The notes beneath the pieces are model-generated. The model searched no databases, was not told the origin of the DNA, and saw only the letters and a list, made by a program, of their open reading frames with translations. A stretch of 64,000 bases of DNA from Leptolyngbya sp. PCC 6406 (GTDB lineage: Bacteria; Cyanobacteriota; Cyanobacteriia; Phormidesmidales; Phormidesmidaceae), in the NCBI RefSeq assembly GCF_000332095.2, contig NZ_KI913949.1, positions 213,089 to 277,088 on the forward strand, read 5' to 3'. This document shows, in pieces, positions 1 through 64,000 of the stretch. Each line of letters opens with the position of its first letter. Positions within the stretch are counted from its first letter, which is position 1. A program made the position numbers and the translations under genes.

Positions 1-117
1 GTGATGGGGTGGGGGAGTGATGGGGTGATGGGGTGGGGGAGTGATGGGGTGGGGGAGAGGTGACAGAGAGTTTTGAGTTTTGAGTTTTGAATTGAATTTC
101 CCGTAGGGTGCATAGCG
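1..117. repeat. G-rich tandem repeat and TTTTGAG heptamer repeat
   Basis: The first 60 bases repeat the unit GTGATGGGGTGGGGGA in whole and partial copies, followed at about 70-93 by three TTTTGAG-like heptamers. No reading frame is credible here. The G runs could form quadruplex structures on the + strand. Similar C-rich tracts (the complement) occur before pflA and adhE. Confidence 0.8.
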
Positions 118-361
118 CTAAGGCGCGGCTTCGCCCACGCGAAGCAATGCACCGCAGAGATGCCGCGCCCAATTCAGGATGTCGCTGTAGGGGCGCGATT
201 TCCGCGCCCAATGCAGGATGTCGCCCATGGAATTTGTGTTCTGGTGCTCTGGCTCTGCCTGGGTAACTTTGTCGGAGGCTCTGCCTCTCCTGTGTTCCGT
301 AGGGGCAATCCCTTTGTGGCATGGAATTCCCTTTCTGCCTTCTGCCTTCTGCCTTTCGGGA
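106..361. other. Non-coding region with palindromic repeat
   Basis: Between the opening repeats and the end of the first gene I see no credible gene. It contains a short palindromic repeat (about 106-160; GTAGGGTGCAT, then CGCGGCTTCGCCCACGCG, then GCAATGCACC) that recurs inside repeat copies near 22.56 and 26.83 kb, and two copies of CAGGATGTCGC 35-40 bases apart. Confidence 0.5.
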
Positions 362-1129
362 CTAGGGCTGGAGGGGAACCAAGGTGGCCCGATCGCCCTC
401 AAAAACGAGGTCAAACCCAAGATTCCGAATGCGTTCCAACGCGACCGCCTGGGTTTCCTCATTGACCGCATTAGACCAGATCTGGAACCAGGAGTTGACC
501 TGGGCTTCGGTACTGTCCGGATCCTGCTTCAGAAACTCTGCCGTATTACGGGAAACATTGGCCGCATTGGCGGCTCCGGGGGCAGAGGATTGATCCGCCC
601 ACTGGGCAGCGGTGGTAAAGGACCGCTGAGCGGCCTGGGCATCCCCTAAAAACAACAGTTCATCAATAGCCTTGTATCGCCACAAAATGTAGGACTCCGG
701 GGGAAAGGTGGGGGAAAGGCTTTCGATCCCTTGCTCTAAAAGGCGCACCGTGGTTTCTGGCTGGGCGGCGTAGAAGGAAACCGTTCCCCATAGAAACAGG
801 TAAGCGCCCATAAAGTAGGGATCGCGATTGACGATCACCTCAAAGAACTGGGGCGTGACGCTATAATCCGTCGCTGCCCGTGCCTCGCTATTACCGAAAT
901 ACTGCAAAAAGCCCAAGAAGGTCCAGTCAGCCACCAGGTTATCAAAGCCCAGAGCAGGAGCTGATTTCCACAGTTCGAGCTGAGCCCCAGTTAATGCTTG
1001 GGCAGCAGCTTCTGCATCTACGTCGATGGTTTGTTGGCTGGTGCGAGCCTGGAGGCGAGGCATTTGCAGGACCGCCAGCCCTCCTCCGAACATCAGCACA
1101 CTAATCAGAGTTCCGACAATGCTGCGCAT
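362..1129 (-). CDS. Conserved hypothetical protein with N-terminal membrane anchor
   Basis: A 255-residue protein that I recognise only as a cyanobacterial hypothetical. Residues 1-22 are hydrophobic and follow an initial Met-Arg, as in a signal anchor. The rest is rich in alternating helical stretches with aromatic and alanine positions (for example YFGNSEARAATDYS, then RDPYFMGAYLFLWG) that resemble TPR-like helical repeats, so a periplasmic or thylakoid-lumen scaffold is possible, but this is inference. It is followed on the same strand by noncoding sequence and preceded 79 bases upstream by the DUF7219-type gene, which is also on the minus strand. Confidence 0.75.
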   Translation of the reverse strand: MRSIVGTLISVLMFGGGLAVLQMPRLQARTSQQTIDVDAEAAAQALTGAQLELWKSAPALGFDNLVADWTFLGFLQYFGNSEARAATDYSVTPQFFEVIVNRDPYFMGAYLFLWGTVSFYAAQPETTVRLLEQGIESLSPTFPPESYILWRYKAIDELLFLGDAQAAQRSFTTAAQWADQSSAPGAANAANVSRNTAEFLKQDPDSTEAQVNSWFQIWSNAVNEETQAVALERIRNLGFDLVFEGDRATLVPLQP

Positions 1130-1208
1130 AGCGTCGATTGTGTTGAGAGAAGCCAGTCTGTTGCGATCGGGGCAAGGGCGGAATCACCCAAATGCTATTG
1201 CCCAAGTT

Positions 1209-1481
1209 CTAATCTAATTCCTCGGGGGGCAACTCTGGCAGCGGAGTATCCAAAAGCGCTTTTTTAGATCGCTTCAGATCCTTCCAAAGTTTCTTGATCT
1301 GGTCGTAGGCTTCGCCAGGGGGGATTTTGCCTCCCGTCTCCAAGTTGCACAGGTAGGATACCTTACTGGCAAATTCTTGCAGATTGGAATTGAAGGTGAC
1401 ATTGGGCAGGCTAAACTCGCCCCAATAGCGACTGCGGGGGTTTAAAAAATCATCTCTGGAAGGAGGAGGGGAATCTGCCAT
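1209..1481 (-). CDS. DUF7219-type small protein
   Basis: A 90-residue soluble protein. I chose the ATG at 1481 because the conserved part (DDFLNPRSRYWGEF, then NLQEFASKVSYLCNLETGG and the lysine-rich KKLWKDLKRSKK) begins soon after it, while the 19 residues read upstream are hydrophobic and unlike the family. Small proteins of this pattern are common in cyanobacteria and are assigned to DUF7219; no function is established. The single cysteine in YLCNLETGG and the basic tail are the only notable residues. It may share a transcript with the following minus-strand gene at 362-1129. Confidence 0.75.
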   Translation of the reverse strand: MADSPPPSRDDFLNPRSRYWGEFSLPNVTFNSNLQEFASKVSYLCNLETGGKIPPGEAYDQIKKLWKDLKRSKKALLDTPLPELPPEELD

Positions 1482-1609
1482 AGGACAAGTTAGGTTAAGT
1501 TCAGTTGGGTCAATTAGGATCATTACTAGCATAAGCAATCTACCGCTACCGCCACCCTCCGGTGATCTAGTGGCCGAAAAAAACGCAGTAACCCTGGAGA
1601 TACTCTGGC

Positions 1610-1722
1610 GCTTCTTTATAGCGTAGGTTGAGGGACAAAACCCACGGAACCAGCAGGACTCCTAGAGCTTCTTCGTAGCGTGCGTTGAGGGACAAAATCC
1701 ACGGAACCAGAGGTTTTCCCCT
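1610..1722. repeat. 57-bp imperfect tandem duplication
   Basis: Two adjacent copies starting at 1610 and 1667 share GCTTCTT(T/C)(A/G)TAGCG and GAGGGACAAAA(C/T)CCACGGAACCAG. The unit lies in the intergenic space between the DUF7219-type gene and the LOG-like gene and has no reading frame. Confidence 0.7.
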
Positions 1723-1746
1723 AGGACTTTATTTTCTGCGAGTCCC

Positions 1747-2256
1747 TTAGTGGGACACAGATATCCCATGGAGGAGGTGCTGATGGATTTGGGTAATGGC
1801 TTGACTGACCTCTGCGGCCACCGTCACCGGGCTGGTGGCTAGCCCTCGGACCATAGGGGGCAGGGTGGGAGGCATTTCCATGAGCACTAGGGGGCGCTGG
1901 GCTTTTAGGGCCAACCCAATTTCCGCCAGGGTACCCGGTCCTAGGCCACAGGCGACCACCACCTGACAAGAGAGCACATTGATCGCATTGCGTCCCTGGC
2001 CCTGGTCCGTGAGGATGGGAATGTCTACGAATGGTGACATTCCCTGGGTGTTGGCTCCTGGCAAGATACCCACGACTAACCCCCCTGCGTTGTGAGCCCC
2101 TTCACTGGCGGCGGCCATGACGCCGACATTGCGGCCTCCCGTCAAGAGTACCCAGTCCTGCTGGGCAATGTGGGTGCCTAGGGCACGGGCGGTGACTTGT
2201 TGGGCTGTGGTGGCGGTTTCGCCCGGCCCCATGACCCCGATGAGGATGCTTGCCAT
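1747..2256 (-). CDS. TIGR00725/LOG-like nucleotide-binding Rossmann protein
   Basis: A 169-residue protein matching the SLOG superfamily branch known as TIGR00725 (often labelled molybdenum-cofactor carrier-like or LOG family). The start GVMGPGE near residue 7, the LLTGGRNVGVMAAASEGA block near 38-55 and the GLGPGTLAEIGLAL block near 104-117 are the expected Rossmann loops; the last resembles the PGGxGTxxE motif of LOG phosphoribohydrolases, with Glu retained. Members are about this length. Enzymatic activity on cytokinin-like nucleotides is not assured for this branch. A single-gene unit on the minus strand, with no obvious partner. Confidence 0.85.
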   Translation of the reverse strand: MASILIGVMGPGETATTAQQVTARALGTHIAQQDWVLLTGGRNVGVMAAASEGAHNAGGLVVGILPGANTQGMSPFVDIPILTDQGQGRNAINVLSCQVVVACGLGPGTLAEIGLALKAQRPLVLMEMPPTLPPMVRGLATSPVTVAAEVSQAITQIHQHLLHGISVSH

Positions 2257-2773
2257 GACTGTCCCTTGAGGTTCCTAGAGGAAAAGCAATTATGTCGGTC
2301 ATCTTAGAAGACTGGGGTAGGCTCTGGTACAGGGGCATTACACCTAGTGATGGGGATAGAATGAGACAAATCTTGACCTCTATGCCCCTGTCAACTGTTG
2401 ATCAGGTTGATTAGATTGTTCATTAAATTCATTAGATTAATATAAAGACCACTATCGAGAGCGGCCAACGACTCGTATCGACTGGCGAAAATAGCCTACT
2501 ACCGCAGGGCGTAAATCAGCCCACTATTGTCGCGTCAGCCCAACATGTTCTGGTCCCCTCTCCCTTTGGGAGAGGGCTAGGGTGAGGGGCCGAGGTGTAC
2601 CACGATAGAACGGTTAGGATATTGACGCCGCAGGGTACTACTCTGTTGACCCTCACTGTTCGGCTGAGCTAATGTCGAAGCCCTAAATTCCTCTTCCAGG
2701 GTGGGCTACTGCTTATACACATCTTGCCCGCAAGGGTGTTAGGACTTATGTATACACGGTAGCCCACCAGTTC
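2257..2773. other. Intergenic region with repeat copy and hairpin
   Basis: No gene seen. It holds repeat family A copy 1 (2497-2640) and, just before the hydrolase gene, a 10-base inverted repeat GGTGGGCTAC (2700-2709) / GTAGCCCACC (2759-2768) enclosing a second small hairpin (CTTGCCCGCAAG). This could be a 5-prime leader structure of the hydrolase gene. Confidence 0.5.
2497..2640. mobile_element. Family A MITE-like element, copy 1
   Basis: About 144 bp, no coding capacity. It begins TACTACCGCAGGGCGTAAAT and ends with the complementary terminus (GACGCCGCAGGGTACTA), with the central GAGAGGGCTAGGGTGAGGGG core shared by five other copies in the window. The termini are inverted repeats. Confidence 0.85.
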
Positions 2774-4663
2774 TTGCATTTTTTTGGTGCGATGCCGCGA
2801 CTCTGCTTCTCAGACCTGCGCCGAGGCATTCAACTCGGAATTCAATCCAAGATCCTTTACCTGGGGCAAACCTTGGGCCTGCTGTGGGGCAGTGCGCTCA
2901 TTCTGGGAGCTGGTGGTGCAGGGGCCGTGGATCAGGTACAGGTGGACTGGGGAGTACTGAAGACTACGGTGACGATCGCGGATCTGGAGGCCGTGGCGAC
3001 AACGGGCCAGGTGCCTCCTCATCTGCGGTTTTATCGTCCCCTGCTAACGGTGGCGGTGCAGCAAACCCTGACCAATCCCTTGAGCCTGGATCCGGCTATT
3101 AGCGATCGCTTCATCACTGAACTGCTGACCTCTAGCAACGGCCAACATCTATTGGAAAGGCTCTTGGCGGTGGTCCCTGGCGTTAATCCTGAGGTGTTGC
3201 AGGAGGCGATACAGACAGCGGCTGAAGATGAAAATGGGTTTAATATTTTGGCCATTCTTCGGGCGCTGCCAGGGGAAACCCTGACGCTTGAGGGCCGGAA
3301 GTTACTTTCTCTGCTGGTACAGTTGGGGCTGTCCCACCTAGAACAGGCGGCTCTGAGTGGGGTGCTCAATCGTGCCCTAGAGGCGACGCCGGTGGTAGAT
3401 ACGACCTTTGACCCGGCAACCCCAGGCCCTGTTGAATTTAAACTCTGGTCTTTAAAAGTACGGGACCGCGATCGCGATCGCAGCATTCCCATTGATGTTT
3501 ACTGGAGCCGTCATACCCGAGGCCCCCTGGTAATCCTGTCCCATGGCTTTGGGGCTGATCGCTATTTCCTGGCCTACCTGGCCGAGCATCTCGCCTCCTA
3601 CGGCCTCACGGTGGTGGCTATTGAGCATCCCGGTAGTAATGTCGCAGCCCTTTCCGAATCCACCGGGGCGATTTTGCCCGCCCAGGAATTTGTCGATCGG
3701 CCCTTGGACGTAACCCTGGTGCTAGATCGGCTGGCGGAAATCAATCAAACTACTTTTCCCCTGCGGGGGAGTTTCAACCTAGAGGAGGTGACCTTAGTGG
3801 GCCATTCTCTAGGGGGGTATACCGGGCTAGTCTTGGCGGGCGCAAGGCCAGACCAGCAGGCTCTGACCCATTTCTGTCAGGGCCTCCAAACTAACACCCT
3901 GACCCCCGCCGACTGGTTACAATGTGCCGCCACGGACCTAGTGCTGCCAGACCAGAGCCTCGCGGACGATCGCATCACCCAATTGGTGGTCATGAATCCC
4001 ATCATCGGCCAACTCTTTGGGCCAGAGGGGCTACGACAGATCACGGTGCCCACCCTGATGGTGACGGGAACCCAGGACAGTGTGACGCCCATTACCACCC
4101 AGCAGCTACGTCCCTTTGATCAACTCTCCGGCCCTCGGGCCTTGGTGGCAATCATCGGTGGTACCCACCTCAGTGTCGGCGACCCGAAGAATATCAACCC
4201 CGCCTTGACCCGAATTCCCTTTATGCCGGAGTTGCCCACGGAGGAAACAGCCCAGTTGCGCCAGTATCTCCAGGGCACGGTGTTGAGTTTTCTCATGCAG
4301 CAAACGCCAGCGGCCCATCGCTATCAGCCGTTTCTCTCTGCCACCTACGCCCAATCTTTTTCGACAGAGATACTGCCGCTGCGCTATAGCAATCACCTCC
4401 CAGAGCCCGTGAGCCGCTGGCTTTGGGCACAGGAAAACCTACATCGGTATCTCACCCCCACCTGGGAACGGGTAGCCTCCCTGGCCCACCTGGAACTGAT
4501 TGGGTTACAACAGCAGTTCGGTGCCTTGGGGCGACGGGCGATGGCCCGTTTTCCCTTAGCGACGACGATCCCAGTCCTGTTTGGCCCCCCCATCCCCGAG
4601 ACCCCCGAGCCTCAGACTGCCTACACCGCGATCTCTGAGGGGGCCTATCCTATTCGTGAGTAA
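2774..4663 (+). CDS. Alpha/beta hydrolase with N-terminal DUF1400 domain
   Basis: A 629-residue exported or membrane-anchored hydrolase. A hydrophobic stretch at about 32-52 (GLLWGSALILGAGGAGAV) looks like a signal sequence, followed by the DUF1400 region (about 55-190) found ahead of cyanobacterial esterase-like hydrolases. The catalytic domain has an oxyanion-loop HGFG near 257, the nucleophile elbow GHSLGG near 343, and a late ITVPTLMVTGTQD and GGTHLSVG providing the acid and His. It resembles the PAF-acetylhydrolase/dienelactone type; the substrate is unknown. The initial codon may be the TTG at 2774 or the ATG at 2792. Its 3-prime end overlaps the convergent pentapeptide gene by 14 bases. 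Confidence 0.85.
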   Translation: MHFFGAMPRLCFSDLRRGIQLGIQSKILYLGQTLGLLWGSALILGAGGAGAVDQVQVDWGVLKTTVTIADLEAVATTGQVPPHLRFYRPLLTVAVQQTLTNPLSLDPAISDRFITELLTSSNGQHLLERLLAVVPGVNPEVLQEAIQTAAEDENGFNILAILRALPGETLTLEGRKLLSLLVQLGLSHLEQAALSGVLNRALEATPVVDTTFDPATPGPVEFKLWSLKVRDRDRDRSIPIDVYWSRHTRGPLVILSHGFGADRYFLAYLAEHLASYGLTVVAIEHPGSNVAALSESTGAILPAQEFVDRPLDVTLVLDRLAEINQTTFPLRGSFNLEEVTLVGHSLGGYTGLVLAGARPDQQALTHFCQGLQTNTLTPADWLQCAATDLVLPDQSLADDRITQLVVMNPIIGQLFGPEGLRQITVPTLMVTGTQDSVTPITTQQLRPFDQLSGPRALVAIIGGTHLSVGDPKNINPALTRIPFMPELPTEETAQLRQYLQGTVLSFLMQQTPAAHRYQPFLSATYAQSFSTEILPLRYSNHLPEPVSRWLWAQENLHRYLTPTWERVASLAHLELIGLQQQFGALGRRAMARFPLATTIPVLFGPPIPETPEPQTAYTAISEGAYPIRE

Positions 4664-5489
4664 GCCCATCGGGCAAAATCGTACCCCGCAGGTCTGCGTT
4701 GCGTAGATTCGTGTAATCCATACTGGCGTTGATCATTACCGCCTCAGTGAGGATAGCCCCGCTGAGGTTTGACCAGCTCAGCTTGGCTCGGTAGAGCGTG
4801 GCCCCCCGTAGATCTGCCCCCCGCAGGGAACTCCAGCTCAGGTTGGCCCCCCGCAAATTGGCACGGGTCAAAATGGTGTTGACCATATTGCAGCCCTGGA
4901 GCTTGGCGCGGCTGAGATCCACTTGCCGAAGATCCGCCATGTCTAGCACGGCTCCGCTAAGCACTGCCCCCATCAGTTTGGCCTCGGCCAACTGGGTATA
5001 GGTGAGGGTGGCGCTGGCGAGGCTGGCCTCTTCTAGGTTGGCTCGGGTCAGATTAGCCTTGATCAGACGAGCCCGGTTGAGGCTAGCCCGCGCTAGGTGG
5101 GCCTCCTCACAAATGCTTTCATCCAGGTTGGCCTCGTTGAGGTTAGTGTCTTCCATGTGGGCGCGAGTCAGGTTGGCGCGTATCAGTAGGGCTCCCCGCA
5201 GTCCTGCCTCCGTTAGGTTGGTGTCGATGGCGATGGCGTCACTCAAGTTAGACCCAATCAGATTCCCTAGCACCATCTGGGCTCCGGTCAGGTCAGCCTT
5301 CATCAACTTGGCTTCTCGCAGATTAATGCCCCGGAGGATGGCCCCCCGCAAATCTGCACCCACCAAGTTAGCCTCCCGCAGGTTAATTTCGGATGGATTT
5401 TGGTTGCGGAGATCGGCTCCGGCTAGGTTGACCTCTCGAAAATCTCGCTCTCCCGCAGAATAGCGGGTCAGCAATTCAGTTACATCCAT
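4650..5489 (-). CDS. Pentapeptide-repeat protein
   Basis: A 279-residue protein made almost wholly of tandem A(D/N)Lxx pentapeptides (for example REANLVGADLRGAIL), which in known structures fold into a right-handed quadrilateral beta helix. I chose the ATG at 5489 (MDVTELL) because an AGGAG sits about 10 bases upstream, and the residues read before it do not fit the repeat. The N-terminal stretch ELLTRYSAGERDFREVNL is the cap commonly seen in cyanobacterial members. No catalytic domain. Function is not deducible; such proteins can be structural or mimic DNA. Its repetitive codons generate long antisense frames on the + strand that are not genes. Confidence 0.9.
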   Translation of the reverse strand: MDVTELLTRYSAGERDFREVNLAGADLRNQNPSEINLREANLVGADLRGAILRGINLREAKLMKADLTGAQMVLGNLIGSNLSDAIAIDTNLTEAGLRGALLIRANLTRAHMEDTNLNEANLDESICEEAHLARASLNRARLIKANLTRANLEEASLASATLTYTQLAEAKLMGAVLSGAVLDMADLRQVDLSRAKLQGCNMVNTILTRANLRGANLSWSSLRGADLRGATLYRAKLSWSNLSGAILTEAVMINASMDYTNLRNADLRGTILPDGLTHE

Positions 5490-5808
5490 GACTTCAGGAA
5501 CTCCTGTTGTTGGTTTACGCAAAGGGTCACCAACGGCAAACGCCATAACACCCGTTTCTTGCATTTTCTTGAGGGGAATCTGCGATGGCCAAAGGCCGGT
5601 CAAAGACCATGGCGGGTTTTCCATTTTCCAAGCAGAATCCAGAACAGCCCGGTCAAAATGGCGGAGGATGTTCCTTCCCAATTGCCTGATCGCTTAATTT
5701 TAGAGTGCCCAAGGGGTCTAATCTAGTGATCTATGGCGATTGCGAGAGCCAAAGCAGCTCTAGACAGAGTATTTCGGCTTCTAGGAGAGATCACTGTCAG
5801 ATCACTGT

Positions 5809-7572
5809 CTAGGAGGGATCGTTGCCTCCTACCCAGCCTTCTGTCTTGCCCATAATGTCTTTGACTAACCGCTCACTAAAACCCGCTACAAAGGAGATCG
5901 CGATAAAGAAGTAGATCTTCTGGGCGGCTTTGGGGGAGTCTGTCGTTAACAGACCTGACACCACGCCGGATTCTAGGGCCGCCATTAGGAAAACGGCGAA
6001 GGCCATACCTACCACGGGCCGAAAGAAGCCCACGAGGAACAAATCGAGATGGGTGTGCTGCTGGCGTTCGATGAAGTCGCTGGCGCGAACGATAACGCTG
6101 ACAAAACTCCCTAGGGCTCCAGCGGAAACGACGGCCAAAATCAGGGGAACATCGATGGTGTCGATGCCTCGGAGAATACCATCTAGGGCCAGAATCACCT
6201 GGCGTTGCAACATTTGTTCCCAGGTCTCGGCGGTGCCACTCCAGGGGTACGGGGCGGTATTGGAGGTGGAGGACACTGATCTGGAGATGGCGATTGTTGA
6301 GCTTGTCTTCCCCTGATTTGGGGTGGGTGCAGAGAAGGTTTGGGATGTCAGAGCGTTGTCCATGAGGGTGCGGGTGCGATGGAGGGTGGCGTTGTGCTCT
6401 TCCAAGGCTTGGATCAGGGTGGTCTTAAGGGTGGCAAGGTCTTGGCTAATTGCGATCGCGCGCTGCTGGTTTGTGGTCAACTCTGCCCAGGGGATGGCCT
6501 GATCTGTCGGGGTGGAGGGGATAGGGGTAGAGGGAGGGACAGAGGGAGGGACAGAGGGGGTAGACTCCGTCAGCCCTGGTGCTGGGTTGGCACTAGAGAC
6601 CTCCAGGGGTGGGGTCTTCTGCCCCTGGGCGGTCTGCCGAGACAGGTCCGCCAGCAGGTCTTTCTGGGTCTGGAGCCCGGTTTGCAGTTCCTCCAACAGG
6701 TTTTGCTGCTGCGCTAGGGACGCCTCTTCCTGCGCCATCAGAGGTTCTAGGGGGGTGAGCAATGCCTGGGCGCTGTTGATCTGGGTTTCTAGAAACCCAG
6801 ATCGGGCTTGGCTGGTGGCGAGTTCTCCTTCATAGGTCTTGAGGCTGTCGTACAGCTCATTAATTTCCAAGTACTGGTAGCGTACACCGCTGGTAAAAAA
6901 CAGGACCGATAGGGTGGCGGGTACGGCTGCAAAGAGCATCAAAAACCAGGTCAGACCTGATAACAATCGATGGTGGGGCGTCCCTGAGGTTCGTAACAGT
7001 AGACAGGCCAAGGGGTTGGGATGCTGGCCTAGCTTAATCGCCAGCTCTCGTCGCAAGCAGCGGACAAAGAGGAGATTCCGACGACCCGGTTTGGGATCAG
7101 GGGTTAGGAGGGCTGCGATCGCAAGTTCAAATTCCGGCAACACCTCCGGTCTCTGACGCACTGCCGGGAGCAGGGTAAACAGGCGGGATAACTCCACCTG
7201 TACCGCCTTACTGAGGGGGGCGGTGGCCATGGTTTGTCGCATTTGATCGATCAGTAACTGCAAGGCGGCTTCGGTGGTAGGGGTGTCCGGTGGCCCTTCT
7301 CGGTTCTGCCGTGCTTCTCCTTCCGGCGTCAGGGCCGCTTGCACCCAGGCCCACACCATATCTCGCTGATGCAGGCGATCCAGGTCTTTTAGTAAATGGC
7401 TGATCTCAGCCGCCACACTCGGTTCCAAAGCTTGCCGTTCTAGGGTGTCCCGCAACTGCACCACCAATGAGGAGGGTAGAGGGGGTGACTCCGTAGTCCA
7501 GGGCCGGGGAGGTACAAGGGACTGGGACGAACTGCCATTGGGTTGGGGAGAAGTGGCTTGGGGAGTAGTCAT
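5809..7572 (-). CDS. Large hypothetical membrane protein with coiled coil
   Basis: 587 residues, not recognised as a named family. Order: Ser/Pro/Thr-rich start (1-30); helical cytosolic part (about 30-195); transmembrane helix at about 205-227 (LTWFLMLFAAVPATLSVLFF); a long coiled coil (about 235-320) with many Gln and Glu; a Pro/Ser/Thr linker (about 320-360); another coiled segment; then three hydrophobic helices in the last 120 residues (VPLILAVVSAGALGSFVSVI, LVGFFRPVVGMAFAVFLMA, YFFIAISFVAGFSERL) ending in DIMGKTEGWVGG. AGGA lies 8 bases before the ATG. A role in the envelope or as a mechanosensor is possible but unproven. The linker DNA holds short GGGACAGAG repeats. Confidence 0.8.
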   Translation of the reverse strand: MTTPQATSPQPNGSSSQSLVPPRPWTTESPPLPSSLVVQLRDTLERQALEPSVAAEISHLLKDLDRLHQRDMVWAWVQAALTPEGEARQNREGPPDTPTTEAALQLLIDQMRQTMATAPLSKAVQVELSRLFTLLPAVRQRPEVLPEFELAIAALLTPDPKPGRRNLLFVRCLRRELAIKLGQHPNPLACLLLRTSGTPHHRLLSGLTWFLMLFAAVPATLSVLFFTSGVRYQYLEINELYDSLKTYEGELATSQARSGFLETQINSAQALLTPLEPLMAQEEASLAQQQNLLEELQTGLQTQKDLLADLSRQTAQGQKTPPLEVSSANPAPGLTESTPSVPPSVPPSTPIPSTPTDQAIPWAELTTNQQRAIAISQDLATLKTTLIQALEEHNATLHRTRTLMDNALTSQTFSAPTPNQGKTSSTIAISRSVSSTSNTAPYPWSGTAETWEQMLQRQVILALDGILRGIDTIDVPLILAVVSAGALGSFVSVIVRASDFIERQQHTHLDLFLVGFFRPVVGMAFAVFLMAALESGVVSGLLTTDSPKAAQKIYFFIAISFVAGFSERLVKDIMGKTEGWVGGNDPS

Positions 7573-8398
7573 AGATACATTCCTGAAGGATCAATGGTCC
7601 TAAGACCCCGTAGGATGTGTTGACGCCTCCTCCTAGATCCGCCGTTCCCTACCCTTACCCCTCAGCACCCTCACCCCTCACCCCTCACCCCTCACCCCTG
7701 GTAAACACCTCTATGCCCAAAGGGGGACTGTGTCTTTACGCTTGTGGAATGGGCCTCTGGCCTGCCCTGCCCTCAGAAAACCGTCATCTATTGATATTTG
7801 CCTATGGGCTAGAAAGGTTGGGGCAGACCATGAATCAAGTTGACGCCACGGGCTATTTTTTACTTTGAGAAACTAAGGGAAACAGGCGACAGAAATAAGG
7901 ATATATCGTAAATTTTTAGCGTTATTTGTTTAGGTGGAAAAGGCGAATATCTGGAGAAGCTAACACCTTACTTGAGGTGAAATTTGCAACATTCAGTTAA
8001 AATATCTAGTTAAGAATAACCTCAACTCTTGTTAAGTTTATCGGTAAGTTTATCGGGCTGCATGGGCAGAACCATAAGGCTTAAAGGCCCGTGAACCTGG
8101 GGATCGCACTAATACCACGGCCAAATCATGGTACAAAGACCACGAATGGGTGCCGAACCAGCCCTATTGGGAAAACCTGAGGTCAAGAGAAGTGACTGGT
8201 TTGCAACCTTTCGAGATATTCTGTTAGTTCTTCTCAGGAAGATGAAACGTCTGGTTAAGGGGTAGTCACCCTGGGCGAGAGGATAACTCTACACTGGAGA
8301 CAGATAAGTTTGGAGGGATAAAGAATTCGGTTTTCAGCCGCCATATAAATCTGTTCTTTATCTTTTGTCTTCACAGCAGCTCAACGGGAGATTTTCCC
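7573..8398. promoter_or_regulatory. Long leader region upstream of pflB
   Basis: An 826-base gap. Left part: five CACCCCT repeats (about 7671-7697). Right part (about 7920-8390) is AT-richer and shows a hairpin CACCTTACTTGAGGTG near 7965-7980, a 12-base tandem repeat TAAGTTTATCGG at 8033-8056, and distant complementary segments GAATATCT (7944-7951) and AGATATTC (8214-8221). GGGAG lies 9 bases before the pflB ATG. I could not match it to a known riboswitch or ncRNA. It is the likely place for control of pflB by oxygen or redox state, but no FNR-type palindrome is evident. Confidence 0.45.
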
Positions 8399-10627
8399 AT
8401 GTTTGATCAGTGGATCGGTTTTAAGTCCGGAATCTGGATGCAGTCCATCGACGTGCGTAACTTCATCCAAAGCAACTACGCCCCCTATGAGGGGGATGCT
8501 CAGTTTCTATCAGGGGCAACGGAGCGTACTGAGGGGCTTTGGCGGCAGGTTTTGGCGTTGATGAATGAGGAGCGCGATCGCGGCATCCTCGACGTAGACA
8601 CGGCCCTGCCCACCAGCATTACCGCCCATGCTCCTGGCTATCTGGACCAGGGGGCGGAGCAAATCGTCGGCCTGCAAACGGACAAACCCCTGAAGCGGGC
8701 GATCATGCCCTTTGGCGGCATCCGGGTGGTGAAAAAGTCCCTGGAAGCCTACGGCTACGAGCTGGATCCTCAAACGGAGGAGGTCTTTACGAAATACCGC
8801 AAGACCCACAATGATGGGGTCTTTGATGCCTACACCAAGGAAATGCGGCTGGTGCGCCGATCTGGCATTGTCACCGGACTGCCGGATGCCTATGGTCGGG
8901 GCCGAATCATCGGTGACTATCGCCGGGTGGCTCTCTATGGGATGGATCGGCTGATTGATGACAAGAAGGCTCAGCAGGAATCCCTCGAAGTGGATGCCAT
9001 CACGGAGGAGGTGATTCGCCTGCGGGAGGAACTGTCGGAACAGATCCGCGCCCTGTTTGAGCTGAAGGAGATGGCGATCGCCTATGGGTTTGACATTGGT
9101 CGCCCTGCCGCCAATGCCCAGGAGGCGATCCAGTGGCTGTACTTTGGCTACCTGGGGGCGGTGAAGGAACAGAATGGCGCGGCCATGTCCCTGGGCCGGG
9201 TGTCTACCTTCCTGGATGTGTACTGCGATCGCGATCTCCAGAACGGCCTGTTCACCGAGTCTGAACTCCAGGAATTCATCGACCACTTCGTCATGAAGCT
9301 ACGCATGGTGCGCTTCCTGCGGGATCCTCTCTATAACCAGCTCTTTTCCGGTGATCCCACCTGGGTGACGGAATCCATCGGCGGCATGGGGAATGACGGG
9401 CGACCCCTAGTGACGAAAACCAGCTTCCGGTTTCTCCACACCCTCTATACCCTTGGCCCTGCGCCGGAACCCAACCTAACGGTGCTATGGTCCGAGCGGT
9501 TGCCATTGAACTTCCGCCGCTACTGCGCTCAGGTTTCCATCGACACCAGCTCTATTCAGTATGAAAACGATGACCTGATGCGGGACTACTACGGGGATGA
9601 CTACGGCATCGCCTGCTGCGTATCGGGGATGAAGATCGGCAAGCAAATGCAGTTCTTTGGGGCGCGGGTGAACCTGGCCAAAGCCCTACTCTATGCCATC
9701 AACGGCGGCAAGGATGAAAAATCTGGGGATCAAATCGCCCCCCACTATGCCCCCATCACTGGGGACGTGCTGGACTACGACGAGGTCATGGCCCGCTATG
9801 ACCTGATGCTGGATTGGCTGGCCAGGGTGTATGTCAACACCCTCAACGTCATCCACTATATGCATGACAAATACTGCTACGAGCGCCTGGAAATGGCGCT
9901 CCATGATCGCGATGTCTATCGCACCATGGCCTGTGGCGTAGCGGGGCTGTCAGTGGTGGCGGATGCCCTATCAGCGATCAAGCATAGTCAGGTGAAGGTG
10001 ATCCGCAACGATGACGGGCTGGCAGTGGATTACGAACTGGCCGGGGACTATCCCGCCTTTGGCAACAATGATGAACGGGTGGATGCGATCGCTGCCGATT
10101 TGGTGGAACGGTTCATGAACAAGGTGCGGCAGCATCCCACCTACCGCAATGCCGTGCCCACCCAGTCCATCCTCACCATCACTTCCAATGTGGTCTACGG
10201 CAAAAAGACCGGCAGTACCCCCGATGGCCGCAAGGCCGGGGAACCCTTTGCCCCTGGGGCCAACCCCATGCACGGGCGGGATACCAAGGGAGCCGTTGCC
10301 GCTCTAGAATCCGTGGCCAAACTGCCCTATGAGCACGCCCAGGATGGGATTTCCTACACCTTCTCCATCGTGCCCAAGGCGCTGGGGAAAACAGAGGGCG
10401 ATCGCATTGATAACCTAGTCAGCCTGTTGGATGGTTATACCCTCAACAGCGGCCACCATATCAATATCAATGTGCTGAACCGGGAAACCCTACTGGATGC
10501 CATGGAGCATCCTGAGCAGTATCCCCAACTCACCATCCGGGTGTCGGGCTACGCGGTCAACTTCATCAAGCTCACCCGTGAGCAACAGATGGACGTGATC
10601 AGCCGTACCTTCCACGAACGGATTTAG
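8399..10627 (+). CDS. pflB: Formate C-acetyltransferase (pyruvate formate-lyase)
   Basis: 742 residues, the usual length for PflB. It cleaves pyruvate with CoA to acetyl-CoA and formate through a glycyl radical, in the cytosol under anoxia. The catalytic pair Cys406-Cys407 (GIACCVSGM) and the radical glycine Gly717 in RVSGYAVNF are both present and correctly spaced. The start has GGGAG 9 bases upstream. It is followed by a perfect 19-bp hairpin. The matching activase (pflA) lies 2.8 kb downstream and adhE after that, giving a mixed-acid fermentation set. PFL is found in a minority of cyanobacteria. Oxygen would cleave the protein at the glycyl radical, so expression should be dark and anoxic. 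Confidence 0.98.
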
Positions 10628-10646
10628 CCCTGACGAGTGGAGAAAC

Positions 10647-10694
10647 CCGGTTTCTGGGGTGACCCTATAGACTCTGGGTCACCCCAGAAACCGG
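10647..10694 (+). terminator. Perfect 19-bp hairpin after pflB
   Basis: Arms 10647-10665 and 10676-10694 are exact complements with a 10-base loop; the arm is CCGGTTTCTGGGGTGACCC. There is no T run after it, so it may act as a processing or stability hairpin as much as a terminator. Confidence 0.65.
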
Positions 10695-10709
10695 TTGCTA
10701 CCCTCCATG

Positions 10710-10755
10710 AAAAACCCCCTCCCTTAGAGGCGTAATGCCGTACTAAGGGAGGGGG
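10710..10755 (-). terminator. Rho-independent terminator of the small exported protein gene
   Basis: Read on the minus strand, a 13-bp stem (10743-10755 with 10715-10727, CCCCCTCCCTTAG) is followed by five T residues (A run 10710-10714 on the + strand). It lies 24 bases beyond the stop of the minus-strand gene at 10779. Confidence 0.85.
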
Positions 10756-10778
10756 CAAGATTAACCATCGGGCTTAGC

Positions 10779-11144
10779 TTAGAAGCCTGTGTCGGAGTCC
10801 GTCGCAGTTTCGCAGGCTGAGGCAAGACAGTCCACCATAACCACCTGGATCAAAAAGTTACCTTCATAGGGGGCGGTGACGATGGGGAGATTATCCACCA
10901 AGGTATCACTACTAACCAATTCACCAGACCCAGCATCGTAGAGATAGATATCCAAATCAGAACAGTTGTCGTCGCAGATGCCATAGACATTCTCGTCGGT
11001 AAACAGATACCCCTCATAGGTCACTGACTCACCCGAACTTAACCAGTCCATACGCGACTGAGCCTGAGCCAAGCCCGCAGACCCCAACACCGCGATCGCA
11101 CCCATTACCGTTGCGATCCCTGCTTTCCAATTCAACCGAGTCAT
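10779..11144 (-). CDS. Small exported protein, PPC-like fold suspected
   Basis: 121 residues with a clear signal peptide (Lys at 7, hydrophobic 9-25, cleavage near AQAQS) and a short acidic mature domain with four cysteines (ICDDNC and CLASAC). The segment DLDIYLYDAGSGELVSSD followed by a hydrophobic strand resembles the beta sandwich of bacterial pre-peptidase C-terminal (PPC-like) domains, so a small periplasmic or secreted beta protein is likely; function unknown. The two cysteine pairs could form disulfides. It sits inside the fermentation locus on the opposite strand and has its own terminator. Confidence 0.75.
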   Translation of the reverse strand: MTRLNWKAGIATVMGAIAVLGSAGLAQAQSRMDWLSSGESVTYEGYLFTDENVYGICDDNCSDLDIYLYDAGSGELVSSDTLVDNLPIVTAPYEGNFLIQVVMVDCLASACETATDSDTGF

Positions 11145-11381
11145 CGTGGTTTTCCTTTGAGTATGGGGTAAAAAAGCTCACAGCAGCAACGCAGTGGCCC
11201 ATGTAATTCTACTTATCAGGATTCCCAATTCACGTCATTAATCACACATGATTTACCGGAAATCGCAGACTCTCTTCCCCCAAGAATTCCCCTCTCCTGA
11301 GCAGTTCAGCCTAGAAGTTTCCATCCCGTCCCCGTCCCGTCCCTATCCCGTCCCCATCGTCATCTCTCCTGAAAACTTCCC

Positions 11382-12023
11382 ATGATGAACGTCGTCCCCC
11401 ATCCCTATGACACGCTGATCCCACCGGGTTATGTCAATCTAATGGGCTTGATCAAAAAGTCTACGGTGAATGGCCCCGGCTGTCGGGCGGTGGTTTGGGT
11501 GCAGGGTTGCGATCGCGCTTGTCCAGGTTGCTTTAATCCCGCCTCGTGGCCCTTTGAGATCAACCAGCTTGTCTCCATTGAGGAAATTGTCGAAACCGTT
11601 CTCAGCGAGCCCAGCCACGAAGGCATCACCTTCTCCGGTGGCGAACCCTTTTGGCAAGCCCCGGCTCTAGCGGAGGTGGCGCGTCGCATTAAAGCCGCAG
11701 GGCTTAACGTGATGTCTTTTACGGGCTTTACCCTAGAAGCCCTCCAGCGGCAGGATGCCCCCACCGGAGCCGCCGACCTCCTAGCCCAGTTGGATTTGCT
11801 GATCGATGGCCCCTATGTCCAAACCCAGGCTATCCATGATCCCACCTCTCCGGTGTCTTCCCGCAATCAACGGGTGCGGGTGTTGAATTCGGCATTGCGC
11901 GATCGCATCACCTGGGCCAGCGACCAAATCGAAATCCACGTCCTCAAGGACGGCAGCCGCATCGTCACCGGCTACCTGGGTAGCCTCGACCCCGATGGGT
12001 CATGGGGTCGAAAAATCCCGTAG
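11382..12023 (+). CDS. NrdG-like radical-SAM glycyl-radical-enzyme activase
   Basis: 213 residues with the radical-SAM signature CDRACPGC (CxxxCxxC) near residue 43, a preceding VWVQGC, and the SAM-binding FSGGEPFWQ near residue 86. This small single-cluster architecture is that of the NrdG family (activators of anaerobic ribonucleotide reductase) and of related activases. No nrdD-like gene is visible in the window, and the gene lies between pflB and pflA, so it may activate PFL, an unlinked NrdD, or another glycyl-radical enzyme. The start may be either of the two consecutive ATGs; no clear Shine-Dalgarno is visible. Confidence 0.85.
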   Translation: MMNVVPHPYDTLIPPGYVNLMGLIKKSTVNGPGCRAVVWVQGCDRACPGCFNPASWPFEINQLVSIEEIVETVLSEPSHEGITFSGGEPFWQAPALAEVARRIKAAGLNVMSFTGFTLEALQRQDAPTGAADLLAQLDLLIDGPYVQTQAIHDPTSPVSSRNQRVRVLNSALRDRITWASDQIEIHVLKDGSRIVTGYLGSLDPDGSWGRKIP

Positions 12024-12070
12024 GCTGGGCACCGCTCACCAAGCCCACCCTACCTACGCCCGCGTTGCTG

Positions 12071-12967
12071 CTACCCCTGGAACCCTTGGCGCTTAGCAAC
12101 CCCCAGACCCACCAAGCCAAACACCATCAAAGCCCCCGTCGTCATCGGCTCTGGCACACCGATGGGTGGCTCCGTAATCTCCCGCTGAATCTTGGCCAGC
12201 GCCGCCGTCTCAAAGTCATCAAAACTGGAGGCCACCTGTATGAATGATCCCGTACCCCCAATCACATTGTTGGCAAAGTAATCATCCAGGTCGGGAAAAT
12301 TCGGATCCCCCAGGATGGGCAAGCCATTGATGATAATGCCTTGATCCAAAACATCCTGACGGGCTGCACTCAACACATCCAGACAGACAGAGCCACACCC
12401 TGCGGTGCCTTCCCGGTTGCGGTTTTGGATGCCGTCACCAGAGATATCAAGGATGCGGCGATCGCTCGTAAACAAATCAGTGTTAAACAAAGTCAGCGCA
12501 TGATCCATCGCCCCGGCAATATTCGTCCATTCACCAACGCTAGCAGTTCCCGGTCGGGGGGTGGCCTCAATGGCATCGGCAAAGGCCAAAACCGATGCCG
12601 CATCCGTCAGGTGAACCCAGTCAAGGGTTGTGGTTGGCCGAGTGGCCCAATAGGAGAAAGCCACCGCAATCCCCCCAGGGGTAGCACCAATATTCTGAAT
12701 CAGATCAGTATTCCGAAAAGCATTGGCATAGCCCTGGCGTTGGAGATTAAACTCACTGGCATTAATGCTGCCAGAGACATCTACCGACAGCACCAGCTTG
12801 GTGCCCACCAGGGTCGCGCTGTAGGCCGCCGAAGCGAAAGCCATGGTCAGGGCCAGCAGTCCGCTGGCCAAGCCTGCTACCCGCAGGGACTTCAGGGAAA
12901 ATCGACACCATTGACCACCACTAGGCAAGCCTGGTTTGCAAGGAGAAGATCGGTCTACCATTTCCAT
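12071..12967 (-). CDS. DUF1194 (VWA-like) PEP-CTERM protein
   Basis: About 298 residues from the ATG at 12967 (GAGG lies just upstream). A signal peptide (hydrophobic VAGLASGLLALTMAFASAAYS) leads into a von Willebrand A-like domain of the DUF1194 type: VLSVDVSGSIN carries the metal-site DxSxS motif, and DISGDGIQN a later strand. The C-terminus VPEPMTTGALMVFGLVGL then KRQ is a PEP-CTERM sorting signal, recognised in other bacteria by an exosortase. The protein is probably exported and processed at the envelope. The neighbours are fermentation genes on the opposite strand, with no functional link seen. Confidence 0.88.
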   Translation of the reverse strand: MEMVDRSSPCKPGLPSGGQWCRFSLKSLRVAGLASGLLALTMAFASAAYSATLVGTKLVLSVDVSGSINASEFNLQRQGYANAFRNTDLIQNIGATPGGIAVAFSYWATRPTTTLDWVHLTDAASVLAFADAIEATPRPGTASVGEWTNIAGAMDHALTLFNTDLFTSDRRILDISGDGIQNRNREGTAGCGSVCLDVLSAARQDVLDQGIIINGLPILGDPNFPDLDDYFANNVIGGTGSFIQVASSFDDFETAALAKIQREITEPPIGVPEPMTTGALMVFGLVGLGVAKRQGFQG

Positions 12968-13156
12968 TACCTCAGGAGTCTTACGCAGATGTTGAGTAAG
13001 GGGACAAATTTGATACCTAGGTATCGAACTTGTCTCATCCAAAAGATGGCGAACTTACGCAATTTCCCTGATTTTGATGGTGCATTGCTAACCTGCGGAC
13101 AACGCGACACCTTGGGGCAATATCTGTCACCCCGAATGCACCCCACCCCTAGACCG

Positions 13157-13326
13157 GATTACCCGGTACAGGGTGGGTTTAAACCCCACCTCTGGATCAC
13201 CCGGTACAGGGCGGGTTTTGACTGACCAATGCCTGATTACCCGGTACAGGGCAGGTTTTGACTGATCAATGCCTGATCACCCGGTACAGGGCGGGTTTTG
13301 ACTGTCCAATGCCTGATTACCCGGTA
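13157..13326. repeat. 40-bp tandem repeat (three full units plus partial ones)
   Basis: Units start at 13195, 13235, 13275 and (partial) 13315, each GAT(T/C)ACCCGGTACAGGGC then GGGTTTTGACTG and CCAATGCCT. A degenerate unit precedes them at 13157. The exact 40-base period indicates recent expansion. Non-coding; it lies between the DUF1194 gene and pflA. Confidence 0.9.
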
Positions 13327-13359
13327 GATTCTGGCTAAACCCGCCCCTACGACCCGCCC

Positions 13360-13465
13360 TACGACCCGCCCCTACGGCACCCCAACGCCCCAACGCCCCA
13401 ATACCCCAACACCCCAATACCCTCACACTCCCCCACTCCCCCACTCCCCCACTCCCCCACTCCCC
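13360..13465. repeat. C-rich simple repeat abutting the pflA start
   Basis: Runs of CGCCCCAA and then CACTCCCC units continue right up to the pflA ATG. The complement is G-rich, with many G4-5 runs, and could form quadruplexes. No Shine-Dalgarno sequence is present in it. Confidence 0.85.
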
Positions 13466-14188
13466 ATGACCACCGGACGCATTCACTCCATCGAAACCTG
13501 CGGCACCGTAGACGGGCCAGGGCTGCGGTTTGTGGTATTCACCCAGGGCTGTCCCCTGCGGTGTTTGTACTGCCACAACCCCGACTGCCGCCATCCCGAA
13601 GATGGTCGGATGGTGACCGTGGATGAGCTGATTCAAGAAATCAAAAAATATCGCAGCTACCTGCGGCGGGGGGGAGTTACCGTCAGCGGCGGTGAACCCC
13701 TGATGCAGCCGGAATTTGTCGGAGAAATTTTTCGGCGCTGCCATGAACTGGGCTTGCACACCGCCCTCGACACTTCTGGCTACGTCCTGCTCGACCATGC
13801 CAAACCCGTTGTGGCGCAGGCAGATTTAGTTCTTTTGGATATCAAGTCCTATGATCCCGATCTTTATCAGCGGGTTACCCACGTCAGTCTGGAACCCACG
13901 CTACGCTTTGCCCAATATCTAGCAGAAATCGGCAAACCGACCTGGATTCGGTTTGTCCTAGTGCCGGGACTCACTGATCCTGCCGCCAATGTGGACGGGT
14001 TAGCCCAATTTGTCGCTACCCTGCCCAACGTCGAGCGGGTCGAAGTGCTGCCCTTTCACCAAATGGGAGCCTACAAATGGGAACAACTGGGCTACGACTA
14101 CGCCCTCAAAGACACCCCCCCCGCCAGTGCCGAGCTGGTGCAGACCACTCGCGATCGCTTTATCGCCCAAGGGGTGACTGTGGTGTAG
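13466..14188 (+). CDS. pflA: Pyruvate formate-lyase-activating enzyme
   Basis: 240 residues, typical of PflA. It installs the glycyl radical on PflB using S-adenosylmethionine and a [4Fe-4S] cluster. The start RIHSIETCGTVDGPGLRFV is characteristic, the cluster motif CPLRCLYCHNPD (CxxxCxxC) is near residue 30, and VTVSGGEPLMQPEF is the SAM-contacting segment. The ATG follows directly after a CACTCCCC repeat with no visible Shine-Dalgarno, which is odd for an enzyme needed under anoxia. adhE begins 128 bases downstream on the same strand, so co-transcription is plausible. Confidence 0.96.
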   Translation: MTTGRIHSIETCGTVDGPGLRFVVFTQGCPLRCLYCHNPDCRHPEDGRMVTVDELIQEIKKYRSYLRRGGVTVSGGEPLMQPEFVGEIFRRCHELGLHTALDTSGYVLLDHAKPVVAQADLVLLDIKSYDPDLYQRVTHVSLEPTLRFAQYLAEIGKPTWIRFVLVPGLTDPAANVDGLAQFVATLPNVERVEVLPFHQMGAYKWEQLGYDYALKDTPPASAELVQTTRDRFIAQGVTVV

Positions 14189-14199
14189 GGGGTGAATGG

Positions 14200-14300
14200 A
14201 TCATCAAACTCCCCAACCCCTAACCCATTCCCCACCCTCCACCCTTTACCCTCCCCCCTTCACCCTTTACCCTCCACCCCCCACCCTCTACACCACACAG
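14200..14300. repeat. C-rich low-complexity spacer between pflA and adhE
   Basis: Irregular CCCTTTACC, CACCCTCC and CCACCC units fill the space between the two genes. The tract is similar in composition to the one before pflA. A proper GGAG follows it, seven bases before the adhE ATG. Confidence 0.7.
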
Positions 14301-14316
14301 CACACGGAGAAACCCC

Positions 14317-16965
14317 ATGACCGTCAACACTCTCGACACTCTGCAAGCCCTGATCCAACGGGTAAAAGCCGCCCAAGCCCAGTACGCCACATTCACCCAG
14401 GCCCAAGTGGATCGCATCTTTCAGCAAGCGGCCCTCGCCGCCAACACCCAGCGAATTCCCCTGGCCAAGCAGGCGGTACAGGAGACCGGCATGGGGGTAG
14501 TTGAGGACAAGGTGATTAAAAATCACTTTGCCTCAGAGATGATTTACAACCGCTATAAAAACGAGAAAACCTGCGGGGTGATCGAAGCGGATGAAGCCTA
14601 CGGCATTGAGAAAATCGCTGAGCCCGTCGGTATCCTAGCCGGGATCGTGCCGACGACGAACCCCACGTCTACCGCTGTTTTCAAAGCCCTGCTGGCCCTG
14701 AAAACTCGAAACGGTATTATCTTTTCCCCCCACCCCAGGGCCAAGGGCTGCACCATCGAGGCGGCGCGGATTGTGCGGGATGCCGCCGTAGCCGCTGGAG
14801 CCCCCCCCGACATCATCGGCTGGATCGACGTGCCCACGGTGGAACTGTCCCAAACCCTGATGAGCCACCCTGACATCAAGCTGATCCTGGCCACGGGTGG
14901 CCCCGGCATGGTGAAAGCGGCCTACTCCTCCGGCCATCCTTCCCTAGGAGTCGGCGCAGGCAACACCCCAGCGGTGATCGACAGCAGCGCCCACCTCAAA
15001 ATGGCCGTCAACTCCATCCTACTCAGCAAAACCTTTGACAACGGCATGATCTGCGCCAGTGAGCAATCGGTGATTGTGGTGGATCAGGTCTACGACCAAG
15101 TGCGCCAGGAGTTCGCCGAGCGGGGAGCCTATTTCCTCACAGCAGAGGATCTGCCCAAGGTGCGGGCCATGATCCTCAAGGACGGTCGCCTGAATGCGGC
15201 GATCGTGGGCCAGTCCATTGCCGCCCTAGCAACCCTAGCCGGGATCACGGTACCCGCTGGAGCCCGCCTGATCATTGGCGAAGTGGAGACCATCGGCACT
15301 GAGGAACCCTTTGCCTATGAGAAACTCTCTCCCATCCTGGCCATGTATCGCGCCCCAAACTTTAGTACCGCCGTGGAGATGGCGGAAGCACTCGTCCAGT
15401 TTGGCGGACGGGGCCATACCTCGGTACTCTATATCGACCCAGCCCACCACGACCAGATCCATACCTTTGAGCAACGGCTGACTACGGCGCGGGTGTTGAT
15501 CAATACCCCTTCCTCCCAGGGGGCGATCGGCGACCTGTACAACTTCAAACTAGACCCTTCCCTCACCCTGGGCTGTGGCACCTGGGGCGGCAACTCCGTC
15601 TCGGAGAACGTCGGTCCCCACCATCTGCTCAATATCAAAACGGTGACGGAGCGGCGGGAGAATATGCTCTGGTTCCGAGTGCCGCCCAAGATCTATTTCA
15701 AATACGGCTGTCTACCCACAGCCCTGAAGGATCTGAAAGGACGGCAGCGAGCCTTCATCATTACCGACAAGCCCCTGTTTGATCTGGGGATCTGCGATCG
15801 CCTCACCCAATCCCTAGACGAACTGGGCATCCGTCACGAAATCTTCCACGACGTAGAACCCGACCCCTCCCTGGATACGGTGATGCGGGGGCTGGATGTG
15901 ATGAACAAGTTCAACCCCGATGTGATCATCCCCATCGGCGGTGGCTCCCCCATGGATGCGGCCAAGGTTATGTGGCTGATGTACGAACATCCCGACACGG
16001 AGTTCGACAGTCTGGCCATGCGGTTTATGGACATCCGCAAGCGGGTTTACGAACTGCCGCCCCTGGGTCAAAAGGCCATCCTGGTGGCGATCCCTACCAC
16101 GTCGGGCACCGGGTCGGAGGTGACCCCCTTCGCGGTGGTCACGGACAATCGCACCGGGATGAAGTATCCCCTAGCGGACTATGCCCTGACCCCCAATATG
16201 GCGATCGTCGATCCGGAACTGGTGCTCCACATGCCCAAGGCCCTCACCGCCTACGGCGGCATCGATGCCCTCACCCACGCCCTAGAAGCCTATGTGTCTG
16301 TCCTAGCTTCGGACTACACCAACGGCATCGCCCTGGAGGCCATTCGCCTGCTGTTCAAGTACCTACCCAGGGCCTACGAAAATGGGGCCAGTGATCCCAA
16401 GGCACGGGAAAAAGTCCACTACGCTGCCACCATGGCTGGCATGGCCTTCGCCAATGCCTTTCTGGGGGTCTGCCACTCCCTGGCCCACAAGCTGGGCTCC
16501 ACGTTCCACGTCCCCCACGGTCTGGCTAATGCCCTGCTGATCTCCCACGTCATCCGCTACAACGCCACCGATGCCCCCTTTAAGCAGGCCATCTTCCCCC
16601 AATACAAGTACCCCAATGCCAAGTTCCGCTATGCCCGCATCGCGGATCACCTAGGGCTGGGGGGCACCACGGAGGATGAAAAGGTGGAAAAACTGGTGGC
16701 GGCGATCGAGGCGCTGAAGCATCGCCTCAATATCCCCGACAGCATTCATGATGTGATTCCGGAGGTGGATAAGCAGTTCTACGCCGAAGTGGAGGAGATG
16801 GCCGAAAATGCTTTCGATGACCAATGCACGGGCGCAAATCCCCGCTATCCCCTAATCGCGGATCTCAAGGAACTCTATCTCCTCGCCCATCGCGGCTGCC
16901 GCATCGATGCGGCGCTCTACAACCAGGATGATACGGAGGTGGTTGAGGAAGCGGCTGGCGTTTAG
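14317..16965 (+). CDS. adhE: Bifunctional acetaldehyde-CoA/alcohol dehydrogenase
   Basis: 882 residues, the full AdhE length. The N-terminal aldehyde dehydrogenase half (about 1-440) reduces acetyl-CoA to acetaldehyde, with the catalytic Cys in NGMICASEQSV near residue 247. The C-terminal iron-dependent alcohol dehydrogenase half (about 455-870) reduces acetaldehyde to ethanol; it has GGGSPMDAAK, PTTSGTGSEVTPF and the metal-binding His cluster in GVCHSLAHKLG and HVPHGLANA. Family members form spirosome filaments. With PflB it gives redox balance during fermentation by consuming two NADH per acetyl-CoA. GGAG is 7 bases before the ATG. Confidence 0.98.
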   Translation: MTVNTLDTLQALIQRVKAAQAQYATFTQAQVDRIFQQAALAANTQRIPLAKQAVQETGMGVVEDKVIKNHFASEMIYNRYKNEKTCGVIEADEAYGIEKIAEPVGILAGIVPTTNPTSTAVFKALLALKTRNGIIFSPHPRAKGCTIEAARIVRDAAVAAGAPPDIIGWIDVPTVELSQTLMSHPDIKLILATGGPGMVKAAYSSGHPSLGVGAGNTPAVIDSSAHLKMAVNSILLSKTFDNGMICASEQSVIVVDQVYDQVRQEFAERGAYFLTAEDLPKVRAMILKDGRLNAAIVGQSIAALATLAGITVPAGARLIIGEVETIGTEEPFAYEKLSPILAMYRAPNFSTAVEMAEALVQFGGRGHTSVLYIDPAHHDQIHTFEQRLTTARVLINTPSSQGAIGDLYNFKLDPSLTLGCGTWGGNSVSENVGPHHLLNIKTVTERRENMLWFRVPPKIYFKYGCLPTALKDLKGRQRAFIITDKPLFDLGICDRLTQSLDELGIRHEIFHDVEPDPSLDTVMRGLDVMNKFNPDVIIPIGGGSPMDAAKVMWLMYEHPDTEFDSLAMRFMDIRKRVYELPPLGQKAILVAIPTTSGTGSEVTPFAVVTDNRTGMKYPLADYALTPNMAIVDPELVLHMPKALTAYGGIDALTHALEAYVSVLASDYTNGIALEAIRLLFKYLPRAYENGASDPKAREKVHYAATMAGMAFANAFLGVCHSLAHKLGSTFHVPHGLANALLISHVIRYNATDAPFKQAIFPQYKYPNAKFRYARIADHLGLGGTTEDEKVEKLVAAIEALKHRLNIPDSIHDVIPEVDKQFYAEVEEMAENAFDDQCTGANPRYPLIADLKELYLLAHRGCRIDAALYNQDDTEVVEEAAGV

Positions 16966-16983
16966 GGTACCGCTATGATTGGC

Positions 16984-17016
16984 AGCGATCGCTTCAGCGA
17001 TGGTGCGATCGCTTTT
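16984..17016 (+). terminator. HIP1-based hairpin after adhE
   Basis: AGCGATCGC (16984-16992) and GCGATCGCT (17005-17013) form a 9-bp stem followed by TTTT. Two HIP1 octamers have been used as stem arms. It lies 19 bases after the adhE stop and is a likely terminator. Confidence 0.65.
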
Positions 17017-17104
17017 CGTAAACTATGATCAGGAACCAGAAACGGTTGTGAGATGAGTCCATAGACTGTACTTATAATAAAGTATCAGAATTGAGATTTG
17101 CTGG

Positions 17105-17926
17105 ATGGTTGCCTTTCTCTTCTGGAATATCAACAAGAATAAAGCCACCTTGCCCCTCATTGCCGATATTGGTGAGTTGTACAGCATTGACATAATCTTG
17201 CTGGCAGAATGCACGATTGAACCAGGAGAGTTGCTGTCTCAACTCAATCATGGGCGAGACAATAAGTATTTCTATTTTGGATTCAGCAGGTGCGAAAAGA
17301 TAGTTGTATTGACCCGCTTTAATGAAGCTAGCTTTATACGACCCGTTGCTGAGTCAAGCCGAGTAACTATTCGGCATCTTCAGATGCCTGGATTAATCGA
17401 TATATTGATTGCAGGCACACACCACATTAGCAAAAATCATTCAAGTCCTACGAGCCAATATTCAATGGCCGAAGAACTCTCGCGTCTGATCAAGGATGCA
17501 GAAAAAAACGTAGGACATTCTCGAACAGTGCTAGTAGGCGATTTAAATATGAATCCTTTTGAAGAAGGCTTAGTTAGTGCTGGGGCATTACATGCAGTCT
17601 CTTCTCAGCAAATAGCACTGAGAAATACTCGGAAAGTACAAGGTACTGAATACCCTTTCTTCTATAATCCCATGTGGAATTTCCTGGCAGATGTACATGC
17701 AGATCCCCCTGGAACCTATTACTACTGCGCATCAGATCATATGTCATATTTTTGGAATGTTTTTGATCAAGTCCTGATCAGACCAGACCTAATCAACCGA
17801 TTTGCGTTTCAAAATTTGAAGCGATTGTTAGAGATTGGTACAACCTCTTTGCTCTCGGGCAAAGGTATTCCCAGGAAAAACGTGTATTCTGATCATCTGC
17901 CAATAATATTTTCTTTGGATCTGTAA
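17105..17926 (+). CDS. Endonuclease/exonuclease/phosphatase (EEP) fold protein
   Basis: 273 residues of the EEP superfamily (exonuclease III, DNase I and phosphodiesterase relatives). Motifs in order: FLFWNINKNK (Asn for the metal site), ILLAECTIEP (catalytic Glu), GTHHISK (His), LVGDLNMNPFEE (Asp and Asn), and the C-terminal YSDHLPIIFS (Asp-His pair). All catalytic positions are therefore present. The substrate could be DNA, RNA or a phosphodiester lipid. The gene is visibly AT-richer than the fermentation genes beside it and starts the accessory region. A second gene follows after 17 bases on the same strand, suggesting an operon of acquired origin. Confidence 0.85.
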   Translation: MVAFLFWNINKNKATLPLIADIGELYSIDIILLAECTIEPGELLSQLNHGRDNKYFYFGFSRCEKIVVLTRFNEASFIRPVAESSRVTIRHLQMPGLIDILIAGTHHISKNHSSPTSQYSMAEELSRLIKDAEKNVGHSRTVLVGDLNMNPFEEGLVSAGALHAVSSQQIALRNTRKVQGTEYPFFYNPMWNFLADVHADPPGTYYYCASDHMSYFWNVFDQVLIRPDLINRFAFQNLKRLLEIGTTSLLSGKGIPRKNVYSDHLPIIFSLDL

Positions 17927-17943
17927 TTTAAGGGAATGGACAA

Positions 17944-18462
17944 ATGTCTAGGAATTTATGGCCTGAAGACTTAGTTGCTTCTCAATTTCGTTCACCAGTT
18001 GTAATTTTGAAAGAGCAAGCAGCTTTCTTAGAAAGACATACTAATAATATTGTTTCAGCCTTAGTCAAAAACGTCGAGGACTCGGCAACAAAAAATCCTT
18101 TTGTTTCCTCCAGCCTTGCAATATCTGCCGCCTCCAGCCTTGAAATATCTGGCACCGCTTCTCTTCTCAGATCACAAGCACAAATCAATAATACTCGATT
18201 GTTTGCCTATGACTTTTACATCACTGCGCCTGCACTCGGCAACTACCGATACCTCCTTTTCAGGATATCTCATGGCTTTGATGATGTGTATCCAACCACC
18301 ATTTTTGTTGATGGAGACTTAAGACAAGAACTACAAGTTGAATCAGATCGCCTAGTGGCGAATTCCGAACAAGAATTTGAAGAGTGTCTAGCTGAAATTT
18401 TCAAGACGGCTAAAACCAAAAAGGTCATTTCTGTTTTGTTCTCTCAAGTTCAAAGTGCTTAG
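17944..18462 (+). CDS. Unknown protein, partner of the EEP nuclease gene
   Basis: 172 residues, not recognised. An N-terminal helical part (about 1-70, low in charge) precedes a mixed alpha/beta part with YRYLLFRISHGFDDVYPTTI and a charged C-terminal helix EFEECLAEIFKTAKTKK. An imperfect 17-residue internal Ser/Ala-rich repetition (SSSLAISAASSLEISG) is encoded by a local DNA duplication (CCTCCAGCCTTG.AATATCTG at about 18108-18151). It begins 17 bases after the nuclease gene and ends 8 bases before a DUF2283 gene; all three may be one transcript. It could be an immunity or adaptor protein for the nuclease, but that is inference from position only. Confidence 0.65.
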   Translation: MSRNLWPEDLVASQFRSPVVILKEQAAFLERHTNNIVSALVKNVEDSATKNPFVSSSLAISAASSLEISGTASLLRSQAQINNTRLFAYDFYITAPALGNYRYLLFRISHGFDDVYPTTIFVDGDLRQELQVESDRLVANSEQEFEECLAEIFKTAKTKKVISVLFSQVQSA

Positions 18463-18470
18463 GTGTAAGT

Positions 18471-18710
18471 ATGGCCCTAACTCAATTCGTCGAGATTAAT
18501 CGCCATCTAAACATTGCTAAGGCTCTGCAAACTGTGGAACAGCGCCCCTGCTGGATGATGTTTGACGCTGAAGCTGACGTTTTATATCTCAATTTCCAGA
18601 ATCCTGCTCAAGTCGCGACTGATAGCGAAGTAACGGATGATGATGTGGTGATTCGCTACGCAGGAGAAGAGGTGATCGGCCTCACAATTTTGTCCGTCAG
18701 CCAACGGTAA
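18471..18710 (+). CDS. DUF2283 protein, copy 1
   Basis: 79 residues. The core FDAEADVLYLNFQNP, then TDDDVVIRYAGEEVIGLTIL, is the DUF2283 pattern (a small beta-rich domain with the DxxxDxLYI start). Such proteins often sit beside toxin-like genes and are suspected antitoxins, without firm proof. Over the last 66 residues it differs at only about ten positions from copy 2 at 22198-22437. It lies 8 bases after the unknown 172-residue protein and may be translated from the same message. Confidence 0.8.
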   Translation: MALTQFVEINRHLNIAKALQTVEQRPCWMMFDAEADVLYLNFQNPAQVATDSEVTDDDVVIRYAGEEVIGLTILSVSQR

Positions 18711-18770
18711 TTTGCAAAGTCTGCCTGTTGCTTGAAAACCGCGATCGCCCCAACATATGGAGCGATCGCG

Positions 18771-19048
18771 CTAAACCGACTCAGGATCGATCCCTAACTC
18801 TCTCAATTTCTCGGCTAGGCGGTTTGCCCGTGAGTCCTCTTGGGCGATGCGCTCTTCTGGCGTACTCAACCACTGCCCGTTTTCGTTGTACCAATAGAGC
18901 CACTCGCGATCGTGCCCTAGATACGTGCCGCGCGATCTCTCCAAATCATGGCCAAAATGACTTCGAGCAAGTTGGGAATCAGGTGCTGCAACTCGTTATC
19001 CACGGGGGTATCGTCTGGGCGGACAACTTAGCGGAGGAGGGTAAGCAT
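18771..19048 (-). pseudogene. Uma2-type nuclease remnant, internally deleted
   Basis: Minus-strand translation gives two pieces of a Uma2-family (DUF820, PD-(D/E)XK-like) protein. The N-terminal part starts at the ATG 19046-19048, has an in-frame TAA at 19028-19030, then reads DDTPVDNELQHLIPN and ILAMIWRDRAARI. Directly after, in a different frame, comes the C-terminal tail GTYLGHDREWLYWYNENG, QWLSTPEERIAQED and ANRLAEKLRELGIDPES ending at TAG 18771-18773. The middle, about 100 or more residues including the catalytic region, is missing. The junction lies at a GATCGCG, that is, a HIP1-like site, suggesting deletion between two such octamers. Confidence 0.8.
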
Positions 19049-19263
19049 TGCCTGGAGTCGAACTGTGAAACCATCGCTGCTGTGAGTCAGGCCAGTGGCT
19101 CTATCTTAACGACTGGGGTGTTGGCGATAGCCTGTCTAAAGGACAATTGCCTGAGCATACTTGAGATTGGAGGTGAGATCCTCTCAGTGATGGGGCGATT
19201 GCTTTTCTATTTGTGTGAAATATTTTTACCGTACATCAATAAATTGTTGATTATGCCCAGGTA

Positions 19264-20688
19264 ATGGGAAAAAGTGTTCATCTTATCTCTTATCCTTCCA
19301 TGTATTTCCTACTATTTCTACTTGCAATCGGCTTTGTGACAGCAGCAGCGTTCTTCTATCAGCAGCTTCAAAAGAGTAAAGACGAATACAAAATTGCAGA
19401 GCAACGTGCTCAAGAAGCTGACAAAAAATTGAAAGCTGCTGACAGAAAGTATGGCGGCATAATCTCCAAAGAAGAAACTATTAAGAAGCTCGATACAAAG
19501 ATTGTTGTACTTCGCGATCGTCTCAAGCAGCTACAGCAACAAGCCGACTTTCAAGAACAAGAAATTAATCACAAAATCGGTACGTTAACGGAGAAACTAT
19601 CTAAGCTTGAAGAAAAAGACTTTGTTGAAGAATTTGGTTTCTATGAATCAAAATATGATTTTCAGGAGGCAACAGAGTACAGAGAGCGTTTAGACGAGAT
19701 TCGAGCCAAGCAAAAGCAATTCATTAAGGACAAAACCGCAGCAGTTTGCAATACGGAATGGACTGTCGCAGGAAGTAAGCGTGAAGGCCAAAAAATGGTC
19801 AATAGCTTTCTCAAACTTGTGCTTCGAGCCTTCAATGGCGAATGTGACTCGGCAGTGAGCAAGGTTAAATACAACAACGTTAATACGATGGAGAACCGTA
19901 TTCAGAAAGCCTACAATGCTCTCAATAAACTTTCTGAAACGACTCACTGTGAAATCACACCTGAATACCTGGCCTTAAAGCTTGATGAATTACATCTAAC
20001 TCACGAATATCAAGAGAAAAAGCAAGAGGAACAGGAAGAACAGCGAAGAATTCGTGAGCAAATGCGTGAAGAGGAACGTGTCGCAAAGGAACTAGAGAAA
20101 GCAGGCAAAGAAGCTGAGAGAGAAGAGAGACAGTATCAGGAAGCTCTAGAGAAGGCTAGAAAAGAGGCTAAAAGTGCGACTGGAGATCTACAAAGAAAAC
20201 TGCAAGCCCAGATAGAAGAATTACAGAAGAGAGTTCAAGAAGCCGAAGCTAATAAGGAGAGGGCAATTTCTCAGGCTCAGTTAACTAAATTTGGACACGT
20301 CTACATCATTTCCAATATTGGGTCTTTTGGCGAAAACGTTTATAAGATTGGAATGACAAGAAGGCTCATACCAGAGGAGCGTGTAAAAGAACTCGGAGAC
20401 GCTTCTGTTCCCTTTCCATTTGACGTTCACGCAATGATTTCTTGTGAGAATGCTCCCGAGCTGGAAAATAGACTACATAAGATTTTTGACGAGCAGCGCA
20501 TTAACAGCATCAACACGCGAAAAGAATTCTTCAGAGTATCTCTTGAAGAAATTGCTGAGGCTGTCAAGCAAATTGACAAGGAACTACAAACCTGTACATC
20601 AGACCTTAAAATAACTAAGGTTGCCGAAGCTGTTGAATATCGTAAGTCCTTAGCAAAAGCAAGAAGTCAACAGGTAGTTAAAGTTTAA
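19264..20688 (+). CDS. DUF4041 and GIY-YIG (T5orf172/MUG113) membrane-anchored protein
   Basis: 474 residues. An N-terminal transmembrane helix (about 12-30, FLLFLLAIGFVTAAAFFY) is followed by a coiled coil (35-120), a DUF4041-like helical region (about 120-250), a highly charged Glu/Arg/Lys coiled coil (about 250-340), and a C-terminal GIY-YIG-type nuclease domain of the T5orf172/MUG113 class: HVYIISN, then YKIGMTRR, with later Glu and Asn positions (HKIFDEQRINSIN, TRKEFFRV). This domain set occurs in phages and mobile regions; a nicking or RNA-linked role is suspected. The first codon could be the ATG at 19264 or 19303. AT-rich compared with its neighbours. Confidence 0.85.
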   Translation: MGKSVHLISYPSMYFLLFLLAIGFVTAAAFFYQQLQKSKDEYKIAEQRAQEADKKLKAADRKYGGIISKEETIKKLDTKIVVLRDRLKQLQQQADFQEQEINHKIGTLTEKLSKLEEKDFVEEFGFYESKYDFQEATEYRERLDEIRAKQKQFIKDKTAAVCNTEWTVAGSKREGQKMVNSFLKLVLRAFNGECDSAVSKVKYNNVNTMENRIQKAYNALNKLSETTHCEITPEYLALKLDELHLTHEYQEKKQEEQEEQRRIREQMREEERVAKELEKAGKEAEREERQYQEALEKARKEAKSATGDLQRKLQAQIEELQKRVQEAEANKERAISQAQLTKFGHVYIISNIGSFGENVYKIGMTRRLIPEERVKELGDASVPFPFDVHAMISCENAPELENRLHKIFDEQRINSINTRKEFFRVSLEEIAEAVKQIDKELQTCTSDLKITKVAEAVEYRKSLAKARSQQVVKV

Positions 20689-20694
20689 TTCAGT

Positions 20695-20880
20695 GCCGAT
20701 AGGAGCGATTGCGCTAGTCAGCGAGTTGAGTGGGACGTTGGGGGCGATCGCGGACGAGATGAGGCGCGATCGCTTCCCAGACAGGCTAGCGCGATCGCGC
20801 TAGTCGAGGAGATAATTGAGGTGAGGGGGCGATCGCGGCGCAGGTTCAGACGAGATCGCGCTGAGGAAATAGAATCATTA
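20695..20880. repeat. HIP1-dense spacer
   Basis: At least four GCGATCGC octamers lie within about 110 bases, embedded in GAGATGAGG-type purine-rich units. The portion about 20741-20792 is nearly repeated at 22465-22510 (GCGATCGCGGA, GAGATGAGGCGCGATCG, CCCAGACAGGCTAG) and more loosely at 21508-21560. Confidence 0.8.
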
Positions 20881-20946
20881 ACTATAAGAGCGCGATTGTC
20901 CACCGGACAGGCTAACGCCAACGCGGCACAACTCCGAGATAGACCC

Positions 20947-21171
20947 ATGCAGTACCCAGACATTATTACCATCGAACCTGGTAAACGCGGCGGCAAACCC
21001 TGCATCCGGGGCATGCGCATTACCGTCTACGACGTTTTGGGATACCTCGCCTCTGGCATGACCTACGACGAAATCCTCGAAGACTTCCCCTACTTGACCC
21101 AAACCGACATTCTGGCCTGCCTGAGCTACGCCGCTGATCGTGAGCGTATCACGATGACCATTACTCCATGA
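20947..21171 (+). CDS. DUF433 antitoxin-type protein
   Basis: 74 residues from the ATG at 20947. GKRGGKPCIRGMRITVYDVL is the hallmark of DUF433, a winged-helix DNA-binding antitoxin family. The rest (GYLASGMTYDEILEDFPYL, then ILACLSYAADR) follows the family to its end, and its length is normal. It overlaps the downstream DUF5615 gene by four bases (ATGA), the usual arrangement of this toxin-antitoxin pair. It should bind the PIN-like partner and repress the shared promoter, which probably lies in the HIP1-dense spacer upstream. Confidence 0.92.
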   Translation: MQYPDIITIEPGKRGGKPCIRGMRITVYDVLGYLASGMTYDEILEDFPYLTQTDILACLSYAADRERITMTITP

Positions 21172-21500
21172 AGCTGCTTTTCGACCAAAATCTTTCACCT
21201 CGGCTGTGCGATCGCCTAGCAGACCTTTTTCCCAACTCAGCCCACATCGATTCCCTTGGACTCGGCACAGCCGATGACCGTATCGTCTGGGATTACGCCC
21301 GCAAAAACGAATACGCCGTTGTTACCAAAGACTCCGACTTTAGCGAAATCATTGTTCTACTCGGTTTTCCACCTAAAGTCATTTGGATTCGTCGCGGCAA
21401 CTGCTCAACTCGCGCTATCGAGCAAATCTTACGTGACAACTACGATGCCATCCTGCAATTAGAAGCCAACGAAGCAACTGGAATCTTGACGTTGTTTTGA
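21168..21500 (+). CDS. DUF5615 PIN-like toxin
   Basis: 110 residues matching the DUF5615 (Mut7-C-like/PIN-fold) family. FDQNLSPRL provides the first acidic residue, DSLGLGTADDRIVWDYA the middle block, VVTKDSDFSEI the second acidic cluster, and VIWIRRGNCST the conserved basic end. Such proteins are thought to be ribonucleases of VapC-like fold and are paired with DUF433 or VapB-like antitoxins; here the DUF433 gene overlaps its start by 4 bases. Complete length and all acidic positions present, so likely functional. Confidence 0.9.
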   Translation: MKLLFDQNLSPRLCDRLADLFPNSAHIDSLGLGTADDRIVWDYARKNEYAVVTKDSDFSEIIVLLGFPPKVIWIRRGNCSTRAIEQILRDNYDAILQLEANEATGILTLF

Positions 21501-21563
21501 CAAAGACGGCGATCGCGGATGAGGTGAGGAGCAATCTCGGTGAGGTTGAGGGGCGACCAGGGA

Positions 21564-21794
21564 TCATTCATCAATAATTACCCCCAGATACAAGCGAACA
21601 AACTCCTTCGCTGCCATTGGATCGAGCACTTTGAGCGCCTGAGTAATCTGAGCAATATTTTCAGCGCTGGGATCCAGACCATGATACCAGCGCCCCACAT
21701 TGGCGCGACTAATGTTCATTTCCACAGCCAGCCGATTTTGGCTGATGCCGTAAGCGTCCAAAACTTGCTTCAGTGCCTGACTTGCCCTTCCCAT
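21564..21794 (-). CDS. Small XRE-family HTH regulator
   Basis: 76 residues. A helix-turn-helix of the Cro/C1 type: LKQVLDAYGISQNRLAVEMN then ISRANVGRWYHGLDPSAENI is typical, and the rest is a short helical tail (AAKEFVRLYLGVIIDE). It is transcribed opposite to the toxin-antitoxin pair and divergently from the unknown gene at 21899. It could regulate itself or one of the neighbours. The DNA shows no partner toxin on its own strand. No metal site or extra domain. Confidence 0.85.
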   Translation of the reverse strand: MGRASQALKQVLDAYGISQNRLAVEMNISRANVGRWYHGLDPSAENIAQITQALKVLDPMAAKEFVRLYLGVIIDE

Positions 21795-21898
21795 ACTCTG
21801 ATCGTGTCAGAGGTTCTCAAGAAGGTAAATGTCACACTTGTGGATACATAGGGTTCGTGCTAATGTCACATTTATGACGACATTGAGTTGCTTCTCCT

Positions 21899-22141
21899 AT
21901 GTTCCAAGAATTCATTCCCCACACTGAAATTTACGCGCCGCCTCCCGCTGAAGGTCAGAGCCTGACATCAGCCCGTGAACCTGTGACTATGACCGTTGTA
22001 GGATCAAAGCCTGGAGTTGAACTCGTCATCAAAGTTTTACATCGCCTGGGATTTGCCGAAGCCAGGGCTTGGAGTAAACCACAAATTGATCCTAGAAGCG
22101 GTAAGTCTATGCGCGTCCTAACGAAATGGATTCGGCATTAG
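21899..22141 (+). CDS. Unknown small protein upstream of DUF2283 copy 2
   Basis: 80 residues, not recognised. An N-terminal proline-rich stretch (PHTEIYAPPPAEG) leads into a possible beta-alpha-beta fold (VTMTVVGSKPGVELVIKVLHRLGF) and a basic C-terminus (SGKSMRVLTKWIRH). It ends 56 bases before a DUF2283 gene on the same strand, so the two may form a small module comparable with other toxin-antitoxin-like pairs. No catalytic residues can be assigned. The start at ATG 21899 has weak ribosome-binding sequence. Confidence 0.5.
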   Translation: MFQEFIPHTEIYAPPPAEGQSLTSAREPVTMTVVGSKPGVELVIKVLHRLGFAEARAWSKPQIDPRSGKSMRVLTKWIRH

Positions 22142-22197
22142 CACATTGACACGCTGTGGGGATCGCAGGAAAGTTGCTCAGAACAGCAGAGGCGAAT

Positions 22198-22437
22198 ATG
22201 TCAAACCCTCAATCTAGCTGGGTTAGTCGCTATCGGAATATCGCCAAGGCGTTGCAAACTTTGGAACAGCGCCCCTGCTGGATGACGTTTGACGCTGAAG
22301 CCGACGTTTTGTACATCAATTTTCAGAATCCCGCTCAGTCTGCAACCGATAGCGAGGTCACGGATGATGATGTGATCATTCGCTACGCTGGAGATGAGGT
22401 AGTTGGCATCACGGTTTTGTCAGTCCGCCAACGGTAG
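22198..22437 (+). CDS. DUF2283 protein, copy 2
   Basis: 79 residues from the ATG at 22198 (MSNPQSS). Nearly the same protein as copy 1 at 18471 from NIAKALQ to the end, with different first 13 residues. The DUF2283 core is intact (FDAEADVLYINFQNP, TDDDVIIRYAGDEVVGITVL). The high similarity at DNA level implies a recent duplication within this region. The upstream unknown gene (21899) would be its partner, whereas copy 1 follows the nuclease pair, so the two copies have different contexts. Confidence 0.8.
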   Translation: MSNPQSSWVSRYRNIAKALQTLEQRPCWMTFDAEADVLYINFQNPAQSATDSEVTDDDVIIRYAGDEVVGITVLSVRQR

Positions 22438-22506
22438 AGGGGCGATCTCGTTGAGGATGGGAGGGCGATCGCGGATGAGATGAGGCGCGATCGTTCCCCA
22501 GACAGG

Positions 22507-22713
22507 CTAGTACTCCGGGGCGGAAATCCTGAGCCCATTTCCCCTAGGCGTTGCCTTTCTGCGGTGCATTGCTTCGCGAATGCACCCTACGAAACCCTGA
22601 AAATCAAATCTGATGATGCACCAGCCCAACATTTTCCGGTCCCCTCGCCCCCTGGGAGAGGGCTAGGGTGAGGGGCCGAAGTGTACCACGATAAATACGC
22701 CGCAGAGTACTAG
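22507..22713. mobile_element. Family A MITE-like element, copy 2
   Basis: Bounded by CTAGTACTCC and GCAGAGTACTAG, with the core GAGAGGGCTAGGGTGAGGGG. It contains an inserted GTGCATTGCTTCG / CGAATGCACCCTACG palindrome, as does copy 3. It directly abuts the IS630-type element, whose left terminus begins in its last TAG. Confidence 0.85.
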
Positions 22714-22772
22714 TACTGGGTGGCTGAAATGACCTTACCATTGAGAGGTAGGGTAAAGAGGACTTTTCTACA

Positions 22773-23351
22773 ATGGCTAGACTGACTGCCGCCAGGCTCA
22801 CTTTGAGCGAAACGGAGCGGAGCGACTTAGAGCAATTGATTCGACGTCAGCGGACGTCACAGCAGCTCGCTTTGCGCGCCAAGATTATCCTCACAGCTGA
22901 TGAGGGCAAAGGCCATGGCGAAATCGCCCGAGACTTGGGGGTCAGCAAAGAGATGAGTCGCCGCTGGCGGGGGCGTTGGCTGGAGTTGAGTCAACAACAG
23001 GTCGCTGTGGAAGAGCGCCTACAGGATGTCCCTCGTCCCGGGGCTCCGGCTACCTTTAGCCTCGAACAAATCACGCAACTCTATGCCCTAGCTTGTGCAC
23101 CGCCCGAGCAGTATGGCCGCCCCATCAGTCATTGGACCCCTGGAGAACTGGCCGATGAACTGAGCAAGCAGGGAATTGTCGAGAGTATCAGTCCCCGTCA
23201 TGTGGGCCGACTGTTGGCCGAGGCTGACCTCAAACCCCACCAGAGCCGTTACTGGCTCTCCCCCCCCCCGACCCTAACTTCGAGGACAAAGTCAAAGACA
23301 TTTGCCAGGTCTACGAACAGGCTGCCACTCGTGCCGAACACGGCGAGCTGA
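22773..23351 (+). CDS. IS630-type transposase, N-terminal frame
   Basis: 192 residues, of which about the first 165 are genuine transposase. A helix-turn-helix DNA-binding region (KGHGEIARDLGVSKEMSRRW near 50-68), a second helical region (SHWTPGELADELSKQGI, then SPRHVGRLLAEADLKPHQSR), and the linker to the catalytic domain are visible. Translation leaves the transposase frame at a run of ten C residues (23260-23269), after YWLSPPP. The remaining residues up to 23351 are out of frame. A ribosomal or transcriptional slip on the C10 run would join it to the catalytic frame at about 23270. Confidence 0.85.
   Translation: MARLTAARLTLSETERSDLEQLIRRQRTSQQLALRAKIILTADEGKGHGEIARDLGVSKEMSRRWRGRWLELSQQQVAVEERLQDVPRPGAPATFSLEQITQLYALACAPPEQYGRPISHWTPGELADELSKQGIVESISPRHVGRLLAEADLKPHQSRYWLSPPPTLTSRTKSKTFARSTNRLPLVPNTAS
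23260..23269 (+). promoter_or_regulatory. C10 slippage tract in the transposase gene
   Basis: Ten consecutive C bases lie exactly where the two transposase frames need to join. Homopolymer tracts are known sites of transcriptional or ribosomal slippage in IS elements and of replication slippage in general. It could also be a sequencing or assembly error. Confidence 0.6.
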
Positions 23352-23974
23352 CCTTCAGCCTGGATGAGATGACGGGAATCCAGGCTCTGGAACGGACGAT
23401 GCCTGACATCGCCATGAAGCCGGGACGCTGTACCCGCATTGAGTTTGAGTATATTCGCCATGGCACTCAAACCCTGATTGCCTCATTCAATGTCGCTACC
23501 GGACAGGTGGATCAGGCCACCGTGGGAGACACCCGCACCGAGCAAGACCTCGAGAGTCACCTCAGAGCCTTACTGGCCCAAGTTCCAGATGCCTCCAAGA
23601 TTCATCTGGTCATGGATTGCCTCAACACTCATCAATCGGAATCTCTCGTCCGACTGGTGGCGGAACGCGAGGAAAAACCGATTCATCTGGGCCAGAAAGG
23701 GAAGACGGGCATTCTCCTGTCTATGGCGACCCGAGCGGCGTTCTTGAGCGACCCCAGCCATCGACTGGTCGTTCACTTCACCCCCAAGCATTGCTCCTGG
23801 CTCAATCAAATTGAGCTTTGGTTCTCCATCCTGGTACGTAAGCTACTCCGACGTTCGAGTTTTACCAGTCAAGCCCAACTCAAGGCGAAGATTTTAGCGT
23901 TTGTCGATTACTTCAATCGCACCATGGCTAAGCCCTTCAAGTGGAACTACACGGGTAAGCCCTTGGTCGCATAA
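23270..23974 (+). CDS. IS630-type transposase, catalytic DDE frame
   Basis: The catalytic half, open from just after the C10 run; its first internal ATG is at 23369. The segment after the run continues the transposase (NFEDKVKDICQVYEQA). Acidic residues: the first Asp in FSLDEMTG, the second in HLVMDCLNTHQ, and the Glu in HCSWLNQIELWFS, a block typical of IS630. FNRTMAKPFKWNY closes the domain. It needs a frameshift on the C10 tract for a full protein (about 400 residues together). The element may be active, phase-variable or just damaged; a single base of tract change would restore or break it. Confidence 0.82.
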   Translation, partial: DPNFEDKVKDICQVYEQAATRAEHGELTFSLDEMTGIQALERTMPDIAMKPGRCTRIEFEYIRHGTQTLIASFNVATGQVDQATVGDTRTEQDLESHLRALLAQVPDASKIHLVMDCLNTHQSESLVRLVAEREEKPIHLGQKGKTGILLSMATRAAFLSDPSHRLVVHFTPKHCSWLNQIELWFSILVRKLLRRSSFTSQAQLKAKILAFVDYFNRTMAKPFKWNYTGKPLVA

Positions 23975-24081
23975 ATGCCTTGGCCACTTCCGCCAAGCAG
24001 TACTAGTACCAACGCAAAGTTTCCCACCTGCCCAACTCTAACTAAGATATTGAGTACAGACACAAAAAAGTTGCCGTTTCT

Positions 24082-24363
24082 ATGGAATCCACTAACGCAC
24101 TGACAACTGAAACCCTCAAAGCGCTGATTAAAGAAAGCCTGCGAGAGGTTCTGCGAGAAGAGCGGCTAAACCTGAGTTAACTGCTGATACCTTTCGTCAG
24201 CGACGAGGAACAAGCTGAAATTGAAGCTTTCCTGGGTTTTCCCGAAACCTACGCCGACGAAGAATTTGTCAACCTTACCGATTGGGTGCGGCAAAGCTCA
24301 AAGGGCAGTGGGAAGGCTACTTTCGGCTGCGAGTCGGGCAAATCCGAGTCATTTTCACCTTAG
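24082..24363 (+). pseudogene. Decayed RelBE-type toxin-antitoxin remnant
   Basis: The frame from ATG 24082 reads 32 residues (TTETLKALIKESLREVLREE) to a TAA at 24178-24180. Reading through, the same frame continues LLIPFVSDEEQAEIEAFLGF, a typical antitoxin sequence. From about 24291, in another frame, comes KLKGQWEGYFRLRVGQIRVI, then FTL, which is the C-terminal core of a RelE-family toxin. The toxin N-terminus is absent, and the toxin end is cut by a palindromic repeat. Thus an antitoxin with a nonsense codon is fused by deletion to a toxin tail; the module is dead. It lies 77 bases from the IS right end. Confidence 0.75.
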
Positions 24364-24450
24364 CTACTAGGATGCGTTAGGTGAAACCGTAACGCATCGT
24401 AGGATTTTCAACTCGGATTGATGCGTTACGCTGCGCTAACGCATCCTACT
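24363..24450. repeat. GATGCGTTA palindromic repeat
   Basis: AGGATGCGTTAGG, then GTAACGCATC, then GATGCGTTACG and TAACGCATCCTAC: four half-sites that can pair into a cruciform. A related repeat is at 49942-50036. It has truncated the RelE-like remnant. Confidence 0.75.
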
Positions 24451-24606
24451 GGATAGAGGCTTCAATATTGTACTTTTGTCCCTTGGTACTGGACTGTTAA
24501 CGGGTGATGGGTATCTAGAAACCCTACCAGGCATACGTTTCGGTCTGTTTATGGCAAATTAGCTGGAACCCTTAAAAGACGAGCCTTCTAGACATTCATC
24601 ACCTCT

Positions 24607-24804
24607 TTAGAGACCAGTGCCCCAAAACGGGTTCCCAATATTCTGTTCTTTGTATTCGCATATCTCTGGAAAGATCGCCAGGACTGGTTTTTTGCCCTAG
24701 ACATGGGCGTTTCCCACACCACCGGAGTCAACCCACGAGTACCCGTGGTGCCTCACAGCTTTGCCAGTCGCCCCCAAGCCCTGGCATATACTGAAGCCAG
24801 TTAA
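24607..24804 (+). pseudogene. Uma2-type nuclease fragment
   Basis: An open segment without start reads RVPNILFFVFAYLWKDRQDW, FFALDMGVSHTTGVNPRVPV and then VPHSFASRPQALAYTEAS to a TAA at 24802-24804. This matches the N-proximal part of Uma2-family (DUF820) proteins, notably the WKDRQDWFF and MGV(Y/S)HTTG blocks. Both the beginning and the catalytic part are missing. The bases before it (24450-24606) show nothing identifiable. Confidence 0.75.
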
Positions 24805-24832
24805 GTCAGTCGCCTAGTGTTAAAGGCTAGTC

Positions 24833-25294
24833 ATGGCTCAAGAACTCCTCAAAACAGCGACTCACACCTTCGAATACTCAGATGAGTATCCTGACGGTAT
24901 CGTTACGGCGATCGATACCAGCCATCTTGTAATTGAAGACGATGTCCCCGTGGATAATTGCCAGTCCGCTCAGCAGCAACGGCTGCTGATTGACGCGCTC
25001 TACAGTGCTCAGGCTATTCCGCTGCCCTTTATTGCCGAGGCCAATGTTGGGGTTTTTTACAAGCTGAAGGGTGAGCCAATTGTTCCCGATATATTGCTCA
25101 GTCTGGGAGTAAAGCGGGCCGAAGACCTCTTTCAACGGGAGCATCGCACGTACTTTGTGTGGCAATTTGGCAAAGTCCCCGATGTTTGTATTGAAACTGT
25201 GTCTAATCAGGAAGGTGACGAACTCTCCCTGAGCCCCAAGTCTCAGCACCAGGGCAAAGCGCTGGGCCAAAAAGATATCTATGGGTCTAAGTAA
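24833..25294 (+). CDS. Truncated Uma2-family protein
   Basis: 153 residues. EDDVPVDNCQSAQQQRLLID, PLPFIAEANVGVFYKLKGEP and IVPDILLSLGV then RTYFVWQFGKVPDVCIETVS are the Uma2 core, with Asp (PDILLSLG) and Glu/Lys positions (PDVCIE, SPKSQ) retained. It ends abruptly after GQKDIYGSK, whereas Uma2 proteins usually continue about 60-100 residues through (Y)YVVFDP to a Leu/Arg-rich tail. So this gene is 3-prime truncated and may be inactive. It follows another fragment of the same family 28 bases upstream and faces the small RNA described at 25383-25486. Confidence 0.8.
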   Translation: MAQELLKTATHTFEYSDEYPDGIVTAIDTSHLVIEDDVPVDNCQSAQQQRLLIDALYSAQAIPLPFIAEANVGVFYKLKGEPIVPDILLSLGVKRAEDLFQREHRTYFVWQFGKVPDVCIETVSNQEGDELSLSPKSQHQGKALGQKDIYGSK

Positions 25295-25382
25295 CTGCCT
25301 CATTAATGGGGAGTCTTCAGGCCATGATGTATGTAGGTCGCCTATACAAGGAGAGCGAGTTGCCATTGTGCAGCTTGGCGGC

Positions 25383-25420
25383 AAAAAAAAGAGGGCGTTT
25401 CACCGTAAGTGAAACGCCCT
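25383..25420 (-). terminator. Rho-independent terminator of the candidate small RNA
   Basis: Stem AGGGCGTTTCAC (25409-25420 complement with 25392-25403), 5-base loop, then eight T on the minus strand (A run 25383-25390). Confidence 0.9.
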
Positions 25421-25486
25421 AGCTTCATTCGCTGAGAGGAGAACACAGACAACAACCTAATCTGAGTCTTTATCTGAGTGTTCTTG
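25383..25486 (-). ncRNA. Candidate small RNA with promoter and terminator
   Basis: On the minus strand, a consensus promoter (TTGACA, 16-base spacer, TATACT) fires toward a region with no reading frame and ends, about 104 bases later, in a 12-bp GC-containing hairpin followed by eight T. Between them are a 7-bp hairpin closed by AGAACAC / GTGTTCT (25440-25446 with 25478-25484), enclosing two copies of ACTCAGAT separated by four bases, and a pyrimidine-rich segment TCTCCTCTCAG. This is the layout of an independent trans-acting sRNA. I could not match it to 6S, SRP, tmRNA or the Yfr1 core (ACTCCTCACAC is absent). Confidence 0.65.
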
Positions 25487-25492
25487 CTCTTG

Positions 25493-25520
25493 AGTATATC
25501 TTATTGAAATCGATTGTCAA
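25493..25520 (-). promoter_or_regulatory. Strong sigma-70-type promoter of the candidate small RNA
   Basis: The -35 TTGACA is the complement of 25515-25520, and the -10 TATACT the complement of 25493-25498, 16 bases apart. The expected start is near 25486. Confidence 0.75.
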
Positions 25521-25527
25521 CAAAATG

Positions 25528-25566
25528 GCTGCGCTCAACCTTCGAACTCCGAAGGTTGAGCGCAGC
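25528..25566. repeat. 17-bp perfect inverted repeat
   Basis: GCTGCGCTCAACCTTCG (25528-25544) and its exact complement (25550-25566) around a 5-base loop, only eight bases upstream of the -35 box of the candidate small RNA. It could be a protein-binding site or an upstream terminator. From here to the tRNA at 25935 I see no gene. Confidence 0.85.
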
Positions 25567-25934
25567 TCAAACGAGCTGCCTGAGTACAGGATTGATCCGT
25601 AGCTCCCTATCTGTAGGTGATCTGAACGATAGAGATACAAGGATAAAGGAATGCATGTCTTTTCCCCACCCGCCCCTTACTCCGTCATCGAGAAACAGCA
25701 CCTTCTATGGGAATCTCTATCAACAAAATGCCCATCCAAAGCCCAGCAATGGGAAGGTAAAAGCGGATCTGACCCAGGTCCGAATATCCTGACGGTAGAC
25801 TTGGGTGCCCTGCTGTCGTTGAATGCACTGACAAGGTGCTGTAAAGTCAGGCAGCCAGGACAGGGCGGGGCGCAAATAAAGCTTTGATCGAGGGAGGCAG
25901 CAAACCTGTGATACGATGAACAATTGTGGAAGGG

Positions 25935-26019
25935 GGGTCGGTGCCCGAGTGGTTAATGGGGGCGGACTGTAAATCCGCTGGCTACGCCTACGCTGGTTCG
26001 AATCCAGCCCGGCCCACCA
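25935..26019 (+). tRNA. tRNA-Tyr (GTA)
   Basis: Class II tRNA of 85 bases. Acceptor GGGTCGG pairs with CCGGCCC, the anticodon loop CTGTAAA gives GTA, a long variable arm follows, the T arm has GGTTCGAATCC, and the CCA end is encoded (ACCA at 26016-26019). It lies just ahead of tRNA-Thr on the same strand. Confidence 0.97.
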
Positions 26020-26062
26020 CATAAACCCAATTAGCTCTAGTTAGTTATGCTAATTAGCTAAT

Positions 26063-26134
26063 GCCCATGTAGCTCAGGGGTAGAGCACACCCTTGGTAAG
26101 GGTGAGGTCATGAGTTCGAATCTCATCATGGGCT
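26063..26134 (+). tRNA. tRNA-Thr (GGT)
   Basis: 72 bases. Acceptor GCCCATG / CATGGGC, D arm TAGCTCAGGGGTAGAGCA, anticodon loop TTGGTAA (GGT), T loop GTTCGAATC. CCA is not encoded. It lies 43 bases after tRNA-Tyr; the Tyr-Thr pair is probably one transcript. Confidence 0.97.
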
Positions 26135-26286
26135 TACAACAGCTCAATCGTGGAACGGAGCCAAGCAGGATCCTTTCGCTATGGCTAAATAAGGCAGAAA
26201 GCTAGGATGGTCTCGAAAAGGGTGCCTCCTTACTTAATTAATTAGGGTCAAAACCCCCGCAGGCGGATTTTGTGGGTGGCCTACTC

Positions 26287-26689
26287 TGACTAGTGCTTGG
26301 TCAATTCATGATTGACGGGTGACCGAAACCCTGGAGTTTAGTTGGGGTTAAATTTTGAGGGCCTTCGACCCTCAAAATTGTCCTGACGGACACGACTTGG
26401 AAGGCTATGTCTTGAAACGGGCTGAAAAGACTGCCACGTCGTTGTCTCCATACAGACATCCAGTTCCCTGTTCACGTTAGCGGCTCCCTTAGGGAGCAAC
26501 GGAGTCGTTGGCTTTGCCGCCCCAGAGGGGCTAGGGAACGGCAAGAACTCGGTGGTGTGGCTGGCTTTCTCCCTTCGGGAGACGCTAAAGCGTTGGCAAA
26601 GCCTGTCTGAAAGACTTACGACTCCGCTCAGCCAGCGGTCAACGGCTTCGATTCTCCGTAACCTTCCAAGTCGTGTGACGGAACACTAG
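26287..26689. repeat. Family C repeat with nested structured insert
   Basis: It begins near CTAGTGCTTGGTCAA (about 26290) and ends at GACGGAACACTAG (26689). Its outer part GGGTGACCGAAA, CTGGAGTTTAGTTGGGG, TTAAATTTTGAGGG recurs in reverse at 49847-49941. Inside is an insert bounded by a perfect 15-bp inverted repeat, ACACGACTTGGAAGG (26390-26404) and its complement (26662-26676). The rest of the gap 26135-26286 shows nothing identifiable. Confidence 0.7.
26390..26676. other. Structured non-coding insert (possible RNA element)
   Basis: About 290 bases enclosed by 15-bp perfect inverted repeats. It contains several short hairpins: GCTCCCTTAGGGAGC, GCCCCAGAGGGGC, and a branched set in which GGCTTT (26563-26568) pairs with AAAGCC (26598-26603) around CTCCCTTCGGGAG and ACGCTAAAGCGT. 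No frame is credible. It looks like a folded RNA or a palindromic mobile element. Confidence 0.5.
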
Positions 26690-26913
26690 TGGTCTGCGGC
26701 GTAAATACCCTAGCCGTTCTATCGTGGTACACTTCGGCCCCTCACCCTAGCCCTCTCCCAAGTGGAGAGGGGACCGGAAAATGTTGGGCTGGTGCATCAT
26801 CAAGTTTGATTTTCAGGGTTTCGTAGGGTGCATTGCTTCGTGCGGCTTCGCCCACGCGAAGCAATGCACCGCCTAGGGGAAATGGGAACAGAATTTATGC
26901 CCTGCGGTACTAG
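26686..26913. mobile_element. Family A MITE-like element, copy 3
   Basis: From CTAGTGGTCTGCGGCGTAAAT to CCTGCGGTACTAG, opposite in orientation to copy 2, and carrying the same inserted palindrome (GTGCATTGCTTCG and GAAGCAATGCACC). Longest copy at about 228 bp. Confidence 0.85.
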
Positions 26914-27004
26914 CCTGGTATGGCAGCGGTTTTGACCGCTAGGATTGAAGATTTTTTGAGGCAGTGGCCAGTCCTGAGGCCGCTGCCATCTCAGATGCTA
27001 TTGA

Positions 27005-27086
27005 TGGGCGGAGAGAGACTCGAACTCTCACGACCGAAGCCGCCACATTTTGAGTGTGGTGCGTCTACCAATTCCGCCATCCGCCC
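27005..27086 (-). tRNA. tRNA-Leu (CAA)
   Basis: 82 bases on the minus strand. Acceptor GGGCGGA / TCCGCCC, anticodon loop CTCAAAA giving CAA, a class II variable arm (CGGCTTCGGTCG region), T loop GTTCGAGTC. Its first 22 bases overlap the 3-prime end of the M48 peptidase gene, whose stop codon is within the D stem region. Confidence 0.96.
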
Positions 27087-27934
27087 TTGGATTGCGTTTC
27101 ATTATTATACTGGCTTATCCCCGACTGCAACAGCATTTGATAGTCGGAACTTTGTGCCCAGTGGTCGATCTCTTTGGCCCGCAAAACGGGCAGGGGATGG
27201 GTCAGGTTTTGGTTGCGAAATTGCTTGACTACATCCCCTAAGGTGGTGGCACTGGCGACATTGTAGGCGCGGGCCTGCTCTAGAAAGGCATCTAGATTGA
27301 GTTGGGGGGCCAGAGAGGGAGAACCGCCACAGAGTTTCATCAGAAGAGAGGCCACGATGCGGGCATCTTGGGTGACTAGGAGGGCAGCGCGATCGCAGGT
27401 AAACTCCGCACAACGCACCCACTCCATAATCTGACTCTGGAGCCCCTGGGCTAAGACCTCTCCCCAGGGCAACTGGCTGGCTGCCAGGGTTAGCAGATTA
27501 GCTAAGGTCAGGTAAACACTGTGGTCACATTTCAAATGCCCCAATTCATGACCGATGACGGCCTGAATTTCCGGCGGGGTGAGTAGATCCAGCAGCGACG
27601 TATGCACCACGACAAAGGGCTGCTTGCCGCGCATGGCAAAGGTGTAGGCATTCGGTACTGGATGCTGGCGCACATAGAGCTGAGGAGGGTCTAGATCCAA
27701 AATGCGACAGGCATCCTGGAGCAGCTCGTGGAGATGGGGCAATTGGCGCTCCCCCACCAGCACACTGGCAGAAATATTTTCCAAATAAAAAACTTGCTCG
27801 GCAATAGGGCCGATTGCAGTCCGCAGGAGCACATCTAGCCCTGGTAGCTGCCGCAGCGTCCTCGTGGCCTCTTGGTCGAGAGGATGGCGAAAGGCATCGG
27901 CCTTGAGGCCCGTCAAGATAGTCTTTGCCGACAC
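27065..27934 (-). CDS. M48-family metallopeptidase
   Basis: 289 residues, soluble in appearance except for a hydrophobic stretch near 145-160 (YLTLANLLTLAASQLPW). The zinc site HELGHLKCDH is near residue 130, with the third ligand Glu in RCAEFTCDRAAL about 55 residues later, as in HtpX/Ste24-type peptidases (M48). The family degrades damaged membrane or periplasmic proteins. The C-terminus (QSKGGWRNW) is encoded by DNA that is also the 5-prime part of tRNA-Leu (CAA), so gene and tRNA share 22 bases on the same strand; tRNA 5-prime processing would cut the mRNA within its last codons. Confidence 0.9.
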   Translation of the reverse strand: MSAKTILTGLKADAFRHPLDQEATRTLRQLPGLDVLLRTAIGPIAEQVFYLENISASVLVGERQLPHLHELLQDACRILDLDPPQLYVRQHPVPNAYTFAMRGKQPFVVVHTSLLDLLTPPEIQAVIGHELGHLKCDHSVYLTLANLLTLAASQLPWGEVLAQGLQSQIMEWVRCAEFTCDRAALLVTQDARIVASLLMKLCGGSPSLAPQLNLDAFLEQARAYNVASATTLGDVVKQFRNQNLTHPLPVLRAKEIDHWAQSSDYQMLLQSGISQYNNETQSKGGWRNW

Positions 27935-28086
27935 AGGTCACCTAAAAGAGCGATGGAGACCAGCAGCCCCAACCCCGTTACCTCCTCTGGCAAGGGCCAA
28001 GCACCGCTGGCGTTCCTCTCTACTATGCCGATTCCTACTAGCAGGCGACAAGGAGGTTCCCTGCTGGCCGGTTGCCGTAGTCAGGT

Positions 28087-29475
28087 TTATCCCCTGGGAA
28101 AGGCGACAGAAGCCGGAGTAGCCGCGCCTTGCGGCAGACTATCCCCCGTCACCCGCTCAATGTGAGCCCCAAGTTTCACCAGCTTTTGTTCCAACTGCTC
28201 GTAGCCCCGATCGAGGTGTTGCACCCCCGCCATGACGGTTTTGCCCTGGGCTGCGAGCCCCGCCAGCACCAGTGCCGCCGAGGCTCGCAGGTCTGTTGCC
28301 ACCACTGGAGCCCCGGACAACACCGGTACGCCTTGTACAATGGCGCAGTTGCCATTCAATCGAATGTTGGCCCCCATGCGGTTAAACTCTGCCACATGAC
28401 GCAGGCGGTTTTCAAACACCGTCTCCGTAAACATGCTGCTGCCATTGCTGAGGGTCATCAATGCCATGAACTGGGCCTGCATATCCGTAGGAAAACCGGG
28501 ATAGGGCAGGGTTTGAATATCGGTGGCATGGATCTCTCGACCGGGGAGCAGCCGCACGCGATTGGGGGTTTCCACCACCACTTGGGATCCCGCCTCCCGC
28601 AGTTTGGCGATAACTGCGCCCAGTTGTTCGGGAATTACGGGAGAAAGGGAAATCTCTGACTGGGTAATGGCTCCAGCAACAAGGAACGTCCCCGCTTCAA
28701 TGCGATCGGGAATGATGGCATAGTCGGTGCCGTGGAGGTTGGGAACTCCGGCAATGGTCAGGGTTTTGGTCCCTACACCGCGAATCCGGGCTCCCATGGC
28801 ACGACAGAAGTTGGCCAAGTCCGCCACTTCCGGTTCCTGGGCCGCATTATCAATGATGGTTTCGCCCTCTGCCAAGGTGGCAGCCATCATCAGGGTTTCT
28901 GTCGCTCCCACGCTGGGATAGTCTAGGTAAATTTTGGCCCCCTGCAAGCGTCTGCGACTGCCGGGAATGGAGGCATGGACGGTGCCATGGTCAATGTGAA
29001 CATCGGCTCCCAGAGCCTGTAGGCCCCGGACGTGCAGTTCTACTGGACGCGCTCCGATGGCACATCCTCCCGGTAGGGGAATTCGCGCAACCCCCATGCG
29101 GGCTAACAGTGGCCCAATGACGAAGAAACTGGCTCGCAGACGACTAACGAGGTCGTAGGGCGCACGGGTGTGGCTGATATCACTGGGGTCAATGTCTAGG
29201 GTGCTACCGTTTCGAGTCACCTTAACGCCCAGGGCTTCGAGAACCTGGGCCATTCGCCCCACATCCATTAGGTTGGGAATATTACGCAGTCGGCAGGGTT
29301 GGGAGCTGAGGACGGTCCCCGCTAGCACCACGAGAGCCGAGTTTTTGGCTCCGCTGATGGCAACGTGGCCTGAGAGGGGGTGCTTGCCCCAGATTTCCAG
29401 AACAGCGTCGCCAGCCTCGGGGGAAGCTGGGGATTGATTTAGACCATTAGACGTGACGATAGGTGTGTCCTCCAA
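28087..29475 (-). CDS. murA: UDP-N-acetylglucosamine 1-carboxyvinyltransferase
   Basis: 462 residues, slightly longer than E. coli MurA because of about 25 extra N-terminal residues. It transfers enolpyruvate from PEP to UDP-GlcNAc, the first committed step of peptidoglycan synthesis, in the cytosol. The loop [16 protein letters not shown] holds Cys138, the fosfomycin-target cysteine. GAKNSAL near residue 43 binds UDP-GlcNAc, and the two-fold inverse alpha/beta barrel repeats are visible (for example [13 protein letters not shown]). Single gene on the minus strand between the M48 peptidase and tRNA-Leu. Confidence 0.98.
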
Positions 29476-29685
29476 GTCCGATAAAACGAAGCGGGCCGAA
29501 ATGGCGTCTAGATTCTACCCAATTCAGGCTAGTCTCTCAGAAGAACTCTACTGTTTCCTGAGAGCAGATTTTTTCGGATTTATCCCCATAGCTGTGCCGA
29601 CTATGAATTTAGGGCTGTAGAGGAGTTGACGGCGACCCCCTTCCTGGGAGATGATTAGCAACCGCAGCCGAAAAGCTGCAAATAT

Positions 29686-29769
29686 GCGGAACTGGCGGAA
29701 TTGGTAGACGCGCTAGATTCAGGTTCTAGTGTTCGCAAGGACTTCCGGGTTCAAGTCCCGGGTTCCGCA
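29686..29769 (+). tRNA. tRNA-Leu (CAG)
   Basis: 84 bases. Acceptor GCGGAAC / GTTCCGC, anticodon stem CTAGA / TCTAG around TTCAGGT (CAG), class II variable arm TGTTCGCAAGGACT, T arm CCGGGTTCAAGTCCCGG. A TTGACG at about 29618 with GATGAT 18 bases later could be its promoter. Confidence 0.97.
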
Positions 29770-29956
29770 TCATCAACCAAAGAGTAAGACATAGCCTAGG
29801 CAGGAGGTTAAAGTTGGGCCTCCTAGGTTGTAACCTGCCCTGAAAGGCTGGCTTGAGGCATACAATCGGAATTCTTAAACTCGATCCGACGATATATTTG
29901 TTTTTCTTAATAGGGCAGGTTTTGGCGGTAGATCCTCGGATAGGGGAGAGCGAGTG

Positions 29957-30748
29957 ATGCTGACCAGTATTCAAAATCCGCTGGTGAAACAGGGTCGGAA
30001 ACTCCATCAAGGCAAAGGGCGGCGATCGCTCCAGCAATTTCTGCTGGAAGGGACTCACTTGCTCCAGGAAGCCCTGGCGGTGGGTCAGCCCCTAGTGGTG
30101 GTCTGTGCTACTCCTGATTGGCAGGTACGCTATCCCGATCTCTGGCAGAGCGCGATCGCAGTTTCTTCCCGCCATGAAACCGTAGCTCCAGAGGTGCTGA
30201 CGGCCCTGGCGACTACGGTGAATCCCGATGGCGTGGTTGCGATCGCACCTCACCAAGACGCCAGTCCCATGCCTGTTATTCCCCATCTGGGGGTGGCGGT
30301 GGAGACCTTGCAGGATCCCGGCAATCTCGGCACCTTGATCCGTACCGCCGCCGCTGCCCATTGTGATGGTCTGTGGGTCACAGGGGACAGTGTGGATTTA
30401 GAGCACCCAAAGGTGTTGCGAGCCTCTGCTGGCCAATGGTTTCGCCTGCCTCTGGCGATATGCCCAGATCTGCCGAACCAGATGCATCAATGGCGGCAAG
30501 CGGGCTGCCAAGTCCTGACCACAGGTTCTGAGGGTACCGTCCCCTACTGGGCCGTGGATCTGTGCCAAGCGACAGTATTGGTCTTGGGCAACGAAGGTGC
30601 TGGATTGAGCCCCGCTGTGCAGGCGGCAGCATCAACGATGATTACGATTCCCATGGCAGCGACGGTGGAATCCCTCAATGTGGGTGTAGCAGCGGCGGTG
30701 ATTTTGTTTGAAGCCCAACGGCAGCGGTCGGCAGCGATGGGGGCATAG
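29957..30748 (+). CDS. SpoU-type RNA 2-prime-O-methyltransferase
   Basis: About 263 residues of the TrmH/SpoU family, which methylates ribose 2-prime OH in tRNA or rRNA. An N-terminal substrate-binding domain (NPLVKQGRKLHQGKGRR, then FLLEGTHLLQEAL) precedes the trefoil-knot domain with motif 1 DPGNLGTLIRTAAA, motif 2 LVLGNEGAGLS and motif 3 IPMAATVESLNVGVAAAVIL. The start at ATG 29957 (or GTG 29954) is preceded by AGGGGAG. The exact target nucleotide cannot be told; the closest named relatives are RlmB-like 23S rRNA enzymes. Confidence 0.93.
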   Translation: MLTSIQNPLVKQGRKLHQGKGRRSLQQFLLEGTHLLQEALAVGQPLVVVCATPDWQVRYPDLWQSAIAVSSRHETVAPEVLTALATTVNPDGVVAIAPHQDASPMPVIPHLGVAVETLQDPGNLGTLIRTAAAAHCDGLWVTGDSVDLEHPKVLRASAGQWFRLPLAICPDLPNQMHQWRQAGCQVLTTGSEGTVPYWAVDLCQATVLVLGNEGAGLSPAVQAAASTMITIPMAATVESLNVGVAAAVILFEAQRQRSAAMGA

Positions 30749-30932
30749 GAGATGGAAGGATCCGGTTTCTGGATCGGTGCTTGGTAAAGCTTTGTAACAG
30801 AGACGAAGCGAAAAACTACGCTAGAACCGCCTGAACACGTTACCTAGACTACCGATTCCTTTCCTGAGAAGACTGGAGTCTGTACACTAACAAGTGGTTA
30901 GCAGTATTCCATCCCCGTCTCCAAATAAGAAT

Positions 30933-31418
30933 ATGTCTGTAGTAAGCCAAGTTATCCTCAACGCCGACGACGAGCTACGCTACCCCAGTTTTGGCGAGCT
31001 CCAGAGCATCCAAACCTTTTTGCAAACGGGTGAGCGTCGCTTGCAAATCGCTCAGACCCTTTCTGAAAATGAGAAAAAGATTGTAGACAAGGCCAGCAGC
31101 GAATTATGGCGACGACGCCCTGATTTCATTGCCCCCGGTGGTAACGCTTCGGGCCAAAAGCAGCGGGCGCTGTGCCTGCGAGACTACGGCTGGTATCTGC
31201 GGCTGGTTACCTATAGTCTCATTGCCGGAGACAAGGAACCCATGGAGACCATCGGCCTCATCGGGGCTCGGGAAATGTACAACGCCCTGAATGTCCCGGT
31301 GCCCGGTATGGCAGAAGCGATCCGCTGTCTGAAGGACGCTGCCCTGGCGCTGCTCTCCAACGAAGATGCCCAGGAAGCTGCGCCCTACTTCGATTACATC
31401 ATCCAGGCAATGTCCTAG
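30933..31418 (+). CDS. apcD: Allophycocyanin alpha-B chain
   Basis: 161 residues, the normal length of ApcD. A terminal emitter of the phycobilisome core, passing excitation to photosystem I or II. The start [17 protein letters not shown] is typical of ApcD, and the phycocyanobilin attachment Cys sits in [14 protein letters not shown] near residue 80. The C-terminus [12 protein letters not shown] is standard. The start is the ATG at 30933; the frame open further upstream is not used. Single gene, with repeat family A copy 4 about 50 bases downstream. Confidence 0.97.
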
Positions 31419-31470
31419 GGTGGCCGACGATTGCCGTAGGCATCGGGGGAACTCACCGGAGAAATAGTCC

Positions 31471-31641
31471 CTAGTACCGCAGGACGTAAATCAGTCCACT
31501 ATTGTCGCACCAGTCCAATATTTTCCGGTCCCCTCTCCCCGTGGGAGAGGGCTAGGGCTTCGGCGTGAGATCAGCCGAACGGTGAGGGGCCGAGGTGTGC
31601 CACGATAGAACGGCTAGGGTATTTACGCCGCAGAGTACTAG
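31471..31641. mobile_element. Family A MITE-like element, copy 4
   Basis: From CTAGTACCGCAGGACGTAAAT to ATTTACGCCGCAGAGTACTAG, about 171 bp. The TIRs are best preserved in this copy. It carries an extra CTTCGGCGTGAGATCAGCCGAACG loop relative to copies 1, 5 and 6. It lies between apcD and the next gene; bases 31642-31774 show nothing else. Confidence 0.88.
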
Positions 31642-31774
31642 GTTCCCTTCTTGGCCTCGTCGCCAGAACAGATGTGCTGGTCAAAACTGCAACCCATGAC
31701 CACAATAGAGGGGCACGGTTTACCGCTGCCTCTCTTTTTTGTGCCTATTTTGCTTGTGGCTCAGTCAGAACCCC

Positions 31775-32410
31775 ATGGATTTTTTACAGCGATCGCAGCA
31801 GCAGCACCGCCGTTTGGGTAAGGTGGTCAAGTCCAACTCCCACTGTGACTACGTCGTTCAAGTGGATGATAGCCACGATGTCACGGTGCCTCCAGAGTCC
31901 GAAGATTATGGCTTTGGGCAATTCGTTGCCCTAGAGGATGGCGATCGCCACTGGGCTGTGGGGTTGGTGTACAACTCCCAACTGGTAAATCCCCAGTTCC
32001 TCAGCAATGGGCCACGCCTATCCAGCGAACCGGATCCCCTCTTCACCCCCGACCTGATCAGCGAAACCCGTACTCTGCTGGGGGTAGTTCTGGTGGGCAC
32101 CCTAGCAAATGAAAAGGGGATCGCCTACGGCATCCACGGCATTCCCCGCGTGGTTGTCCCCGTTAACACTGATGTTTACAGTCTCAGCCCTGAGGCGGTG
32201 CATCGTTTCCACTGTTCGGAGACCGGACAGCCCCAATTTCGCTACTACAGCCATCTACTGCGATCGGGCGGACTATTTGCCGCTCAGTTAACTCAGCAGG
32301 TCCTGATGGAGCTGATCGACAGCCAGCGCTTCGCCGCCACCGATCAGCGGGCGCTGACGGTACTTTGCAAGGAACTCTCCTGGAAGAACACGATGGGGGC
32401 TATGGGGTAG
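31775..32410 (+). CDS. Conserved hypothetical protein (possible HAS-barrel-like N-terminus)
   Basis: 211 residues from the ATG at 31775. I do not recognise a firm family. The first 90 residues (RLGKVVKSNSHCDYVVQVDD, then GFGQFVALEDGDRHWAVGLV) have the beta-strand pattern and the surface-loop character of HAS-barrel domains found ahead of HerA/FtsK-like ATPases, followed by PRVVVPVNTDVYSLSPEAVH and a helical C-terminus (LLRSGGLFAAQLTQQVLMEL). No Walker motif is present, so if it belongs to that system it lacks the motor. The upstream sequence has no good Shine-Dalgarno. Confidence 0.7.
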   Translation: MDFLQRSQQQHRRLGKVVKSNSHCDYVVQVDDSHDVTVPPESEDYGFGQFVALEDGDRHWAVGLVYNSQLVNPQFLSNGPRLSSEPDPLFTPDLISETRTLLGVVLVGTLANEKGIAYGIHGIPRVVVPVNTDVYSLSPEAVHRFHCSETGQPQFRYYSHLLRSGGLFAAQLTQQVLMELIDSQRFAATDQRALTVLCKELSWKNTMGAMG

Positions 32411-32462
32411 GGGGGCTATGCGCTGGAGCTTTATCCTGGGCATTGCTAGCCACAAAAACTTG

Positions 32463-34079
32463 CTATTCATCACGGGCCGTTCCAGGTTCCTGAGAAGCGG
32501 AGAGATCCTTAGGTAGAGGGGACTTCAGACGTTGGGCCTCTTGGCGCAGCGTCTCTAGGTAGTCTTCAGTATAGGTTTCAGAATCCTTATCTTCAGCAGG
32601 CGATGGCGCTGACGGTAACGGTGATGGAGGCCGCTGGTTCACAGGGGTTTTCAGGTGGCGGCGAAAGTCTTCGGCCCGCTGTTGAAGCTGGTTAAAGTAA
32701 TCAGTTTCGGCAATTTCTGCCACCTGGGTAATGACCTGTTCTTCATCAATTTCGATTTTGATCCTGAGAAAGTTTTTTACCTGGCGATAGACCGCCTGAC
32801 CATAGGCGCTGCGATTAAAACGATCTACGAGGAGCACACCACCAGCAGCGATAGCCCCATTCAGGGCGGCGGGGACAAGGGGAATCCACCCGCCCTCTAG
32901 GAAGAGGAGAAAGCTGATGCCGTACAGGCTACCCCCGAGGGCAATTGCCCCTAGGCTAAACCATAGGGGGCGGCGCACGTAACCGGCCAACGCCGCCCCA
33001 GTCAGCCCCCAGAGTAGAATCCAGGCACTCTCACCCCACATCCCCCAGCTCCATATTTGCGATCGCGCATCCAGTACCGCACTGAGGAGTTGACTGGTGG
33101 CTTGGGCATGGATGATCACTCCGGGCAGGGTTTGACTATCGTCAAGGCTACCGCTGTAGGGAGTATAGAAGTTGTCCTTGGCCTCCGGCGTGGTGGCACC
33201 AATCAGCACAATGCGATCGCGGATCTGCTCTGGGGGCACAGCCCCAGCCAACAGATCCCCCAGACTCACCTGGGGGATAGCCTCCGTCACCCCACGGTAG
33301 TTCAGCATGATCTGGTAACCGGCGGTATCCACCCCTTGGTAGCCCCCCATGTTCCCCTCTAGACGCGGAATCACGGTATCCCCCAAGCGTAATTCTCCAG
33401 TTTCTGTTTGCTCCAGCTCGATACCCTCCTGCCTCAGGTAGGCTAGGGCAAGTTGCAGACCGAGGGAAAATAGGAGATTTCCAGAGGTATTGCATAGGTG
33501 TGTTCCGGTACTATTTGCCCCATTAGGGGGCGCAGCAACAATCAGGTTTCGCCGTAGGATCCCCCCCCGATCCACCACCAGATCGGAGAAGCCCACCTGC
33601 TCAGGAAGAGCATTAGGGGGGGGAGCCACGCCGCTATTGTCACCGCTGCTAATTTTACAAACGGTAAACACGCGATCGCTGCTGTTAAGAGCCGTCAAGA
33701 GCGCCTCACGACCTGCACCGATGGGGATATCCCGAAAAATATCCAAGCCGATCGCCCGAGGCTCCGCCGCCAGCAAAAGTGCGATCGCATCCGCTAGAGT
33801 CTGATCGGCTATGGGCCATTCCTGGCGACTCTGAACATCGGCCTCCGTCATCCCCACAATTAGGAGGCGATCGTCTGGCTCTAGGGCGGGGCGTAGTCGA
33901 ACAAAGTGATCGTAGGCAGCTAGTTCCAAGCCCTGAAGCAGCACGAGTCCTCGTCCCCCCAGCAGGCAGACACTTGCCGCCACTGTGGCGAGAAGGATCG
34001 GTTGACCCATGGTCGCTAGCCATTGAGTGATCTCCAACACCCAAGCAGAACGCCGACTCGGAAATTGGGGCAGAGCCAT
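32463..34079 (-). CDS. CHASE2-domain membrane sensor without output domain
   Basis: 538 residues from ATG 34079. One N-terminal transmembrane helix (about 23-45), an extracytoplasmic CHASE2 sensor (about 45-330; AAYDHFVRLRPALEPDDRLL then IVGMTEAD and RAIGLDIFRDIP), and three C-terminal transmembrane helices (about 350-430), followed by a short cytosolic tail with Pro/Ser-rich end. CHASE2 proteins usually carry a kinase, cyclase or GGDEF output; here none exists, a truncated form frequently found in cyanobacteria beside DUF928 genes. The DUF928 gene indeed starts divergently 130 bases away. Ligand unknown. Confidence 0.9.
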   Translation of the reverse strand: MALPQFPSRRSAWVLEITQWLATMGQPILLATVAASVCLLGGRGLVLLQGLELAAYDHFVRLRPALEPDDRLLIVGMTEADVQSRQEWPIADQTLADAIALLLAAEPRAIGLDIFRDIPIGAGREALLTALNSSDRVFTVCKISSGDNSGVAPPPNALPEQVGFSDLVVDRGGILRRNLIVAAPPNGANSTGTHLCNTSGNLLFSLGLQLALAYLRQEGIELEQTETGELRLGDTVIPRLEGNMGGYQGVDTAGYQIMLNYRGVTEAIPQVSLGDLLAGAVPPEQIRDRIVLIGATTPEAKDNFYTPYSGSLDDSQTLPGVIIHAQATSQLLSAVLDARSQIWSWGMWGESAWILLWGLTGAALAGYVRRPLWFSLGAIALGGSLYGISFLLFLEGGWIPLVPAALNGAIAAGGVLLVDRFNRSAYGQAVYRQVKNFLRIKIEIDEEQVITQVAEIAETDYFNQLQQRAEDFRRHLKTPVNQRPPSPLPSAPSPAEDKDSETYTEDYLETLRQEAQRLKSPLPKDLSASQEPGTARDE

Positions 34080-34209
34080 GTACTTCAATGCCTCAAAGGA
34101 CAGAAAACTACGTTACAGAAAAGAATCAAAATTTGATGACAAACTCAGGGATTTTACGGATCTAGGCTGTAGATCTATCGCAAGCGCATCGTCACTTCTT
34201 CTTAAAACC

Positions 34210-34974
34210 ATGAACGTTAACCGCCACTTGCAATCTACCCTATCCCTTAGCGTCTCATTGCTTATCCTAGGCGGCAGCTTCATACTGCCAACAGGGGCAG
34301 GATTGGCTCAGTCGCGCCAGGTTCAACTCAATCTGCCCAACCTCAGCGCTCCCGGCAATCGACAGTCGGGCGCAAGCCGCAGTGAGAGTTGTATAAGCCC
34401 AGAAGATTCCCTATCAGCTCTGATGCCGGCAAGTAATTACGGTCTGACGATCGAGGGATATCCCTCCTTCTTTTTCTACCTGCCTGAGATCAGTGCCCAG
34501 GTCGTGGAATTTGCCCTTTATAACGAAACCACAATGGAGCTGGTCTATGAAGGACGCTTTACCCCCCAAGGAGAAGCGGGCATTGTGAGTGTGACCCTGC
34601 CCAACAACGGCTTCCAAAAAGCTCTGGAAGTTGGACAATCCTACTTTTGGGGGTTCTCAGTGGTTTGTAATGTTGATGATCCCAGTAGCAGCATCGTGGT
34701 GGAGGGCACCCTCCGCCGGATTGAGCCTTCTGCCAGTTTGTCCGCCGCCTTAGATACGGCAACGCCCGAGACCTTACCCAGCATTTTGGCTGAGGCGGGA
34801 ATCTGGCATGATGCTTTGACGACCTCCGCTCCATTGGCAGCGAATGCCAATGGAGAAGCCTGGAAGGCTTTACTGGAGGCTGTGGATTTGGGAGATTTAA
34901 CGACGACCCCTTTGCTGTCTGGAGGCTTGATTGTGGAACCGACGCCGGTATCTAATGCAATCCGCGTAAACTAA
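34210..34974 (+). CDS. DUF928 protein, exported
   Basis: 254 residues from ATG 34210. Signal peptide (LSLSVSLLILGGSFILPTGA, cleavage near GLAQS) followed by the DUF928 domain: SALMPASNYGLTIEGYPSFF then FFYLPEISAQVVEFAL, and GQSYFWGFSVVCN with VEGTLRRIEPS. All are typical of this cyanobacterial periplasmic family of unknown role. It is divergently arranged with the CHASE2 gene, a recurring neighbourhood, so a shared envelope-signalling task is plausible but unproven. Confidence 0.9.
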   Translation: MNVNRHLQSTLSLSVSLLILGGSFILPTGAGLAQSRQVQLNLPNLSAPGNRQSGASRSESCISPEDSLSALMPASNYGLTIEGYPSFFFYLPEISAQVVEFALYNETTMELVYEGRFTPQGEAGIVSVTLPNNGFQKALEVGQSYFWGFSVVCNVDDPSSSIVVEGTLRRIEPSASLSAALDTATPETLPSILAEAGIWHDALTTSAPLAANANGEAWKALLEAVDLGDLTTTPLLSGGLIVEPTPVSNAIRVN

Positions 34975-35024
34975 AGACATAAAGTTATGTGTCTTCCCAT
35001 TCCTAGCTGGCCTAGGCTGTTGCC

Positions 35025-35924
35025 ATGTCCGTCGTCGCTGCCGTTTCCGTTGCTGACTGCACTTGGCCTTGGCAAGGGTTACCCATTCGCTATCAGGTGG
35101 CGGGGAGTGGGGGAATCTCCTTGGTGCTCATTCATGGGTTTGGAGCCTCTAGCGACCATTGGCGCAAAAATATTCCCGATCTAGCCCAAACCAATCGGGT
35201 CTATGCCCTTGACCTCCTAGGCTTTGGCAAATCGGTGAAGCCCTTTCCCGGTAATCCCCTGCCCTACACCTTTGAAACCTGGGGCCAACTGGTGGTGGAT
35301 TTTTGTCGGGAAGTGGTGGGGGAGACCGCTGTGTTGGTGGGCAACTCCATTGGTTGCATTGTGGCCATGCAGGCAGCGGTGATGGAGCCGAGTCAGGTGC
35401 ATGCGATCGCAATGCTGGACTGCTCGCTGCGGCTGCTTCACGATCGCAAGCGAGCCACCTTGCCCTGGTATCGCAGTGCCCCCACACCCCTAGTACAAAC
35501 CCTATTGGGGGTACCCCTCTTGGGTCGGTTCTTTTTTTCGCGGCTGGCGCGACCCCAAGTGATTCGTCGGGTGTTGACCCAAGCCTATGGCCGCCAGGAA
35601 GCAGTGACCGATGAACTGGTAAACCTGCTGCTGGCCCCAGCCCAGGATCCGGGGGCACCGGATGTCTTTCTGGCCTTTGTGCGCTATTCCCAAGGGCCAC
35701 TACCGGAGGATCTACTGCCCCAGTTGACCTGCCCCGTATTGATGCTGTGGGGAATGGAGGATCCTTGGGAACCCATTGATCTGGGACGAGAACTAGCCCA
35801 GGCAGCGGCTAGCGTGGAGTTTATTGCCCTAGCGGGGGTCGGCCATTGTCCCCAGGATGAAGCCCCCGAGGTGGTAAATCCGATCCTGCGCGATTGGGTG
35901 GCTAATTTGCCGATGAAATCCTCT
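35025..35924 (+). CDS. Alpha/beta-fold hydrolase
   Basis: 300 residues. Oxyanion HGFGASSDHWRKN near residue 36, nucleophile elbow VGNSIGCIVA (Ser near 109), acid in LMLWGMEDPWEP near 238, and catalytic His in GVGHCPQDEAPE near 267. The layout resembles chloroplast and cyanobacterial hydrolases of the pheophytinase/haloalkane-dehalogenase type, but the substrate is not known. The stop TAG (35925-35927) is also the terminal TAG of the repeat element that follows, so the 3-prime end of this gene coincides with the insertion point of a mobile repeat. Confidence 0.85.
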
Positions 35925-36059
35925 TAGTGCTCTGTCAAGCCTCAATTTGTAGGTTGGGTGCAGCGCTAGCGGAACCCAACATAGCCTACCGTTGTTGGGT
36001 TTCACTTCGTTTCACCCAACCTACGAGTATCCTCATCTTTAGTCTTGACGCTGCACTAG
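35924..36059. mobile_element. Family B MITE-like element, copy 1, between two convergent stop codons
   Basis: Termini TTAGTGCTCTGTCAAG and, in complement, CTAGTGCAGCGTCAAG. The internal GTAGGTTGGGTGCAGCGCTAGC / GTTGGGTTTCACTTCG palindromes recur in copy 2. The left TAG (35925-35927) is the stop codon of the hydrolase, and the right CTA (36056-36058) is the stop codon, on the minus strand, of the sugar transferase gene. Confidence 0.85.
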
Positions 36060-37054
36060 GCTGCCCCTGAGCGGTGGGTAAATAGGACCAAAACTGTCTT
36101 GAGGATGAGCTTGATATCGTAGAGCAGACTCCAGTTTTCCTGGTACTTCAGGTCTAGACGGATCACATCCTCAAAGCGCTTGATACTGGAACGCCCATTG
36201 ACCTGCCATTCGCCGGTCATTCCCGGTTTGACGTCCAGGCGCTGCCACTCCATCACCTCATAGTGATCCAGTTCATCGACGGTTGGGGGGCGAGTGCCTA
36301 CCAGACTCATATCTCCCTTGAGCACATTCCAGAACTGGGGCAATTCATCCAAACTGGTCTTGCGCAAAAATCGCCCCACCCGCGTAATGCGGGGGTCATT
36401 TTCATTCTTGAACAGGGGGCCTTCTACCTGATTTTCTACCTGATGCTTCATGCCTTCAGCATGCACCACCATGGATCGAAACTTCCAAATCCGAAAGCGA
36501 CGCCCCATCCAAGAACAGCGGATCTGACCAAATAGGATGGGTCCACCATCATCTAATTTAATTGCGATCGCAATGGGAATCGCCAGCACCGTTGTCAAAC
36601 CCAGCCCCACAATAGCCCCCACCACATCCATGGCCCGTTTGGTGCGGGAGGTCACGGAAGGATGGGGTGTGGGGATCGGTTTATCCGGGGCCTGGATTAT
36701 CACCTTCGGGGGCGGAGCTGCCGCTGTGGCGATGGTAAACACCTTATCTAAATCCGTCATAGCCAGGGTCATCATCACCTGGGGGCCGACCTTTTCTAGG
36801 CGCAACGCAGTCTTATGCTGCTCGCAGAGTCGGCGGCAGATTACCAGTGCTCCAATACCGCTGCTGTCTACAAAGGTCGTCTGGCTGAAATCCAGAAAGA
36901 GCTTTTCGAGTTGGGGTCTCTGGTCGAGGAGTGTTTGGCAGGTTTGGCGAAATGCCATCGCCTCAGTCACGGTAAAGACAGGAGGAATGGGGAGCACACA
37001 GTGACGGTCAGAACACAGGGGCTGCATCGGGAGGAATTCCTCATCTAGCGACAT
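36056..37054 (-). CDS. STAS domain fused to undecaprenyl-phosphate sugar transferase
   Basis: 332 residues. Residues about 15-115 are a STAS (anti-sigma-factor-antagonist) domain with [20 protein letters not shown] carrying the phosphorylatable Ser. A linker with Pro residues leads to a transmembrane helix (about 150-175, [20 protein letters not shown]) and the WcaJ/PglC-type catalytic region: [48 protein letters not shown]. These enzymes start exopolysaccharide repeats by moving a hexose-1-phosphate onto the polyprenyl carrier. The fusion suggests that a phosphorylation-dependent partner-switch signal gates polysaccharide initiation. GGAG lies 7 bases before ATG. Confidence 0.92.
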
Positions 37055-37315
37055 ATGAGGCTCCAGAACCAGAGTGGACAGAGAGAGGAAGAATCGGAAT
37101 AAACGCCATGGGATTTTTACGACGGGGATACCAGCCAGGGCCGAGGCTGGAGACCGATGATGCGATCTCTAGGCTACCTGCCAGAATAGCTTGCCTGCAT
37201 TCTCGGCATCACCGGTAGCTTGCCCAGCTTGCCGAGGGCACAGGATGCAACCCTAGGGTCGGCTGCGAAAGCGGAGAATCTCGGCAAAGGGGTGACCTGT
37301 GGACAGGTCGGGGGC

Positions 37316-37321
37316 TATAAT
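37316..37321 (+). promoter_or_regulatory. Likely promoter -10 box of tRNA-Ser
   Basis: TATAAT at 37316-37321, with GTGACC (weak -35) 18 bases upstream at 37292-37297. The start is expected near 37328, about 29 bases before the mature tRNA. Confidence 0.55.
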
Positions 37322-37356
37322 AACCAAGCCAATTGAATACCAACTCTTTTTGACGT

Positions 37357-37446
37357 GGAAGCGTGGCTGAGCGGTTGAAAGCGCCTCCCTGCTAAGGAGG
37401 TAGGGGAGTAAACCTTCCCTCGAGGGTTCGAATCCCTCCGCTTCCG
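37357..37446 (+). tRNA. tRNA-Ser (GCT)
   Basis: 90 bases, class II. Acceptor GGAAGCG / CGCTTCC, anticodon loop CTGCTAA (GCT), long variable arm (TAGGGGAGTAAACCTTCCCTC), T arm GAGGGTTCGAATCCCTC, discriminator G typical of tRNA-Ser. Confidence 0.97.
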
Positions 37447-37457
37447 TCAATGGATTA

Positions 37458-37500
37458 ACTTTTAGGGGCGTTGCTGTTTTGCAGCAGCGCCCCTAAAAGT
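37458..37500 (+). terminator. Hairpin after tRNA-Ser
   Basis: ACTTTTAGGGGCGTTGCTG (37458-37476) pairs with CAGCAGCGCCCCTAAAAGT (37482-37500) with one G-U pair. Flanking T/A runs on both sides would allow bidirectional termination. The next 160 bases hold no gene. Confidence 0.7.
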
Positions 37501-37660
37501 GTTCTGCCTCAATCCCTGTTGGTCCGGATCTGAGCAGGACTCAAGTCGGGAATTACAGCCCAAACGGGCCTACCCAAGATTTGAGGGAGACGACCTAGGG
37601 GCTATGGACACCTATGGAAGAAGTCTGCCTACATGGAAATTGTATTTCCTCAGAGAAAAG

Positions 37661-38308
37661 CTAGCGTTGATCGCGGGGTAGCGGTAAGCCCTGGCGCTGT
37701 CGGCGACGGTAGATCAGCTCTAGCTGTCCCCCAGATTCTTGAATGAAAGCCCGTTGGCGGCGGTAGAGTCCCTGAAAGAGGTTGGCAAACACCAGGGTGA
37801 CAATAGCAACCGTCAACCCCGCTGCCGTTGAGATCAGCGCATCCCCAATTCCTACGGTGACCCCGAGGGCACGATCGCTGTCAATGGCCCCCGGTTGGAA
37901 GGCTCCCAGGGATTGAATTAATCCTAAAACTGTTCCCAATAGGCCCAGCAGCGGGGCAATTCCCACGATAGTGTCTAGAACCGTGGAAAATCGTTTGAGT
38001 ATAGGCAGCTCTGCCTGGGCCGCGCTTTCCAAGGCTAGACGAAACTCCTCTGGCGTGGCTTCTGACAGGGTTAAGGCGGCTAGGAAAATCCGGGCAGCAG
38101 GGAGATCTCGGTGCTGCTGGAGCTTGACCAAGGCTGGCTCGGGGCTGTAGCTGTAGCTCTCAATCACCGCACGAATTAAGGGTCGCTGCCGCCGTATCAG
38201 CCGACCCCAAAACCAAAGCCGTTCCACAATCAGTGTCGTCGCTACCAGAGACACCCCCAGCAGTGGGATCATTACCCATCCGCCCCCGAGTCCACCCGCT
38301 GCCCCCAT
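37661..38308 (-). CDS. MotA/TolQ/ExbB proton-channel family protein
   Basis: 215 residues with three transmembrane helices: about 10-28 (VMIPLLGVSLVATTLIVERL), about 110-130 (DTIVGIAPLLGLLGTVLGLI) and about 148-172 (VGIGDALISTAAGLTVAIVT). The conserved Ala/Gly/Thr face (PLLGLLGTVLG, ALISTAAGL) identifies the ExbB/TolQ class that couples proton flow to energise outer-membrane transport or envelope tasks. It normally works with an ExbD/TolR partner, but none is adjacent on this strand, so the partner must be elsewhere. C-terminal tail basic. Confidence 0.92.
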   Translation of the reverse strand: MGAAGGLGGGWVMIPLLGVSLVATTLIVERLWFWGRLIRRQRPLIRAVIESYSYSPEPALVKLQQHRDLPAARIFLAALTLSEATPEEFRLALESAAQAELPILKRFSTVLDTIVGIAPLLGLLGTVLGLIQSLGAFQPGAIDSDRALGVTVGIGDALISTAAGLTVAIVTLVFANLFQGLYRRQRAFIQESGGQLELIYRRRQRQGLPLPRDQR

Positions 38309-38409
38309 GGCGTCCCTTCCTCTAGCGTACGCCGTTCATCATAGATGTTGCGGGGGATAGGATGTTGCGGGGGTGTCTTGTTTCCCGATGGTGGCCTACT
38401 AAATCTTGC

Positions 38410-38448
38410 CCAAGTCCATAAGTGGAGTTTCCCCACTTATGGACTTGG
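38410..38448. repeat. 16-bp perfect inverted repeat
   Basis: CCAAGTCCATAAGTGG (38410-38425) and its exact complement (38433-38448) with a 7-base loop, in the short gap between the ExbB-like and DUF2993 genes. It may act as a terminator for the upstream minus-strand gene, but no T run is seen. Confidence 0.75.
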
Positions 38449-38571
38449 TATAGCTCTAAGTCGGTAGGCTCAATTATCTTGTAGACATCTTGTAGACAGG
38501 TTTGGACTTCGCTCAACCCTAAAACCCTTGCCAGATAAAGAGTCTAGCTGATTGAGCGGCGTCGTTCCTGA

Positions 38572-39372
38572 CTACATCATGCCGGGGAAATGTTCGACCT
38601 GGGCATAGCCGCTGAAGACTAGATTTTGCCCTTGGGTTTCAAGGCGATTCAGCCGTAGCGTAATGCCATCCAGGTCAAAGCGATCCAGGTCCACCATGCC
38701 ATTTAGCACCTCCAGCAGGGCGTTACTCAACAGCTTCGATAGAGGCCGGACCGACTCTGGCATGGATGCCACATCCGCCTCGGCGTTGGTAAAGGTGAGG
38801 CGGCGGCGCTTTTGCACTTCCAGGGTGGCCTGAAGGCATAGGGGCACATTGTCCCGATTGGGCAAATCCGTCACCGCCGCCACTACGACCCGCTGTTGGG
38901 GCAGAAGGGTGACATTCACGTCGCGAAAGGTGACGGGTTCGCCACCAGACAGGGCGGTCAGCTCTGGGTTTTCCAGGTTTGATAGGCGGGGTTTCACCAG
39001 TTCCGCCTCAAAGGCCCGATTAATGGCCTCCTCCGTTAGCACCACATGAGCAATAGCCTGGGTGGGCTGCTTGAGGCGAATTTTGCCCGCCAAAAGCGCC
39101 CCCATGTCAATGGCAACGGTATCGGTTTCAAAGGTCATCTCCGCCGTATAAAACTCTCGACGGATGACTAAGTCATGGCCGTGCATCTTAAAACTATCGA
39201 TGGTGCCCTGGAGCAGCTTGCTAGGAGGGGAACAGCGAATTTCAACCTCTAGCCCTCCGGCTTGGCTGAATAGCTGACGTAGGGACTGGGTAGCTACGGC
39301 GTTGAGCATTCGCTCTCCCACATCCCCTTGTCTAGAGCCAGAAAGACCTGGCAGACGGCCTAGCATAGGCAC
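38572..39372 (-). CDS. DUF2993 (LmeA-like) protein
   Basis: 266 residues with the DUF2993 pattern: VEIRCSPPSKLLQGTIDSFK near 48-67, then FETDTVAIDMGALLAGKIRL and late DLDRFDLDGITLRLNRL. No convincing signal peptide. The fold is thought to be a tubular lipid-binding type related to LmeA, and members are common in cyanobacteria, where they may act in membrane lipid or polysaccharide biogenesis. The start is either GTG 39372 (GGAG nine bases upstream) or ATG 39366. Single gene. Confidence 0.88.
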   Translation of the reverse strand: MPMLGRLPGLSGSRQGDVGERMLNAVATQSLRQLFSQAGGLEVEIRCSPPSKLLQGTIDSFKMHGHDLVIRREFYTAEMTFETDTVAIDMGALLAGKIRLKQPTQAIAHVVLTEEAINRAFEAELVKPRLSNLENPELTALSGGEPVTFRDVNVTLLPQQRVVVAAVTDLPNRDNVPLCLQATLEVQKRRRLTFTNAEADVASMPESVRPLSKLLSNALLEVLNGMVDLDRFDLDGITLRLNRLETQGQNLVFSGYAQVEHFPGMM

Positions 39373-39445
39373 TAAAAGCTCCGATGGTTCTCTCTAGTTG
39401 TAACAAAATGTAAACCACTTCGACAAAAGCTGGGCCTAGAATTTT

Positions 39446-40255
39446 CTAGCTCGGGGACCGTAGGGGCAAGGATTGGGGCAGGCAATCGGCTCGCTCTAGG
39501 AGATCTGCCAGACTCACAGCCTGCTCTAGCAGGGCTCCATGGCCGCTATGGGGCAGGTGCCCAATGCAGGCATTGGGCAGGAGGCGACCCAGGCGTAGGG
39601 CTTCAGCATGGGAGGGCAGGAGGCGATCGCGATCGCTGGCTAAGAGCACCGTGGGCATGGTCAAGGCTTGGAATCCCTCAGGGTTGGGATTGAACTCTTG
39701 TAGCATGGACAGTCGCCACGCCACACAGTCTTGGGGCACAGAGCGTACTGCGTTAATCAACATCCGCTGGACCTCGGGGGTGATGCGATCAAAGGCGGCG
39801 AGTAATTGCAGTGCGATCGCACCCGAACCGTGGAAAAGCCAGTCTGGAACCAGTGCAGCGGCCTGTCCAGCCCAACGACACCATACCTGGTGCCGCAGGG
39901 CCGAGGCCGAATTCAGTAGGATAAGCCGATGCACAATGTCCGGAGCCGTCAGGGCCATCTGGAGACCGAGGCAAGCGCCGTAGGATTCCCCCATGAGATA
40001 CAACGGACGGCGATCCAGAATCGGCTGTACCTGGGCCAAAACCGCCGTTGCCAGATCGGGCCAGCTCTGACGATTCCCCATCGGAATCTGCACACAGCGG
40101 AGGTCAAAATGCGGCTCTAGGGCCGAGACTTGGGGCGCTAACAGTTGTCCTGTGCCATCTAGACCCGGTACATAGAGAAACAGGGGTAGGTCGGGCCGGG
40201 GGTCAACAGGGGCCAGGAGAGCGGGACAATCCCTATCCGTAGTATTGATCCCCAT
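39446..40255 (-). CDS. Alpha/beta hydrolase similar to the esterase half of phytyl ester synthases
   Basis: 269 residues from ATG 40255. LFLYVPGLDGTGQLLAPQVS near 28, nucleophile elbow MGESYGACLGLQMAL, the acid block LLASDRDRLLPSHAEALRLG and the late His in SGHGALLEQAVSLADLLERA all match the N-terminal esterase domain of plant PES1/PES2, which make phytyl and acyl esters. It starts only two bases after the stop of the upstream acyltransferase gene, which corresponds to the second domain of those proteins. Together they look like a split version of the plant enzyme, transferring acyl groups to phytol, diacylglycerol or plastoquinol. Substrate is inferred, not shown. Confidence 0.78.
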   Translation of the reverse strand: MGINTTDRDCPALLAPVDPRPDLPLFLYVPGLDGTGQLLAPQVSALEPHFDLRCVQIPMGNRQSWPDLATAVLAQVQPILDRRPLYLMGESYGACLGLQMALTAPDIVHRLILLNSASALRHQVWCRWAGQAAALVPDWLFHGSGAIALQLLAAFDRITPEVQRMLINAVRSVPQDCVAWRLSMLQEFNPNPEGFQALTMPTVLLASDRDRLLPSHAEALRLGRLLPNACIGHLPHSGHGALLEQAVSLADLLERADCLPQSLPLRSPS

Positions 40256-40257
40256 TC

Positions 40258-41010
40258 CTAGACCTGCCCCTGCTGTAAGAGACCATGGACTCGCCGCCAG
40301 CAACGATCCGTTAGATCTCGGGCTAGTCCAGCGCCCCGTCGCCCTCGATACTGTTGGCGCTCCGCTGCCGTGACCCACACCGGATCGCCAATGCGCACCT
40401 CTACCCGGCGATAGACCAAGACCGGGTGCCCCCCCGCCTGCTGAAACAGGGGCTCGGTGGGGTCAAACCAACTCAGCAGTCGTAGGGGAATCGGGGACTC
40501 GAACCCCTGTTCTGCGGAAACTAGGGCCACGGGCAGTAGAGCTACCTTATCCACCGGAGCCCGCAGCGCCAAATGGGCAAAGCCCCGATGAAAGGGATTC
40601 ACCTGCCGGGGAGCTTGCAATTTCACCATGGGTTGAGCCCCCTCTGGAAAAATGCCGATGGTCCGGTGTTGCTGCATTTGCTGCATGGCCCAGCGGAAAA
40701 AAGGGCCTTGGCGGCGGTGAGGCGTATCTAGGGGAAAGGCCCCAAAGCGATCTACCACATCTCGCAGTAGAGGCACATTGGCCATGTAGTGATGGCAAGC
40801 AAAGGCAATGGGTTGGTGCAGAGCAGTCATCAGCACTGGGACATCAATCAGGCTGCGATGATTGCTCACCACCAGTAGAGGCATTCCAAGGGGAATATGG
40901 GTCCGACCAAACACCCGTACCTGTGTCCCCATCACCTGCAAGAGTTGTCGGGATAGGGTGAGAGGATCTTCTAACTCGGGCCATAGTGGTAGGGGTGCAA
41001 GGGCGACCAT
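40258..41010 (-). CDS. LPLAT/DGAT-like acyltransferase (phytyl ester synthase-like)
   Basis: 250 residues of the lysophospholipid acyltransferase superfamily. The catalytic NHRSLID (Hx4D) is near residue 51, and the acyl-acceptor-binding block IGIFPEGAQP near residue 118. The pattern with FACHHYMANVPLLRDVVDRF, then GFAHLALRAPVDKVALLPVA and the fairly short length fit the DGAT2/PES acyltransferase domain as well as PlsC. Because the esterase-like gene starts two bases downstream, I favour a phytyl-ester or triacylglycerol-forming function over glycerol-3-phosphate pathway PlsC; both remain possible. Confidence 0.8.
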   Translation of the reverse strand: MVALAPLPLWPELEDPLTLSRQLLQVMGTQVRVFGRTHIPLGMPLLVVSNHRSLIDVPVLMTALHQPIAFACHHYMANVPLLRDVVDRFGAFPLDTPHRRQGPFFRWAMQQMQQHRTIGIFPEGAQPMVKLQAPRQVNPFHRGFAHLALRAPVDKVALLPVALVSAEQGFESPIPLRLLSWFDPTEPLFQQAGGHPVLVYRRVEVRIGDPVWVTAAERQQYRGRRGAGLARDLTDRCWRRVHGLLQQGQV

Positions 41011-41424
41011 AAACGCGAAATCAGTAGGTTTACATTCCTTTACGGTAGCCTATCCCATCCTAGGGCGAGAATTCCCCGACCGTTGTTTTGGCTTAGCCAT
41101 GGTTCAGTTATGGCCCCGTTGGGGGTTTATTCAGTTGGTAGGAGTTGACGGAGAACATAAATAAAATCTGCATTTTCTAGAGGATGGTTGCACCAATTCC
41201 CAGGACTCCCAACGACGATGCATCCAGATGGAGGCGGCAGAAATCTCTGCTCAATCGTGCTGTCTCTCCAGAAAAATTGCTGCCTTCCCCAGAGATGGAG
41301 GAAGAGAATTTAGGGGGTGTATTTTGTCAGGTCCAAAGCTGCCGTTAAGAACCACGCGATCGCAAAATCCCTGCTGTATGATTGGGGACATCAATTAGGA
41401 GATCTTTAAGACATCGCCTTTTAT
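41011..41424. other. Intergenic region between acyltransferase and metG
   Basis: Neither strand contains a credible gene. One TTGACG at about 41147 is a possible -35 element, but no well-spaced -10 is visible. The AGGAG at about 41397 is too far (about 24 bases) from the metG ATG to serve as its ribosome site. Confidence 0.4.
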
Positions 41425-43026
41425 ATGGGTTCAGCGACCGCCGATAACACCACATTTGCCGTTACAACTCCCCTTTACTACGTCAATGGCTTACCCCACA
41501 TTGGTAGCGCCTACACCACCATTGCCGCCGATGTGATTGCGCGCTTTCATCGTCTACAAGGGCATTCCGTGCTCATGATCACGGGCACAGACGAGCATGG
41601 CCAAAAGATTCAGCGGACGGCCCAAGAGCGCAATAAGGCTCCCCAGGAGCATTGCGATGAGATTGTCTTGGGCTTTCAAAGCCTCTGGCAGCAGCTCAAC
41701 ATTGCCTACGATCGCTTTAGCCGCACCACTGCCCCCCGTCATGAAGCCATTGTGGGGGAGTTTTTTCAGCGAGTTTGGGAGCAGGATGATATCTACGTCG
41801 GTCACCAGCAGGGGTGGTACTGTGTCTCCTGCGAAGAATTTAAGGAAGAGCGCGACCTTCTGGCGGAAAAGCGGTGCCCCATTCACACCAACAAGGTGGT
41901 GGAATGGCGGGATGAGCAGAACTACTTTTTTCGCCTCTCCAAGTATCAGCAGCAGCTCGAAGCTCTCTATGCTGAACGCCCCGACTTTATCCAGCCCGCC
42001 ACCCGCCGCAATGAGGTTCTGAGCTTTGTGGAGCAGGGCTTGCAAGATTTCTCCATTTCCCGTGTCAATTTGGACTGGGGCTTCCCAGTGCCCACGGATC
42101 CTAAGCACACCCTCTATGTCTGGTTCGATGCCCTACTGGGGTATGTGACTGCCCTTTTGCAACCGGAGGAGGAGCCCACGCTGGAAAATGCGATCGCACG
42201 ATGGTGGCCTATTAACCTCCACCTGATCGGTAAAGATATTCTGCGTTTCCATGCGGTGTACTGGCCCGCCATGCTGATGTCGGCTGGGTTGCCCCTACCG
42301 GGGCGAGTCTTTGGCCATGGTTTTTTGACTAAGGACGGTCAAAAAATGGGCAAAAGCCTGGGCAATACCCTAGACCCGGTGGACCTAGTTTCCCGTTATG
42401 GTGCCGACGCCGTCCGCTACTACTTCACCAAAGAAATCGAATTTGGGCGGGATGGCGACTTCAACGAAGATCGCTTTATCAATATCCTCAATGCAGATCT
42501 AGCCAATGATCTGGGTAACCTGCTCAACCGGACCCTGAAAATGGCTGGACGCTATTGTAACGGCCAAGTCCCTGTGGTAGATAGCGCCTCCATCTCCCCC
42601 GCACATTTCCTCAAGTCCAAGGGGCAGGGGCTAGCGGCAGTCGCCGCCGCCGCCTATGAAGATTTGGCATTTAGTCAGGTTTGTGAGGGCATACTGACAT
42701 TAGTGCGGGCCAGCAATAAATTTCTGGATGATAAGGCTCCCTGGAGCTTGTATAAGCAGGGACAGCAGGCCGAAACTGAAGCTGTCCTTTACGCCGTCCT
42801 AGAGTCGGTCCGATTAGCCGCCTACCTTCTGTCTCCGGTGGTACCGGGGTTAGCCAACGCCATCTACTCCCAACTGGGGCTAACCGCAGACTTTAACCAA
42901 AACGATGTCGGCACCCACTTGCCCTACGCTGACCACAGTGCTTGGGGTTATCTACCTCCTGGTCAACCCCTGGGGGAGGCCAAGCCCATTTTCCAGCGCA
43001 TCGAAGTTGGCGAGCGAATTCCCTGA
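41425..43026 (+). CDS. metG: Methionyl-tRNA synthetase
   Basis: 533 residues, a class I aminoacyl-tRNA synthetase that charges tRNA-Met in the cytosol. PLYYVNGLPHIGSAYTT has the HIGH-type motif, and QKMGKSLGNTLDPV the KMSKS-type motif near residue 310. The CVSCEEFKEERDL and CPIHTN blocks give a partial zinc knuckle (Cys, Cys, Cys, His). The anticodon-binding helical domain (about 370-510) is complete, and the C-terminal tRBD/EMAP extension of E. coli MetG is absent, as in other cyanobacteria. Followed 77 bases later by the NYN-domain gene. Confidence 0.98.
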   Translation: MGSATADNTTFAVTTPLYYVNGLPHIGSAYTTIAADVIARFHRLQGHSVLMITGTDEHGQKIQRTAQERNKAPQEHCDEIVLGFQSLWQQLNIAYDRFSRTTAPRHEAIVGEFFQRVWEQDDIYVGHQQGWYCVSCEEFKEERDLLAEKRCPIHTNKVVEWRDEQNYFFRLSKYQQQLEALYAERPDFIQPATRRNEVLSFVEQGLQDFSISRVNLDWGFPVPTDPKHTLYVWFDALLGYVTALLQPEEEPTLENAIARWWPINLHLIGKDILRFHAVYWPAMLMSAGLPLPGRVFGHGFLTKDGQKMGKSLGNTLDPVDLVSRYGADAVRYYFTKEIEFGRDGDFNEDRFINILNADLANDLGNLLNRTLKMAGRYCNGQVPVVDSASISPAHFLKSKGQGLAAVAAAAYEDLAFSQVCEGILTLVRASNKFLDDKAPWSLYKQGQQAETEAVLYAVLESVRLAAYLLSPVVPGLANAIYSQLGLTADFNQNDVGTHLPYADHSAWGYLPPGQPLGEAKPIFQRIEVGERIP

Positions 43027-43094
43027 TTTCTGAAACCGATGCCCCAGTTTTTTGGAATCAGACTTTTCACTAACGTAACCCATAGGAATTACCC

Positions 43095-43748
43095 TTGAAA
43101 ATCATGATTAATAATCACGAAATGTTGGGGCATGATCCCATTTTTACCCCAGAGCAAGTTTTAGAAAACCGAGGCCGGGTCGGCATTTTTATTGACGGCT
43201 CCAATCTGTTTTACGCAGCCCTCCAGTTGGGCATCGAGATTGACTACACCAAGCTCCTATGCCGCCTCACCTCCGGTTCCCGACTGTTTCGCTCCTTTTT
43301 CTATACCGGCGTTGACCGTACCAATGAAAAGCAGCAGGGCTTTCTGCTGTGGATGCGGCGCAATGGCTATCGGGTCATTGCCAAGGATCTGGTGCAGTTG
43401 CCCGATGGCTCTAAGAAGGCCAACTTGGATGTTGAAATTGCCGTAGATATGATTGCCCTCGTGGACTACTACGACACCGCAGTACTGGTCAGCGGTGATG
43501 GTGATCTCGCCTATGCCGTCGATGCTGCTAGCTACCGGGGAGCCCGTATTGAGGTGGTGAGCCTGCGCTCTATGACCAGCGATAGTCTGATCAATGTCTC
43601 CGATCGCTATATTGATCTTGAGGCCATTAAGGAGGACATTCGCAAACTCCCCCGGAATAGCAGTAGCTATACCTATCGCCCTCTCAATCCCCTAGAGGAA
43701 GATGTTGCTGCGATTGAAGAGGTTGTGGCCAAGCCCAAGCTGAATTGA
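43095..43748 (+). CDS. LabA-like NYN-domain protein
   Basis: 217 residues. GRVGIFIDGSNLFYAALQLG near 28-47, then KKANLDVEIAVDMIALVDYY, LVSGDGDLAYAVDAASYRGA and RYIDLEAIKEDIRK are the LabA/DUF88 NYN (PIN-like) hallmarks, with the three or four acidic residues for metal binding retained. In Synechococcus elongatus LabA affects circadian output from KaiC; other family members may be RNases. The TTG at 43095 has AGGA seven bases upstream; the ATG at 43104 is an alternative start. Role in the clock here is by family analogy. Confidence 0.88.
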   Translation: MKIMINNHEMLGHDPIFTPEQVLENRGRVGIFIDGSNLFYAALQLGIEIDYTKLLCRLTSGSRLFRSFFYTGVDRTNEKQQGFLLWMRRNGYRVIAKDLVQLPDGSKKANLDVEIAVDMIALVDYYDTAVLVSGDGDLAYAVDAASYRGARIEVVSLRSMTSDSLINVSDRYIDLEAIKEDIRKLPRNSSSYTYRPLNPLEEDVAAIEEVVAKPKLN

Positions 43749-43860
43749 TGCTCTGAATTGGTTCTGAGGAACCTAGAGGTGTCCCTTGCGTCCTGCTCAG
43801 GGGGCATCCCGTTGCCCTAGAATCCAGGCTAGGATCACCCCACACAGGGTAAAGGGAATC

Positions 43861-45018
43861 ATGAAGCGAGCCTACTGGTTGGGGGCGGGGGCGGTCATTG
43901 TGGGATTGGCGCTGGTGGTGGGGCTCCGGGCCCTACGTCAAGGCCCTGGCAATGACTATCTGCCGGAGGATCAACAGGCGGAATTGGAGACGGGTCTGAC
44001 CCTGCGGGATGTCACCCTAGAGCAGCCCGACGATGATGGGAATATACTCTGGCGGGTCAAGGCGGAGACCGTCACCTATAGCGTCGATAAACGGGTGGCG
44101 GTGGTGAAAAATCCTGAGGGAGAACTGTATCAAGATGGGGAGTTGCTCTATCGGGTGGAGGGGCAGGAAGGGGAAATTCGTGAAAACGGGGAATTCATTT
44201 TCCTTCGGGGTAATATTGTCGCCCGAGGGATCCAAAATAAGGTGGTGCTGCGGGGCAATGAAATGGAATGGCGCACCCAGGTGGATGTGATGATCCTGCG
44301 CGATCGCGTTACGGGCACCCATCCTCAACTGCGCGCTGCTGCCGAGGAGGTTCGGGTCTATGACCGAGTGAAACGCATGGATCTGCTGGGGGATGCGATC
44401 GCAAATACGGTAGTAGAAGATCCTAAAATCGAACCCTGGCTCAAGCTCCAAGCCGATGCCCTCCGCTGGCATTGGGAGGCAGAGGAGGTGGAGAGCAAAC
44501 AGCCGCTACGGGTAGAACGCTTCCTGAATGAAACCATCACTGAGGTCACCACCAGCGATCGCGGTTTTGTGGATTTGGCCAACGCCCAGGTCACCCTCAC
44601 CAGTAATGTTCTGGTGCAACTCCTCACCCTCTCCCTCAAAATTGCCAGCGAACAGGCGATCTGGAATGTGGAACAGGAGCAGGTGGTTATCGACACGCCC
44701 CTCAAGATCGATAGCGACGAACAAGCCACATCCCTCACTGCCCAGCAGGGACGGCTAGATCTAGCGGCGGATACAGTACACCTGAGCCGTGCCGTAGAGG
44801 CGATCAGTGCCCGCAATAATGGTCGCCTTACGACTGACAACCTGACCTGGAATTTAGCCGACCAGACGGTACTTGCAGAAGGGAATGTGAATTATCAGCA
44901 AGGAGACCCGAGCCTGACGGTACGCGGCCCCCGCGCCCTAGGACGAATTGAGGCCCAAACCGTGGTCTTCAGCGGCGGCGGCGGCGGCCAAGTGGTAACG
45001 GAGATTGTGACACCCTAG
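43861..45018 (+). CDS. lptC: LptC/LptA-like lipopolysaccharide export protein
   Basis: 385 residues from ATG 43861. An N-terminal transmembrane helix (about 6-24, LGAGAVIVGLALVVGLRAL) anchors a periplasmic LptC domain (about 45-220; TLRDVTLEQPDDDGNILWRV and RVEGQEGEIRENGEFIFLRG) and a further OstA-like beta-jellyroll region to the end (AISARNNGRLTTDNLTWNLA, TVLAEGNVNYQQGD). In this system LptC receives LPS from LptBFG and hands it to LptA. The fused double length is typical for cyanobacteria. The TAG stop (45016-45018) is part of the terminus of repeat family A copy 5. Confidence 0.9.
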   Translation: MKRAYWLGAGAVIVGLALVVGLRALRQGPGNDYLPEDQQAELETGLTLRDVTLEQPDDDGNILWRVKAETVTYSVDKRVAVVKNPEGELYQDGELLYRVEGQEGEIRENGEFIFLRGNIVARGIQNKVVLRGNEMEWRTQVDVMILRDRVTGTHPQLRAAAEEVRVYDRVKRMDLLGDAIANTVVEDPKIEPWLKLQADALRWHWEAEEVESKQPLRVERFLNETITEVTTSDRGFVDLANAQVTLTSNVLVQLLTLSLKIASEQAIWNVEQEQVVIDTPLKIDSDEQATSLTAQQGRLDLAADTVHLSRAVEAISARNNGRLTTDNLTWNLADQTVLAEGNVNYQQGDPSLTVRGPRALGRIEAQTVVFSGGGGGQVVTEIVTP

Positions 45019-45152
45019 TACTCTGTGGCGCAAATACTCTGACCGTTCTATCGTGGTACACTCGGCCCTCGCCCTCGCCCCTTGGGAGAGGGGACCGGAA
45101 AAGGTTGGGCTGGTGCGACAATAATGGGCTGATTTACGCCGTGCGGTACTAG
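45015..45152. mobile_element. Family A MITE-like element, copy 5
   Basis: From CTAGTACTCTGTGGCGCAAAT (45015) to GCCGTGCGGTACTAG (45152). The first TAG is the stop codon of lptC. With copy 6, in the same orientation, it brackets the small gene at 45162. Confidence 0.88.
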
Positions 45153-45161
45153 GGCGGCACA

Positions 45162-45539
45162 ATGTTCCACATCATGACCCAAACCATCAGTCTTAAAGCT
45201 GGAGAGACAGCCATCATCTATCGCCGCAGTTTCAGTAGTGTGCCGATAGAAATTTGTTTTTACGCTACAGCATTGGCGGGGAGCGACCCTAAGGGTGAGC
45301 TGGAGATTCAAGGATCTCGTTGGGTATTTCCCCGACCACCCTTGCTCTATCCTTTGCAGCCCCAGAATATTGTTAAGGCTGGCTTCTGGGATACGTTTTT
45401 TAAGATCAAGGTGACAGCTCACATTGATCTTGAAATCACCTTCCCAGGGCAGAAACTTGACCGAAGCCGCTGGCTGATTTGGGTGATCGTTTGCGTGCTC
45501 ATAGCCGCAACTCTCATTCTTTGGCTAGCAACCGCCTAG
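45162..45539 (+). CDS. Small unknown protein with C-terminal transmembrane helix, between two repeats
   Basis: 125 residues (or 121 from the ATG at 45174). No family recognised. Residues 1-95 form a soluble beta-rich domain (AGETAIIYRRSFSSVPIEIC, FYATALAGSDPKGELEIQGS, HIDLEITFPGQKL), followed by one hydrophobic helix near 103-123 (WLIWVIVCVLIAATLILWLA), so it is probably a tail-anchored protein. The gene starts ten bases after repeat copy 5 ends, and its stop TAG (45537-45539) is the first TAG of copy 6, so it lies exactly between two mobile-type repeats. It might have been carried in as a unit. Confidence 0.6.
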   Translation: MFHIMTQTISLKAGETAIIYRRSFSSVPIEICFYATALAGSDPKGELEIQGSRWVFPRPPLLYPLQPQNIVKAGFWDTFFKIKVTAHIDLEITFPGQKLDRSRWLIWVIVCVLIAATLILWLATA

Positions 45540-45681
45540 TAATCTGCGGCGTAAATACCCTAACCGTTCTATCGTGGTACATTTCGACCCCTCACCCTAG
45601 CCCTCTCCCACGGGGAGAGGGGACTAGAAAATGTTGGGCTAACGGGACGATAGTGGGCTGATTTACGTCTTGCGGTACTAG
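45536..45681. mobile_element. Family A MITE-like element, copy 6
   Basis: From CTAGTAATCTGCGGCGTAAAT (45536) to CTTGCGGTACTAG (45681). The first TAG is the stop codon of the small membrane protein gene. Same orientation as copy 5. Confidence 0.88.
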
Positions 45682-45694
45682 AGAGTTCCTGCCC

Positions 45695-46234
45695 TTACCG
45701 ATGGAGTAGTCGGGTCACACTGCGCTGCCGCCGCCGAGCCAGCTTTGGAAGAAAGTTCAAGGGTTTCACGGTTTCCCGTTGTTGCTGTGGAGTTCCAGCC
45801 TGCCGCCGCTGCCACCATCCATCTACGGAGAAGGTGTTGAACCGCAGCCCTGCCAGCAAAATACACAGCAGGAAATCGTAGACCAATTGGCTTCCCGCTG
45901 CATCCCAGTTTTGCAGCAGGGTGACACCGTACATGAGAACAACCATCAGCCCCAGTAGCGCGATTAGCGACAGACGGGTGAACAGCCCAAGGGTCAACAA
46001 CAGGCCAAAGATAAGCTCTATGGGGGACACGAGAATCGCATTGATCTGTACCAGTGGAGTGGGGATAAAGGTTTCCTGGAACATCCCCACCATGGTATCC
46101 ACGAAGCCGGGAATATTGCCTATGCGGGTAAAGCCGTGGTTAAAGAAGTTGATGCCCAGGATCACCCGTAGAAAGGTGTAGGCCAAGACAATATCGCTCT
46201 GACGCAGGTTAGGAGAGGAATTAGAAGAGGTCAT
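45695..46234 (-). CDS. DoxX-family membrane protein
   Basis: 179 residues with four predicted transmembrane helices: about 17-33 (LAYTFLRVILGINFFNHG), about 63-83 (AILVSPIELIFGLLLTLG), about 90-106 (LSLIALLGLMVVLMYGVT) and about 120-135 (VYDFLLCILLAGLRFN). The first helix with RVILGINFFNHGFTRIG is the DoxX pattern. DoxX-like proteins are small membrane proteins of mostly unknown role, sometimes linked to quinone or thiol redox. The C-terminal tail is basic and rich in Gln and Arg. Its stop is only 14 bases from repeat family A copy 6. Confidence 0.88.
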   Translation of the reverse strand: MTSSNSSPNLRQSDIVLAYTFLRVILGINFFNHGFTRIGNIPGFVDTMVGMFQETFIPTPLVQINAILVSPIELIFGLLLTLGLFTRLSLIALLGLMVVLMYGVTLLQNWDAAGSQLVYDFLLCILLAGLRFNTFSVDGWWQRRQAGTPQQQRETVKPLNFLPKLARRRQRSVTRLLHR

Positions 46235-46395
46235 AGGAATTTCTCAAGGGACTGCATCGCCAAGGCTACATATATTACGAGTTCTTTACAGATGTGGATG
46301 TTTCCTGGAGACATCTCACTTTTGCAGACCCACTCGCAGAGAAGCCGTTCCGCGTCTACACCCCAAATCCCTCTCCCCTATAAGCTGCGTTCCGT

Positions 46396-47139
46396 CTAAA
46401 CCGCTGCATCAAAGAGCACGGTGGTCATATAGCGCTCAGCCCAATCGGGGCCAAAGGCTTTTTCTAGAACCCGGCGGGTTTTGTCATTTTGGCGCTGCTG
46501 GCTGCAATAGCGCTGCTGTCCCTCTAACGTTTCCTCCTGGCGGTCTGGGGCAGGGGCCATAGCGACAGCCTGCTGACAATGGAGGGTGAGGTAAGCGGCA
46601 ACTCGCGCTACAAATTCCTGTTCCTCGGCTCCATCGGCGGGGCGCACAAACAAACATATCTCTGAAAAAATGTCGCCCCAGGTAGGGATGTCCCTAGGCT
46701 GGCTAAAGCTTGCAGGCAAGCTGCCCAGGGTAGTGATATAGGGGGCAGAAAGTTTGCGATCGCGACTTGTTGGCGATAGATCCACAATGGCGGCGCTAAT
46801 CTGGCCCCGACCTCCAACGAGATCGCAGCCAAACATCGGCAGGGGATAGTCCAAGCGAGGAAACATGACGCAGTGGAGAATATCTAGGGTTTGCCCCACC
46901 CGCGCCAGTTCTAAATGCAGCTTACGGAACTGGGGGGTTTGATAACAGGCATTCTCAATCACCAATCGCTCCCCCTCCAGACGGCCCTCGATATAGCCCA
47001 GATCCTCCGGCAGTTGGTAGGGCTCCAGCGTCAAGTGTTGCTGCCAGATCCCCTCAATGGTGTCTGCCAGTTGGCGAATCATGGGATGTTGCTGGGCTCT
47101 TAAGGACTGGCTGGGGGATGGGCCGGAGGAGGAGGTCAT
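46396..47139 (-). CDS. pcyA: Phycocyanobilin:ferredoxin oxidoreductase
   Basis: 247 residues from ATG 47139. It reduces biliverdin IXalpha by four electrons from ferredoxin to phycocyanobilin, the chromophore for phycobilisomes (see apcD) and phytochromes, without a metal cofactor. The catalytic triad of the family is present: Glu77 in [10 protein letters not shown], His89 in [12 protein letters not shown] and Asp106 in MFGCDLVGG, one residue shifted from Synechocystis numbering. The length is as expected. The ORF is open to a TTG at 47148, but the ATG is a simpler start. Not in an operon with other genes. Confidence 0.97.
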
Positions 47140-47376
47140 GGCGGGCAAGGGGAAAGGAAACCAGACCTCCAGAATATCAGCCCACCATGACCACCCTCGG
47201 CCCCTGGCTCATTCCCAGCTCTCCTTTGGCCCTCCTTTGGCCCGCCCAGGGGATGAGTTTTGAGATGGAATTCCCTGGGAAGGGACACTTGGCAATTTAT
47301 TGGCACAGTTCTATCCTGAGCCCCCCTCAAGCCTAGGGAGAATTGGAGTACAGTCTTAGCACTGGAGTTCCTATCC

Positions 47377-49572
47377 GTGGTTAATGCCAGCGTCGTGCTT
47401 CCCTTCAATTCCCAAACCCTACCCGGCCTAAACCAAGAGGCTTATCAGTCCCTTCAGCAGTCTCTCCAGGCCGTCCCTCCCCACCACATCTGGTTTGCCG
47501 CCTGTGACGACATTCCGCTGCAACGGCGTCTAGCAGCCATTCTTGACCGCGTTCTTCTCTCCACCGCCACCCAGGAAGCCGAACCGATCTCCTGGCTACG
47601 GGTTGATCCCCAGCGGCCAGATGTCGCCCAACAGATCATGGCGCGCGTCCAGGGAGAAGCTCCCTTTACACTGCCCTATTTGCAAATTCTGGGGGTGGAG
47701 CAACTCACCCACTGCGCCTCGGAGGAACAATATCGATTTTTGGCTTCCCTGCGGCGGCTGGCGACGCGGTGGCCGTCCCTGAACTGTAGCTTGGTGCTAT
47801 GGTTGCCACGCCCTTGGCTACGGCAAGTCAATCGGGTTGCCCCCAGTCTGGCCCAGATCTGCGATCGCACCTTTGAGTTTTTAGGAGACCCTACCCCCCT
47901 AGCGGACCCAGAGGGACCAGAGCACCCCCTCTCGGAGAGGGGATGGGCAATTCCGAGATGGTCAGAGACTGGGCCGAATGGACCATCGCAGCCCTCCCAA
48001 CCCCCTGTTGATGCCCCCGCTGCCCCGAGTGCATCCCCTACGAATCCTGTCACGCCCGCTCCAGACCCGCCTCCCGGACTGTCCCCAGGATCAGACAATG
48101 GCCCCCCGCCAGTGGACCCACCGCCGTCATCCACCTCCTTGTGGCATCAGCTAGAGGCAGATCTATCGAAGTTAGAGCAGGCCATTCCCCACCAGCGGGC
48201 ATTTCCCCCTCTGAAGCATCAGCCCCAGCGTAAAACGCCATCACCGAGCCCATTACCCCAGCCCCCAGAGGGGCGGCGTCCGCCCTCAGCTCCCTCAGCC
48301 CCTTCTCCACGGAGAGAGGGCTACCCTCTCTCCGTGGGCCATCAAACCGGGGCGGCGGTACTTCTAGCGGTACCGCCCAGATCCCTCCAGGCTCCCCCCC
48401 AGGACCATGACACCGCCGTGGAGCGGGCCTACGCCCTGCGAGATCGAGTCGAGGCCGGGGATCACAGCCCCGCTGCCCTAGAAGCGGCTATCCAGCAGTA
48501 TGAAGCCCTCCTCGCCCGTTCTCCGGAAGGACTCGACCTTCAACGAGCAGAAGCCCTAAACGATCTGGGTAGCCTCTACTGGCTCCTAGCCCAGCAAACG
48601 TCCCCCCCCGCCGATCGCTATCGTTATCTTCAGGACAGCCAACGCCATTACGAAGCGGCTCTAACCCTCCCCAGTCAGGTTCTGACGCATGATGCGCGGG
48701 TCCGACTCCACAGCAACTTAGGGGGGGTGTACTGTCTGCTGGCCGTCCATGGCCATGCGGAGGCCCATTTGGGTAGTGCGGTGCGGGCCTTCCACCGGGC
48801 GCTGCAATATACCACCCCAGAGGAAGACCGGACTACCTACGCCACGCTGCAAACCCATCTAGGCACTGCCTACTGGAGTCTGGCCCAGCAAAGCCACGCC
48901 GCCAGCCATCTCCACCGGGCGATCACCGCCTATCAGGAAGCCTTGGCTCACCGATCACCCCACACGGCTCCCTTGGCCTATGCCCAAATCCAGAACAATC
49001 TGGGCATCGCCTATTGGAGTTTGGCCCAGCAAGAACGGCCTGTAGCGCTTTTAGAACAGGCCATCGCTGCCTACCAAGATGTGCTGGCCTATCGCACCCC
49101 AGCGGTGGATGCTCCTGGCTATGCCGCTACCCATAACAATCTGGGCACCGCCTACTGGGATCTGGGGCGACACTGTGCCCAGGGCAGTCCAGAACAACGC
49201 CAAGCTTGGGAAAATGCGATCGCAGCCTATGACGTAGCCCTCACCACCGTCGAGGTTCCCTTGAGAAATGTCCCCAGCCCGCTTGGCTTTGATCCCTGGG
49301 CCACCCATCACAGCCTGGGGGTTGTGCACGACCAAGTTGCCTTGGGCCACGCCACCCCCGCCAGAGCCCACCACTGGCGGCAGGCCATTACCCACTATGT
49401 CTATGCCCTAGAGGGCTGGGATGCTACAGGGTCACCCCTAGGGGAAACCGCCCTTCAGGCCATTGTCCACAGCCTGCGAAATCAAGCCCACTGGCTGGGA
49501 CTCAAGGCCCAACAGCGATCCTTGTCCCAGATTCCCGCCCGCTGGCTGCCAGAAATCTGGCGACACCTATAG
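47377..49572 (+). CDS. TPR-repeat protein with Pro-rich linker
   Basis: 731 residues from the GTG at 47377 (GGAG about 10 bases upstream). The N-terminal domain (about 1-175) resembles the AAA-like region found in cyanobacterial TPR proteins (HHIWFAACDDIPLQRRLAAI and LPYLQILGVEQLTHCASEEQ) but lacks a Walker A motif. A low-complexity Pro/Ser-rich linker (about 180-340) follows, with DNA that includes a perfect inverted repeat at 48307-48337. The rest is at least seven TPR units (for example NNLGIAYWSLAQQERPVALL). It is presumably a protein-interaction scaffold. Confidence 0.85.
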   Translation: MVNASVVLPFNSQTLPGLNQEAYQSLQQSLQAVPPHHIWFAACDDIPLQRRLAAILDRVLLSTATQEAEPISWLRVDPQRPDVAQQIMARVQGEAPFTLPYLQILGVEQLTHCASEEQYRFLASLRRLATRWPSLNCSLVLWLPRPWLRQVNRVAPSLAQICDRTFEFLGDPTPLADPEGPEHPLSERGWAIPRWSETGPNGPSQPSQPPVDAPAAPSASPTNPVTPAPDPPPGLSPGSDNGPPPVDPPPSSTSLWHQLEADLSKLEQAIPHQRAFPPLKHQPQRKTPSPSPLPQPPEGRRPPSAPSAPSPRREGYPLSVGHQTGAAVLLAVPPRSLQAPPQDHDTAVERAYALRDRVEAGDHSPAALEAAIQQYEALLARSPEGLDLQRAEALNDLGSLYWLLAQQTSPPADRYRYLQDSQRHYEAALTLPSQVLTHDARVRLHSNLGGVYCLLAVHGHAEAHLGSAVRAFHRALQYTTPEEDRTTYATLQTHLGTAYWSLAQQSHAASHLHRAITAYQEALAHRSPHTAPLAYAQIQNNLGIAYWSLAQQERPVALLEQAIAAYQDVLAYRTPAVDAPGYAATHNNLGTAYWDLGRHCAQGSPEQRQAWENAIAAYDVALTTVEVPLRNVPSPLGFDPWATHHSLGVVHDQVALGHATPARAHHWRQAITHYVYALEGWDATGSPLGETALQAIVHSLRNQAHWLGLKAQQRSLSQIPARWLPEIWRHL
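48307..48337. repeat. Perfect inverted repeat inside the TPR gene linker
   Basis: CCACGGAGAGAGGG (48307-48320), a 3-base loop, and its exact complement (48324-48337). It encodes part of the low-complexity linker and resembles the GAGAGGG core of the repeats elsewhere in the window. A second, shorter CCCTCTCGGAGAGGGG lies at about 47928. Confidence 0.8.
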
Positions 49573-49714
49573 CCTATTTGAGCCTACTGGCCCATCCCTC
49601 GGGAGATTTCTGGAAAACATCCTGCCAAACGGTGGGCACTATCCCTATTGGCGACATCCTAGATTGGACGCGGTTTCCGTGCCCCTACGAAAAATTCAAA
49701 ACAAAACAAAACGC

Positions 49715-49850
49715 CTAGTGGTCTGTCAACGTTACCTTTGTGAGTCTGCGTAGGTTGGGTGAAACGAAGGGTCACCTAACAGCGGTGGGCTATGTTGGGT
49801 TCCGCTAGCGCTGTACCCAATCTACAAAATTCGGTTTGACAGACCACTAG
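49715..49850. mobile_element. Family B MITE-like element, copy 2
   Basis: From CTAGTGGTCTGTCAA (49715) to TTGACAGACCACTAG (49850), a perfect 15-bp terminal inverted repeat. The internal GTAGGTTGGGTG and GTTGGGTTCCGCTAGCGCTG are shared with copy 1 at 35924. No coding content. Confidence 0.9.
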
Positions 49851-49941
49851 TGTTCCGTTAGGAAAGTTTTGAGGGTCTTCGATCCGTCAAAATTTAACCC
49901 CAACTAAACTCCAGGATTTCGGTCACCCGCCAATCATTAGT
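49847..49941. repeat. Family C repeat, second (reverse) copy
   Basis: CTAGTGTTCCGTTAGG, then AGTTTTGAGGGTCTTCGA and AAAATTTAACCCCAACTAAA then CGGTCACCCG: the reverse complement of the outer portion of the element at 26287-26689, without the nested insert. It abuts family B copy 2 and shares its CTAG. Confidence 0.8.
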
Positions 49942-50036
49942 TGTAGGGTGCTGTTAGGCTTAGCCGTAACGCACCGTCCAGTAAGGCGTTGATGCCTTAC
50001 GCTGCCGCTTTAGCGCAGCCATGCCGCCATCCTACG
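49942..50036. repeat. GTAGG..CCTAC palindromic repeat
   Basis: TTGTAGGGTGCTGTTAGG, CCGTAACGCACC, GATGCCTTACGCTGC and ATCCTACG: nested half-sites resembling the repeat at 24363-24450. It fills the remainder of the gap before thiE. Confidence 0.6.
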
Positions 50037-50095
50037 AATAATTGAGTCCATCTACATTTATTGAGTCCATTTTATTTACGGCATTACAGTCCTGC

Positions 50096-51160
50096 ATGGA
50101 GTCCTCCCAATTTCCGTCTTCCCCGCCCTTAGCGGTCCATCGCATTCTCGACGCCAACCTAGATCGGGCTCGGGAAGGTCTACGTATCCTCGAAGACTGG
50201 TGTCGTTTTGGCCTCAACCACCGGGAGCTGACCGACACCTTCAAGCACCTGCGCCAGGAACTGGCCCAGTGGCACACTCCGGATCTGCGCCGCGCCCGTG
50301 ACACCCCCGGTGATCCCGGCACGAATCTTACCCATCCTCAGGAGGAAACCCGTACTAGTCTCAGCCACCTGCTCCAGGCGAACTTCTGCCGAGTAGAGGA
50401 GGCGCTGCGGGTGCTGGAGGAATATGGCAAGCTATATAACCCGGCTCTGGGATCCGCCTGCAAGCAGATGCGCTATCGGGTCTATGCCCTAGATAGCGAC
50501 TTGATGGGCTACAGTCGCCATCAGCAGTTGCATCAAGCTCGGGCCTATCTGGTGACGGCCCCCACGGAGAATCTGGTCACGGTGGTGGAGGCGGCGCTGC
50601 AAGGGGGACTGCGGCTGGTCCAGTATCGGGATAAGGATGGGGATGATTGCGATCGCATTCTCCTAGCCCAGCACCTGAAGGAGCTATGTCATCGCTATGG
50701 AGCCCTATTCCTCATCAACGATCGCGTAGACCTAGCCCTAGCGGTAGATGCCGATGGCGTCCACCTGGGGCAGAAGGATCTGCCCATTGCTATCGCCCGC
50801 CAACTCCTTGGTCCCCATCGCATCATTGGTCGTTCCACCACCAATCCCGAGGAAATGGCTCGTGCTGTGGCAGAGGGAGCCGACTACATCGGCGTGGGTC
50901 CCGTCTATGCCACCCCCACCAAGCCGGACCGGGCAGCGGCGGGACTAGACTACGTCAGCTATGCTGCCCAACACGCTCCCCTCCCTTGGTACGCCATTGG
51001 TGGCATTGACCAGGACAATCTCCCAGAGGTGATGGCAGCGGGAGCCCAGCGGGTCGCAGTGGTGCGGGCTATCATCCAAGCCGCCGACCCCACCCAAGTT
51101 ACCCAACAGGTCATTGCCCAGTTAAATGTCCCCAGTCAAGACATCGTTCCCCATGGTTGA
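50096..51160 (+). CDS. thiE: Thiamine-phosphate synthase with cyanobacterial N-terminal extension
   Basis: 354 residues from ATG 50096. The C-terminal half (about 145-345) is the TIM-barrel thiamine-phosphate pyrophosphorylase that joins HMP-PP and carboxy-thiazole phosphate: LRLVQYRDKD, LFLINDRVDLALAVDADGVH, LGQKDLPI, IIGRSTTNPEEM, IGVGPVYATPTK and YAIGGID contain the phosphate- and magnesium-binding residues. The N-terminal 140 residues (ILDANLDRAREGLRILEDWC then LLQANFCRVEEALRVLEEYG) form a helical domain found in cyanobacterial ThiE proteins. It overlaps thiS by eight bases, so the two are translated from one mRNA. Confidence 0.96.
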   Translation: MESSQFPSSPPLAVHRILDANLDRAREGLRILEDWCRFGLNHRELTDTFKHLRQELAQWHTPDLRRARDTPGDPGTNLTHPQEETRTSLSHLLQANFCRVEEALRVLEEYGKLYNPALGSACKQMRYRVYALDSDLMGYSRHQQLHQARAYLVTAPTENLVTVVEAALQGGLRLVQYRDKDGDDCDRILLAQHLKELCHRYGALFLINDRVDLALAVDADGVHLGQKDLPIAIARQLLGPHRIIGRSTTNPEEMARAVAEGADYIGVGPVYATPTKPDRAAAGLDYVSYAAQHAPLPWYAIGGIDQDNLPEVMAAGAQRVAVVRAIIQAADPTQVTQQVIAQLNVPSQDIVPHG

Positions 51161-51365
51161 TACGGTCTCCCTCCAGGTCAACGGCGAAGCCCACACCTGC
51201 CCGCCCCAGACTGCCCTGCCCGCCTTCCTGGCCGATCTGGGCCTGAACCCCCGCTTGGTCGCGGTGGAATACAACGGCGAAATTCTACACCGTCAGTTTT
51301 GGGACACCACCTATCTCAAAGCAGGAGATCGCCTTGAAGTGGTCACCATCGTCGGCGGCGGGTAG
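51153..51365 (+). CDS. thiS: Sulfur-carrier protein ThiS
   Basis: 70 residues from ATG 51153, which overlaps the end of thiE by 8 bases. A ubiquitin-like beta-grasp protein ending in DRLEVVTIVGGG; its terminal Gly-Gly is the site of thiocarboxylate formation that gives the thiazole sulfur. VAVEYNGEILHRQFW is the typical central region. Together with ThiE it shows this is a thiamine biosynthesis operon; thiG and other genes are elsewhere. Confidence 0.95.
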   Translation: MVDTVSLQVNGEAHTCPPQTALPAFLADLGLNPRLVAVEYNGEILHRQFWDTTYLKAGDRLEVVTIVGGG

Positions 51366-51675
51366 GCGATTGCTACCCGTAACCCCTTTGCCACAGGGCG
51401 CAGTAGGGGGCCGTAGTCTCTCTCAAGCAGTCTCTCTCAACGAGAAGGATTTCCGCGTTACAAAGTTTACCGTTCCTTCACAACCTCTACCTGCAATGGA
51501 GCGTCTAATCCAATGGAGCGCCTAAGTTGTCTCGCTAAAGCTGGAAAAAAGATGGACTGCCTAACCTAACCTGAGTTCGACTTAAGCTTCGCTGCCCATC
51601 CGCCAGGGAATAAATTGCCCTAGCTCATAGCAGAAGTCCGTTAAAACGGACTAGCCCCCTATCCCCAGCCCAGCT

Positions 51676-51713
51676 TCCAGTCCATTTTTAATGGCCATTA
51701 AAAATGGACTGGA
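51676..51713. repeat. Perfect 38-bp palindrome
   Basis: TCCAGTCCATTTTTAATGG (51676-51694) is followed immediately by its exact complement (51695-51713), with no loop. It lies in the thiS to PEP-CTERM gap (51366-51818), where no gene is visible. Confidence 0.9.
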
Positions 51714-51717
51714 GCCT

Positions 51718-51756
51718 GTCACCCTGTCGGGAATTTTGAATTCCCGACAGGGTGAC
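51718..51756. repeat. Second perfect inverted repeat, 18-bp arms
   Basis: GTCACCCTGTCGGGAATT (51718-51735) and its exact complement (51739-51756) with a 3-base loop, four bases after the preceding palindrome. Confidence 0.9.
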
Positions 51757-51818
51757 AGCGTTGATCCCGAATTGGCGTTAACCTAGCTCTCCCTAATTCT
51801 TCGTCATCCCACGGACCT

Positions 51819-52700
51819 ATGCCTCTCATGCCCTATTCCCGTTCTATTGCTACTGTTCTGATGTCTACGGCGGCAGTGATTGCGATCGCACCGCCGGGAC
51901 AAGCATTTCGACTGTATTTTGGGGAAGATCTCAACAACAGCCCTACCAGTCCCCTGAGCGCTGTCCCCAATTCAGCGGCGGCAGAAGTTGAGTTTTTGTC
52001 TGGGTTAGTAGGGGTCGATACGGCCACCTTCAACAACTTGCCCGTCAATACGCGGGGGCCTCTGACCCTGGACTTTACCGGAGTTGGGTCAGCTACCCTC
52101 TTAGGAGATGGCATCGTGCGATCGGTAGCCCCCGGTACCACCAACGGATTTGGCCGCTACGCGGTCGCGGGCAGCAATTTTTGGGAAGCGAATGCCGCCA
52201 ATGATGCCTTTGCGATCCAATTCGCCAGCCCGGTGGCGGCCTTTGGGTTCTACGGCGTGGATCTGGGAGATTTTGGTGGCCTGCTGAACCTAAACCTGAA
52301 TTTGGCAACGGGAGGCACTCGCACCGTTAGCGTGCCTAACACCGTGGGATCTAATGGCAGCACCGATGGCTCTGTACTCTTTTTTGGTTTAATTGCTGAG
52401 GATGAAACCGAGCTGTTCCAGAGCATTTCCTTCAACATGAGTGCCCCTGGCGTTGGGGTATTTGCAGATATTTTTGCCTTTGACAAGATGACCGTGGGCA
52501 GCCTCGCCCAGGTGGTGCAGCCGGAGTCTCCTGTGGAAGAACCGGAGCCCGTTGAATCGGAACCGGAACCCCCAGTGGGGGTTGTTCCCACTCCCCAGGC
52601 GGTGCCGGAACCCGGTTTGGTCACCACATTGGTTTTGTTGGGTCTTGGGGCAATGGTCTCCCGCCAGCCTTGGGCGATTGCGCGATCGCGGCAACAGTGA
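51819..52700 (+). CDS. PEP-CTERM exported protein
   Basis: 293 residues. Signal peptide (SIATVLMSTAAVIAIAPPGQ, cleavage near QAF), a beta-sandwich domain of unknown kind (LTLDFTGVGSATLLGDGIVR, FAIQFASPVAAFGFYGVDLG), a Pro/Glu-rich linker (EEPEPVESEPEPPVG), and a C-terminal PEP-CTERM anchor: AVPEPGLVTTLVLLGLGAM followed by basic residues. The FGFYGVDLGDF pattern resembles other extracellular cyanobacterial PEP-CTERM proteins. It would need an exosortase, not found in this window. Start ATG 51819; alternative 51828. Confidence 0.88.
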   Translation: MPLMPYSRSIATVLMSTAAVIAIAPPGQAFRLYFGEDLNNSPTSPLSAVPNSAAAEVEFLSGLVGVDTATFNNLPVNTRGPLTLDFTGVGSATLLGDGIVRSVAPGTTNGFGRYAVAGSNFWEANAANDAFAIQFASPVAAFGFYGVDLGDFGGLLNLNLNLATGGTRTVSVPNTVGSNGSTDGSVLFFGLIAEDETELFQSISFNMSAPGVGVFADIFAFDKMTVGSLAQVVQPESPVEEPEPVESEPEPPVGVVPTPQAVPEPGLVTTLVLLGLGAMVSRQPWAIARSRQQ

Positions 52701-52911
52701 GTCTAGCTACTTTGGGCACTTCGACGCCAGCCGGGGATCCGCCCGTCTAAAGGCGGTGTAAAGCGGTGTCGGAGCAGTCGGGGAAAGCGTTAAATTGGTA
52801 CCAGATGATGAAGCTGGGATCCTAAAATTGGTTCTCCCTAAAGGACTAAATTAGTCTCGATCTCGATGCTGTCATCTCAGCTTTTACCGGCGGAGACCCT
52901 TAGACACACCC

Positions 52912-53859
52912 ATGGTTCAAAAATTCTTTAGCCCTCTCAAATCCCTCATGGCCCTTGCCCTAGCGGCGGTGCTGGTGTTTGGCCATGCCGACAGCGCCCT
53001 AGCTGCTCGCGGCGGCGGTCGCATTGGTGGCGGCGGGTTTCGGACACCCAGTCGCACCCTAACCCAGCCTCGGTCCTACCGCAGCCCTGCTGGGGGAGGC
53101 TATTACCCCGGTGGTGGCTTTGGGTTTCCCTTTTTGATCCCGCTGTTTGGATTTGGGGGCGGCTTTGGCGGTCTATTTGGGATTTTGCTATTCCTAGGGT
53201 TAGCTAACTTTTTGGTGAACGCCCTGCGGAATTTCCGGGGTGGTGAGGGTGAAACGGAGAGCTACAATCCCAGCGTGACTGTGTCCCAACTGCAAATTGG
53301 CCTGTTGGCGGAGGCCCGCTCTCTGCAAGAAGACCTCAACCGCATGGCCCTCTCTGCCGATACGTCCTCTGCCCAGGGGCTAACCCAGGTGTTGCAAGAG
53401 GCTAGTCTGGCCCTCCTGCGCCATCCCGAATATTGGCACTATGCCGCCGCCAGTACCCAGCGCACGGGGCTAGCCAGCGCGGAGCAGACCTTTAACCAGT
53501 TGGCCCTAGGGGAGCGCAGCAAGTTCAGTGCCGAAACCCTCTCCAACGTCAACAGCCAGATTCAGCAGGGATCTGTTCAGCAGGGATCAGTACAGACGGA
53601 TGGGGCTACCGCTGCCCTAATCGCCGATGGTGACCCCGGAGAATACATCGTGGCCACAGTGATTGTCGCTACCCAGGGCAAGCTAGAACTACCTCGCATC
53701 TCTGGACCTCAGGAGGTGCGCCAAGCCCTGAGCCAACTGGGGGCAGTTGCCAGCGATCGTCTGTTGGCGGTGGAAATTCTCTGGACGCCCCAAGTTTCTG
53801 GGGAAACCCTCACTGCCGATGAAATGGTAGCAGCTTATCCCAGTTTGACCCTGATCTAG
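52912..53859 (+). CDS. DUF1517 membrane protein
   Basis: 315 residues. Signal or first helix (MALALAAVLVFGHADSALAA), Gly/Arg-rich linker (RGGGRIGGGGFRTPSRTL), a second glycine-phenylalanine-rich hydrophobic segment (GFPFLIPLFGFGGGFGGLFG to about 100), and a soluble DUF1517 domain with SVTVSQLQIGLLAEARSLQE then ASLALLRHPEYWHYAAAS and DGDPGEYIVATVIVATQGKL. Family members are present in cyanobacteria and chloroplasts (thylakoid-associated); function unknown. A short GGATCTGTTCAGCA-type duplication is visible near 53570-53590. Confidence 0.92.
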   Translation: MVQKFFSPLKSLMALALAAVLVFGHADSALAARGGGRIGGGGFRTPSRTLTQPRSYRSPAGGGYYPGGGFGFPFLIPLFGFGGGFGGLFGILLFLGLANFLVNALRNFRGGEGETESYNPSVTVSQLQIGLLAEARSLQEDLNRMALSADTSSAQGLTQVLQEASLALLRHPEYWHYAAASTQRTGLASAEQTFNQLALGERSKFSAETLSNVNSQIQQGSVQQGSVQTDGATAALIADGDPGEYIVATVIVATQGKLELPRISGPQEVRQALSQLGAVASDRLLAVEILWTPQVSGETLTADEMVAAYPSLTLI

Positions 53860-53888
53860 GGAGTGGGATTACGAGTACGGGGCTATTA

Positions 53889-53915
53889 CCGGGATGCAGC
53901 AAGCCTGCATCCCGG
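53889..53915 (+). terminator. Hairpin after DUF1517 gene
   Basis: CCGGGATGCAG (53889-53899), loop CAAGC, and the complement CTGCATCCCGG (53905-53915), followed by a T-rich segment (CTACTTTAATTAAT). A likely terminator about 30 bases after the stop. Confidence 0.7.
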
Positions 53916-54047
53916 CTACTTTAATTAATATTTCAAGGGAATTATTTCAACAAAAAATTAGATATGAACAATCCGATCCATCCCCTACCTGGGATAGGAC
54001 TCATGCAGTAAGCTGAAATCTAAAGCAAATCTAAAGAGCGGAGCGCT

Positions 54048-54257
54048 ATGAACCCTTATCTGATGCGTCAGTTGTGGTCTCTGATCGAAGCCTCCCACAC
54101 CAGTCTCCTATTGTCCCTAGACGACACGAGTCTGGTGCGCTGGTTAATAGACCGCATTTCGGGCGAACAATCCCTCAATCCCATTGAGGCAGACACCCTC
54201 AGTCATTACATCCAATCTCGCATCTCCCTGATTCGGGACGTGGCAGATAGCCGTTAG
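54048..54257 (+). CDS. Small conserved hypothetical protein
   Basis: 69 residues, soluble and helical (LMRQLWSLIEASHTSLLLSL, then SLVRWLIDRISGEQSLNPIE). I cannot assign a function. It is a short protein of the kind conserved in many cyanobacteria, with acidic C-terminal half (ADTLSHYIQSRISLIRDVAD). AGCGGAGCG lies upstream of the ATG. Transcribed alone between the DUF1517 gene and the amino-acid-binding protein. Confidence 0.7.
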   Translation: MNPYLMRQLWSLIEASHTSLLLSLDDTSLVRWLIDRISGEQSLNPIEADTLSHYIQSRISLIRDVADSR

Positions 54258-54500
54258 GGCTATCCCTGTCGCTCATCTTGCGATCGCAATAGACCGCAAA
54301 CAGTCCGTCTTTTCACGCAGAGATGTTGCTAATTTGTTCTGCACGACCGGCAAAGTGTGATCTATGATGCAAAAATATTTCACTAGGCATTGGAATGTGA
54401 AGCAAATTGAAGCATTTCAATGCTGGATAAGGGTCTTGGATTGTGCGATCGCCCTTTTCTAAATGAGTGATGTGTATTTGGAAGTGAGCGAGGTGTGAAG

Positions 54501-55571
54501 ATGAAAAAATGGGGTTTACTTGGCTTGGCCGCAGCCCTTACTCTAGCCGCCTGTGGAGGTGGGGATGCAGTGGGTGACGGTTCTGCCCCTGGTGGGGGAA
54601 CCGCTGGTGGTTCCGGTGGTGGTAGCCGTTTGCAGACTGTGTTGTCCCGTGGGCAACTGATTTGCGGCGTGGATGGCGGCATCCCTGGTTTCAGCTTTGT
54701 GGATGAGAGCGGAACCTTCTCCGGCCTGGATGTGGATGTCTGTCGGGCCGTAGCCGCTGCCCTATTTGGAGATGCAAATGCGGTGGAATTTCGTCGCCTA
54801 GACTCCACCGAACGTTTTACGGCCCTGTCCGGCGGTGAGGTAGACATGCTCTCCCGTAACACCACTTGGACCATCAGCCGTGACACCAGTGTGGGCCTTG
54901 AATTTGCCCCCACCACCTTCTTTGATGGTCAAGGGATGATGGTGCGGGTTGATAGCGGTATTGCCAGCCTAGAGGACTTTGGCGGGAAGGCGGTTTGTGT
55001 GGAAACAGGAACCACTACCGAGCTCAACCTAACAGACCAAATGCGGAGTCTAGGGGTTGATTTTGAACCCGTAGTCTTCCAGGATGCGGACGCCGCCTAC
55101 GCCGCCTATGACGAAGGCCGCTGTGAAGGCATGACCTCCGACAAGTCCCAGCTTGTGGCTCGTCGCAGCACTTTGCCCAATCCTGACGAGCACACCCTGT
55201 TGGAAGTCACTATGTCCAAGGAGCCCCTGGGTCCTGTGACGGTGAACAACGATTCAGACTGGTTTGACGTGGTGAAGTGGGTCACCTACGGCCTGATCCA
55301 AGCTGAGGAGTTTGGTATCACCTCTGCAAACATTGCTGACTTTGCGGGTAGTGAAGATCCCAACATCGCCCGTTTCCTGGGAGAAGAAGGCACCCTGGGC
55401 AGCGATATGGATCTGCCCAATGACTTCATGTATCAGGTGATTTCCCAAGTGGGCAACTACGGGGAAATCTATGAAACCAACCTGGGTAGTGACTCCCAGT
55501 TCAACCTAGAACGCGGTCAAAACGCCCTTTGGACTGAGGGTGGTCTCATGTATGCGCCCCCCTTCCGCTAA
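54501..55571 (+). CDS. Amino-acid ABC transporter substrate-binding lipoprotein
   Basis: 356 residues from ATG 54501. A lipoprotein signal ends in LTLAAC (Cys18), followed by a Gly/Ser linker. It is a bacterial extracellular solute-binding family 3 protein of the AapJ/BztA type: LICGVDGGIPGFSFVDESGT, FSGLDVDVCRAVAAALFGD, FTALSGGEVDMLSRNTTWTI, and the late DVVKWVTYGLIQAEEFGITS. It binds general L-amino acids (glutamate, glutamine and others). The permease and ATPase genes are not next to it. A strong terminator follows. Confidence 0.93.
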   Translation: MKKWGLLGLAAALTLAACGGGDAVGDGSAPGGGTAGGSGGGSRLQTVLSRGQLICGVDGGIPGFSFVDESGTFSGLDVDVCRAVAAALFGDANAVEFRRLDSTERFTALSGGEVDMLSRNTTWTISRDTSVGLEFAPTTFFDGQGMMVRVDSGIASLEDFGGKAVCVETGTTTELNLTDQMRSLGVDFEPVVFQDADAAYAAYDEGRCEGMTSDKSQLVARRSTLPNPDEHTLLEVTMSKEPLGPVTVNNDSDWFDVVKWVTYGLIQAEEFGITSANIADFAGSEDPNIARFLGEEGTLGSDMDLPNDFMYQVISQVGNYGEIYETNLGSDSQFNLERGQNALWTEGGLMYAPPFR

Positions 55572-55617
55572 GGGGAGTGTCCTTGATCCGTTGAGGATCG
55601 CTTAAATCCGGGATAGG

Positions 55618-55667
55618 ACGGCTGGAGGACTTCGGAATATTGCCGATGAGTCCTTCAGCCGTTTTTT
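55618..55667 (+). terminator. Rho-independent terminator of the amino-acid-binding gene
   Basis: ACGGCTGGAGGACT (55618-55631) pairs with AGTCCTTCAGCCGT (55649-55662) and is followed by a run of six T (55662-55667). It ends exactly at the stop region of the convergent pentapeptide gene. Confidence 0.9.
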
Positions 55668-56004
55668 ACGGTGTACTGCACCCCACAGAAGACTTCACCC
55701 CATCCATCATGGTGGCTCCACAGAGGTTAGCGTTTTTTAGAGATACCCCGTAAAGGCGAGCATGGTGAAGGTTTGCCCCACTCAAGTTCGCGTCGCTGAG
55801 ATCAACATTGATAAAGTGCGTTCCTCGCAGGTTGGCATTGCGTAAATCTGCCCCCCGCAGGTCGAGGTGAGAAAATTCAGCCCAACTCAGCAGACAATTC
55901 GGACAGTTTCTTGTCAGGGTAAACGCCAGCTTCTGGGTGGTTTTTTCATTCGGGAGCAGGATCACAAGACTCACCGTAGCAATTAAGACGTGGCGAAGTC
56001 TCAT
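55666..56004 (-). CDS. Short exported pentapeptide-repeat protein
   Basis: 112 residues. A hydrophobic N-terminal segment (LRHVLIATVSLVILLP) may be a signal peptide or anchor. The rest is about ten pentapeptide units (DLRGADLRNANLRGTHFINV, DLSDANLSGANLHHARLYGV). Two cysteines (NCPNC) precede the repeats, in the pattern found before cyanobacterial periplasmic pentapeptide proteins, and two more (NLCGA and VGCST) follow. No function can be assigned. It converges on the terminator of the preceding gene. Confidence 0.85.
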   Translation of the reverse strand: MRLRHVLIATVSLVILLPNEKTTQKLAFTLTRNCPNCLLSWAEFSHLDLRGADLRNANLRGTHFINVDLSDANLSGANLHHARLYGVSLKNANLCGATMMDGVKSSVGCSTP

Positions 56005-56095
56005 GGCTATAGCCCTCCCCGTTCTCTGGCAACTGGGTTGATTTGCGAAAAACTTTCCCTTCTACCATGGCTTGAGAGACTGGATGGGTCAAGCC

Positions 56096-57211
56096 CTATC
56101 CCTCCGCTAGTGCCTGTCGCAGATGGTCTAGGGTGCGGCTATTTTCCTCCGGTGTGCCGATGGTGATACGAAGGCCGCCGCTGATGTGGCGTACATGGGT
56201 GCCCTGGTGGCGGAGACGGGTGAAGAGGATTTCTGGAGAAATTGCGGTGGGACGAGCGTAGAGAAAATTGGCAGCGCTGGGCCAGACGATGAAGTCTTCT
56301 AGGGTGGCTAGGGCAGCTTGCAAATGTTGACGCTGGGCCAGGAGTTCCGGGATGATGGCCAGGAGTTCTTGGCGATGGGCTAGGGCCAGACGTGCCGCTG
56401 CTTGGGAAAAGCTGGGCAGGTTGTAGGGCAAGCGGACCTTTTCCAGTACTTGGGTTAGGGTCGGGGGCGCGATTCCATAGCCCACCCGATGGGCCGCAAG
56501 GCGAAAGGCTTTGGAAAAGGTTCGGGTTACCACCCAGTTGGGACGGGTGAGAACATCCGCCACCGTCGTGTGCTGGCTGAATTCAAAATATGCCTCGTCC
56601 ACTACCACGAGAATATTAGTGGGCAACTGGTGCAGCCAATCCAGTTCCCCAGGGGTGAGGGCATTGGCGGTGGGGGAGTTGGGGTGGACCATGAACACCA
56701 TCCGCACGGGTACCGGGCTAGTTGCGATCGCAGCAGCAACCCCCTCCTCATCCACTGCGAAGGTGATGGGATCGCGCGGCACTGTCACCACGGGAATGCC
56801 CAGGGTTTGGGCCAGAATGCCATACATAGAAAAGGTGGGAGAGGCCACCAAAATCGCCCCCTCCCGTCCCCCACAGGTGGCAATCAGCAGAGAGCGAATC
56901 AGTTCATCGGAACCGTTACCGACGGAAATGTGCTCGGGGCCAATGGTGCCCTTCCCCAGATCCGCCGACTCGATAACGTAATCCGCGATCGCGGATTTTA
57001 GCCCACCATGGCCGCCGTCAGGATAGCGGTTTGCGGCAATCTCCTGCTGATAGCTCCAGGCCAGCTTTGCCTTCAGCTCAGCCGGGAGGTCGTAGGGACA
57101 CTCGTTTGTATCTAAGACATCTACAGAATTGGACGGAGGGCCATCGGCTGCTGGAGGCTGGACACGATAGGCGGCAAATTCCGCCAAGTCTGGACGCAAA
57201 AAGGACACCAT
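56096..57211 (-). CDS. hisC: Histidinol-phosphate aminotransferase
   Basis: 371 residues, a class I/II PLP-dependent aminotransferase. It converts imidazole acetol phosphate to histidinol phosphate in histidine synthesis, and may also act on aromatic 2-oxo acids. The start [20 protein letters not shown], the [14 protein letters not shown] cofactor loop near 97, [15 protein letters not shown] near 205 (Asp-Tyr) and [20 protein letters not shown] near 233 (the PLP lysine) identify it. A stand-alone gene. Confidence 0.95.
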
Positions 57212-57420
57212 GGCGCGGGGAGAGATGGGCTCAACAAGATTTCATTATGACGCGCTCAAGGAAATGACCCTGCAATCCAGACTGGTTTCTCTCGGATTTG
57301 CCCCTGTCTGGGCGAAGAAGAAGGTAATATCTGCCCCCGCCCCTGAGCCCAGTCGCCTGCGCTGCTCTGGGTCCTACAGGCTGGCCTGAATCCTTATTAA
57401 CGCCACTAGGGTGAACCGTT

Positions 57421-57951
57421 ATGACCTTTGAATTTCGCCAGACCGTTGCCTTTGAATATCAGCGTACTATCCACTTAGCTGACACTGATGCGGTAGGGAT
57501 AGTCTATTTCAGCAATGGGTTGGTCTTTTGTCACGAAGCCTACGAAGCGTCTCTGGAGGCGATGGGCATCGACGTACGTACATTTTTTGCCCAGAGCAGC
57601 GTCGCTGTGCCCGTAGTTCACGCCGAGATTGACTTTCGCCTACCGCTACATTGTCGAGCCACAATTACGATTCAACTCTCACCACAGCTTCTCGATTCCC
57701 ATAGCTTTGAGATCAGCTACCGTATGACCAACACAGAAGGACGGTTAGTCGCCACCGGCCTCACCCGTCATGTATGCCTGGAGCACATCAGCCGTCAGCG
57801 CTGCGCCCTACTGCCCGAGTTGACCCGTTGGCTCCAGCAGTTCTCTGACGCGGTTCATCATCTGAATCAGTACGAACCACAGGAACTGGTCTACACGGAA
57901 ATGAATGGTCAAGACAATGGCCAGGGAACTGCGACGCTAGTCGCTCCCTGA
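57421..57951 (+). CDS. Acyl-CoA thioesterase, likely DHNA-CoA hydrolase
   Basis: 176 residues of the 4HBT hotdog fold. HLADTDAVGIVYFSNGLVFC near residue 20 contains the Asp of the active site (DTDAVG), and the middle VVHAEIDFRLPLHC is typical. It closely resembles the cyanobacterial 1,4-dihydroxy-2-naphthoyl-CoA hydrolase (MenI, Slr0204-type), which makes the precursor of phylloquinone for photosystem I. About 40 residues at the C-terminus (LVYTEMNGQDNGQ) are not conserved in my memory of that family. Followed by a strong palindromic terminator. Confidence 0.85.
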   Translation: MTFEFRQTVAFEYQRTIHLADTDAVGIVYFSNGLVFCHEAYEASLEAMGIDVRTFFAQSSVAVPVVHAEIDFRLPLHCRATITIQLSPQLLDSHSFEISYRMTNTEGRLVATGLTRHVCLEHISRQRCALLPELTRWLQQFSDAVHHLNQYEPQELVYTEMNGQDNGQGTATLVAP

Positions 57952-57993
57952 GGTTCTGAACAGGATCGTAATGGCTGTCAGAGACAAAATTTC

Positions 57994-58030
57994 AAAAGCA
58001 GGAGGGCGCGATCGCGCCCTCCTGCTTTTT
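57994..58030 (+). terminator. 36-bp perfect palindrome with HIP1 centre, terminator
   Basis: AAAAGCAGGAGGGCGCGA (57994-58011) is directly followed by its exact complement (58012-58029), which runs into TTTTT. The centre is GCGCGATCGCGC. It should terminate transcripts from both directions. Confidence 0.85.
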
Positions 58031-58079
58031 ATTAGGTACGACTATTCATGGAAAAATGGAACCCGCTCAAGCCCTAAAG

Positions 58080-58211
58080 CTAGGGCGTGTGGACAATTAA
58101 CGAGGAAACCCTTGCAGGGTAGGTATAACCACGCCCACCCTACTGAGCCAAGCTAGGGGCTGCAACCGCCCCATAACCAGGAATCTAGCTTTGATTGTCC
58201 ACCGACCCTAG
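58080..58211. mobile_element. Family D repeat element, copy 1
   Basis: From CTAGGGCGTGTGGACAATTA to the complementary GATTGTCCACCGACCCTAG. The termini are an imperfect inverted repeat, both closing at CTAG. The left 40 bases recur at 62810 (GTGGACAATTAACGAG, then AAACCCTTGC and GGGTAGG). It lies four bases from the end of the SLH gene. Confidence 0.75.
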
Positions 58212-58214
58212 ACT

Positions 58215-59435
58215 CTATGGCGCTGGGCGAGTGCAGTCATAGAGACGCACAATGGCCGCCGAAGCATAGTTTCGTAGAGCAGTCGCCTCAGGATGGAAGG
58301 CTTGGCCCGACTCATTCAAAGGTGTCGCCACCTGGCAATAGCCAGACATCATAGTGATTAGATCCCGACCCCAGTGACCGCCGATATCCGTGAAACTTCT
58401 AGCCGTATGGGTCGGTGCCAAAGTCGTCGGCAACCCGGCCAACTGTTGCTCATACTCCGCCATTCGACGCAGCATGGCCATCAGTTCTACCCGCTTCACC
58501 GGAGCCCCAGGACGAAATGTCCCCGCTTGGTCCCCTGCCACAATCCCTAAACGGGCAACAAAGTTGATTTTAGCCGCACTCCAGCGCGTCGTAGGCACAT
58601 CTGGAAAGACCTGAGCCCCCACCTGGGTTGGCACCATGATCTGGGGATATTTCTTCGCCATCGCCTCCACAATCATGGAAACCGCCTGCTCCCGCGTTAC
58701 CCCCTCCCGAGGGCCAAAGCGGCCATCCCCAAAGCCGGCAATGAAACCAATATCTACCGCCCGAGCAATCTCAGTGGCATAGACATCACCGCGAATGTCG
58801 GCAAAGGGCAAAGTTGCTGGCGGTGTCGGGGTTGGCGTTGTGGGGGGCTCAACCACAACGGGTCCGTCTTGGGCCAGCAACTGGGCCAAAGTCAGGTTGT
58901 TAGTGAAATAGTTGTGGCCCAGCGTCCGCCCCTCAAAGGTACGCTTGGTCAGCCGCCAGCCCGGATTCAAGACAATTTGGGTAAATCCAGTGCTGCTGAT
59001 GCCCCCGGCACGGCCAATCTGGAGAGAGGAACTGCCGTCAGTGGGTATGCCTAACAGCAGGAGATCGTTACCGCTCTGACGAATTTGGAGGCGATAGCGG
59101 ACCCCTAAGTCCTCATTGCCAACGCGGATGGAGTAGCCATTGGTATCCGCCGCCCGACTGCAAATGCCTGAGAAGTCGAAGGTCGTCCACAGGGGATTCA
59201 CTTCCCCCGGATTAGAGCCAACAATTTCAAAGCAGGGGCGGGCATCGCTGATCTGCTCAACTACATAGAGACGATGAGGGACGAGGGTTGTCCCCGGTGC
59301 AGCTACCGTTAGGACTCGGCTCTGATCAATTTCCTGGGTGCCATAGGTCTGAGCTGATGCGCTGCTTAGACCGCCTAATACCCCGACAGTCGCTGCGGCC
59401 AAGGCCACAAGATTCAATTTCATCGCAGATTTCAT
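58215..59435 (-). CDS. SLH-domain protein with DUF3747 domain
   Basis: 406 residues. Signal peptide (LVALAAATVGVLGGLSSASA). The N-terminal domain (about 35-185; QEIDQSRVLTVAAPGTTLVP and VEQISDARPCFEIVGSNPGE) is DUF3747-like. A Thr/Pro-rich linker (VVEPPTTPTPTPPATLPF) leads to three S-layer-homology repeats: FADIRGDVYATEIARAVDIG, FPDVPTTRWSAAKINFVARL and FTDIGGHWGRDLITMMSGYC. SLH domains bind pyruvylated secondary cell-wall polymers, so the protein is anchored in the envelope. Complete in length. Confidence 0.92.
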   Translation of the reverse strand: MKSAMKLNLVALAAATVGVLGGLSSASAQTYGTQEIDQSRVLTVAAPGTTLVPHRLYVVEQISDARPCFEIVGSNPGEVNPLWTTFDFSGICSRAADTNGYSIRVGNEDLGVRYRLQIRQSGNDLLLLGIPTDGSSSLQIGRAGGISSTGFTQIVLNPGWRLTKRTFEGRTLGHNYFTNNLTLAQLLAQDGPVVVEPPTTPTPTPPATLPFADIRGDVYATEIARAVDIGFIAGFGDGRFGPREGVTREQAVSMIVEAMAKKYPQIMVPTQVGAQVFPDVPTTRWSAAKINFVARLGIVAGDQAGTFRPGAPVKRVELMAMLRRMAEYEQQLAGLPTTLAPTHTARSFTDIGGHWGRDLITMMSGYCQVATPLNESGQAFHPEATALRNYASAAIVRLYDCTRPAP

Positions 59436-59736
59436 GGTTTATCCGTAGAGCATTCATTGGGTAGGGAGACGATGGCCCGAAAATTCAGGTGCCCTTAATT
59501 GCCTGCTAGGGGGACACCTTTTCAACTGGCTCCCGCAAGTTGCTCAGCAGAGCAGCGGTGAGAGGACAGGATTTACCGTTAAAGCAGACTCTTTCAAGCT
59601 CAGATTACAGAGCAGGCGAACCCCCATTATCAGTTTAGCTGGGAACCATCCGTCCTCACACTGGACCTCTATTGGAACCGATTGGCTCAGTTTCGAGGGC
59701 TTTGTTTGCGAAACAATACAGAAGTTAGGCAGAACT

Positions 59737-60105
59737 CTATTCGTCCTCGGGCTCATCCAAATGCTCCAACGCCTCTCGATATAGGGTGAAGATGTGGTGA
59801 TCCTTGAGGCAATAGAACACATTGCGGCCCCGTTTGCGATAGCTCACCAGTCGCATGGTGCGAAGAATGCGGAGTTGGTGAGACACGGCGGATTCGGTCA
59901 TCTCTACGGCGGCAGCTAGGTCGCGCACCCGACGCTCTTCTAGGGCTAGGGCCGACAGAATACGCCAGCGATTGGGATCCCCCAGAACACCGAAGAATTC
60001 TGCCATGCGTTGCGCCTTATCCAAGTCCAAAATTTCGGGTGGGGGATTCGGCGGAGATGCGGATGGACAGGGTTCCTGGAGCGGGACAGCGGGATGGTCA
60101 ACCAT
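59737..60105 (-). CDS. smtB: ArsR/SmtB-family zinc-responsive repressor
   Basis: 122 residues from ATG 60105. A winged helix with [20 protein letters not shown] and the recognition helix [20 protein letters not shown]. The C-terminal helix [18 protein letters not shown] carries the alpha-5 zinc-site residues of SmtB (Asp, His, His and Glu, in the same spacing). The Cys of the alpha-3N site is replaced by Arg. It should repress smtA until zinc is bound. It is divergent from the metallothionein gene, with two operator-like palindromes in between. Confidence 0.93.
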
Positions 60106-60191
60106 GGGAAAACACGGGGATTTGGGGGAGCGATTGGAGTAGAGCGGGGGCAAATCTTGATTGGGTCGCGACCCAATCAGAGCTTGCAATA

Positions 60192-60241
60192 CCTGAATAC
60201 CTGTTCATGTGTTATGTTAAAAGCATGAATACCTGTTCATG
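60192..60241. promoter_or_regulatory. smt operator-promoter region
   Basis: Two near-identical palindromes, TGAATACCTGTTCA at 60194-60207 and at 60226-60239 (each TGAA, 6 bases, TTCA), are 32 bases apart, about three helical turns, between the divergent smtB and smtA genes. This matches the SmtB operator type. TTGCAA at 60184-60189 may be a -35 element. Confidence 0.85.
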
Positions 60242-60276
60242 TATCTGCTCACTCTAGTCTTTTTAAGGAGGCCGCT

Positions 60277-60447
60277 ATGACGACCGTGACCCAAATGAAA
60301 TGTGCTTGCGAGTCTTGTCTGTGCATTGTGGATACCAGTAAGGCCCTGGAAAAAGAGGGCCACTACTACTGTTGTGACGCCTGCGCCAGTGGTCACCCCG
60401 ATGGCGCGGTAGGCTGCGGCCACACGGGCTGTAATTGTCACCGGTAG
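60277..60447 (+). CDS. smtA: Bacterial metallothionein SmtA
   Basis: 56 residues with nine cysteines: KCACESCLC near 8-16, YYCCDACASGHPDG near 31-44, and GCGHTGCNCHR at the end. The order CACESC, CCDAC, CGHxGCNC with His residues is that of the SmtA family, which binds four zinc ions. Translation from ATG 60277 is supported by AAGGAGG 7 bases upstream. It is divergent from smtB and should be induced by zinc or cadmium. It is short and easily missed in automated calling. Confidence 0.95.
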   Translation: MTTVTQMKCACESCLCIVDTSKALEKEGHYYCCDACASGHPDGAVGCGHTGCNCHR

Positions 60448-60466
60448 GCGTTTGGCTGAGGCAAGT

Positions 60467-61336
60467 TTAGTCAGAACCCTTGTGGGCGGAAAGAATGCCG
60501 TAGCGCACCAAGCCCGAGGCGAATCCCCGTTGCATTAATCCCAGGGCAAAGGCTCCCTGAATCGTGGGCCAGCCCGCTTGGAGGACGCCCGCGATCGCAT
60601 TTCCCTGAAACATCGAACCCAGCACCGCATCCCAGAAGGGAGCCACCGCCTCCGACCAGTCGGCGGTGCGGACTGTTTGGAGGCCCGTCTGTATGGCCAA
60701 TTGGCCATACTCGGGCAGGGAAAGCACATAGGGAAGGTGATACATCCGGTAGAGGGCTTCCAGTTGCTGGGTTTCGGTCCAGATTAGTGGTCCTGCCAGA
60801 GATTGGGTGGGCCGATGACACCAGGTCGCCATCAATAGTTGTCCCCCCGGCTTCAAAAGGCGGTAGCTTTCCTGGAAAAACTGGGCCTTGTCGGGATAAT
60901 GTTCGCTGCTTTCCAGAGACCAGATCAGATCAAAGCTCTGGTCGGGGAAAGGGGTGTGGAGAACATCCTCCACCTGAAAGCGGACGCGATCGCTGAGGCC
61001 CGCAGCGGCAGCTCGCTCCTGAGCCCGCTCTGCCTGCACCGGACTCAGGGTTAGTCCGGTGACAGTGGCGGAGAAACGATCTCCTAAATAGAGGGCGCTG
61101 CCGCCAATGCCGCACCCCGCATCCAAAATAGTTGTCACTTCGGACACCTGACCCCAGGTTAAGAGAGCGATAATCAGGTCCACCTGGGCCTGTTTCTGAT
61201 TTTTATGGTGGGTACCCGTGGGGCCATAGTAGCCATGGTGCATGTGCTCTCCCCACACCTGCTCCCACAGCCCTGAAGACTGGTCATAAAACTCCTGAAT
61301 CCGTTGATACAGATCGGTCATCACATCCGTCGCCAT
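60467..61336 (-). CDS. Gamma-tocopherol methyltransferase
   Basis: 289 residues from ATG 61336 (GAGG nine bases upstream). The opening FYDQSSGLWEQVWGEHMHHG, then YYGP, is characteristic of cyanobacterial gamma-tocopherol C-methyltransferase (Slr0089 type). The SAM site is TTILDAGCGIGGSALYLGDR. The C-terminal half, LMATWCHRPTQSLAGPLIWT, YHLPYVLSLPEYGQLAIQTG, and DWSEAVAPFWDAVLGSMF, also follows Slr0089. It methylates gamma- to alpha-tocopherol at the membrane; a related MPBQ methyltransferase activity is less likely. It converges with smtA. Confidence 0.92.
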   Translation of the reverse strand: MATDVMTDLYQRIQEFYDQSSGLWEQVWGEHMHHGYYGPTGTHHKNQKQAQVDLIIALLTWGQVSEVTTILDAGCGIGGSALYLGDRFSATVTGLTLSPVQAERAQERAAAAGLSDRVRFQVEDVLHTPFPDQSFDLIWSLESSEHYPDKAQFFQESYRLLKPGGQLLMATWCHRPTQSLAGPLIWTETQQLEALYRMYHLPYVLSLPEYGQLAIQTGLQTVRTADWSEAVAPFWDAVLGSMFQGNAIAGVLQAGWPTIQGAFALGLMQRGFASGLVRYGILSAHKGSD

Positions 61337-61457
61337 TTTGATAACCTCTTCTTTTGCTGGCAGTGTAGTCGGCGGGAGCAACTCATGGAAAGATGATGGG
61401 CAGCCCTAGGGTTGGGCTCCGTAGGCTTCATCCATTGCTCCCTGATATCCTTGCACT

Positions 61458-62807
61458 ATGCCGCAGGTTAATATGACCGTCCCCCGTACGATTTGCGCTG
61501 GGTTTTTGGCGCTAATTACCGTGGGAACTGGATTGCTGCTATTGCCCATGGCCACTGCTGCGGGCACCTGGAATGATCCCATCGTGGCCTTATTTACTGC
61601 TACTTCTGCGGTCTGCGTCACGGGGTTGATTGTGGTGGATACGGGCAGTTACTTTTCTCCCCTGGGTCAAGTCATCATTCTGGCCCTGATTCAAGTAGGG
61701 GGGCTGGGGTATATGACTGCAACCACCTTTCTCCTATTACTTTTGGGGCGGCGGTTGGGGCTGCGCGATCGCCTTGCCCTGCAGAAGTCTATGGATACCC
61801 AGGAACTATCGGGGGCAAAGTCGTTGATTATCTCTATCATCGGCATGATTTTGATCTTTGAGATTTCCGGTGTCTTTTTACTGCTCCCTCAGTTTGCCCA
61901 TCAGTTTGGGCTCCAGGCAGGACTGTGGCTGTCTCTCTTTCACAGCATTAGTGCCTTTAACAATGCCGGATTCAGCCTGTTTTCTGACAGTATGATCCAG
62001 TATGTCCAGTCTCCCGTAATTAATTCAGTCATTACAGGTTTAGTCATTATGGGAGGTATTGGTTATCAGGTGATTATGGAGGCATTTTTGTGGTGCCGTG
62101 ATCGCCTTAAGGGCCGTAAAAAGCGGGCCACATTTTCCCTGCATTTCAAAATTGTCACCAGTACCACCCTGGCCTTGTTGGCTCTGGGCACAGTTATGCT
62201 TTTTTACACGGAATACAACAATCCAGATACCCTCGGCGCTTTGCCCCTCGGCACCAAACTCACCGCTGCCTGGTTTCAGTCTGTCATTGCCCGGACCGCT
62301 GGGTTCAACTCCATTGATATTGGTAAGATGCACAATGCCTCACTGTTTTTTATGGCGGCGCTGATGTTTGTGGGGGCAAGTCCTGGAAGTACGGGGGGAG
62401 GGATTAAAACTACGACTATACGCATTCTACTTATCTGTACCCGTGCTTCTCTGAGAGGGAAGGAAGCGGTCCTAGCCTACCAGCGTGAAATCCCCGCCTC
62501 TCGGATATTAAAGGCTATTAGTGTGGTGATGGGCTCCGGCTGCATGGTTCTGGGGATAACCACTTTAATTGCTATTTTCGATCCGGGCTTTAACTTTTTG
62601 CAAATTCTGTTTGAAACCGTGTCTGCCTTTGCCACGGTGGGTTTATCTACGGGTATCACGCCAGAATTATCCACTATTTCCAAACTTCTCATTATTGGCA
62701 CGATGTATGTGGGCCGAGTTGGAGTGTTGCTGTTCATCGCAGCGCTCGTCGGCGATCATGGTCCTAGTGTCATTAGTTACCCCGAAGAGGATCTATTAGT
62801 AGGTTGA
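61458..62807 (+). CDS. KtrB/TrkH-family potassium or sodium translocating subunit
   Basis: 449 residues with eight to ten transmembrane segments arranged as four MPM repeats. The four filter regions are TSAVCVTGLIV, SAFNNAGFSL, IARTAGFNSI and SAFATVGLSTG; the glycine of each repeat is present, including the first. This is the KtrB (NtpJ) type that moves potassium with sodium, working with a cytosolic KtrA/TrkA nucleotide-binding ring; the partner gene is not seen downstream in this window. A role in osmotic adaptation is expected. It ends three bases before a repeat element. Confidence 0.93.
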   Translation: MPQVNMTVPRTICAGFLALITVGTGLLLLPMATAAGTWNDPIVALFTATSAVCVTGLIVVDTGSYFSPLGQVIILALIQVGGLGYMTATTFLLLLLGRRLGLRDRLALQKSMDTQELSGAKSLIISIIGMILIFEISGVFLLLPQFAHQFGLQAGLWLSLFHSISAFNNAGFSLFSDSMIQYVQSPVINSVITGLVIMGGIGYQVIMEAFLWCRDRLKGRKKRATFSLHFKIVTSTTLALLALGTVMLFYTEYNNPDTLGALPLGTKLTAAWFQSVIARTAGFNSIDIGKMHNASLFFMAALMFVGASPGSTGGGIKTTTIRILLICTRASLRGKEAVLAYQREIPASRILKAISVVMGSGCMVLGITTLIAIFDPGFNFLQILFETVSAFATVGLSTGITPELSTISKLLIIGTMYVGRVGVLLFIAALVGDHGPSVISYPEEDLLVG

Positions 62808-62809
62808 AA

Positions 62810-63303
62810 CTAGGGGATGTGGACAATTAACGAGAAAACCCTTGCGGGGTAGGCATGACCAAGTCTGCCCTTGTCGTGGCGACTTTAGTCATCCTAACGA
62901 CGGGCAGAGCCTCGGGTGGGGATTCCCAGACTTTGCCTGGGAACCAGGAAAAAAGCAGATCCTTTTCCGCGTCAAGTTTGAATTTTCTGGCTGAGTCACG
63001 CTGGCGCTGACCCAGCCAGCCTTGACTGGTGCTGGGTCCGACTTAGTTGGACCCAGCCTATGGCAGCGCTCGCCGCTGTCAAGCCTGGTTTGCTTATCGT
63101 AACGTCAACAAAATTCAGAGAATCACAAGAAAGGTAACGAGATTAAGAGATTCTTAAGGGTGATCCCCGATAATGGGGAGCAGATCATATTGTGCTTTTT
63201 TCTCTGGGCCTTAGGAAATTGCTGCTCTTAGTGGTGGTGATTTTTCTCTGGTTTTCCGCTTGTAACAAACTCCTGTGTACATCTCTTTGTAGATCCCAAT
63301 CCC
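62810..63303. other. Gap with partial family D repeat and hairpins
   Basis: It begins with CTAGGGGATGTGGACAATTA (partial family D copy 2, about 62810-62860) and continues with a hairpin GCTGGGTCC (63031-63039) / GGACCCAGC (63049-63057). No gene is seen on either strand except very short frames. Confidence 0.5.
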
Positions 63304-64000
63304 ATGAAATCTCTAAGTGTTATCCCGGATGGCGAATCCACAGAAAATACCTCAGCTCCTTTATATTCCTTCTGTAAGGCATGGGCTCAGCGCTACATTC
63401 GCCAAGTCGATGCTGCGGGGGCTACTGAGGTCATTCAAACTCGGGATGACCGCGCTGTGATCGCGGCGAAGCTTCAGCAGGATCTCCGCTCCGTCAGCGT
63501 CAAGGCTTGGGGGAAAGCGGAACACCTGCTAGAAAAAGAGATAATCCGCCATCAGATCCCGTCAGAACTAATTGATCCCTGGGGGATTTCCCAGGATATT
63601 TACCGTATCTATCTTGAAACTCTGAATCACTACGCCGATGGTGTTGCCCCGGAGCGGTTTGCGATCGCAATTGCCGGACAGATTGGTGATCTCCGTCATC
63701 AATACACCGTCCACGATCCCCGCGTTATCGGCTTTGCCAGTATGCAGTTCCACTACACGGGACAACTGCTGCTCCAGGGGCTGCCCTTTGACCAGCGGAC
63801 GGGGCTCAATCTCTACTTCAAGGCGGTGGATGATCACCTGTATATGCCCATCCAGCGCACCTACCAAGCGGCAGCAAATTACGCCTACGATGATCCCCAG
63901 CTACGGACCGTCCGGCGGCTACTGGGGAGCAGCAGTAGCATCGCCCACCGGATTGTGGACCAAGTCCTGAAAGCGTTTCCCAACCACCACTGTTACAGTG
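63304..64000 (+). CDS. Hypothetical protein, truncated by the window edge
   Basis: An open frame from ATG 63304 to the end, 232 codons, no stop. Soluble, helical composition (CKAWAQRYIRQVDAAGATEV, RAVIAAKLQQDLRSVSVKAW, FAIAIAGQIGDLRHQYTVHD, DDHLYMPIQRTYQAAANYAY). I do not recognise a family. Codon usage is as in the neighbouring genes, with a GCGATCGC inside, so it is a resident gene. The C-terminus and length are unknown. Confidence 0.75.
   Translation, partial: MKSLSVIPDGESTENTSAPLYSFCKAWAQRYIRQVDAAGATEVIQTRDDRAVIAAKLQQDLRSVSVKAWGKAEHLLEKEIIRHQIPSELIDPWGISQDIYRIYLETLNHYADGVAPERFAIAIAGQIGDLRHQYTVHDPRVIGFASMQFHYTGQLLLQGLPFDQRTGLNLYFKAVDDHLYMPIQRTYQAAANYAYDDPQLRTVRRLLGSSSSIAHRIVDQVLKAFPNHHCYS

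What the first reader, a model, noticed from the sequence alone, without database searches (positions are those of the whole stretch)
35924..36059. A MITE-like repeat supplies the stop codons of both convergent genes
The left terminal TAG of family B copy 1 is the stop of the alpha/beta hydrolase (35925-35927), and the right terminal CTA is the minus-strand stop of the STAS-sugar-transferase gene (36056-36058). The same is seen for lptC (45016-45018) and the small gene at 45162 (45537-45539) with family A copies. Four gene ends coincide exactly with repeat termini. CTAG-directed insertion would regenerate TAG after target duplication and so spare the reading frame. This may be a safe-site strategy that explains how such repeats become abundant near genes.
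Basis: partly seen in the sequence, partly recalled or inferred. Interest (0 to 1): 0.8.

Follow-up and report, generated by a model that had tools for sequence, protein, structure and literature searches.

The report
IS630-type MITEs inserted in stop codons
Short transposon relics in this bacterium jump into the sequence CTAG, and because many genes here end in C-TAG, about one in five of the relics' ends outside coding sequence sits exactly in a gene's stop codon and rebuilds that stop without harming the protein; this is a neat but explainable result of target choice plus selection.

Summary
All four ORF ends coincide with repeat termini, and the pattern holds genome-wide: in 2.45 Mb of the same genome, 51 of 232 non-coding CTAG termini (22%) are in-frame stops, against 249 of 5,329 empty non-coding CTAG ends (4.7%), odds ratio 5.7. 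It replicated in a held-out 0.8 Mb. The repeats are non-autonomous relatives of a 1.3-kb IS630-family element (12 copies) with the same CTAG-flanked termini. Empty paralogous sites show one TA where filled sites have two. The element's terminal G completes TA-G, so insertion into the TA of a TAG or TAA stop always leaves TAG. Orthologues of lptC and the STAS sugar transferase end at the same residue without the repeat, so the stops were there first: the repeat regenerates stops rather than creating them. No "strategy" is needed. CTAG sites 1-15 nt before a stop are never occupied (0 of 90), the stop is occupied 17% of the time, +1 to +20 nt 12.5% (not different), and further downstream 6-8%: target preference filtered by selection. 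The doubly hit convergent pair is best read as a known 4-nt stop overlap split by the insertion. New member of a known kind, with a well-quantified twist.

The parts
35925..36058 (+). family B MITE copy 1: TA duplications at 35925-35926 and 36057-36058, element proper 35927-36056, site T|TA|G; its two ends are the stop codons of two convergent genes
   Evidence: sequence; paired-terminus table, flagged BOTH; strong hairpin, z -8.3
35025..35927 (+). alpha/beta hydrolase gene; stop TAG 35925-35927 formed by target TA + element G
   Evidence: orthologues end within -5 to +12 aa of this point
36056..37054 (-). STAS + bacterial sugar transferase gene; stop at 36056-36058; TAA inferred before insertion
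   Evidence: six orthologues end at exactly the same residue, stops TAA, TGA or TAG
45016..45151 (+). family A MITE copy in the lptC stop: TA at 45016-45017 and 45150-45151, site C|TA|G
43786..45018 (+). lptC-like gene; stop TAG 45016-45018
   Evidence: seven orthologues end at the same residue, most others within a few residues
45537..45680 (+). family A MITE copy in the stop of the 45162 ORF: TA at 45537-45538 and 45679-45680, site C|TA|G
45162..45539 (+). small conserved gene of unknown function with a hydrophobic C-terminus; stop TAG 45537-45539
   Evidence: orthologues in G002, G003 and G004 end at 0 or -1 aa of this point
22711..24005 (+). autonomous IS630-type element with the same termini (TAGTACTGGGTGGC...GCCAAGCAGTACTA), 1295 bp including both TAs; ORFs 22773-23351 (HTH_32) and 23369-23974 (DDE_3)
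2497..2640 (-). family A copy, not at a called gene stop
31472..31640 (-). family A copy, intergenic, 56 nt past a gene stop
49716..49849 (-). family B copy, intergenic

Best explanation
Families A and B are non-autonomous elements (MITEs) moved by an IS630/Tc1-mariner-type transposase that inserts at the TA of C-TA-G (more loosely Y-TA-R) and duplicates that TA. The elements begin with G and end with C, so a copy landing on the TA of a TAG or TAA stop codon leaves TA+G = TAG in frame: the protein is unchanged and the element becomes the 3' UTR. Insertions anywhere else in a gene are removed by selection. In this genome 44% of genes end in TAG and about 16% of all stops are C-TAG, so stops are the largest class of harmless targets next to genes, and about one in five non-coding element ends sits in one. 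When two convergent genes share one Y-TA-R in overlapping stops, a single insertion gives both of them a terminal TAG and moves them about 130-170 bp apart, as at 35925-36058. Shown: termini, TA duplication, transposon kinship for family A, the frequency excess, the absence of insertions just inside genes, and pre-existing gene ends for lptC and STAS. Inferred: that selection rather than transposase choice removes CDS insertions, that the listed IS630 element is the active partner of family B, and the TAA-to-TAG change in the STAS gene.
For: TA sites: 61 of 70 paired elements have C|TA...TA|G flanks, the rest mostly CTAA, TTAG or TTAA; replicate 26 of 31. Copies lying in a dispersed repeat have more than 30 paralogous empty sites with one TA in CTAG. 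IS630-type element, 12 copies of 1294-1295 bp, same terminal TAGTAC...GTACTA and all in C|TA|G. Stop enrichment: 22% against 4.7%, pooled OR 5.7, p 5e-19. Occupancy by distance from the stop: 0/90 at -15..-1, 51/300 at the stop, 17/136 at +1..+20, 5.8-7.6% beyond. Genes ending at paired elements: inferred original stop TAG 26, TAA 3. Density: convergent 0.74/kb, tandem 0.30, divergent 0.13. Nine empty and three occupied convergent pairs share one TA. Orthologue ends.
Against: No near-identical strain with an empty site at these very loci exists in the collections; the closest congeners are about 70-77% identical here. The stop is only 1.4-fold more likely to be occupied than +1..+20 nt (not significant), and in the replicate the +1..+20 class was low (2 of 47 sites). 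The 2-3-fold excess of gene ends over distant intergenic CTAG is not fully explained: missed genes, functional intergenic DNA, or a mild MCTAG preference (37/51 against 136/249) may all contribute. Genes were called with my own Markov model. Family B termini share only TAGTR and the target with the IS630 element.
Confidence: 0.88

Rival explanations
1. The transposase actively prefers stop codons or gene 3' ends (a safe-site strategy), for example by reading an extended consensus, supercoiling or terminator structure.
For: CTAG at stops is 2-3 times more occupied than CTAG 20-300 nt downstream, even with a repeat-free null; convergent regions are richest; slight MCTAG preference.
Against: +1..+20 nt is occupied about as often as the stop (p 0.26); no strong extended motif in the flanks; near-total absence from CDS fits selection; IS630 was reported to prefer simply TA in CTAG (Tenzen and Ohtsubo 1991, cited in PMC2170065).
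Confidence: 0.2
2. The repeats created the stops by inserting into coding sequence and truncating the genes.
For: A TA target followed by C or T would turn a tyrosine codon into TAG; one paired case has TAT on the far side.
Against: With CTAG targets the TAG was already in frame; inferred original stops are 26 TAG and 3 TAA; the one TAT case abuts a second, degenerate element; STAS and lptC orthologues end at the same residue.
Confidence: 0.05
3. The repeats are kept at gene ends because they work as bidirectional terminators or mRNA 3' stabilisers.
For: Family B copy 1 folds into a very stable hairpin (z -8.3 and -7.3 on the two strands); convergent regions are enriched.
Against: Family A copies do not fold better than shuffles (z -1.1 and -1.4); no expression data; inverted-repeat transposons fold anyway.
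Confidence: 0.15
4. Coincidence of CTAG abundance at stops; no more than random CTAG.
For: About 16% of stops are CTAG.
Against: OR 5.4, 6.5 and 3.9 in two samples of this genome and in a congener.
Confidence: 0.02

Closest known systems
IS630 family (IS630 of Shigella; ISY100 of Synechocystis; Tc1/mariner relatives)
   Same: TA target and duplication; CTAG preference reported for IS630 (Tenzen and Ohtsubo 1991, as cited in PMC2170065); HTH + DDE_3 transposase; found in cyanobacteria
   Different: here mostly short non-autonomous copies, often end to end sharing one CTAG; stop-codon placement quantified
Nezha and other cyanobacterial MITEs (e.g. in Anabaena 90, PMC3542288)
   Same: short inverted-repeat elements, mostly intergenic, many copies
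   Different: Nezha's paper is not held, so sequence kinship was not tested; I found no report of stop-codon placement for these
Pneumococcal BOX repeats (PMC3049150)
   Same: 36 BOX copies encode the stop codon of the upstream gene, without strong evidence of truncation
   Different: BOX is a modular repeat, not known to be an IS630 MITE; there the stop lies in the repeat rather than in a target duplication completed by the element
MITEPsy1 of Pseudomonas syringae (PMC3189936)
   Same: MITE inserting at CTAG or YTAA
   Different: suspected IS5-type with a 4-nt duplication
4-nt convergent gene overlaps CTAG, CTAA, TTAG, TTAA (PMC2174442)
   Same: exactly the Y-TA-R sequence that the element targets; explains how one insertion can end two genes
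   Different: an arrangement of genes, not an element

Membership tests
IS630-family MITE | TA target duplication | tested here: met
   flank table and paralogous empty sites
IS630-family MITE | target preference CTAG | tested here: met
   61/70 and 26/31 paired elements in CTAG
IS630-family MITE | terminal inverted repeats shared with an autonomous IS630 element in the genome (family A) | tested here: met
   family A termini TAGTACTGGGCGGC against TAGTACTGGGTGGC of the IS
IS630-family MITE | terminal inverted repeats shared with an autonomous IS630 element in the genome (family B) | tested here: inconclusive
   only TAGTR and the CTAG target are shared with the 1.3-kb element; no closer partner was found among the two IS630 families
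IS630-family MITE | no transposase gene; short; many copies | tested here: met
   about 130-170 bp; 246 termini with TA in 1.65 Mb and 109 in a further 0.8 Mb
IS630-family MITE | mobilised by the IS630 transposase | not testable with these tools
   needs a transposition assay
IS630 transposase | HTH + DDE_3 domains | tested here: met
   HTH_32 and DDE_3 in two adjacent ORFs
Nezha MITE | sequence similarity to Nezha | not tested
   paper and sequence not held

The most novel reading that the evidence does not exclude
The element and its transposase have evolved, or been filtered towards, a target whose duplication plus the terminal G automatically rebuilds a stop codon, so that gene ends act as a real insertion niche. 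Hundreds of insertions then remodel stop-codon usage and pry apart overlapping convergent genes across a genome.
Probability: 0.15. Interest if true: 0.7.

Novelty: new member of a known kind. Interest (0 to 1): 0.42.

Why it matters
It gives a quantified mechanism for how CTAG-seeking transposons accumulate in a compact genome: the duplicated TA plus the element's G rebuilds the stop codon, so gene ends tolerate insertion where sites a few bases earlier do not. About 3% of called genes (60 of 1,883) end in such an element, and overlapping convergent genes can be separated in one step. The same test can be run on any IS630-type element in annotated genomes.

Tried and rejected
Generic inverted-pair search missed many degenerate copies and was replaced by terminus matrices with a reversed-sequence control. 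A 4-bp CTAG duplication was rejected because the outer base varies (TTAG, CTAA) while the inner base is constant, and empty sites hold one TA. Truncation of the genes by insertion was rejected. CTAG scarcity as an explanation was rejected: 3.7 CTAG per kb, about that expected from base composition. The second IS630 family (ends TATAGCGGATTT) was rejected as the partner because its termini do not match. Direct empty-site orthologues at the three loci were not available: the nearest congeners are too diverged and the hydrolase and STAS matches lie on different contigs there. The genome-contig scan found only distant relatives. The original IS630 CTAG paper is not held.

Full report
WHAT WAS CHECKED. 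The window is G000:C1:213089-277088 of a 5.78-Mb genome. The two named relatives found by one LptC search are filamentous cyanobacteria (Oscillatoria, Leptolyngbya). Pfam supports the three gene identities. The small ORF at 45162 is conserved in three relatives.

ANATOMY. Family A (about 132-145 bp) and family B (about 130 bp) have imperfect terminal inverted repeats beginning TAGTAC or TAGTG. The outer TA is the duplicated target and the inner G...C is the element. Of 70 paired elements 61 sit in C|TA|G, four in CTAA, two in TTAG and one in TTAA; in the second sample 26 of 31 sit in CTAG. The outer base varies while the inner base does not, which excludes a 4-bp CTAG duplication. Some copies sit inside another dispersed repeat, of which more than 30 copies without the insert carry a single TA at that point. 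Copies often stand end to end and share one CTAG (21 and 14 such sites).

THE AUTONOMOUS PARTNER. Searching the genome for DDE_3 gave two multi-copy IS630 families. One, 12 copies of 1294-1295 bp, begins TAGTACTGGGTGGC and ends GCCAAGCAGTACTA, the same kind of termini as family A, always in C|TA|G and often abutting a family A copy. The window copy is at 22711-24005, with HTH_32 and DDE_3 in two adjacent ORFs. For family B only TAGTR and the target are shared, so its partner is inferred. ISY100, an IS630-family element of Synechocystis, inserts into TA with TA duplication, and IS630 was reported to prefer TA in CTAG (PMC2170065 and its reference list).

STATISTICS. Genes were called by a self-trained Markov model, and termini by matrices with a reversed-sequence control. 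In 1.65 Mb, 44 of 198 non-coding, non-tandem termini are the stop of a called gene. Restricted to CTAG it is 37 of 168 (22%), against 175 of 3,538 (4.9%) empty non-coding CTAG ends (OR 5.4, p 1.7e-13). With frozen gene and terminus models, a further 0.8 Mb gave 14 of 64 against 74 of 1,791 (OR 6.5). In a congener with its own variant of the element, 4 of 30 against 9 of 240 (p 0.04). Pooled for this genome: OR 5.7, p 5e-19. Element copies are related by descent only through transposition, but a few lie in duplicated segments, so the p-values are slightly optimistic.

WHERE THE EXCESS COMES FROM. Occupancy of CTAG sites by distance to the nearest stop, pooled: -60 to -16, 1 of 282; -15 to -1, 0 of 90; stop, 51 of 300 (17%); +1 to +20, 17 of 136 (12.5%); +21 to +60, 5.8%; +61 to +300, 6-8%. 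Removing CTAG sites in repeated sequence changes little. About two thirds of empty CTAG sites lie in coding sequence but only 11 of 285 termini do. So the sharp edge is the coding boundary, and the stop codon is the first tolerated site and the commonest CTAG position near a gene end. The stop is not clearly preferred over the next 20 nt (p 0.26), though gene ends are 2-3 times more occupied than distant intergenic sites. Convergent regions carry 0.74 elements per kb, tandem 0.30, divergent 0.13. This gradient fits avoidance of promoters.

WHY THE FRAME SURVIVES. TA is duplicated and the element starts with G, so insertion into TAG or TAA always leaves TAG. Of 30 gene ends at paired elements the far flank implies an original TAG in 26, TAA in 3 and TAT in 1; the last abuts another degenerate element and is not interpretable. 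Orthologues without the insert confirm pre-existing ends: six STAS transferases stop at exactly the same residue with TAA, TGA or TAG, and seven LptC orthologues stop at the same residue. The small protein's orthologues end within one residue. The hydrolase C-terminus varies in length among relatives (-5 to +12 aa), so it is uninformative.

THE DOUBLE CASE. At 35925-36058 the inferred empty site reads TTAG, which is TAG for the hydrolase and TAA for the opposite gene. Convergent 4-nt overlaps made of CTAA, TTAA, CTAG or TTAG are a known class (PMC2174442) and are the commonest short convergent spacing here (7 pairs). Pooled, nine empty and three occupied pairs share one TA. One insertion thus ends two genes and separates them.

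VERDICT. The 'strategy' reading is not needed, though a mild gene-end preference is not excluded. A repeat that carries the stop codons of many genes without truncation has a precedent in pneumococcal BOX repeats (PMC3049150). I found no report of it for IS630 MITEs in the papers searched, but most subscription papers are not held.

Noticed in passing
G000:C1:776644-776836 and 783635-783827 (fetched loci), with more than 30 empty relatives across the genome: A second abundant dispersed repeat (...atcaagcTAggggctgtaaccgccc...) serves as a landing site for family A copies and gives direct empty-site evidence.
   Followed up: partly
L101-L108 (own genome): A second IS630 family, 8 copies of about 1.02 kb with ends TATAGCGGATTT, near-identical and so probably recent, not CTAG-bound.
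   Followed up: no
own genome, 2.45 Mb sampled: TAG is the commonest stop codon (827 of 1,883 called genes, 44%); 60 of these are element termini, so the bias is mostly not due to the elements.
   Followed up: partly
window 13195-13326: Tandem array of 40-bp units (GATCACCCGGTACAGGGCGGG...), about three copies, overlapping predicted ORFs.
   Followed up: no
window 58077-58141 and 62807-62871: Another pair of dispersed repeats (CTAGGG..TGTGGACAATTAACGAG); TAGGGGCTGTGGAC-type words are frequent genome-wide.
   Followed up: no
G000:C1:1805228-1805966: Three alternating A and B copies in a tandem array at about 247-bp spacing, suggesting a compound unit was duplicated.
   Followed up: no
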